Below, piece by piece: positions 1 to 32,559 of a stretch of 32,559 bases of DNA. The DNA comes from Bacillota bacterium (GTDB lineage: Bacteria; Bacillota; JAAYKD01), in NCBI GenBank assembly GCA_012522585.1, contig JAAYKD010000139.1, forward strand, positions 1 through 32,559, read 5' to 3'. Position 1 is the stretch's first letter, and each line of letters opens with the position of its first letter. The notes under the pieces are model-generated. The model had not been told where the DNA came from. It searched no databases and saw nothing but the letters and a program-made list of their open reading frames with translations. A program made the position numbers and the translations under genes.

Positions 1-2
1 AA

Positions 3-821
3 GATCCAATCTTGACCTTCAGCTTTTTTATCGCTGGACTCTCTTTAGCAGGTTTGCCCGGTTTGGCCGGATACATCAGCAAAACTCTGATCCACGAAGG
101 CCTGGTAGAAAATATTCCTCTCTGGGCACCGGCAGCAGTTTTAATTGTAGAAAAGCTCTTCGTCATCGCAGGTGGTTTGACTTTTGCTTATATGAGCAAG
201 CTCTTTATCTTGCTGTTCGTCAACAAGCCTAGCACTCCAAAGGAAAAATCCAGACTTGATTTCAAAAGTGCTATCAGCGTTTTGATTCCTGCTCTTGGTC
301 TTTTAGTCTTCGGAGCTCTACCCAATACAGTTTATAATGAAATTCTGCATTTCACCGCCCCTTGGTTTAATACCCAGGCTCATGAGGTTCTTTGGTTTGA
401 TCCTATCAATTTACAGGGAGCGGCTATCTCCTTAGGTATTGGCCTATTGACTTACTTGCTGGTGGTGCGAAAATTCCTTCTAGCACCCAGTAGAGCAAAT
501 CCGGTGCGCAATATTTCTTTGGCCTTAGATTTAGAAAACCATGTTTACAAACCTTTTCTGAAAGTCTTCACCTTCACAGCAGCCTTTGTAGCTCGACTCT
601 TATATAGCACTTCCGGTTGGCTTCTAACTCTGATGCAACGCACTCTCTTCCATAATCCAAACCCTGTTGTTATCGAAGGAACAGACGACCACTTCGGTCT
701 CTACAGCGTCAGCTACGTACCACCAGGACGTTACGCACAAACTCTCGCTTTAGAATTGATGCTCTTTGGTATTGGTTTGATTTTCACACTCTTCTATCTG
801 TTTTTAATCAATGGAATCTAA
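3..821 (+). CDS. Complex I subunit 5-type proton channel protein, C-terminal part (partial)
   Basis: The reading frame is open to the left edge, so the gene starts outside the window; the first in-window start-like codon (TTG at 12) is not the real start. About 272 residues are visible. The left part carries the GLPGLAGYISK signature of the proton-antiporter membrane family (NuoL/NuoM/MrpA/MrpD/HyfB), followed by several hydrophobic helices (roughly residues 40-75, 90-110, 135-155, 185-205 and 245-270 of the visible part). Proteins of this family move protons or Na+ across the cytoplasmic membrane as part of complex I, group 4 hydrogenase or Mrp antiporters. Which complex this one belongs to cannot be decided, because the partner genes lie upstream. 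The gene ends in INGI-stop, and a degenerate copy of that end follows about 125 bp downstream. Confidence 0.8.
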   Translation, partial: DPILTFSFFIAGLSLAGLPGLAGYISKTLIHEGLVENIPLWAPAAVLIVEKLFVIAGGLTFAYMSKLFILLFVNKPSTPKEKSRLDFKSAISVLIPALGLLVFGALPNTVYNEILHFTAPWFNTQAHEVLWFDPINLQGAAISLGIGLLTYLLVVRKFLLAPSRANPVRNISLALDLENHVYKPFLKVFTFTAAFVARLLYSTSGWLLTLMQRTLFHNPNPVVIEGTDDHFGLYSVSYVPPGRYAQTLALELMLFGIGLIFTLFYLFLINGI

Positions 822-1115
822 AGAGATTTCTAAAACAAAATTTTGAGTTTAAGTCAAGAATTACAAATGTAAATTAGCCCCTAGGTATAATTCGACAATT
901 TCAGAATTTAAGTTAGAATCTAGAGTTGCAAATCAATGGCATCTAAAGGAATTCCACAAAACAAAACTTCAAGTTTGAATCGAGAATGGAAAAAATAAGT
1001 GAGTACCTAGGTAACATAACAAAACATTTAAATTTGAACTTAAATCGAAGCTTGGGAGACAAATAAGCATCTAGGTGCTTTTCAAGAATTTTTAGTTTAA
1101 ATTAACACCTAGATA
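806..1115. repeat. Degenerate tandem repeats including a copy of the upstream gene's 3' end
   Basis: The stretch 806-886, starting inside the last codons of the upstream gene, recurs imperfectly at 931-1012. Both begin AATCAATGG, share ATCTAAAG, a run of ACAAAA, a TTTGA-type block, and end in CCTAGGT (880-886 and 1006-1012). Shorter related units follow, with CTAG cores at 920, 1071 and 1109 and AGTTTAA-like blocks between them. The second copy still reads INGI-stop, with GGC in place of GGA for glycine. No gene is visible in 822-1125. Confidence 0.6.
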
Positions 1116-1125
1116 TAGTAAAAAA

Positions 1126-1175
1126 GAAAAAGGCCCCTGCCAGTCATTTTTGATTGGCAGGGGCCTTTTTGTCTA
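1126..1175. terminator. Strong bidirectional rho-independent terminator
   Basis: A long GC-rich stem (AAGGCCCCTGCCA pairing with TGGCAGGGGCCTT, small T-rich loop) is flanked by an A-run on the left and a T-run on the right. It sits between two convergent genes, so it can end transcription of the plus-strand membrane protein gene and of serS on the minus strand. Confidence 0.9.
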
Positions 1176-1180
1176 TCTAT

Positions 1181-2461
1181 TTATTTTTCAATAAACTCTT
1201 TTCCACCCATATACATTTGTAAGCTCTCTGGTATTCTGATTTTTCCATCTTCGGTCAGATTATTTTCTAAAAATGCAATCAGCATTCTGGGCGGTGCTAC
1301 CACTGTATTATTCAAGGTATGAGGGAAATAGGTTCCATTTTCGTTTCTAGCCCGGATAGCTAAGCGACGAGCTTGGGCATCGCCTAGATTAGAACAGCTA
1401 CCTACTTCGAAGAATTTCTGTTGTCTGGGGCTCCAAGCCTCCACATCCACGCTTTTCACCTTGAGATCGGCCAAATCCCCGGAACAACATTCCAGAGTTC
1501 TGACAGGTATCAAGAGACTGCGGAAAAATTCAACTGTGTATTGATAAAATTTTTCAAACCAAGCCTTACTATCATCGGGGTGACAGACAACTATCATCTC
1601 TTGCTTTTCAAATTGGTGAACCCGATAAACTCCTCTTTCTTCAATGCCGTGGGCACCTACTTCTTTTCGGAAACAAGGGGAGTAACTTGTATAGGCTATG
1701 GGAAGGTCTTCTTCCGGTGTAATACTATCGATAAACTTTCCGATCATCGAGTGCTCACTGGTCCCGATCAGATAGAGATCTTCTCCTTCGATTTTATACA
1801 TCATATTTTCCATTTCGGCAAAGCTCATAACCCCGGTTACCACGCCGCTTCTAATCATGAAGGGGGGAATGCAATAGGTAAAGCCTTTATCGATCATGAA
1901 ATCCCTGGCGTAGGTTAAAATGGCAGAATGCAGCCTGGCTATATCCCCGGTCAGATAATAAAAGCCTGAACCACTTGTTTTTCTGGCAGAATCTAAATCG
2001 ATTCCCTGAAAAGACTCCATTATATCGATATGATAGGGCACCTCATAATCTGGAACGATCATCTCACCATAGCGCTCTACCTCGACATTTTCAGAATCAT
2101 CCTTACCGAGGGGCACAGTCTCATCGATAATATTTGGAATAACCATCATTCTTTGACGAATTTGTTCAGGTAAATCCAATTCCAATTCCTTTAAATCCTC
2201 AAGTTGCTGGGCAATTTCTGCTACTTGAGTTTTAATCGTTTCAGCTTCTTCTATCTTTTTTTGCATCATTAGATTGCCAATTTCTTTGCTCAAAGAATTA
2301 CGCTGGCCTCTGAGAGTATCCGCCTTGGTCTTACACTCTCGCAACTGTTTGTCCAAAGCTATTACTTCATCGACCAAAGGCAGTTTTTCGTCTTGAAATT
2401 TCTTTCTGATATTTTCTTTTACCAATTCAGGATTACTGCGAATAAGTCTAATATCAATCAT
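1181..2461 (-). CDS. serS: Seryl-tRNA synthetase
   Basis: Charges tRNA-Ser (and tRNA-Sec, if this organism makes selenocysteine) with serine in the cytoplasm. The 426 residues match the usual length of bacterial SerRS. Residues 1-110 form the charged N-terminal coiled-coil arm. The class II catalytic core follows, with motif 2 (CFRKEVGAHG, then RVHQFEKQE) and motif 3 (APPRMLIAFLENN) near the C-terminus. A GAAGGAG ribosome site precedes the ATG. The gene stands alone, with its own promoter and the shared terminator at its 3' end. The leader of about 60 nt is too short for a T-box. The link to Sec matters here because the window also has a likely selenoprotein, and Ser-tRNA(Sec) is the precursor of Sec-tRNA. 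Confidence 0.97.
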   Translation of the reverse strand: MIDIRLIRSNPELVKENIRKKFQDEKLPLVDEVIALDKQLRECKTKADTLRGQRNSLSKEIGNLMMQKKIEEAETIKTQVAEIAQQLEDLKELELDLPEQIRQRMMVIPNIIDETVPLGKDDSENVEVERYGEMIVPDYEVPYHIDIMESFQGIDLDSARKTSGSGFYYLTGDIARLHSAILTYARDFMIDKGFTYCIPPFMIRSGVVTGVMSFAEMENMMYKIEGEDLYLIGTSEHSMIGKFIDSITPEEDLPIAYTSYSPCFRKEVGAHGIEERGVYRVHQFEKQEMIVVCHPDDSKAWFEKFYQYTVEFFRSLLIPVRTLECCSGDLADLKVKSVDVEAWSPRQQKFFEVGSCSNLGDAQARRLAIRARNENGTYFPHTLNNTVVAPPRMLIAFLENNLTEDGKIRIPESLQMYMGGKEFIEK

Positions 2462-2528
2462 CTATCAATCACTCCTTCAATTCTAGATAAATAAGCTAAA
2501 ACTTTAAGAATTCATCTATTTTACAGCA

Positions 2529-2557
2529 AGTATAGACTAAATCAGAGATTTTAGCAA
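2529..2557 (-). promoter_or_regulatory. Putative serS promoter
   Basis: On the minus strand, a -35 box TTGCTA (2552-2557) and a -10 box TATACT (2529-2534) are separated by 17 nt, about 70 nt upstream of the serS start. Confidence 0.55.
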
Positions 2558-2596
2558 GAGAAAGCCAGTTTTCTCTCAGAATAACGTGATTCAGAA

Positions 2597-2632
2597 ACAA
2601 AAATCGCCGGACCAAAATATATGGCCCAGCGA
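2597..2632 (-). terminator. Terminator of the glycolytic operon
   Basis: An imperfect hairpin (AATCGC...GCGATT arms with an inner GG/CC stem), followed on the minus strand by a TTTTTGTTT tract, just beyond the eno stop codon. Confidence 0.75.
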
Positions 2633-2649
2633 TTGACTAAATTAACTTG

Positions 2650-3954
<1,305 letters not shown>

Positions 3955-5478
3955 TTATTTTTTTATCAATAAAGATTGACCCGTCATCTGAACGGGCTTC
4001 TCTATTCCCATAATCTCTAAAACCGTCGGTGCTATATCAGCCAGACGGCCTTCTTGTTCCAACTCTATATCAAGATCATCTGCAACGAGTAAAAAAGGCA
4101 CAGGGTTTGTCGTATGAGCTGTGTGAGGCTCTTCTTGATCCAACATCTGCTCAATATTGCCATGATCAGCCGTTAAAATCAAAGTCCCTCCGACTTTCTC
4201 CAAGGCAGCATGAACTCTTTTTATCGATTGATCGAGAGCTGCCATGGCAGCCAAAGCTGCCGGCCAAATGCCCGTGTGCCCAACCATATCCCCATTGGCA
4301 TAATTGACTAAAATAAAGTCATATTCTCTCTGTTCAATGGCTTGACAGAGTTCATCGGTGATTTTCTCGGCGCTCATGGCTGGTTTTAAATCGTAGGTTA
4401 AAACCTTAGGCGAAGGCACTAAAATACGCTCTTCCAAATCGAATTTGTTTTCTTGACCCCCGTTGAAAAAGAAGGTCACATGGGCGTATTTTTCAGTCTC
4501 AGCCAGCCTCAATTGCTTCTTACCGGCTAAGGAAAGAACTTCTCCTAGAGTCATCTCCATATCAACCGGTTCAAAAGCCACGGGAAATTGAAATTGTTCG
4601 GCAATCCTAGTCATGGCAGAAAGATTGACTTGGGGCCAGATTTTACGATCAAAGCCGTTAAAATCTTCTTCACTCAAAACACTAGCTAATTGGCGCAGTC
4701 TATCCGCCCTGAAATTAAAGAGAAAAACCGAATCTCCAGTTTTTAAAGGCACGGCTTCAGGCAAGACAGTGGGAAGGACAAATTCATCGTTGACCCCTTG
4801 ATCATAAGAGGCCTGCAAAGCTTGAATAGCCTTGTCTTTTTTAATTCCCTTGTTTTCAACTAAAGCCTGCCAGAACTTTTCTGTTCTTTCCCAACGATTA
4901 TCCCGATCCATGGCATAAAAGCGTCCGCTTATGGTGGCTAGTTTGGCGCATTTTTTACTTTTGAGAAAATCTTCCAATTGCTCTAAATACAATTGAGCGC
5001 TTTTAGGAGGCACGTCCCGTCCATCTAAAAAAGCATGTATATAGACTCTGTTAAAATCCATGCTCTCAGCTTTTTCAACAAGAGCTTCAAGATGTTCTAG
5101 ATGGCTGTGAACGCCTCCATCTGATAAAAGACCCATCAAATGAAGATTGCCCCCTGTGCTTTTAGCTTGATTGATGCTATCAATCAGAGTCTGATTGCTG
5201 AAGAACTCTCCGCTTTCAATGGATTTATTGATCAAACCCAGCCACTGATAGACGATGCGCCCTGCCCCGATGTTCAAATGGCCGACATTGCTGTCACCCA
5301 TTTGACCTGCAATCAAGCCCACATCGGTGCCGCTAGCCATCAACTCAGTGGATTTATACTGAGAAAATAAGCGGTCTAAAAATGGAGTTTCCGCTTGTCT
5401 GACTGCATTGCCCTGAACTTCCGGGGAACTTCCCCAACCGTCCAAAATGCACAGAACAAGGGGTTTCTTTTTATTCAT
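3955..5478 (-). CDS. gpmI: 2,3-bisphosphoglycerate-independent phosphoglycerate mutase
   Basis: Interconverts 3- and 2-phosphoglycerate using two metal ions (usually Mn2+) and a phosphoserine intermediate. At 507 residues it has the full iPGM length. The N-terminal LCILDGWG metal ligand, the DSNVGHLNIGAG segment with the nucleophilic serine, HAFLDGRDVPP, the NFRADR segment and the C-terminal ILTADHGNIEQM metal-binding motif are all present. It overlaps the upstream tpiA by 8 bp, so translation is probably coupled, and precedes eno by 15 nt. It is unrelated to the cofactor-dependent GpmA. Confidence 0.97.
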   Translation of the reverse strand: MNKKKPLVLCILDGWGSSPEVQGNAVRQAETPFLDRLFSQYKSTELMASGTDVGLIAGQMGDSNVGHLNIGAGRIVYQWLGLINKSIESGEFFSNQTLIDSINQAKSTGGNLHLMGLLSDGGVHSHLEHLEALVEKAESMDFNRVYIHAFLDGRDVPPKSAQLYLEQLEDFLKSKKCAKLATISGRFYAMDRDNRWERTEKFWQALVENKGIKKDKAIQALQASYDQGVNDEFVLPTVLPEAVPLKTGDSVFLFNFRADRLRQLASVLSEEDFNGFDRKIWPQVNLSAMTRIAEQFQFPVAFEPVDMEMTLGEVLSLAGKKQLRLAETEKYAHVTFFFNGGQENKFDLEERILVPSPKVLTYDLKPAMSAEKITDELCQAIEQREYDFILVNYANGDMVGHTGIWPAALAAMAALDQSIKRVHAALEKVGGTLILTADHGNIEQMLDQEEPHTAHTTNPVPFLLVADDLDIELEQEGRLADIAPTVLEIMGIEKPVQMTGQSLLIKK

Positions 5479-6235
5479 GAAGAAAGTCCTCTGCTACTTT
5501 TATTATTGCAATGAAATCCTCTGCTTTTAAACTGGCTCCCCCTACCAAGGCTCCATCAATTTGGTCTGTTTCAAGATAGCCTTGGAAATTTTTACCATTG
5601 ACACTGCCTCCATAGAGCAACAACAATTCTGAAAGATCAAATTGCTGTTGGGCTTGAGCCAATTCTTGGCGGATAAAGACCATCATATCGGCAGCGGTTT
5701 GAGGGTCACAATGCTTGCCTGTGCCGATGGCCCAGACAGGTTCATAAGCTATGGGAAAGAGCTTTGTTCCTTTGGGTAAAGCTGCCAGCCCTTCTCTTAG
5801 TTGACGGGCCACAACTTCTTCAGCTCTTCCGCTGTTTCGTTCTTCTTCCGTCTCACCTAGACAGAGAATGGGTTTAATCTCGTGGGCCAGAAGAATGGCG
5901 ATTTTTTCTCTAATCGCCTCTTCCGTCTCTTGGAAAATCTGCCTGCGCTCGCTATGTCCAACCAGTGTATAATTACATCCCAGGCTTTTCAGCATTGGGG
6001 CAGACACCTCTCCTGTATAGGCTCCTTTTTCTTTGACATAGACATTTTGTGCTGCCAATTGCCAGTTTGTTTCAGCAAATTGTTCTTGGCCTTTTAAGAG
6101 CCAGGTATATGAGGGGGCAGCACCCGCTAAAATTCCTGCTTTGACCGGGTAAGATTTTAACCCAGAGAGCAATTCATCTACTTCATCGGCAATTAAATTC
6201 ATCTTCCAATTGCCCATAATCATAATTTTTTTCAT
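5471..6235 (-). CDS. tpiA: Triosephosphate isomerase
   Basis: Interconverts dihydroxyacetone phosphate and glyceraldehyde 3-phosphate. The 254-residue TIM barrel carries the substrate lysine in GNWKMN, the catalytic histidine in VGHSERR, the catalytic glutamate in AYEPVWAIGTGK and the phosphate-binding LLYGGSVNGKN. The start follows an AGGTG box by 5 nt. It lies 8 nt downstream of pgk and overlaps gpmI, so it is clearly in the middle of one transcription unit. Confidence 0.98.
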   Translation of the reverse strand: MKKIMIMGNWKMNLIADEVDELLSGLKSYPVKAGILAGAAPSYTWLLKGQEQFAETNWQLAAQNVYVKEKGAYTGEVSAPMLKSLGCNYTLVGHSERRQIFQETEEAIREKIAILLAHEIKPILCLGETEEERNSGRAEEVVARQLREGLAALPKGTKLFPIAYEPVWAIGTGKHCDPQTAADMMVFIRQELAQAQQQFDLSELLLLYGGSVNGKNFQGYLETDQIDGALVGGASLKAEDFIAIIKVAEDFLHE

Positions 6236-6243
6236 AATTACAC

Positions 6244-7428
6244 CTATTTATCATTCAAAGATGCGATACCGGGTAAGAGTTTACCCTCAAGAAACTCCAA
6301 TGAGGCTCCTCCACCGGTAGAAATATGACTCATCTTAGAGACCAAGCCAGAATTCTCCACAGCAGCTACAGAATCTCCTCCGCCAATCACAGAGAGGGCT
6401 CCAGAGGCTGCGATTGCTTCTGCTACCATATATGTACCTTTGGCAAAGTTCTCTATTTCAAAAACCCCCATGGGCCCATTCCAGATCACAGTTGCTGATG
6501 TTTTGAGCAATTTTGCATATTCTTTGATGGTTTCCGGGCCAATATCCAAGGCCATTTCCGTTCCCTGAAGTTCGCCCGGTAATCCTACTCTAAATTCGGC
6601 TGTTTCGGTTATTGCATTTGCTACGATTAAATCTTGGGGTAAAAGAATATTGACATGGCGACGCCTAGCAGTTGCCATGATTTCTCTGGCCAATTCAGTC
6701 TTATCAGGTTCGACTAAAGATGCTCCCATCTCTAAACCTTGGGCCAACAAAAATGTATTTGCCATACCTCCACCGATGATTAAAGCATCGACTTTTTCTA
6801 CTAAATTGCTTAAGACTCCGATTTTATCAGATACTTTAGCCCCACCTATGACGGCTACGAAAGGACGTTCTGGGTTTTCTAAAGCCTTGCTCAAAAACTC
6901 TATCTCTTTCTCAACTAAAAAACCTGCTGCTGCTGGCAAATAATCAGCTACACCAGCTGTAGTTGCATGGGCTCTATGAGCTGTGCCAAAAGCATCATTG
7001 ATATAAAGATCGGCATATGAAGCCAGCGTTTTGGCCAATTCCGGATCGTTTTTCTCTTCACCTGGATGAAATCTGCTGTTTTCCAAAAGTAAAACCTCAC
7101 CGGGTAAAAGAGCTTTGGCTTTTTCAGCAGCCAGCGGACCTACGAATTCGGTTGAGTATTTGATCTCTCTACCTAAAAGTTCACCTGTCCTTTGAGCAAT
7201 TTTTTCCATGCGCAATTTATCATTGACTTTGCCTTTGGGTCTGCCAAAGTGACTGGTCAAAATTACTGCAGCGCCTTGCTCAAGTAAGTACTCTATTGTC
7301 GGTAAGGCTCCTCTAATACGTACGTCATTAGTAATCTCCCCTGCCTCATCCACAGGCACGTTGAAATCGACTCTGACTAACACTTTTTTATTTTTCACAT
7401 CAAAATCTTTAACGGTTTTCTTTTGCAA
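6244..7428 (-). CDS. pgk: Phosphoglycerate kinase
   Basis: Transfers phosphate from 1,3-bisphosphoglycerate to ADP, giving ATP and 3-phosphoglycerate. The 394 residues are normal for bacteria. Seen are VRVDFNVP, TSHFGRPKG, NDAFGTAHRAHATT (N-domain substrate site), GGAKVSDKIGVL (hinge and nucleotide side) and IGGGDSVAAVE near the C-terminus. The start is TTG, chosen because AAGGAGG lies 8 nt upstream and the protein aligns from there (KTVKDFD). A hairpin that could act as a partial terminator separates it from gap. Confidence 0.97.
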   Translation of the reverse strand: MQKKTVKDFDVKNKKVLVRVDFNVPVDEAGEITNDVRIRGALPTIEYLLEQGAAVILTSHFGRPKGKVNDKLRMEKIAQRTGELLGREIKYSTEFVGPLAAEKAKALLPGEVLLLENSRFHPGEEKNDPELAKTLASYADLYINDAFGTAHRAHATTAGVADYLPAAAGFLVEKEIEFLSKALENPERPFVAVIGGAKVSDKIGVLSNLVEKVDALIIGGGMANTFLLAQGLEMGASLVEPDKTELAREIMATARRRHVNILLPQDLIVANAITETAEFRVGLPGELQGTEMALDIGPETIKEYAKLLKTSATVIWNGPMGVFEIENFAKGTYMVAEAIAASGALSVIGGGDSVAAVENSGLVSKMSHISTGGGASLEFLEGKLLPGIASLNDK

Positions 7429-7446
7429 GATACAGGCCTCCTTTTA

Positions 7447-7476
7447 AAAAAAGGCGGCTTAAAAAAGCCGCCTTGC
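7447..7476 (-). terminator. Hairpin between gap and pgk (partial terminator or processing site)
   Basis: A perfect 10-bp stem (AAGGCGGCTT with AAGCCGCCTT), followed on the minus strand by a run of seven T. It lies inside the glycolytic block, between gap and pgk, where it could end part of the transcripts or protect the gap mRNA end, giving more gap than downstream product. There is no obvious separate pgk promoter in the 70-nt gap. Confidence 0.7.
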
Positions 7477-7498
7477 CAACAGCTAAAGCTTCAGTGAG

Positions 7499-8506
7499 TT
7501 AGCTTAAACCCTTTTCAGCTATATAAACTGCCATTTCTATAAGTCTTCTAGTGTATCCCCATTCATTGTCATACCAAGCAAGAACTTTCACCTGGTTCTC
7601 ACCCATGACCATGGTCAATTGAGCATCGATGACAGCACTGTAATCATTGCCTGTAAAGTCAACGGATACAACAGGGTCATAAGTAACGTCTAAAATCCCT
7701 TTTAGTTCGCCGGCAGCTGCTTTTTCAAAAGCTTCATTTACCGATTCTTTAGTTACGGGTTTTTGAGTTTCGATTACTAAGTCGACAACTGATACGGTGG
7801 GTGTTGGGACTCTTAGAGCCAAACCATTGAGTTTTCCTTCCAGCTCAGGCAATACCAAAGATACGCTTTTGGCAGCACCGGTGGTTGTCAGAATGATGGA
7901 AAGAGCGGCTGCTCTGGCACGACGTAAATCCCTATGGGATTTATCTAAAACTAATTGATCGTTTGTGTAAGCGTGGACTGTGGTCATCAAACCCTTTTCA
8001 ATACCAAAGGATTCATTTAAAACTTTAACTACAGGCGCCAAGCAGTTGGTTGTACAGGAAGCATTGGAAATCAGGAAGTGTTCATCAGCATTGTAGGTGT
8101 TCTCATTGACACCCATTACTAAGGTAACGTCTTCATTTTTGCCGGGAGAAGAAAGTAATACTTTTTTTGCTCCTACTTCTTTGTAGAGGGCAGCTTGATC
8201 TTTTTCAGTAAATTTACCGGTGCAGTCGATAACTATATCAACGGATAAATCGGACCAAGGTAAATTTTGAGGTTCTCTTTCTCTTGAATAGCGAATTTCA
8301 TGTCCATCTACAATGAGAAGGTTCTCTTTTGTTTCCACTTTGCCCTGGTAAACTCCATAAGTAGAGTCGTATTTAAATAGATGAGCAGAGCTTTCCACCG
8401 CTCCGTTGGAGTTGATGGCAACTAATTCCAGCTCTGGGTGTCCCACCAATATCCGTGTTGCCAACCTACCTATACGACCAAACCCGTTGATAGCGACCTT
8501 AACCAT
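7499..8506 (-). CDS. gap: Glyceraldehyde-3-phosphate dehydrogenase, type I
   Basis: Oxidises glyceraldehyde 3-phosphate to 1,3-bisphosphoglycerate with NAD(P)+. From the chosen ATG (335 residues) the Rossmann motif INGFGRIGR is at 7-15, the catalytic cysteine is C151 in SNASCTTN, the partner histidine is H178 and the C-terminal WYDNEWGYTRR is present. The inner ATG was chosen because AAAGGGG lies 7-8 nt upstream; a GTG 18 nt earlier would put that box inside the gene. The residue after N32 is serine (INSNG), where NAD-specific enzymes usually have aspartate, so NADP or dual cofactor use is possible (inference). It is the first gene of the glycolytic block; no cggR-type regulator gene is next to it. 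Confidence 0.97.
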   Translation of the reverse strand: MVKVAINGFGRIGRLATRILVGHPELELVAINSNGAVESSAHLFKYDSTYGVYQGKVETKENLLIVDGHEIRYSREREPQNLPWSDLSVDIVIDCTGKFTEKDQAALYKEVGAKKVLLSSPGKNEDVTLVMGVNENTYNADEHFLISNASCTTNCLAPVVKVLNESFGIEKGLMTTVHAYTNDQLVLDKSHRDLRRARAAALSIILTTTGAAKSVSLVLPELEGKLNGLALRVPTPTVSVVDLVIETQKPVTKESVNEAFEKAAAGELKGILDVTYDPVVSVDFTGNDYSAVIDAQLTMVMGENQVKVLAWYDNEWGYTRRLIEMAVYIAEKGLS

Positions 8507-8531
8507 GAAAAAAACCCCTTTCACAAACTAT

Positions 8532-8560
8532 ATTTTATATATTATATTCTATTTTTCCAA
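8532..8560 (-). promoter_or_regulatory. Candidate promoter of the gap operon
   Basis: The very AT-rich leader contains TTGGAA (8555-8560) and TAAAAT (8532-8537) 17 nt apart on the minus strand. A TATAAT (8541-8546) lies between them and could be an alternative -10. Several overlapping choices exist, so the exact promoter is uncertain. Confidence 0.35.
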
Positions 8561-8950
8561 TGCTAAATCCTCTATATAAAGATATGTATTAGTGTAATAT
8601 TTCATGATGAAAACAGTACTCTTTAATCTAAACTGAAAGAGAAACATATATTTTACAATTTATTGTCATTCCCAATGGGAAATTAATGGCTATTATTGAG
8701 CAAAAACGAGAAGCAGCGTAATTTTCCAGATCAAATTATCACCCTGTTTCTATCAAACCCAGTCTTTCTAGAAAATTTACTAATCCTCCTATCCTCTAGA
8801 AAAATCGATTTTCAGAAATTGTTTTACTACATTTATGGAAACAGCTTAGCCCCAGTTAAGAACTCATCTCTGCAAGATTGTCTAATTCTATCTAATCTCA
8901 GATAATCCTATTGACATTATATCCTGTATTGTCTCTTTAGAAATTCTTGC
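8561..8950. other. AT-rich intergenic stretch with no supported gene
   Basis: No convincing coding sequence is seen between the gap leader and the repeat pair that follows. The longest open frame (8696-8905, plus) begins with TTG, lacks a ribosome site and has no recognisable motif. Confidence 0.5.
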
Positions 8951-9143
8951 CTTTTTCTGGGAAATTTTAACAGGCTGCTTTTAGAACTAGCTTTTATTTA
9001 ATCCCAAAATTTTCTTTAATTAGCTTGTTAATTATTGATTCTACCCTATTTTGGAAAATATTTACCCACTGCTTTTAGAACCAGCTTTAATTTAATTCTG
9101 AAAATTTATTTAATTAGCTTATGAAGAAGATTGATCTATTTTA
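8951..9143. repeat. Imperfect tandem repeat pair, about 94-bp period
   Basis: A block with CTGCTTTTAGAAC, AGCTTT, ATTTAAT and TTTAATTAGCTT (8975-9035) recurs from 9069. A TTTTCTGGGAAA-like sequence precedes the first copy and TTTTGGAAAA precedes the second. The copies are AT-rich and diverged. No coding function is seen. Confidence 0.5.
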
Positions 9144-9263
9144 GCCTGGACCAGCCAAGAAAGTTAAGTTCGAGCCAGTGCTTTCTTAGAATAGCTTATG
9201 ATAAAAAAACAAAGATAGAGCTAATTTTAACATCAGTTCATAAGGTTTGATTTCATTAGAACG

Positions 9264-9298
9264 CAAAAAAGCCCTTCGGATAAATCCGAAGGGCTTTG
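9264..9298 (-). terminator. Terminator of the four-gene membrane operon
   Basis: A perfect stem AAGCCCTTCGGA/TCCGAAGGGCTT with a 4-nt loop, followed on the minus strand by TTTTTT. It lies 16 nt after the last membrane gene. Confidence 0.92.
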
Positions 9299-9314
9299 AA
9301 AAGTCTTGCTTATA

Positions 9315-9959
9315 CTAACCTAATAGTCCTAACCAATCTCCGAAGAGGAAGTCCAGTCTACCGATAAGTAAGGATATACGAGCCATAACGGTGTTACCGA
9401 AAGATGCTCCAAATCCGATCATGATAGCTATACGACCCCAATCGGCGGCATATTTAAACACACCTTTGTGTTCGACGGTGAACAAGAAGTAAGTTAGGAC
9501 ACCTAAGACAATTGAGACAAATAGTATATTATTTATACTCTGAGCTAAATCAAAGCTGCCATTTGTCATTGCAACTAAAGGTTTAATTGCCATGGTCAAT
9601 TGGTTCAAGAAAGGAATTACCTGACGGGCAGATAGTACCAGAGCTGCGTTATAACCAATCCACAAGGCCATGGGAATTCTGGCTAACCATGCATAAGGTC
9701 TGTAGAAGTTGAAATAAATCATCAAACCGAGAAGCATGGGGAGAATTTCCCACCAAGTGCCGTATTTGGGCATATCGGTCAAGGCAGGCTTAACCGTATT
9801 ATTCCAAGTGGTTACTATACCGTGAGCCGCTGATGCTCCCACATATAAGTGTTCTGCTATTCTATAAAATGGATTCTCTTTATAAAGAATGGAAAATAAC
9901 ATCAAGGTAATCAAAGCTGACAGCCAGTTACCTAGTGTCGGTGTTAAAATGGCTTCCAT
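9315..9959 (-). CDS. Multi-pass membrane protein of unknown function (fourth gene of membrane operon)
   Basis: I do not recognise a characterised function. The protein (214 residues) is mostly hydrophobic, with about six membrane segments at roughly residues 10-28, 40-58, 68-90, 92-110, 140-162 and 170-212. A charged stretch NPFYRIAEHLYVG follows the first helix, and FNFYRPYAWLARIP joins two central helices. The ATG was chosen over an adjacent upstream TTG because GGGAGGTGA lies about 6 nt before it. It is the last gene before a strong terminator and lies 17 nt after the preceding membrane gene, so it is almost surely cotranscribed and may be a subunit of the same complex. Confidence 0.8.
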   Translation of the reverse strand: MEAILTPTLGNWLSALITLMLFSILYKENPFYRIAEHLYVGASAAHGIVTTWNNTVKPALTDMPKYGTWWEILPMLLGLMIYFNFYRPYAWLARIPMALWIGYNAALVLSARQVIPFLNQLTMAIKPLVAMTNGSFDLAQSINNILFVSIVLGVLTYFLFTVEHKGVFKYAADWGRIAIMIGFGASFGNTVMARISLLIGRLDFLFGDWLGLLG

Positions 9960-9976
9960 CAATCGTCACCTCCCAA

Positions 9977-10810
9977 TTATTTGCCTTCTGCACTCTTAGA
10001 CGCGAAGTATCCTATGTTGCCTAAGACTAAGAAGAGAATGATTACTACGTGGCCCAATGATTGTGAGTCCATACCACCTGTTGCTGAACCCAATTCTCCA
10101 TGTAAGCTTTCAGCATAAGCTGCTCCTGCTAATCCACCTAGGTTGCCTTTGAGCAAACCGGCTTGATAGTAGTTGGTCATGGTGGGGGTGGAAACGGATG
10201 TGCAAGCGGAAAGAATCGGAACTCCTTCGGTTGCATTCCACTGTTGGATCCAAGCAGTTGGACCGGGGTCGCCTGTATTGAATGAGAATACTGCGTCAAA
10301 GTCTTTAGCCTTTGTCACATTCTTCATCACGGGGAATTCGCTTAATCGGTTACCGTATTTATCGATACCGGCATTCAAAGCTGCATGCAGATCTGTTCTG
10401 GCTTGCTCCATAAATGCTGAGTAACTGACTACATAACCTAAATTCATAAAGTTTTCGCCGTAGACAGCATCATGTGCTTCAGCAATTGGGTCTGCCCAAA
10501 GAGCTGAGAAGTTATTTCCTTCGGCCCACAATGCCATTAAGAATACATTGTGACCCTTTTGGAAGGATAGATCTATAAAAACATCAGATGCCGGCTTTAA
10601 CTCAGTCATACCGGATGCAGATAGATCATATGTATAAAGAACATTGGAACCTGCCGGTAAGTCTGCTATATAATTATAAGCTGCTTCAGCTATAACATCA
10701 CTGGGAACCGGTAGGCCGATGGGGTTGAACATGGGAATTGCTACACTTAAAGCGATAACCACATATAAAATTCTACGGTCAATTAACATTAATCGTCTAT
10801 ACCAAGGCAT
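9977..10810 (-). CDS. Membrane-anchored protein with a large soluble domain, unknown function (third gene of membrane operon)
   Basis: 277 residues: one N-terminal helix (about 12-28), a soluble domain of about 225 residues, and one C-terminal helix (about 254-271, in GHVVIILFLVLGNIGYF). The topology suggests that both ends anchor a domain, most likely outside the membrane. The domain has recurrent GENFMNLGYV, TGDPGPTAWIQQW and GVPILSACTSVSTP segments and ends with GLLKGNLGGLAGAAYAE, which looks like a conserved family rather than random sequence. I recall similar uncharacterised proteins in other anaerobes and thermophiles but cannot name a function. AAGGAGGT sits 7 nt before the ATG. Confidence 0.8.
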   Translation of the reverse strand: MPWYRRLMLIDRRILYVVIALSVAIPMFNPIGLPVPSDVIAEAAYNYIADLPAGSNVLYTYDLSASGMTELKPASDVFIDLSFQKGHNVFLMALWAEGNNFSALWADPIAEAHDAVYGENFMNLGYVVSYSAFMEQARTDLHAALNAGIDKYGNRLSEFPVMKNVTKAKDFDAVFSFNTGDPGPTAWIQQWNATEGVPILSACTSVSTPTMTNYYQAGLLKGNLGGLAGAAYAESLHGELGSATGGMDSQSLGHVVIILFLVLGNIGYFASKSAEGK

Positions 10811-10842
10811 ACTTTGTACCTCCTTTTCGTTACTGTTTACAA

Positions 10843-11466
10843 CTATTCTGCCATATAACCACGTTCGATACCGAACAGGTTACGAGCACCTTGGGCAAAG
10901 GAGCCGAGGGATACACCCAATGCTACACCACGAATAACCGGTGTATTAAAATAGTCCATAATCCAAGTTTTGGCTTCTGGTAGCATGGGAGTTATAGCTG
11001 CTCCTATGGATGTTGCACCCAACATAACGATAGTTGCCGATACTAACAATGCTCCGGCTTCTACGCTACGAGCTCTAAAGGCACGATAAGCTGCGGAACC
11101 GATATAGAAGCACAATAACGAGAATACTGTTGAGCTTCCGGTTACTGCTGTGTTCTGGTAGAACCACTGATAAGTGTCACTGTTATGCCCGCCGTCAAGT
11201 AGTATGCCGAGGAAGAACAGTAATGCAAAACCACCAATCAAAATTACACTATTATACCAACCTTCACGTCTACGACTTACGCGACGTCCGTGAACTCTGA
11301 GCAAGGAAAGACCACCCAAAGCTACTGCAGTTGCCGATGATAAAGCTACACTTCTGACTAAATAGTCTTGAACCAATTGGTTAAAACCAGGACTAATAAA
11401 GATATCTTTTATGATTACAATCAAACCCGCGATTAGGGTTATCGCTGCTGGTAGTGTCCTACGCAT
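10843..11466 (-). CDS. Multi-pass membrane protein of unknown function (second gene of membrane operon)
   Basis: 207 residues with about five or six hydrophobic segments (roughly 5-24, 38-56, 74-92, 108-126, 136-160 and 175-195). A very basic loop HGRRVSRRREGW lies between the second and third helices and AYRAFRARSVEAG follows the fourth; both should face the cytoplasm by the positive-inside rule. The C-terminus ends GIERGYMAE after a small-residue-rich helix (GVALGVSLGSFAQGARN). No catalytic motif was recognised. AGGAGGTG precedes the ATG by 6 nt. It lies 26 nt after the first gene and 32 nt before the third, in one operon. Confidence 0.8.
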   Translation of the reverse strand: MRRTLPAAITLIAGLIVIIKDIFISPGFNQLVQDYLVRSVALSSATAVALGGLSLLRVHGRRVSRRREGWYNSVILIGGFALLFFLGILLDGGHNSDTYQWFYQNTAVTGSSTVFSLLCFYIGSAAYRAFRARSVEAGALLVSATIVMLGATSIGAAITPMLPEAKTWIMDYFNTPVIRGVALGVSLGSFAQGARNLFGIERGYMAE

Positions 11467-11492
11467 ATGTTACACCTCCTATTAACCTGTTT

Positions 11493-12347
11493 CTAATACA
11501 GTTTCAGTAAATCGATGATGAAGTTACCAGAACCGCCTGATGCGGATACAAATGTCGCTACTAGGGTTCCTAAAACGATCATCGCTACCGTCCATTGCTT
11601 AAACCAGTCTTGAACAACGATTGTTGCCAGTCTCTGACGGTCTTGACCTAAATAAGCTCCGGCTACGAAAATTTCTTCACCAATCAATGTATAGTCACAT
11701 GCTACAACGAAGAAGGGGGTTTGAGAAGTTGAGCTGGTTGCCGCGACTTGAATTGCACCGGCAATGTTACCTGCTTCTGCGAAAACCAATGATTCTGCGT
11801 AGAACAAACCGAACAATACGAGGGCGGCTACGCCTTCACGGTTCATAATACCAACAACACCAGCTGCATAACCAAATTGGTCACTGGTTAAGAAGCGAAC
11901 GTCGTCATCTCTATAGGCATCTGGTTTACCCTGTTCATAGTAAGCTGCTCTTACAACTGATTCAGTAACTGGTTGAACGTTGGCGTTACGATTGGCTACG
12001 ATCAATCTGGCATCGTATTTGGCAATCAATTTTGCTACGTGACCTAATACGTTAAAGGATGCCAAGGTGTCAGAGGAAGATAGAGCACCGATACCGGGGC
12101 TATACAATACCGGACGACCCATTTCTGTCGCACGGCCTACTACTTCGTCTACCGCATCCAAACCTGCTATTCTACGGACTTTCGGAATTGCTGCTGCTGT
12201 TCTAGATCTTTGGACCATCGTCAGCAATAAAATAACAAACAAAACTAAAAAGACGGTTGAGGTCAATCCGAAATCGCCGCTAGTATATAGCCAGCTTTCA
12301 AAAATAGGTCTTATGGCATCTGAAATATTCTGCATAAATGGCGTCAT
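11493..12347 (-). CDS. Membrane protein with a cytoplasmic Rossmann-like domain, resembling DUF6754 proteins (first gene of membrane operon)
   Basis: 284 residues from the chosen ATG. One helix at about 28-46, then a soluble domain with alternating beta/alpha pattern: GRATEMGRPVLYSPGIGALS, KYDARLIVANRN, TSDQFGYAAGVVGIM, EGVAALVLFGLFYAE, FFVVACDYTLIGEEIFVAG. A final helix at about 252-268 is followed by a short tail. From memory this pattern resembles the DUF6754 family; that assignment is recollection, not a search. The start was moved 39 nt inside the longest frame because AGGAGGTG lies just before ATG-ACG. It is the first gene after a TTGACA promoter with a 5' leader of about 170 nt. Confidence 0.8.
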   Translation of the reverse strand: MTPFMQNISDAIRPIFESWLYTSGDFGLTSTVFLVLFVILLLTMVQRSRTAAAIPKVRRIAGLDAVDEVVGRATEMGRPVLYSPGIGALSSSDTLASFNVLGHVAKLIAKYDARLIVANRNANVQPVTESVVRAAYYEQGKPDAYRDDDVRFLTSDQFGYAAGVVGIMNREGVAALVLFGLFYAESLVFAEAGNIAGAIQVAATSSTSQTPFFVVACDYTLIGEEIFVAGAYLGQDRQRLATIVVQDWFKQWTVAMIVLGTLVATFVSASGGSGNFIIDLLKLY

Positions 12348-12525
12348 ATTAATTTTGCACCTCCTGTGAAAACTAGGAATTTTCATTTGGAATTCTCTTA
12401 TCTAATCTGCAGTCAGGTTGAGAAACGACAGGAATTTATCCAATCACTTTTCTCTTTTGCTTTACCCACCTTTCTTTAAAAATTAACGACAGAAAAGAAT
12501 TACAGAATTCTCTGTGACCAAAACT

Positions 12526-12554
12526 AGTTTAACAAGTGTGAAAAAAAATGTCAA
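12526..12554 (-). promoter_or_regulatory. Promoter of the four-gene membrane operon
   Basis: A perfect -35 TTGACA (12549-12554) and TAAACT (12526-12531) are separated by 17 nt on the minus strand. The predicted leader to the first gene is about 170 nt and contains no obvious riboswitch. Confidence 0.7.
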
Positions 12555-12949
12555 GAGATTTACCTATCTTTTCACTCGTTTTCCTAGTTGGTTCCGACTG
12601 GTTGTATCAGACCGCTACTTTGAGAATTCAAAATTATTCTTGAAATCAAACAATTAATCGCTTTAATTACCTTTTAATCCCTTTTTCATCCCAATTCGGC
12701 TATTTTTTTGCTAATTATTTCGAATTTGATACAAAAAGGAGAAAAGCTTTATCTAAATTAAATATTTGGCCAAGGAAAAGGTTGAAAAACTGCTTAATAT
12801 TCATTTAAAAATATGAATTCTGGCTGATTAATGAGCGTTTTCTTCAAATACTGCTGAAAATCGAAGTTTATTTGTAGTTTGTTTTAAAAATAAACTTTCC
12901 AAAATCTCTCATTTTAATTATTTGCTTTAATTTTTATTTGTTTCCAACA
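12555..12949. other. AT-rich intergenic stretch with no supported gene
   Basis: Between the membrane operon promoter and the terminator of the metal-sensor gene I see no open frame, hairpin or repeat that I can support. The stretch is strongly AT-rich. Confidence 0.5.
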
Positions 12950-12993
12950 AAAAAAGCACCCACTTTGTTCTTTAACGAATATGCGGGTGCTTT
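12950..12993 (-). terminator. Terminator of the selenoprotein-metal sensor operon
   Basis: AAAGCACCC pairs with GGGTGCTTT around a loop of about 20 nt. On the minus strand the hairpin is followed by a run of T. It lies directly after the ArsR-family gene. Confidence 0.85.
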
Positions 12994-13007
12994 TATAAAT
13001 CTATACC

Positions 13008-13358
13008 TTAACGATGTCTAACGTGTGCCAATCCCTGCTTAAATAGATCTTCTACGTGTTCATCATCCAAAGAATAAATTATATTTCTGCCTTCTCTTCT
13101 GTTTTTTATCAAACGATTGGCTTTGAGCAGGCGAAGTTGATGAGAAATTGCCGAAAGACTGACATTGCTATTTTCCGCCAGCTCATTGACACAATGTTCT
13201 CTTTGAGCAAGAAGAAATAAAATTCCAATTCGGGTAGGGTCTCCAAGAGTTTTAAACAAGGTTGCCAACTCACTGGCTTCATCCTGAGCCAAGACTTTTG
13301 CCGGCTCATTTATGTCCACTTCACTCAGCTGATCGCATTTTCTTTTTTCATCCGACAT
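13008..13358 (-). CDS. ArsR/SmtB-family metal-sensing repressor (zinc-type alpha-5 site)
   Basis: A 116-residue winged-helix repressor of the SmtB/CzrA kind: LFKTLGDPTRIGILFLL, then the recognition helix NVSLSAISHQLRLLKANRLI and the wing NRREGRNIIYSL. The C-terminal helix contains D99-x-H101 and H112-x2-H115, the exact spacing of the zinc ligands in the CzrA/SmtB alpha-5 site, so zinc or cobalt sensing is likely (inference from family knowledge). Cysteines C8 and C56 could be remnants of the N-terminal alpha-3N site, but the usual CxC near helix 3 is absent. AAAGGAG precedes the inner ATG by 8 nt, so the longer frame is rejected. It lies 30 nt after the selenoprotein gene and probably shares its promoter. 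Confidence 0.92.
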   Translation of the reverse strand: MSDEKRKCDQLSEVDINEPAKVLAQDEASELATLFKTLGDPTRIGILFLLAQREHCVNELAENSNVSLSAISHQLRLLKANRLIKNRREGRNIIYSLDDEHVEDLFKQGLAHVRHR

Positions 13359-13388
13359 CCGAATGGCTCCTTTCATAAAAATTCCATT

Positions 13389-13661
13389 CTATTTTAAAAG
13401 TGTAAGATCTTCGGGTAAGCCTCTATAATATGTAACTTTGGAACCTTGGCGAACTTCTATTAGGGGAATACCCACCATGGACTTTCCTCTGACTTCGGCG
13501 TATACATCTAAAGTATCTCGCAAAACCAGGAAATCTTTAAGCTCTTTCATTCCTGAAGTAATATCTACATAACTAAATCTAATCTTGTTTACGGAAAGAA
13601 CCTCTTTCGCTGTAGTACAACCGGGTCAATATTGACTGCCATAAACTTTTATTCTCTTCAT
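13389..13661 (-). CDS. Glutaredoxin-like selenoprotein (UGA read as selenocysteine)
   Basis: Reading 13661 to 13389 on the minus strand gives 90 residues with a single in-frame TGA (13628-13626) and a TAG stop. The protein begins MKRIKVYGSQY-U-PGC: the UGA falls where glutaredoxins have the nucleophilic first cysteine of CxxC, and the resolving C15 is kept. After it come FSYVDIT, the LKDFLVLRDT segment typical of small glutaredoxin-related proteins, and the cis-proline region MVGIPLIEV. An AAGGGAG box lies 8 nt before the ATG. A hairpin with a GG-containing loop starts 17 nt after the UGA, as expected of a bacterial SECIS. The rest of the frame is intact and coding-like, so simple decay is unlikely. 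It is cotranscribed with the metal sensor just downstream. The substrate is unknown. Confidence 0.85.
13594..13608 (-). promoter_or_regulatory. SECIS-like hairpin downstream of the UGA codon
   Basis: On the minus strand GAAAG pairs with CTTTC around the 5-nt loop AGGTT, which has G at loop position 2. The loop begins 22 nt after the UGA, inside the 16-37 nt window known for bacterial SECIS elements. The lower stem is imperfect. Confidence 0.75.
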
Positions 13662-13710
13662 ATTCATTCTCCCTTGATAATGTTATTTTCTTCTTTTCGT
13701 CAAATCTAAG

Positions 13711-13739
13711 TTGAATTCCTCTATAGGCTCGAATATATA
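13711..13739 (+). promoter_or_regulatory. Putative promoter for the HD-domain and penicillin-binding protein genes
   Basis: TTGAAT (13711-13716) and TATATA (13734-13739) lie 17 nt apart on the plus strand, about 75 nt before the HD gene. The divergent selenoprotein operon must start in the same 150-nt region; its promoter boxes are less clear. Confidence 0.5.
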
Positions 13740-13815
13740 TATGAAGGTAAACTATTTATTTATTGATTTAAATGCTTTTTTCAAGTATGATTAAATGGAA
13801 ATGGAGCGTGATTCC

Positions 13816-15057
13816 ATGCTTAAAAAAAGCTTTGCACTTAAATTATTCAACGGCTTTTCGATTCAACGTTGGAATGATATGGCTCGAAGCAGCGAACTGA
13901 CTGAGATGGATAAAGCCGGCTTAAAAATGATGACGGTTTATTTGCTGGGTCAAATTGAGAGCGAAAAGAGCAAACAAGATTTAAACTGGGAATTGATCAT
14001 CTATGCCGGTTTTTTTGACCTTTTAAAAAGAATTGCTCTCTCCGATATAAAATCAAGTGTTCATCACAGAATTAGAAATCTATATCCCAAGGAATTTGAA
14101 AAATTAAATCTTTGGGTTTTAAAACAGTATGAAGATGACTTGAAAATATTCGATCCTGAATTATTTGATCTGTTTAAAATTTACTTATTAGATAAAACTT
14201 TTTTGCCCCAGAAAGAAGCGGAAGTTTTAAAAGCCGCCCACGATTATGCTACCTACCGAGAATTTGAATTGATTAAAAGAGTCAATGTCCCCTCTTCACA
14301 ACTGATTTCTATTGAAAACGATTTGAATGCCGAATTACAAAGGCATACCCATTTAAAAGGTATGGGCTTGCTCTTGACTAAACAGAATTTATACGAATTA
14401 TTACTGCGGCTAGAACAACTACGCTTTCAAGTTCGCTGGAGTCATACCCAGAGAATACCCCGAACAACTGTCTTAGGCCACTCCATGCTGGTAGCTTCTT
14501 TAGCAATGCTTTTGACCAGAAGCATGCCCGCTTTTAAAAAATCAGGACAAAAAGGGAAATTAGTTTATAGCAATTTTTTTGCCGGTCTTTTCCATGATCT
14601 GCCGGAAAGCGTAATCAGGGATATAGTCTCCCCTGTCAAAAGAGCAACGGAAAGCTTACCTGAAATAGTCAAAGAAATCGAAGATGCAATTGTCCGTGAA
14701 GAATTGTATCCCCTGATGGCTGAGTTTGACTTCAAAGATGAGCTGATGGCCTTTACCGCTGATGAATTCAGCAATAGGATTTTCAACTCCAAAGAAGGCT
14801 GCCTCATCTATGATGAAATGAAAAGTGAAGACTTTATTTTAGAGATTGCTGAAAACTCAAAAAGTGGCTTGCCAATTATGGGTAGGCTGGTCAATATCTG
14901 CGATGAATACGCGGCCTTTTTGGAAGCCGACCAGTCGATTTACCATGGTATTAGCTCGGCTTATTTGATCAGTGCTTCTGAGAAGATCAAGGACAATCTG
15001 ATTCAGCTCAAAGATACCTGTAATTTGGAGATAGAAAAGCTGTTTCTGGAAAACTAA
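13816..15057 (+). CDS. HD-domain phosphohydrolase
   Basis: 413 residues. The N-terminal half is helical and charged, without a motif I recognise. The C-terminal half carries an HD metal-binding set: H222 in VLGHSMLV, then H260-D261 in GLFHDLPESVIRDIVSPVK, and a later aspartate in LVNICDEYAAFLEAD. The HDLPE...D.V.PVK pattern is like YfbR-type HD nucleotidases, so a nucleotide or phosphate ester is a likely substrate (inference). The start was chosen at the ATG 9 nt after GGAG; the upstream in-frame ATG lacks a ribosome site. The gene ends 30 nt before the penicillin-binding protein gene, so the two are probably cotranscribed. Confidence 0.85.
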   Translation: MLKKSFALKLFNGFSIQRWNDMARSSELTEMDKAGLKMMTVYLLGQIESEKSKQDLNWELIIYAGFFDLLKRIALSDIKSSVHHRIRNLYPKEFEKLNLWVLKQYEDDLKIFDPELFDLFKIYLLDKTFLPQKEAEVLKAAHDYATYREFELIKRVNVPSSQLISIENDLNAELQRHTHLKGMGLLLTKQNLYELLLRLEQLRFQVRWSHTQRIPRTTVLGHSMLVASLAMLLTRSMPAFKKSGQKGKLVYSNFFAGLFHDLPESVIRDIVSPVKRATESLPEIVKEIEDAIVREELYPLMAEFDFKDELMAFTADEFSNRIFNSKEGCLIYDEMKSEDFILEIAENSKSGLPIMGRLVNICDEYAAFLEADQSIYHGISSAYLISASEKIKDNLIQLKDTCNLEIEKLFLEN

Positions 15058-15087
15058 AACTCTATTGTTTTTAAAGGAATGAAAATA

Positions 15088-17295
15088 ATGAGATTTGCCA
15101 AAAAGCAAAGAAATAAAATAAAAATAGGACTGCAAGAAAAACTTTATCGAAGTAAAAGGATTACTAATCAGCGGAGCAAATTGTTTTTTGTTTTTTTCTT
15201 CCTATTATATATAGGCCTTTTGACCCGGGTAGTTTGGCTCAATTATGCACCTTTCGAACATCGTGGTGCCCAGCTGCGGGAAGAGGCCAGTTTAGTCTGG
15301 TCAAGAATAAATCCTATTCAACCGGAAAGGGGAAATATCTACGACCGCAACGGAAAGCTTCTGGCTACCAATACCAGGGCTGATTCTATCGTGGTCAACA
15401 ACAAAATTTTAGACCGTTTACAGGTCTTTCCAGACTATGAAAATGACCAGGATATTACAGAAGTATCCAGCAAAGAAGAATTGGCTTTCATTTTAGATGA
15501 TATTCTGGGTTTAGGCGTAGAAGAAATCATGGAAATCCTCAACGATAAGAGCCTGGATTTTGTCTACTTAGCCAGGGTAGTGAGTAAAGAGCAGGTCGAA
15601 CAAATCAAAGCTTTAAAGCTACAGGGTTTTTATTATATTTACGAACCTAAGCGCATCTATCCCTTAAACGATTTTGGCTCCTCCTTTTTAGGTTTTGCCG
15701 GATTTGAATTGGAAGGCAAAAGCGGATTGGAACTCCAGTATAACGAGACTTTGAAGGGCACTCCGGGAAGCAATCAAACAATCGAAACAATCAGCGGACA
15801 AAACTTACCCTATCTTGATCCCGGTGAAATAAAAGCAATCGACGGTGCCTCCCTTTACTTAACCATTGATGAACAATTACAAATCGTTTTAGAAAAGGAA
15901 TTGAACAGAGCCATTGAAATCAATTTGGCCGATGGGGGTGCTGCTCTGATCATGGACCCCTACACTTCCGAAATCCTGGCCTTGGCGGCCTACCCAAGCT
16001 ATAACCTCAACGACACCTTAAAATACGGAGCTGCTCTACACCGCAACCCAATCATTTCAGATTCCTTTGAACCAGGCTCAACATTTAAAATCGTCACCTG
16101 TATGGCAGCCCTAGAGCTGGGCTACACCTATGAAAGCGAATTGTTCAACGACCCCGGCTATTATCAAATCGGGCCTGATCGGATTTGGAACTGGGACAAG
16201 GGAGCAGACCACGGTCTCGTTTCACTGATGGATGCTATGAGAAATTCCAGCAATGTCATCATGGGCCAATTAGGATTGCGCCTGGGAGCAGAACAATTGG
16301 TGGATTTTCAAAAGCGTTTGGGTTTTGGCGACAAAACTGGAATCGATTATCCCGGCGAATCGGAAGGATTGCTCTTCAATCCTGAATTGATCAGAGAAAT
16401 CGAACTATTCACCTCTGCCTTTGGCCAAGGGCCATCTGTGACTCCGTTACAACAATTAAATGCTATCAATGCTATAATCAATGGTGGAATCTTAAATCAG
16501 CCTCATTTTCTAAAAAGTTCCGTCAACAGCGAGGGAACGGTAGAAGAATTTGAAATGTCAAACAGCAGCAGGGTGATCTCTGAAGACACCAGCTTGCGTA
16601 TGCGCAAGATACTGGAATACGTTTTAAATGCTCCCGGTTCCAGAGGAGCTTCTGAAATGTTTCGCCTGGCTGGAAAGACTGGAACTGCCAATAAATTCAA
16701 CCCAAACACAGGGGGCTATTATGATGATATCTACATCTCCTCTACCATAGGTTATGCACCTGCTGACAATCCCATGTATAGTATTTTTATCTACTTGGAT
16801 AATCCCCATGGACCTGACGGCTACTATGGAGGCCAGACAGCAGCTCCGGCTTTTAGAAGAATAGCCGAAGAAATCTTAAAAGTTTCGGGTTATTTACCTG
16901 ATGAATTGGAGAAAGTCGATTTAACCGACAGCAATCTGAAAATCTTGCCTGAATATAGAGGATTGACCAAAGACGAGATCCTTGAAATCTTTGAAGAAGA
17001 CGAAATTTCTTTGATCGGCTCAGGCGAAATAATCTTAGGCCAGTTTCCAGAGCCTGGGTCCATCATGACCAAAGGTGAAAGTATAACCTTCCTCTTAGGA
17101 GAAATCGACGAGGAAAATCCGCTGACAGTGATTGTCCCAGACTTTGTCGGTCTCTCACTTCCGGAAGCTGTCTCCCTAAGCAGGCAGCTGGGCTTAAACC
17201 TCAACATCAGCGGTCAAGGTATCTGCCTAGAACAAGGCACCGAGCCCCAAACTAGAGTCAGCAAAGGCAGCAGCATCAACGCTGTCTTCAAGTAA
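15088..17295 (+). CDS. Class B penicillin-binding protein with PASTA domains (FtsI/SpoVD-like transpeptidase)
   Basis: 735 residues. A basic N-terminus (about 1-30) is followed by one membrane helix (about 31-51), a PBP dimer domain with PERGNIYDRNG, and the transpeptidase domain: SxxK at S331-K334 (GSTFK), SxN at S387-N389, KTG at K530-G532. Two PASTA-like repeats follow at about 610-670 and 675-735 (the second with VPDFVGLSLPEAV). Such proteins cross-link peptidoglycan at the division septum or spore cortex, outside the membrane. The inner ATG (AGATTT next) was chosen because AAAGGA directly abuts the upstream ATG and is correctly spaced for this one. No dcw-cluster genes are next to it. 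The last codons are duplicated about 120 bp downstream. Confidence 0.93.
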   Translation: MRFAKKQRNKIKIGLQEKLYRSKRITNQRSKLFFVFFFLLYIGLLTRVVWLNYAPFEHRGAQLREEASLVWSRINPIQPERGNIYDRNGKLLATNTRADSIVVNNKILDRLQVFPDYENDQDITEVSSKEELAFILDDILGLGVEEIMEILNDKSLDFVYLARVVSKEQVEQIKALKLQGFYYIYEPKRIYPLNDFGSSFLGFAGFELEGKSGLELQYNETLKGTPGSNQTIETISGQNLPYLDPGEIKAIDGASLYLTIDEQLQIVLEKELNRAIEINLADGGAALIMDPYTSEILALAAYPSYNLNDTLKYGAALHRNPIISDSFEPGSTFKIVTCMAALELGYTYESELFNDPGYYQIGPDRIWNWDKGADHGLVSLMDAMRNSSNVIMGQLGLRLGAEQLVDFQKRLGFGDKTGIDYPGESEGLLFNPELIREIELFTSAFGQGPSVTPLQQLNAINAIINGGILNQPHFLKSSVNSEGTVEEFEMSNSSRVISEDTSLRMRKILEYVLNAPGSRGASEMFRLAGKTGTANKFNPNTGGYYDDIYISSTIGYAPADNPMYSIFIYLDNPHGPDGYYGGQTAAPAFRRIAEEILKVSGYLPDELEKVDLTDSNLKILPEYRGLTKDEILEIFEEDEISLIGSGEIILGQFPEPGSIMTKGESITFLLGEIDEENPLTVIVPDFVGLSLPEAVSLSRQLGLNLNISGQGICLEQGTEPQTRVSKGSSINAVFK

Positions 17296-17356
17296 ACAAA
17301 TGTTATATGAGTTTGATTATTCAAAACATAAGCGGCTGTAATTTTTCCAAACTAGG

Positions 17357-17450
17357 ACACTGACCCCCTAACTAGAGTCAGTAAAGGCAGCAGCATCAAC
17401 GCTGTCTTCAAGCAAACAAATGTTATATGAGTTTGATTATTTAAAACATA
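17357..17450 (+). pseudogene. Duplicated 3' tail of the penicillin-binding protein gene
   Basis: 17371-17450 matches 17251-17330 with only three differences in 80 bases, all C/T. The copy continues the coding frame (TRVSKGSSINAVFK) with a silent AGC-to-AGT change; the original stop TAA is CAA, and the frame then ends at a TGA 15 nt later. It has no start or promoter and includes about 35 bp of sequence downstream of the gene. Confidence 0.85.
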
Positions 17451-17544
17451 TTAGTGATAAAAGTAACACATGATTAAAGCCTTTTTTCACAAATGTTTAT
17501 ATTTTTTCAATATTTCCTAATCATTTATTATCACACCGTAACTA

Positions 17545-17573
17545 TTGACAAGGTATATTTTATGATTTATAAT
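17545..17573 (+). promoter_or_regulatory. Consensus promoter of the glycine cleavage operon
   Basis: A perfect TTGACA (17545-17550) and a perfect TATAAT (17568-17573) lie 17 nt apart, just upstream of the glycine riboswitch. Confidence 0.92.
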
Positions 17574-17594
17574 TTCTATAAATGCATAAGAGCG

Positions 17595-17800
17595 AACGAA
17601 GGATTCGGGAGAGATTGTTTTACTTACAACTTTGTAACCAAACAACGCCGAAGGTGATGCAGCAACTCTCAGGCAAAAGGATCGAATCTGGACGACACTC
17701 CGGAAAGTCATTAAATTGACGCCGACGAAGCAATTGATGCCTTCCACCTAAAATAAATCTTTTAATTTAAAGGCAAAAAGAATCTTTCAGGCAAAGTAAC
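17595..17800 (+). promoter_or_regulatory. Tandem glycine riboswitch
   Basis: Two glycine aptamers in series. Aptamer 1 is closed by GATTCG (17602-17607) with CGAATC (17683-17688) and contains the conserved GCCGAAGGTGATGCAGCAA and CTCTCAGGCAAAAGGA. Aptamer 2 begins near 17690 with GGACGACACTCCGGA and contains GACGCCGACGAAGCAA and TTTCAGGCAAAG; its variable arm is longer and AT-rich (about 17725-17785). The architecture is the known cooperative glycine sensor. It precedes a terminator and the gcv genes, so glycine should switch on the operon for its own breakdown. Confidence 0.95.
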
Positions 17801-17834
17801 GGGGGCATGTTTTTAAACATGTCCCTGTTTTTTT
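17801..17834 (+). terminator. Riboswitch-controlled terminator
   Basis: GGGCATGTTT pairs with AAACATGTCC, followed by a T-run (TGTTTTTTT). It lies directly after aptamer 2 and before gcvT, so it is the likely expression platform. Glycine binding is expected to prevent its formation. Confidence 0.88.
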
Positions 17835-17868
17835 ATAAGTGAGCATATAATATGAAATGAGGTATATT

Positions 17869-18960
17869 ATGGAACTAAAGACTCCCCTTTATGATCATCA
17901 TGTAGCTTTGGGTGGGAAGATGGTACCTTTTGCAGGGTATTCAATGCCCATTCAATATTCTACCGGCATTATCAAAGAACATATGGCAGTTAGAGAAGCT
18001 GCTGGTATCTTTGATGTATCTCATATGGGCGAAGCTATCTTTGAAGGCCCTGATGCAACGGCCAATGTTTGCCGATTTCTATCCAACAATGTTACCACAT
18101 TGAAAGTCGGAGAAGTTCGCTACAGCCCAATTCTTAACCACGAAGGCGGATTTGTAGACGATTGTATAATATATCGGATGGCCAACGACCGCTTCATGTT
18201 GGTTATCAATGCTTCTAACCATGAAAAAGATATGAAATGGTTCAGAGACAACCTGTTCGGTGATGTAGAATTAAAAGATAGGTCTGAAGATATCGGCGAA
18301 GTCGCCATCCAAGGACCTAAATCCACTGAAATACTGGCTCGTTTAGTTTCCGATGAAGATATTCCTCATGGTTTCTTTACTTTTAAAGAAAAGGTCCTCT
18401 TAGCAGGTGTAGAAGTTTTAATCTCTCACACAGGTTATACCGGTGAAACGGGCTACGAAATCTACTCCAGAAGAGAAGACATAGTAAAAGTTTGGGAAGC
18501 TCTCTTAGAAGCAGGTCAAGACTTAGGACTTATCCCAGCCGGTTTAGGTGCCAGAGATACTCTGCGCTTAGAAGCAGGGATGGTTCTTTATGGACAGGAA
18601 ATAAATGAGGAGATTACCCCTCAAGAAGTAGGTTTAGGCTTCTTCGTTAAAAAGAACAAAGCCGGCGGCTTTATTGGCAAAGAGGCCTTGGACAACCTGC
18701 CCAGGCCTGAAAAAATCAGAGTCGGCTTAAAAGTAACCGGCCGAGGAATCGTTCGCGACAACATCAAAGTTTTTGCCGGTGATAAGGAAATAGGCCATAC
18801 CACCTCAGGAACCCATAGCCCTTATTTTGGTTATGGAATCGCCATGGCTCGAATCGATAGAAAATATTCTAAAGTGGGAACAGAACTGGAAGCCGAAGTT
18901 AGAGGCCGCAGAATACCTGTTGAAGTTGTAAAATTACCATTCTATAAAAAAGCTGATTAA
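17869..18960 (+). CDS. gcvT: Glycine cleavage system T protein (aminomethyltransferase)
   Basis: Moves the methylene group from the H protein's lipoyl arm to tetrahydrofolate and releases ammonia. 363 residues, with LKTPLYDHHVALGGKMVPFAGYSMPIQY split over the N-terminus, the folate-site region (VGEVRYSPILNHEGGFVDD), HTGYTGETGYEIY and the C-terminal barrel. The ATG before GAACTA was chosen over one 12 nt upstream because GAGGT lies 5 nt before it. It is the first gene of the riboswitch-controlled operon. Confidence 0.97.
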   Translation: MELKTPLYDHHVALGGKMVPFAGYSMPIQYSTGIIKEHMAVREAAGIFDVSHMGEAIFEGPDATANVCRFLSNNVTTLKVGEVRYSPILNHEGGFVDDCIIYRMANDRFMLVINASNHEKDMKWFRDNLFGDVELKDRSEDIGEVAIQGPKSTEILARLVSDEDIPHGFFTFKEKVLLAGVEVLISHTGYTGETGYEIYSRREDIVKVWEALLEAGQDLGLIPAGLGARDTLRLEAGMVLYGQEINEEITPQEVGLGFFVKKNKAGGFIGKEALDNLPRPEKIRVGLKVTGRGIVRDNIKVFAGDKEIGHTTSGTHSPYFGYGIAMARIDRKYSKVGTELEAEVRGRRIPVEVVKLPFYKKAD

Positions 18961-19019
18961 GAATAGTTATCTTGACGCCGGTGGCGTTTAAACATAAAAA
19001 TTATAGGAGGATGCTCATT

Positions 19020-19421
19020 ATGAAAAACATGAATCACCCAGAACATCTCTTTTACACCAAATCCCACGAATGGATTCTGTTTACCGATGACACTACAGCC
19101 AAAATTGGCATCACAGACTTTGCTCAAGACGAATTAGGCGATTTGGTCTTTATCAACTTACCCGAAGAAGGCGACGAAGTAGAAATCGATCAAGTCTTTG
19201 CAGACTTAGAGTCGGTCAAAGCAGTATCTGATATTTATGGTCCGGTCAATGGTAAAATCTCTGCCGTCAACGAAATTTTGATGGACGAACCCGAGTTGAT
19301 CAACTCAGATCCTTATGGTGCCTGGTTTATTGAAGTCAGCGATATCACAGAAAAGATGAATTTCTTATCCGCAGCCGAATACATTCAATTTTGTGAAGAA
19401 GAAAAAGAATTAGGTCACTAA
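19020..19421 (+). CDS. gcvH: Glycine cleavage system H protein (lipoyl carrier)
   Basis: The small carrier that shuttles the aminomethyl group between the P, T and L proteins. 133 residues; the lipoyl lysine is K67 in DLESVKAVSD, as expected, with the family's YTKSHEW near the N-terminus and PEEGDEV before the lipoyl hairpin. The start was placed at the ATG 9 nt after AGGAGG; the longer upstream frame would put that box inside the gene. It lies 59 nt after gcvT and 1 nt before gcvPA. Confidence 0.97.
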   Translation: MKNMNHPEHLFYTKSHEWILFTDDTTAKIGITDFAQDELGDLVFINLPEEGDEVEIDQVFADLESVKAVSDIYGPVNGKISAVNEILMDEPELINSDPYGAWFIEVSDITEKMNFLSAAEYIQFCEEEKELGH

Positions 19422-19422
19422 G

Positions 19423-20742
19423 ATGTCATATATACCAAATACCGATAAAGACCGAAAGGAGATTATGGAAGTTCTAAAAATCAAAAGTCCTGTGGAACTA
19501 TATGTAGATGTTCCTCAGAGTTTGATGGTAGAACAGCTCAATCTCCCCAAGGCAAAAAGTGAATTAGAGGTCAAGCGCTCCCTGTCGAAAATGGCTGCAA
19601 AAAACAAAGTATATTCATCGATATTCAGAGGAGCCGGTGCTTACAATCACTATATTCCCAGCATTGTCAAAAGTGTTACTTCAAAAGAAACCTTTGTGAC
19701 CGCTTATACCCCTTACCAAGCTGAGATTTCTCAAGGTGTTTTACAATCAATTTTTGAATATCAGACGATGATTTGTGAACTCACCGGCATGGATGCTTCC
19801 AACGCCTCCGTCTATGACGGACCTTCAGCAGCTGCCGAAGCCATGAACATGACCCGTGAGCGCAGACGCAACAAGGTTTTAGTTTCTGCGGCGGCCCATC
19901 CCATGGCAATCGAAGCTATCGAAACCTATTTCTTTGGCAACGGCATGGAAATGGAATTGATTCCATTAAAAGACGGCATCACCGACATGGATGCCTTAAA
20001 AGAAATGCTCAATAAGGAAATAGCCGGTGTTTATATCCAACATCCAAACTATTATGGTCTTTTGGAAGATGCTGAGTTGGCTGGAAAACTAGCCCATGAG
20101 GTTGGAGCCAAGTATGTCATGAGCATCAACCCCATCTCCGGTGCTATTCTAAAAACTCCCAGAGAGTATGGCGCCGACATCGCCATCGGTGACGGACAGC
20201 CCCTGGGCATGCCCATATCCTTTGGAGGACCTTATGTAGGCTTCATGGCTTGCACCAATGCTATGTTGAGAAAATTGCCCGGTAGAATTGCCGGAGAAAC
20301 TGTCGATGCTGAAGGCAACCGCGCCTTTGTTCTTACTTTACAGGCTAGAGAACAGCACATCCGCCGAGAAAAAGCATCTTCGAATATCTGCTCCAATCAT
20401 GCTTTGATGGCCATGGTCGCTTCTGTCTATATGTCAGCAATGGGACCTGGTGGAATGGCTGAAGCCGCCCAACAAAGCTACAGCAAAGCTCATTATGCAG
20501 CTGAGCAGATAGCACAAATACCCGGATTTAAACTGCGTCACCAAGGCCATTTCTTCAATGAATTCTTGACGGATATCCCCTGCTCTGCCGAAAAAATTCT
20601 GGCACATTTGGATAAAAAGGATATTCTAGGTGGCTTACCTGTGGATGATGGTATCCTCTGGGCTGTCACTGAAATGAACTCAAAAGAAGAAATCGATGCC
20701 CTTGTCGAAGCTTTAAAGGAGGTGGCCCAACAATGCAATTGA
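19423..20742 (+). CDS. gcvPA: Glycine dehydrogenase (decarboxylating) subunit 1
   Basis: The non-PLP-lysine half of the split P protein, which decarboxylates glycine and loads the H protein. 439 residues, starting MSYIPNTDKDRKE as in other GcvPA proteins, with the glycine-rich SFGGPYVGFMA and ARGQ/REQHIRREKASSNIC-type segment. Split PA/PB genes are typical of Gram-positive bacteria, archaea and thermophiles. No strong ribosome site precedes the ATG, which starts 1 nt after the gcvH stop, so coupling is likely. It overlaps gcvPB by 10 nt. Confidence 0.97.
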   Translation: MSYIPNTDKDRKEIMEVLKIKSPVELYVDVPQSLMVEQLNLPKAKSELEVKRSLSKMAAKNKVYSSIFRGAGAYNHYIPSIVKSVTSKETFVTAYTPYQAEISQGVLQSIFEYQTMICELTGMDASNASVYDGPSAAAEAMNMTRERRRNKVLVSAAAHPMAIEAIETYFFGNGMEMELIPLKDGITDMDALKEMLNKEIAGVYIQHPNYYGLLEDAELAGKLAHEVGAKYVMSINPISGAILKTPREYGADIAIGDGQPLGMPISFGGPYVGFMACTNAMLRKLPGRIAGETVDAEGNRAFVLTLQAREQHIRREKASSNICSNHALMAMVASVYMSAMGPGGMAEAAQQSYSKAHYAAEQIAQIPGFKLRHQGHFFNEFLTDIPCSAEKILAHLDKKDILGGLPVDDGILWAVTEMNSKEEIDALVEALKEVAQQCN

Positions 20743-22172
20743 TTTTTGAACGCAGTCGCGAAGGAAGACGCTGTGCTTTATTGCCCACTTCCGATGTAGA
20801 CATAAAAGAAATACCTGCAGAATTCCTGCGTGCCCAAGCACCAAAATTACCTATGGTCAGTGAAATTGATTTGAGCCGCCATTACACTGAATTGGAAAAA
20901 CAAGTTCATGGTGTCAACGACGGGTTCTATCCCTTAGGTTCTTGCACCATGAAGTATAACCCTCAAGTCAACAATGAAATGGCCGGCTTACCCGGCTTTG
21001 CCAACATCCATCCTTTACAGGATGAGGCAAGCGTTCAGGGTGCTTTAGAACTCCTACATACAACCAAAGAATATCTCTGTGAAATCACCGGTATGGACGA
21101 AATGACCTTCCAAACCTCGGCTGGAGCTCACGGCGAATTTGGTGGGGTTCTGATGATCAAAGCTTATCATGAATCTCGTGGCGACCATCATCGCAAAAAG
21201 ATCATGATCCCCGACGCCGCTCATGGCACCAACCCGGCAACAGCAACCATGGCAGGCTTTACTGTCGTAACTATCCCCTCCGATGAAAACGGACACGTAG
21301 ATTTGGAAAAATTGCGTGCTGAAGTTGGCCCGGATACAGCCGGTTTGATGTTGACCAACCCCAATACTTTGGGACTTTTCGACCCCAACATCTTGGAAAT
21401 CACCAAAATTATCCACGACGCAGGCGGCTTATGCTATTATGACGGTGCTAACATCAACCCCATCATGGGCGTTGTTCGCCCCGGCGACATGGGCTTTGAC
21501 GTCATTCACTTAAATTTACACAAATCCTTCTCCACTCCTCATGGTGGCGGTGGCCCCGGTTCTGGACCTGTCGGCTGCAAAAATATTTTGGCTCCTTTCC
21601 TGCCCAAATATAATGTAGTCAAAGAAGGGGACAAATATCGTTTCGATAATTCCGAGCAAAGCATCGGCATGATGAAAGGATTTTACGGCAACTTCTTGGT
21701 CAATGTGAGAGCGCTCAGCTATCTCATGACCTTAGGAGCCGAAGGACCTAAACAAGTTGCAGAAAATGCAACCTTAAACGCCAACTACATGATGGAAAAA
21801 CTGGCTCATAAATTTGACGTCGCATATCCGGGCATCTGCATGCACGAATTTGTAGTGACCATGAACCGAGTCAAAAGAGAAACCGGTGTCAATGCTTTGG
21901 ATATGGCTAAGGGCATGTTGGACTATGGTATCCACCCACCCACCATGTACTTCCCAATTTTAGTAGGAGAAGCTCTGATGTTCGAACCTACTGAAACAGA
22001 GTCTAAAGAGACTATGGACGAAGCCATCGAGATCTATTTAGAACTCTATGACAAAGCCTACAGTGACCCTGAGTATTTGAAAAATGCTCCTTACAACACT
22101 CCCATCAAGAGACCTGACGAAGTGGGCGCAGCCCGCAACCCGAAAGTCAGATATATCTTCCCTGAAAACTAA
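20733..22172 (+). CDS. gcvPB: Glycine dehydrogenase (decarboxylating) subunit 2
   Basis: The PLP-carrying half of the P protein. 479 residues; the cofactor lysine is K264 in LNLHKSFSTPHGGGGPGSGP. Upstream are YPLGSCTMKYNP and AAHGTNPATA, both typical of GcvPB. AAAGGAGGTGG within the end of gcvPA is its ribosome site. It must pair with GcvPA for activity. The L protein (dihydrolipoyl dehydrogenase) is not encoded in this window. Confidence 0.98.
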   Translation: MQLIFERSREGRRCALLPTSDVDIKEIPAEFLRAQAPKLPMVSEIDLSRHYTELEKQVHGVNDGFYPLGSCTMKYNPQVNNEMAGLPGFANIHPLQDEASVQGALELLHTTKEYLCEITGMDEMTFQTSAGAHGEFGGVLMIKAYHESRGDHHRKKIMIPDAAHGTNPATATMAGFTVVTIPSDENGHVDLEKLRAEVGPDTAGLMLTNPNTLGLFDPNILEITKIIHDAGGLCYYDGANINPIMGVVRPGDMGFDVIHLNLHKSFSTPHGGGGPGSGPVGCKNILAPFLPKYNVVKEGDKYRFDNSEQSIGMMKGFYGNFLVNVRALSYLMTLGAEGPKQVAENATLNANYMMEKLAHKFDVAYPGICMHEFVVTMNRVKRETGVNALDMAKGMLDYGIHPPTMYFPILVGEALMFEPTETESKETMDEAIEIYLELYDKAYSDPEYLKNAPYNTPIKRPDEVGAARNPKVRYIFPEN

Positions 22173-22174
22173 TT

Positions 22175-23164
22175 ATGATTGAACATTGCTATTTTATCGA
22201 ATCCTCGAGTTTTAACCCTTACGAAAACTTGAGCCTGGAAGAGCTGCTGTTAAACAGCTGCCCCAAGGATGCACTGATCATGTATCTTTGGCAGAACCAG
22301 AACACAGTCGTTATTGGTCGCAACCAAAACAGCTGGCGAGAATGCAATGTGCAAAAACTCCAGGAAGACGGCGGGCATTTAGCCCGTCGTCTTTCCGGTG
22401 GTGGAGCTGTTTACCACGATTTAGGTAACTTAAACTTCACCTTCATTGCACATAGGCAAAACTATGATATCAAGCGCCATCTCGGTATTATCATTGAGGC
22501 CCTAAAAGAATTTGGCATAGAAGCTTATTTTAGCGGTCGCAACGATATTCTGGTCGGCGAACACAAATTCTCGGGCAATGCTTTTTACCAGACCAAAGGA
22601 AATTGCTATCATCACGGCACTATTTTAATCGATGTGGATTTCAGCAAGTTGTCTCAATATTTGCAGGTTTCCAAAGAAAAATTGGCTTCAAAAGGCGTAG
22701 CCTCAGTTAAATCCAGGGTGATCAACTTAAATCAGTTGAATCCTCAACTGAATACAGAAAACATTCGCCCTGCCTTGATTAAAGCCATGGAAAACGTCTT
22801 GGGCCTGCAAGCTCAAGAGTTTATTCTAGACCAAGAAGTCTTAAATAGACTGCCAGGTCTGACTGAACACTATTCCACTTGGGACTGGCTCTTCGGAGCT
22901 GATTTTCCTTTTGATGTGGAATTCAGCGATCGTTTTGATTGGGGAGAAGTGCAGATTCATCTCCATATAAAAAACGGCCTGATCAAACAGGCCGCCGTTT
23001 ATAGCGATGCTATGGCTTTTCAATTCCCGGCAATTTTACAGAAAGAACTGATCGGTCTACCCTATACTCTAGACAGTATTAAAGAAGCCTGTAATTCCTT
23101 CCAAGAAGGGGAATTAGAAAAACAGATGATCGCTGATTTGATCAGCCTCTTTAAAAATCTATAG
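22175..23164 (+). CDS. lplA: Lipoate-protein ligase A
   Basis: Attaches lipoate to acceptor lysines such as K67 of the H protein next door. 329 residues; the lipoyl-AMP site RRLSGGGAVYHDLGNLNFTF and the lysine loop HKFSGNAFY are intact, and a C-terminal accessory domain follows residue ~240. It starts 2 nt after gcvPB with no clear ribosome site, so translation is probably coupled. Its place at the end of the glycine-controlled operon suggests that lipoylation of GcvH is its main job. Confidence 0.95.
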   Translation: MIEHCYFIESSSFNPYENLSLEELLLNSCPKDALIMYLWQNQNTVVIGRNQNSWRECNVQKLQEDGGHLARRLSGGGAVYHDLGNLNFTFIAHRQNYDIKRHLGIIIEALKEFGIEAYFSGRNDILVGEHKFSGNAFYQTKGNCYHHGTILIDVDFSKLSQYLQVSKEKLASKGVASVKSRVINLNQLNPQLNTENIRPALIKAMENVLGLQAQEFILDQEVLNRLPGLTEHYSTWDWLFGADFPFDVEFSDRFDWGEVQIHLHIKNGLIKQAAVYSDAMAFQFPAILQKELIGLPYTLDSIKEACNSFQEGELEKQMIADLISLFKNL

Positions 23165-23198
23165 GCCCTGGCAGTAGCCTAAGGCCTATTTTTTATTT
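23161..23198 (+). terminator. Terminator of the glycine cleavage operon
   Basis: ATAGGCC (23161-23167) pairs with GGCCTAT (23183-23189), followed by TTTTTTATTTT. It overlaps the last codon and stop of the lipoate ligase gene. Confidence 0.8.
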
Positions 23199-23328
23199 TA
23201 ATTTATGAGCAAAACGCCTCAAAGCTGCTGCATTGGCTTCAGGGTCAGTGACCCCCTCAGTGTTAAAGCAAAGAATCTTGGGATTTTCATTTAAATTCAG
23301 CTCTTTTTTTAGACCACTGAGCTCGGGT
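23193..23328 (-). pseudogene. Detached copy of the 3' end of the diaminopropionate ammonia-lyase gene
   Basis: This repeats 23349-23485 with an offset of 156 bp and about 91% identity. Read on the minus strand it encodes about 45 codons of the lyase C-terminus, ending in a proper TAA, without frameshift. Of ten codon differences that I count, seven are silent and three change a residue (G-to-S, S-to-P, F-to-L). No start codon or ribosome site belongs to it. The silent bias suggests that it came from a functional, slightly different allele. Confidence 0.88.
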
Positions 23329-23348
23329 TCTTAAGCCGAGACCTATCT

Positions 23349-24539
23349 TTATTTGAATTTATGAGCAAAACGCCTTAAAGCTGCTGCATTGGCTTCTGGG
23401 TCGGTGACCCCTTCGGTGTTAAAGCAAAGAATTTTGGAATTTTCATTTAAATTCAGCTCTTTCTTTAGACCACCGAGTTCAGGATTTGTAAGCAATTGAT
23501 ATAAAAGGGCAAAGCCAGCTACTCCACTTTCCCCTACTGTGACTTTTTCATCACTATTTACGGGATAATTTAAGCGAGCCACTCCTTCTAAGGCCCAATC
23601 ATCGGGCATGGCGGCAAAACCATCGGCATAATCTCGCATGATCGGCCAGGCTAAGGGGTTGATTTCACCGCAGGCCAAACCTGCCATGACTGTGGCTAAA
23701 TCTCCGCCAACATTGTGAATCTGTCCATCTTTAGCCTGAACACTCTGCAAATAACAAGCAGCTGTGACAGGCTCAACAACGATAACTTGAGGCTGATAAT
23801 CTTCATAGGCTTGAGCATAAAAAGCCGTGACTGCCCCGGCCATAGAGCCTACCCCGGCTTGCACAAAGATGTGAGTGGGAGGTTCTGAAATCTGCTCAGA
23901 GGCTTCCAAAGCCATGGTAGTATAGCCCTGCATGATAAAGCTGGGAATCCTTTCATAGCCGGGCCAAGCTGTATCCTGAACCAAAAGAGCTCCTCTTTCT
24001 TCCGCGGTTTTCGCAGCCTGACGCACGGCATCGTCGTAATTACCATCGATGGTAATAGCCTCGGAGCCCAAATCCCTCACTCTTTTCAGACGCACTTCTT
24101 TACTACCCTGAGGCATGTAAACAATGGCCTTACAGCCTAATTGCTGCGCTACCCAAGCCACACCATGGCCGTGGTTGCCATCGGTCGCTGTGACAAAAAG
24201 ATATTCCTTGCCACTCTTTTTAATCAGCTCTTGTAATTCAGGAAAACCTGGAAGCTTTTGCTCAAAGCCTAAATCCTCAGCCAAAACTTTAGCCATGGCA
24301 TAAGAGGCACCTAAGACTTTAAATGCCGGTAGGCCGAAGCGGGTGGACTCATCCTTAATCATGATTTTGCTGACACCTAAATGCTCAGCTAAATCATTTA
24401 AATGAACGCAATTTGTTGCAGCATACTGAGCAAATGAAGAGTGAAAGTTTAAAACTTCTCTGGCTTTTTCCAGATTTAAGAATTGGGGAATCTCTTTGTC
24501 CGGGCTCTGCCAAGGGGTTTGATCAAAGAATTGAAACAT
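23349..24539 (-). CDS. dpaL: Diaminopropionate ammonia-lyase
   Basis: PLP enzyme that breaks 2,3-diaminopropionate into pyruvate and two ammonia. 396 residues; the cofactor lysine is K74 in RFGLPAFKVLGASYA, followed by the phosphate-site TDGNHGHGVAW and the glycine-rich AGVGSMAGAV, all as in the YgeX/DpaL family of fold type II enzymes. The ATG was chosen because AGGAGG lies 5 nt upstream; the longer frame starts without a ribosome site. It is divergent from the cysteine desulfidase-like gene with an 84-bp shared leader. The alternative, threonine deaminase, fits less well. Confidence 0.92.
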   Translation of the reverse strand: MFQFFDQTPWQSPDKEIPQFLNLEKAREVLNFHSSFAQYAATNCVHLNDLAEHLGVSKIMIKDESTRFGLPAFKVLGASYAMAKVLAEDLGFEQKLPGFPELQELIKKSGKEYLFVTATDGNHGHGVAWVAQQLGCKAIVYMPQGSKEVRLKRVRDLGSEAITIDGNYDDAVRQAAKTAEERGALLVQDTAWPGYERIPSFIMQGYTTMALEASEQISEPPTHIFVQAGVGSMAGAVTAFYAQAYEDYQPQVIVVEPVTAACYLQSVQAKDGQIHNVGGDLATVMAGLACGEINPLAWPIMRDYADGFAAMPDDWALEGVARLNYPVNSDEKVTVGESGVAGFALLYQLLTNPELGGLKKELNLNENSKILCFNTEGVTDPEANAAALRRFAHKFK

Positions 24540-24623
24540 TTTTTCCTCCTTAGTTTTATTTTCTGGATTTTTAAAAAAGAACATGTTATCCTTGAACTAT
24601 TAAAGAATAAGGGAGAAATTAAA
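24540..24623. promoter_or_regulatory. Divergent promoter region between two amino-acid lyase genes
   Basis: 84 bp separate two divergent starts, so both promoters and any shared operator must lie here or inside the coding ends. Both ribosome sites are clear (AGGAGG minus, GGGAG plus). I could not fix -35/-10 pairs. Confidence 0.4.
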
Positions 24624-25913
24624 ATGCATCTGCTAACTGAGATGATTCAAAGAGAAATGAAGCCTGCTTTAGGCGTAACCGAGCCTGGGGCTATAGCTTT
24701 TGCCACGGCCTTGGCAAGAAGCTATGTCAAGGGTGAAATAACTAGAATAAAGCTGAATTTAAGTTCGGGCATTTATAAAAACGCCTTTTCCTGCGGTATT
24801 CCCAATAGCGACAAGACGGGCTTTTTATATGCAGGTGCACTGGGGGCAGCCATTGCTCAACCGGAGCTTGAGTTGAGCTTGTTAGAAGCCACAACTGATG
24901 CAGACAGAAAGTTGGCTGAGCAAATAGTTGCAGAAAATAAAATTCAGGCTGAGTTGGCCATGATCAGCTCAGATATCTTCATCGAAGCGATTGTCGAAAC
25001 TAAAGAAGATGTCTGTAGTGTCATCATCAGGGATAAACACACCCATGTGGAAGAAATCAAACTAAACCATGATACCATATTATACAACAAAATATCAAAA
25101 AAAGAAGAGCCGGAAGAAGAAAGTTCAGATGCCGATCATGCTCAAATCCACGAGTATAGCTTAGAAGATATTTTAGACTACGCTAAAACTGTGGGAATTG
25201 ACGAAATAAAATTCCTTAATGCTGCTTATACGATGAATCTTGAGCTCTTTGAATTGAGCCTAAATTCAACTCGAACGACCTTCACCCCTTCCCTCTTTCA
25301 GATGAACGGCAACCAGGTGATTTCTAAGGATGAACGCAGCACAGCACAGCTGCTGTGCAATGGGGCCATCGAAGGCAGAGTCATCGGTCTAGAAAAACCG
25401 GCCATGAGTATAGCCGGAAGCGGGGCCCACGGGATCATTTGCACCATGCCCTTATATGCGGTCTACAAGGTCAACGATCTAACAGAAGAGGAACTTTTGC
25501 GAGCAACAGCCCTTTCTTATCTGCTCACCCTCTATATTAAAGAATACTCAGGCAGACTCTCGGCCTTCTGCGGCTGTGGTGTCGCCTCGGGAACGGCTAT
25601 GGCTGCAGCTATGGCTTATTTGAAAAAGGCTAGCAGCGAACAAATTGCTCTAGTCATCAACAATATGGTCTCAGGCATTTCCGGCATGATCTGCGACGGT
25701 GGCAACCAAGGCTGCACCATGAAAGGCATCGTTGCTGTCGATGCGGCTTTTAGAGCCGTCGATTTTGCCTTGCAGAATATAAGTATCAAAGCTCAACACG
25801 GAATTGCTGCAGAGGCACCTGAAGAGTCTCTGCGTCGCCTCGGCCTGATAGCCTCACCGGGAATGGAAGCGACTGAAAAGACCATCGTCGAAATCATGAG
25901 CGAAAAAATCTAA
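24624..25913 (+). CDS. L-cysteine desulfidase / serine dehydratase alpha-like protein (CyuA/YhaM, UPF0597 family)
   Basis: 429 residues. Members of this family (CyuA) use an Fe-S cluster to split L-cysteine into pyruvate, ammonia and sulfide; some act on serine. The N-terminus ALGVTEPGAIAFATA and the conserved cysteines in FSCGIPN, AFCGCGVASG, GMICDGGNQGC are present, the last being candidate cluster ligands. GAHGIICTMP is also family-typical. The ATG lies 8 nt after GGGAG. Only two other genes of amino-acid breakdown lie beside it, and no transporter is adjacent. Substrate preference between Cys and Ser is not decided by sequence alone. Confidence 0.88.
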   Translation: MHLLTEMIQREMKPALGVTEPGAIAFATALARSYVKGEITRIKLNLSSGIYKNAFSCGIPNSDKTGFLYAGALGAAIAQPELELSLLEATTDADRKLAEQIVAENKIQAELAMISSDIFIEAIVETKEDVCSVIIRDKHTHVEEIKLNHDTILYNKISKKEEPEEESSDADHAQIHEYSLEDILDYAKTVGIDEIKFLNAAYTMNLELFELSLNSTRTTFTPSLFQMNGNQVISKDERSTAQLLCNGAIEGRVIGLEKPAMSIAGSGAHGIICTMPLYAVYKVNDLTEEELLRATALSYLLTLYIKEYSGRLSAFCGCGVASGTAMAAAMAYLKKASSEQIALVINNMVSGISGMICDGGNQGCTMKGIVAVDAAFRAVDFALQNISIKAQHGIAAEAPEESLRRLGLIASPGMEATEKTIVEIMSEKI

Positions 25914-25918
25914 CATGC

Positions 25919-26093
25919 AATGCAAATCGGGTGCAAATCGGGGACAGTCCCGGTTTTGCAAAGCTTCTATAGAAGAAATTCTAATCGAGAACAGCCTATA
26001 AGGAACCCAGGCATACTATGTATGCTGGTTCCGCAACTCCGGCTTGTGCCAAGGGCACACGCTGGAGCAAACAGACAACATCTTTTATAAAAA
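25919..26093 (+). repeat. Multi-hairpin intergenic repeat, copy R1
   Basis: The unit holds a palindrome around GGGGACAGTCCC flanked by TGCAAATCG / TTTTGCA, the 12-bp palindrome CTTCTATAGAAG (about 25964-25975), a hairpin GGAACC...GGTTCC with GCATAC/GTATGC arms (about 26002-26032), and a hairpin CTCCGGCTTGTGCC with GGCACACGCTGGAG (about 26037-26067), then GCAAACAGACAACATCTTTT. The same modules in reverse order make up the copies at 28943-29380. A short piece of the unit end recurs at 26161-26175. No gene is seen in 25914-26195. Confidence 0.85.
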
Positions 26094-26195
26094 CATGTAG
26101 AAGAAAATCTAATAGTTCATGTTAAATATTCTCAAAAATAAAAAAACCTGCCATCTTCCTAGCTGGAGCAAACAAACAAAAAACAAGTTGGTGAA

Positions 26196-26633
26196 ATGAT
26201 GATAAGAAGAGCTGCAATTGAAGATTTAAACACAGTCTGTGAATTGACTTTGAAACTCTGGCCGGATAATTCAAAAGAAGAAATTGAAGAGCTCATGCTG
26301 GGTGTTCTTAAAAACAAAAAATCAGCCATCTTTTTTGCTGAAGAAAACGGCAAAAGCATAGGATTTGCCTATGCATCTTTGCGCTATGATTATGTTGAAG
26401 GCACCTCCTCCTCGCCGGTAGGCTACCTGGAAGGAGTCTATACCGAGCCAAATAACCGCCTGCAAGGCCTAGCCAAAGAATTAGTAGAGGCCTGCCAAAA
26501 CTGGGCGAAAGCTCAAGGCTGCAGGGAATTTGCCAGCGATAGTGAATTAAGCAATTTGGAGAGCCTGAAGTTTCATTTAAACATCGGTTTTCAAGAAGCC
26601 AACAGAATCATCTGCTTCACCAAAAAACTGTAA
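26196..26633 (+). CDS. GNAT acetyltransferase, aminoglycoside 6'-N-acetyltransferase-like
   Basis: 145 residues, the normal length for AAC(6')-I enzymes. Family-typical segments are in order: MIRRAAIEDL at the start, SIGFAYASLRYDYVEGT, PVGYLEGVYTEPNNRLQGLAKELV (acetyl-CoA pyrophosphate loop), WAKAQGCREFASDSELSN, and HLNIGFQEANRIICFTKKL at the end. AAC(6') enzymes acetylate the 6'-amino group of aminoglycosides; whether this chromosomal copy gives resistance or acts on a cellular amine is open. The ribosome site GGTGA is weak; ATG 26199 is an equal alternative. Copies of one palindromic repeat flank it on both sides, suggesting that it travelled with them. Confidence 0.88.
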   Translation: MMIRRAAIEDLNTVCELTLKLWPDNSKEEIEELMLGVLKNKKSAIFFAEENGKSIGFAYASLRYDYVEGTSSSPVGYLEGVYTEPNNRLQGLAKELVEACQNWAKAQGCREFASDSELSNLESLKFHLNIGFQEANRIICFTKKL

Positions 26634-26684
26634 TTTTTCGGGAAACTTTTTTAGCGCTTGATAAAGGTATTTCCTAACAGCACC

Positions 26685-26810
26685 GATGCAAATCGGGGAC
26701 TGTCCCGGTTTTGCAAAGCTTCTATAGAAGAAAGAAAAAAGCCCGCTGGGGTTGGGGAACCGGCACACAAGGTGTGCCTAAGTTCCTTATAACAGTCCCC
26801 GATTTGCATT
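26685..26810 (+). repeat. Multi-hairpin intergenic repeat, copy R2 (shorter)
   Basis: Starts like R1 (TGCAAATCGGGGACTGTCCC, TTTTGCAAAGCTTC, CTATAGAAGAA), then has AAGCCCGCTGGGG, a half-terminator also found at 29389, a hairpin GGCACAC/GTGTGCC, and ends GTTCCTTATAACAGTCCCCGATTTGCA. The two ends are inverted copies of one another (GCAAATCGGGGACTGT... and ...ACAGTCCCCGATTTGC). Confidence 0.8.
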
Positions 26811-26811
26811 C

Positions 26812-26852
26812 AAAAAGAGGCTGCAGCTATTTGCTTGCAGCCTCTTTATTTT
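26812..26852. terminator. Hairpin terminator, also one arm of a 30-bp direct repeat
   Basis: AAAGAGGCTGCA pairs with TGCAGCCTCTTT around a 9-nt loop, with A-rich and T-rich flanks, so it can work both ways. The first 30 bases recur at 28912-28941 with one mismatch, exactly 2,100 bp away, on the other side of the deacetylase gene. Confidence 0.8.
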
Positions 26853-26856
26853 TCTG

Positions 26857-26952
26857 TCAAGGTTTTATCCCGCATAACTCATATATCTCCATAATTACTG
26901 GCTCATTTCCTTCAAGATAGCTATCTATGTCGTTGAGATATCTTTTAGCCAT
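26857..26952 (-). CDS. Possible 31-residue protein of unknown function
   Basis: A short frame reading MAKRYLNDIDSYLEG... and ending YELCGIKP lies 8 bp downstream of the deacetylase stop. The composition is protein-like, but there is no clear ribosome site and I recognise no family. It could be chance or the worn end of a longer gene. Confidence 0.2.
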   Translation of the reverse strand: MAKRYLNDIDSYLEGNEPVIMEIYELCGIKP

Positions 26953-26960
26953 TTCAATTT

Positions 26961-28784
26961 TTATTTGCTCTGTTCTTCCAATCGTCTAACTAATTTAGCC
27001 CCTGAAAATTCTGCATAAACTGGAGTTCTTTTTAAAGCTAACAAACTTTGTGGTAATCCCTTCACTAGAACATTTAAACCCGGGTTTATACTTAAAGTTA
27101 ATTTTACTCCTGCATTTGTTAAAGCAATTTCTGACAGATCACTATATTCTCCTAAGGGATAAGCAAAAGCAAAAACCTCTTGATTCGTATTATTTTCTAT
27201 ATCCTCTTTGGATTTCAAATAGTCTTCTTGAACAGCTTGGACGAAATCTTGGTCTGTTTCACTTTCCAATTTAGTCACGGTGTTTCTTAAGGGAGCACTT
27301 TCGTAAATAGGTCTTTCATGCATGTCATAAGAATGACTTTGAATCTCTATAAAGCCTGAATCTATCATTTCTTTTGCCTCTTCGTAATCGAAATATTGTT
27401 TAATTGGATTATCAGGTTGCCAATAATTAGGTTTACCAACCAAAGAGCCGATGACGAATATTGTGGCTTTCATCTCATATTCTTTTAATATAGGATATGC
27501 AAATTTATAATTACTAAAATATCCATCGTCGAAGGTTATAACAATAGGATTTTCAGGTAGTTCTGTACCCATTTCAACATAGTCGACTAATTGTCTCATA
27601 GAAACGGTATTATAACCAGCAACAGAAAGAGCTTTTATATGTTCTTCAAATCTTCCTATTTCAATTTCTAAGGTTTCTGAATTAATTTGAGACAGATTAT
27701 GGTACATAATAATTGACACCTTAGTGGTGTAACCGGCATCATCTAACTCAAACTCTGTGCTGTAGCTCAAAGCCTGATCTTGGGCAGTTTCTTTTCTTAT
27801 ATATACTCCAAAGTCTTGAGGCAGATATATACTATCATCAGCAAAGACTCTAGCCAGAACCATTTTGCCTAGAGAACTTCTAAAATGGATTTCGTCATAG
27901 AAAAACCTAGGGTCTGCAGTAAGAGAATTAGCAGAAAAATCCCAGAAGTTTATAAACTCTGCTATCTTTGTATAAAGTTCCTGAACTTGTTCAGGGTCAA
28001 AACTGCTTGAAAAACTATAGTAAGTTGGCTGAAAAACGACTATAAGTTCAATCTCATTTTCGTTACAACTAATTTTTATTCTCTCAAGGCTATGGATAAA
28101 ATCATCCAAATGATTCAGTGAAAATTTCGGGAAAAGATTGGTGTCAAAAAAACTGTATTTAGCACTATAACTCTTTATATCTTGTATACTTTCAACATCC
28201 TGTCGAAGCTGTATGTCACTGTTTATCTCAAAACCAGGTGCTTTTCCTTCTCCTGCTAGCTCATCTTGAAAGTTTTGATTTTTGATAATTTTCGAAAGCC
28301 CATGTTTAGGATTAGCAAATAAATGTGAAAAATAATCGGCAAACTGCTGAGCTTTTTCAATTTTTAAAATAGGCAAACTATCATTTTGGTAATTATATTC
28401 CACAGCATTGAGTAAGCTAAGATTCAAAACAATATTTTTTGGATCGAAGTTTTCTATAGCATATAAAGCGATTTTTTCAATATCCAGCATATCAGCGCCT
28501 TGAAGATAAATATTGCCAAAACTAGCATCCATATATTCGTTTAAAGCAGCTGTTGGTAACATGCTAGTTGAGGAGCCACCAATTAAATAAGAATCGAAAC
28601 GTTCATAGTTATCATCAAGATATGACATTTTTGATTGTAGCGACTCTTTAGTGAAAAAGACCGTGTCCCATTTGGTCTCTTGGTTAGTAAATACATCAAA
28701 AGGATCTGTAACTAGATTAAAAATGGGCAATGAAAGTATTATTATCAAGATGATAAACAACCAGATCATCTTTTTAAAATTCAA
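26961..28784 (-). CDS. Membrane-anchored SGNH-like plus NodB polysaccharide deacetylase fusion
   Basis: 607 residues from a TTG start. One membrane anchor at about 6-25. Residues about 60-325 look like an SGNH/GDSL-type domain: LIGGSSTSM near 68-75 would hold the nucleophile and DEIH at about 297-300 the Asp-His pair. Residues about 355-600 are a NodB (CE4) deacetylase: IIMYHNLS, TFDDGY with metal aspartate near 419-420, SHSYDMH with the metal histidines near 484 and 489, and AYPLGE. Domains face outward. The substrate is probably a cell-surface glycan; O-deacylation plus N-deacetylation on one chain is inference. The TTG was chosen for the GGGGGGTG box 5 nt upstream; ATG at 28799 and an internal ATG 15 nt later are alternatives. 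It has its own promoter and lies between direct repeats. Confidence 0.85.
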   Translation of the reverse strand: MNFKKMIWLFIILIIILSLPIFNLVTDPFDVFTNQETKWDTVFFTKESLQSKMSYLDDNYERFDSYLIGGSSTSMLPTAALNEYMDASFGNIYLQGADMLDIEKIALYAIENFDPKNIVLNLSLLNAVEYNYQNDSLPILKIEKAQQFADYFSHLFANPKHGLSKIIKNQNFQDELAGEGKAPGFEINSDIQLRQDVESIQDIKSYSAKYSFFDTNLFPKFSLNHLDDFIHSLERIKISCNENEIELIVVFQPTYYSFSSSFDPEQVQELYTKIAEFINFWDFSANSLTADPRFFYDEIHFRSSLGKMVLARVFADDSIYLPQDFGVYIRKETAQDQALSYSTEFELDDAGYTTKVSIIMYHNLSQINSETLEIEIGRFEEHIKALSVAGYNTVSMRQLVDYVEMGTELPENPIVITFDDGYFSNYKFAYPILKEYEMKATIFVIGSLVGKPNYWQPDNPIKQYFDYEEAKEMIDSGFIEIQSHSYDMHERPIYESAPLRNTVTKLESETDQDFVQAVQEDYLKSKEDIENNTNQEVFAFAYPLGEYSDLSEIALTNAGVKLTLSINPGLNVLVKGLPQSLLALKRTPVYAEFSGAKLVRRLEEQSK

Positions 28785-28848
28785 AATCACACCCCCCATT
28801 TCATTAATAGAACATTTTTTGCTTTACTTTAGGTTATTCTTGCTACCA

Positions 28849-28878
28849 ATTATCCCATAGTATTAAGAGGGAAGTCAA
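28849..28878 (-). promoter_or_regulatory. Promoter of the deacetylase fusion gene
   Basis: TTGACT (28873-28878) and GATAAT (28849-28854) lie 18 nt apart on the minus strand, about 65 nt before the predicted start. Confidence 0.65.
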
Positions 28879-28911
28879 TTGGGTGATTGAAAAATTAGTT
28901 CTATTTAAATA

Positions 28912-28941
28912 AAAAAGAGGCTGCAGCTATTTGCTTACAGC
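28912..28941. repeat. 30-bp direct repeat flanking the deacetylase segment
   Basis: AAAAAGAGGCTGCAGCTATT and the following ten bases match 26812-26841 with one mismatch. Here the distal stem is decayed (ACAGCTTCTG), so the terminator no longer folds well. With its partner it brackets the deacetylase gene and its promoter. Confidence 0.8.
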
Positions 28942-28942
28942 T

Positions 28943-29151
28943 TCTGTAGAAGATGTTATTTGTTTGCTCCAGCGTGTGCCTATGGCACAAGCCAGAGTTA
29001 CGGAACCAGCATATACAATATGCCTGGGTTCCTTATAGACTGTCCCCGAGTTGCACGCGGAGCACTCGGCTTTTAGAAATTTTTTTTCCTAAGTTTAGTC
29101 GTATAACCGATGCAAATTGGGGACTGTCCCCGATTTGCATAGCTTAAAGTT
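28943..29151 (-). repeat. Multi-hairpin intergenic repeat, copy R3
   Basis: Reverse-complement orientation relative to R1: GATGTTATTTGTTTGCTCC, hairpin GTGTGCC/GGCACA, hairpin GGAACCAGCATAT/ATATGCCTGGGTTCC, then CGGAGCACTCGGCTTT, TCCTAAGTTTAGTCG and the palindrome GGGGACTGTCCCC with GCAAAT/ATTTGC arms. It is followed directly by R4, a second copy in the same direction. Confidence 0.85.
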
Positions 29152-29380
29152 TCTATAGAAGATGTTATTTGTTTGCTCCAGCGTGTGCCTATGGCACAAG
29201 CCGGAGTTACGGAACCAGCAACTTCGTTTGCCTAAGTTCCTTATAGACTTTCCCCAAATTGCACTAACGACAGGCTCATCTGCCAACGCGGAGCACTCGG
29301 CTTTCAGAAATTTTTTTCCTAAGTTTAGTCGTATAACCGATGCAAATCGGGGACTGTCCCCGATTTGCATAGCTTTTATG
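29152..29380 (-). repeat. Multi-hairpin intergenic repeat, copy R4 (tandem with R3)
   Basis: Same module order as R3 with an offset of 209 bp. It has an extra stretch of about 20 bp (29267-29286, beginning TAACGACAGG) before CGGAGCACTCGG, and the inner hairpin loop differs (AGCAACTTCGTTTGCC). Ends in the perfect palindrome TGCAAATCGGGGACTG... / ...CAGTCCCCGATTTGCA. Several small frames here are by-products of the repeat. Confidence 0.85.
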
Positions 29381-29388
29381 GAAGAAAA

Positions 29389-29414
29389 GAAGCCCGCTGG
29401 GATTGCGGGCTTGG
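29389..29414 (-). terminator. Terminator of the AmmeMemoRadiSam operon
   Basis: AAGCCCGC pairs with GCGGGCTT around a 7-nt loop, and a CTTCTTTTCTTCC tract follows on the minus strand. It lies just after the radical SAM gene. Confidence 0.75.
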
Positions 29415-29415
29415 T

Positions 29416-30273
29416 TTAAAAATTACCGGTATAGACGTAGTTTAGATGTTTTTGGGCTGTTTCGACGAGGCTGATCATCTTTTCCAAACTGGGCGGGGTT
29501 AAGTCTCTCCGCAACCAATGGGGAAAGGAGCGGCTGATGTGTAAGGGTATATCTTGATCGATAGAAGCGAGCCAAGAGCTCAAAGCTTCCATCTCTTCTA
29601 GAGAATCGTTTTCGCCTGTGAGAATTAGATTTGTTATTTCCACATGGCTGATTCTAGCCAAGTATTCAATATTACTTTTAACCGTTTCTAAATCGCCTAA
29701 AAGGCTTTTATAATATTCTGAATTGATACTCTTTAAATCGATGTTCCAGGCATCAATATATGGTGCTAGCTCTTTAATCGCCCAATCGGAAAAATTCCCG
29801 TTAGTCACCACAACTGTTTTTAGACCCTGTTCCTTGATCAATTTAGCAGTTCTCAAAACATATTCAAATGAGGTTAAGGGTTCATTATAGGTGAAAGCTA
29901 AGCCAATATTGTTTTTATCCTTGAGATCTACAGCCAATTGACATATTTCTTCGGGACTATGGACTTTGCCGTAGGTATCCATGGTGATGGAATCGGGATG
30001 GGATATATTATGGTTCTGACAATAAGGGCAGAGCATATTACAGCCCCAAAAACCAATGGAAAGGATATTCATCTCCGGCCAAAAACGCCTTAAAGGTTTT
30101 TTAATCACCGGATCCAAAGTAATCGAAGACAATTTGACAGGCTCAGCCAAAACAATTTGGCCTCTTTTATTTGTTCTGACCTTGCAAAAGCCAAAAGCCC
30201 CAAGTGAGATCAGACAGTGTCTGGGGCACAATAGACATTCGACTTGGTCTTTTTCCTTTTGATCAATATTCAT
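29416..30273 (-). CDS. amrS: AmmeMemoRadiSam system radical SAM enzyme
   Basis: 285 residues. The radical SAM cluster is C78-x3-C82-x2-C85 in GCNMLCPYCQN. An N-terminal cysteine group (C13, C16, C20, C30: CLLCPRHC...FC) is also characteristic of this AmrS family and resembles activating enzymes. After it come AFTYNEPLTSFEY, VVTNGN and WNIDLKS, typical of radical SAM barrels. The substrate is not known. The start was moved to the ATG after GAGGTT; it overlaps the upstream MEMO-AMMECR1 gene by 11 nt, so the two proteins are probably made together. Confidence 0.92.
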   Translation of the reverse strand: MNIDQKEKDQVECLLCPRHCLISLGAFGFCKVRTNKRGQIVLAEPVKLSSITLDPVIKKPLRRFWPEMNILSIGFWGCNMLCPYCQNHNISHPDSITMDTYGKVHSPEEICQLAVDLKDKNNIGLAFTYNEPLTSFEYVLRTAKLIKEQGLKTVVVTNGNFSDWAIKELAPYIDAWNIDLKSINSEYYKSLLGDLETVKSNIEYLARISHVEITNLILTGENDSLEEMEALSSWLASIDQDIPLHISRSFPHWLRRDLTPPSLEKMISLVETAQKHLNYVYTGNF

Positions 30274-31582
30274 GACGCACAACCTCAAACCTCCAGAGCT
30301 CAAAGGATTCATTGGCTCTAATACCGGCTTTATCCTTGGCTATCGAAACCTGTTCTTCAACGGTGTTAACACCATCTAAATTAGGCAACAAGACTCCACT
30401 CTTGTAGCCTGATTTGACTATAACTCCGTATCTCTTGACGTCCAGTTTATCTGCAGAAGAAATTTTCTCCGGCTCACTGAGGACATCAACACTAATTTGC
30501 AAATCCTCTAATTCTCTTTCCTGCACAGGGAAAAAGCGAGGATCCTTGGAACAAGCACTGACTGCATTTTCTATAATTTCTATTGCTAAGTTCTCTCGAT
30601 AGGGCTCTAGGGTGCCAATGCAGCCTCTCAATCTTCCCTGGGAATTGAGAGTGACAAAACAGGCGGCTCTTCTTTCAATTAACTCAGGTGGCAAATCTTC
30701 TGGCAAGTTTAAAACTCTTCCTGTTTTGACATAGTGTTCCACAGATTGCCGAGCCAGCTCAATATAAGGATTCTTTTTAGCTTCAATTCCTGCCAAATAA
30801 GCGACAGCATAACCAACTCCAAAGGGACCTTCATAGGACAGAAGCTCAGATTCTACTTCTTCTCCTTGATAAAGACCAGCTAAAATTTGGAAGGATCTCA
30901 CGCCACATTCAGCGGCTTTATCGCACATTCTATCATCCAGCCCAAATATATCCTGCAAACTTCCTTGTTTGAAGATTTCCACTATGCTTTGGTCGAACTC
31001 AGGTCCTTCTTTAACGAAACCATAGGGTCCATCCGCTTTCAATTTGTGGGAAAGATCACCGGAAGCAACGAAAACGATTCTTTTTTCACTCCGGGCAAAG
31101 ACTTTAGCCAATACCTGACCCACCTCTCGATGAGTCTCTGCTGAAAGACCTGAAAAGCCAAGGCGGATCACCTTAAAATCCGGCCATTCTTTAGCTATAA
31201 AGTATAAGGGGATGAGTGTTCCATGATCTAAATTCGGATCGGTTTCTCCGGCATCACCAAGAGGCAGCCTTGCTTTTTCTGCTTCTTCGATAATTTCTCC
31301 TCTTAATTCAGTATCATAATCAACTCTTAGCTTGACTTGAGGCTGGCCAAAATTTGCAAAATTACCTGCAGCTATTTCTCCCGGAGAGACATGGAAATAA
31401 TCTGCATAAAGGGTGGTATGAGGGGAAACAACTACGATAGTGTCAGGTTTTAACAAGGCAATTCTTTTTGAAATCTCTTCCATTGCGGCAATGGTGTCAG
31501 AAATTTGCCTCTCATCTCCCCTGCCTATTTCTGGTATAATTAAGGGTGGATGGGGTGTGACAACAGAAGCTAATAAAGGCAT
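30263..31582 (-). CDS. MEMO1-AMMECR1 fusion protein (AmmeMemoRadiSam system A and B)
   Basis: 439 residues. The N-terminal part (about 1-265) is a MEMO1/LigB-like class III dioxygenase fold: VVTPHPPLIIPEIG, VVVSPHT, LDHGTLIPL, VASGDLSHKL and DKAAECGVRS, with histidines that bind metal in LigB relatives. The C-terminal part (about 270-439) is AMMECR1: ELARQSVEHYV, ACFVTLNSQGRLRGCIGT and FFPVQERELEDLQISVDVLS. The fusion brings systems A and B into one chain, and the radical SAM partner follows. Human homologues of both domains exist, but the bacterial reaction is unknown. AAGGAGTG 5 nt before the inner ATG decides the start. Confidence 0.93.
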   Translation of the reverse strand: MPLLASVVTPHPPLIIPEIGRGDERQISDTIAAMEEISKRIALLKPDTIVVVSPHTTLYADYFHVSPGEIAAGNFANFGQPQVKLRVDYDTELRGEIIEEAEKARLPLGDAGETDPNLDHGTLIPLYFIAKEWPDFKVIRLGFSGLSAETHREVGQVLAKVFARSEKRIVFVASGDLSHKLKADGPYGFVKEGPEFDQSIVEIFKQGSLQDIFGLDDRMCDKAAECGVRSFQILAGLYQGEEVESELLSYEGPFGVGYAVAYLAGIEAKKNPYIELARQSVEHYVKTGRVLNLPEDLPPELIERRAACFVTLNSQGRLRGCIGTLEPYRENLAIEIIENAVSACSKDPRFFPVQERELEDLQISVDVLSEPEKISSADKLDVKRYGVIVKSGYKSGVLLPNLDGVNTVEEQVSIAKDKAGIRANESFELWRFEVVRHEY

Positions 31583-31710
31583 AAAATCACTCCTTACATA
31601 ATAAATCAATCTACAATTTTTTCTCTTTCTGCTCGAGCTTGCAATAGAGTTCTTTTATAATTACAGCAAAAGTCTACCTCAGCTGTTCTTGTTTTGGATC
31701 AAATTATATG

Positions 31711-31750
31711 GTAAAAAACCCTACCGGGTTTTTAACTTGGTAGGGTTATT
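31711..31750 (-). terminator. Terminator of the CarD-like gene
   Basis: AACCCTACC pairs with GGTAGGGTT around a loop of about 13 nt, followed on the minus strand by TTTTTT. One arm overlaps the stop codon of the CarD-like gene. Confidence 0.82.
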
Positions 31751-32276
31751 CGCTTATATTGATTTTTTGCCAGTCAGAATTTAGCCTTTCGCCGATAAAA
31801 TCAGCTATCTCTTCAGGATCTTTTTCAAAGATTACTGCAAACTCTCCAAACAGCAGGCTCTCAGCTTGTTTTAAATAACGTTCGTCTGTGGCTCCCAGCT
31901 TTTTATTTATTTCTCGCTGGATATCTCTTTTATTGTAAATGGACAGACAAAGCTGAATGAGTTTATCTGCTTCGTAAGTGTTCAGATACTGATCATAAAA
32001 TTCGGTAAGCTCTCGTAAAACTGAACTATGAAACATTTCTGTATCCAATTCGGGGATTCTATCGATTAAATCTTCGGCCTCTTTTTTTGTTAATATAGCT
32101 CTCATAGGAATTCGAGTGTTGTCAACAGGAGTCGAAATTGTGCACTCTTGATATAAAGGCTCTAAGACATAATAGAGCTCTTTTTCGTTTGGGTCATCAA
32201 AACTTATAGCCTTAATTTCGGCTACACGGCAGACACCTGTAAATCCATAAAGAACTAAATCATCTACATTAAACAC
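31746..32276 (-). CDS. CarD-family transcription regulator
   Basis: 176 residues. The N-terminal part (about 1-60) is a CarD/TRCF RNA polymerase-interacting domain: FNVDDLVLYGFTGVCRVAEI, then YYVLEPLY and STPVDN, a Tudor-like fold that binds the beta subunit. The helical C-terminal part (about 65-160) is the DNA-binding region of CarD/CdnL proteins. Such proteins stabilise the open promoter complex. The start is GTG, with GGAGGG 7 nt upstream; no ATG lies in frame. It stands alone, with its own promoter (TATAAT preceded by TGG) and terminator. Confidence 0.88.
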   Translation of the reverse strand: MFNVDDLVLYGFTGVCRVAEIKAISFDDPNEKELYYVLEPLYQECTISTPVDNTRIPMRAILTKKEAEDLIDRIPELDTEMFHSSVLRELTEFYDQYLNTYEADKLIQLCLSIYNKRDIQREINKKLGATDERYLKQAESLLFGEFAVIFEKDPEEIADFIGERLNSDWQKINISE

Positions 32277-32402
32277 ACATAGGCCCTCCGTTTCCTAAAT
32301 GCTAATGCTGCTTATCGAAGACAAAAATATTATTTTGCATTTTAAGCAAACTATTTTAAATGCCAAAAGCGAGCACAAGTAAACTAATTAATGATTAAAG
32401 GT

Positions 32403-32432
32403 ATTATACCACATTTTGAGGACAAATGTAAG
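32403..32432 (-). promoter_or_regulatory. Extended -10 promoter of the CarD-like gene
   Basis: On the minus strand TGGTATAAT gives an extended -10 (hexamer 32403-32408), with a weaker -35 CTTACA (32427-32432) 18 nt upstream. The leader to the GTG start is about 120 nt. The rest of 32433-32559 shows nothing that I can support. Confidence 0.65.
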
Positions 32433-32559
32433 GGTAAGTTCGAATCTAACCTCAATTTTCAAGCCAAAACAACATTTTATAGTTGATTTTATATGCTTTT
32501 TATACTCCTTTTATCAATTTGAGTTCAAAATGCTTTAAGGAGTTTTACAGCCCAATGTC

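Follow-up and report, generated by a model that had tools for sequence, protein, structure and literature searches.

A probable selenocysteine-containing glutaredoxin encoded through an in-frame UGA in a Bacillota bacterium

The 32,559-nucleotide stretch of DNA analysed here (contig JAAYKD010000139.1 of a Bacillota bacterium, hereafter the window) carries on its minus strand what is almost certainly an intact gene for a 90-residue glutaredoxin that contains selenocysteine (Sec), with Sec placed at UGA codon 12 through SelB and a downstream hairpin, and with a redox role of the glutaredoxin type. The reading frame, the conserved UGA, its cysteine counterparts, the selection past the UGA, the covarying hairpin, the Sec machinery and the fold were computed here, while Sec insertion itself, the redox chemistry, the electron donor and the substrates are what we infer.

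The first-pass annotation of the locus had the coordinates and content of the gene right, namely a 90-codon frame in which the only TGA is codon 12, with a TAG stop and a ribosome site of its own, here GGGAG (Table 1), although it left the minus strand unstated; the plus strand of the same interval translates into many stops and no sensible frame. With TGA read as U, the product is 90 residues long with one such codon, reads MKRIKVYGSQYUPGCTTAKEVLSVNKIRFSYVDITSGMKELKDFLVLRDTLDVYAEVRGKSMVGIPLIEVRQGSKVTYYRGLPEDLTLLK, and thus contains the U12-P-G-C15 motif as proposed, with TGA at a position where homologues have Cys. The Pfam model Glutaredoxin (PF00462) matches the product at 26.4 bits against a cut-off of 22.9, and it matches 36 of 37 family members at E <= 0.001. 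The family is presumably the one named COG4545.

Table 1 Features of the selenoprotein glutaredoxin locus, in window positions
Feature	Position	Strand	Basis and details
Selenoprotein glutaredoxin (grx) gene	13389..13661	-	90 codons, ATG at 13661, TAG 13391-13389, UPGC active site
In-frame UGA, codon 12, inferred Sec	13626..13628	-	Aligned TGA in 33/33 Sec members; Cys codon in 27 other homologues
Cys15, resolving cysteine of UxxC	13617..13619	-	Nearly invariant alignment column
GGGAG ribosome-binding site of grx	13669..13673	-	Sequence; 7 nt upstream of ATG
bSECIS-like hairpin GAAAGA[GGU]UCUUUC, 6 bp	13594..13608	-	Loop 23 nt after UGA; family-wide, covarying
ArsR/SmtB-type regulator gene, just downstream of grx	13008..13376	-	Passes the cut-offs of PF01022 and NF033788
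Inverted repeat AAAAGCACCC/GGGTGCTTTT with T run, likely grx-arsR terminator	12952..12994	-	Sequence

The regulator gene next to grx appears to have a better start at the ATG at 13358, which comes with an AGGAG site, and its product has a D105-x-H107-x10-H118-x2-H121 site of the alpha5 type, the kind that binds zinc, cobalt or nickel in SmtB and CzrA. The inverted repeat that follows is missing from a simple terminator scan, its loop being 23 nt long. On this strand grx is succeeded by arsR and then by the inverted repeat with its T run, so the two genes probably form one transcript, and in this genome the operon with a metal sensor described in the first-pass annotation therefore stands, with the genes adjacent and a likely terminator shared. 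It does not extend further. In a sister genome, an independently assembled family-level relative, both the HD-domain and the DUF6754 flanking genes are kept but arsR is missing between them, and arsR is not near grx in any other family member examined; the pairing, judged by gene order, is lineage-specific.

The alternative that survives best arises from this neighborhood. The product may be a selenoprotein for metal or metalloid handling under the adjoining ArsR-type sensor and not for general disulfide reduction, as could be suggested by the adjacency of the two genes on one strand ahead of a single likely terminator, by the intact alpha5-type metal site of the sensor, and by a review that suggests metal binding for the UXX-star selenoproteins (PMC13188914). 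However, arsR is not found beside the gene in the sister genome or in any other member examined, and no inverted-repeat operator was found upstream of grx. We consider this role unlikely, and a functional pairing of ArsR with grx was ranked low because the adjacency is not conserved.

Several other features of the window can be recorded here. A four-gene cluster at 9315-12386 encodes one DUF6754 protein and three proteins without any Pfam match, and at 29416-31609 a radical SAM protein lies beside a LigB/Memo-AMMECR1 fusion in an arrangement that resembles the AmmeMemoRadiSam set. Dispersed direct and inverted repeats of 32-108 nt (TGCAAATCGGGGACTGTCCCC...) are present at 25932-26094, 26654-26848 and 28912-29387, and possibly represent a small mobile element family.

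The reading of grx as a gene for a Sec-containing glutaredoxin finds support among its relatives. In the sister genome the matching codon is likewise TGA and the encoded protein is 61% identical, and a search of 60 relatives revealed homologues with TGA at that codon within the family, within the order and in other parts of the phylum, together with one Cys homologue. A single-sequence scan of named genomes gave 0 loci and an alignment-based scan gave 26. Wider searches produced 33 distinct full-length members, all with TGA aligned at codon 12, from organisms that include Oceanirhabdus, Clostridium sp. OS1-26, C. thermopalmarium, Proteocatella, Fonticella, Tissierella and Gudongella, and an enlarged set of further relatives and more distant glutaredoxins comprises 43 TGA and 27 Cys sequences, with the choice of homologues leaning on the N-terminal motif common to them. 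Cysteine is thus aligned with codon 12 in 27 homologues, as would be anticipated from the first-pass proposal. In most closely related pairs Ka/Ks past the TGA is 0.07-0.27, which indicates that the codons there are translated.

These observations bear directly on whether the gene is a pseudogene, or its TGA a TGC or TGT that was misassembled or misread. The genome is a draft in 201 contigs and TGA is one base away from a Cys codon, but the sister genome, which was assembled independently, and dozens of further genomes with distinct members have TGA there as well, which rules out sequencing error, the very possibility that the first-pass annotation had named as fatal to its claim. The purifying selection past the TGA and a SECIS-like hairpin tied to the members with TGA likewise speak against a decayed or misread gene. 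At the level of the family such a reading is already refuted, and for this copy of the gene it is highly improbable.

The hairpin after the UGA requires the comparison across the family to be appreciated. The first-pass annotation described a 5-bp stem, GAAAG-AGGTT-CTTTC, which indeed starts 17 nt past the UGA, but the structure is better drawn with 6 bp and a GGU loop and is weak evidence alone. It fits the published bSECIS geometry of a 3-9 nt loop, a 4-16 bp stem, G in the first two loop positions and a distance of 16-37 nt from the UGA (PMC13188914), with 6 bp, a loop that starts G-G and 23 nt from the UGA. The calculated energy over 36-50 nt is -7.0 kcal/mol, narrowly missing the published threshold of <= -7.5 for that length, and over 60 nt it is -9.4 kcal/mol. 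The stability of the 59-nt local fold is not above that of shuffled sequences (z = +0.63), and about 15% of coding positions drawn at random have a bSECIS-like stem of at least 6 bp within the allowed range. The window has a short form of the family hairpin, with 6 bp and the two outer pairs broken. By itself it is ordinary; the cross-family comparison is what counts.

In the family the hairpin spans 15-33 nt past the UGA and reads GUGAAAGA[GUU]UCUUUCAC or a form of it in which pairs are altered. Counted on the alignment, 90.2% of the stem cells are paired, and 17 cells are double-changed, whereas shuffling gives 4.8 +/- 1.7 such cells and sliding the partner gives no more than 8. A hairpin at the exact position of the family and with a G-first loop arises in only 0.01% of synonymous recodings and at 0.06% of random codon positions. 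First, the codon for Glu20 is GAG in 31 of 32 members versus 83 of 219 (38%) elsewhere, and next, that for Leu22 is CTT in 30 of 33 members versus 48 of 210 (23%) elsewhere, so the synonymous choice tracks the hairpin. Finally, a 6-bp core whose loop begins with G occurs in 34 of the 43 Sec (TGA) members and in none of the 27 Cys members. These hairpin counts are uncorrected for shared ancestry and, since the sequences are related and not independent, their p-values are overstated. The hairpin is absent from the expected place in L023 and L027, two of the 33 members, and in a few sequences that are more distant.

The residues encoded by the hairpin also recur outside the family. The KEFLS residues and the hairpin core are found in the distant canonical Sec-glutaredoxins L076 and L078, and KEFLS is likewise present in the glutaredoxin cGrx1 (PDB 7c10). 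This recurrence of the core with KE-x-L-S, together with the absence of the hairpin from the Cys homologues, suggests that the RNA dictates the protein sequence, and the sequence of helix 1 thus seems to be fixed by the RNA signal. Counting L076 and L078, four distant Sec-glutaredoxins (L076, L078, L101 and L110) share an identical SECIS core at an equal distance from the UGA as well as KE-x-L-S in helix 1.

The first-pass annotation had proposed a search for selA, selB, selC and selD, and all four are present in the source genome, a 1.91 Mb draft that is 94% complete. The tRNA-Sec gene (selC) has the anticodon UCA and is adjoined by that for SelB (383 bits), SelA (600 bits) is encoded just upstream, and SelD contains an in-frame TGA of its own. 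Upstream of selA lie glycine reductase genes, including a grdB with TGA in its UGTC motif. Taken together, the tRNA-Sec, SelB, SelA, the TGA-containing SelD and the TGA-containing grdB argue that UGA is very probably translated as Sec in this organism. The presence of SelB also follows that of the TGA among 208 Clostridium relatives from one family, where SelB is found in 89 genomes: it is encoded in all 12 TGA-bearing genomes (hypergeometric p = 2.4e-5) versus 5 of the 19 bearers of only the Cys form (p = 9e-5).

The UGA could instead be a true stop that yields a short peptide, or be passed at a low level by a near-cognate tRNA, and the weakness of the window's hairpin when taken alone agrees with such a view. 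Yet conservation runs through the 90 codons over many genera, Cys is the alternative residue, the Sec machinery is complete, and UGA was found only alongside SelB in the tested set, which leaves termination or incidental readthrough with very little probability. Genome-wide reassignment of UGA to another amino acid, as in codes 4 or 25, has a negligible chance of being correct, as no evidence was found in its support, Cys is what lines up with the TGA throughout the family, the tRNA-Sec has a UCA anticodon, and other genes including selA end at TGA, which already contradicts it.

The genome in which glycine reductase is encoded has in the window a tandem glycine riboswitch at 17596-17804 (two matches to Rfam RF00504), located upstream of glycine cleavage genes.

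The predicted structure of the Sec-containing product is that of a thioredoxin/glutaredoxin fold. The AF2 model (pLDDT 89.5) has the order E-H-E-H-H-E-E-H with elements E3-8, H13-24, E29-33, H38-50, H52-57, E67-72, E75-80 and H86-89, and it positions U12 of the UPxC motif just before helix 1 and P66, which is invariant in the alignment, before strand 3. The closest PDB structures are the C. oremlandii cGrx2 and cGrx1, with modest Foldseek E-values of which the best is 1.1e-3. In the proposed mechanism, SelB carrying Sec-tRNA-Sec would bind the hairpin just 3′ of UGA12 and insert Sec, which in the folded protein would start helix 1, with Pro66 at the cis-proline place. The Sec12 selenolate would then attack its target, a disulfide or perhaps an intermediate of methionine sulfoxide reductase, and the bond would be resolved by Cys15.

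The enzyme would probably be recycled by thioredoxin reductase or by some small non-glutathione thiol. Glutamate-cysteine ligase, searched for as both types, was not found in the 94%-complete draft, which makes thioredoxin reductase or another thiol a likelier reductant than glutathione, and the genome encodes one thioredoxin reductase above the cut-off and a second close homologue on the contig with the Sec genes. Two MsrA genes are also present, both without TGA, and the glutaredoxin may serve MsrA or peroxidases.

Selenoprotein glutaredoxins are known in anaerobes, as the first-pass annotation had noted. UxxC forms from Geobacter, Alkaliphilus, Moorella and the Sargasso Sea have appeared in published lists from 2005-2006 onwards (PMC1088965, PMC1794560), and like the window gene they combine Sec in UxxC with a bSECIS hairpin. 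The characterised cGrx1 of Clostridium (Alkaliphilus) oremlandii (PDB 7c10, 7c12; U(C)PHC), a native selenoprotein and proposed reductant of methionine sulfoxide reductase A (PMC7642778), has the same glutaredoxin fold, Sec as the first residue of UPxC and KEFLSxN in helix 1. The window gene therefore adds one more member to a class of selenium enzymes that is already known. The sequence match of its family to cGrx1, however, covers only the first ~45 residues, and the C-terminal half of the window family instead has the pattern DITxSM..LKxFLKxRD..VGIP. The Cys-type glutaredoxin domain proteins of Fusobacterium, Treponema, Acetoanaerobium and many Clostridiaceae belong to the same family, but have a Cys codon, mostly in CPDC, and are without the SECIS-like hairpin. 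No NCBIfam model accepts the family; the UXX-star models NF041212 and NF041114 and YruB TIGR02196 share a superfamily with the product and match it weakly, with scores of 24.7, 22.7 and 31 bits that lie well under their curated cut-offs of 66, 72 and 88.6 bits, respectively.

Only tentatively can these proteins be proposed to form a widespread and separately undescribed glutaredoxin clade of anaerobic Bacillota, mostly encoded with Sec and missed by annotation models, in which the KEFLS of helix 1 would be dictated by the SECIS hairpin, with the core and the residues recurring in distant Sec-glutaredoxins. The gene, like its relatives, would be annotated as nothing or as a truncated reading frame. 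It appears to encode a glutaredoxin that operates without glutathione, and the family, with its clean Sec/Cys pairs and strongly conserved SECIS, is useful for testing how an RNA signal constrains the protein that it encodes.
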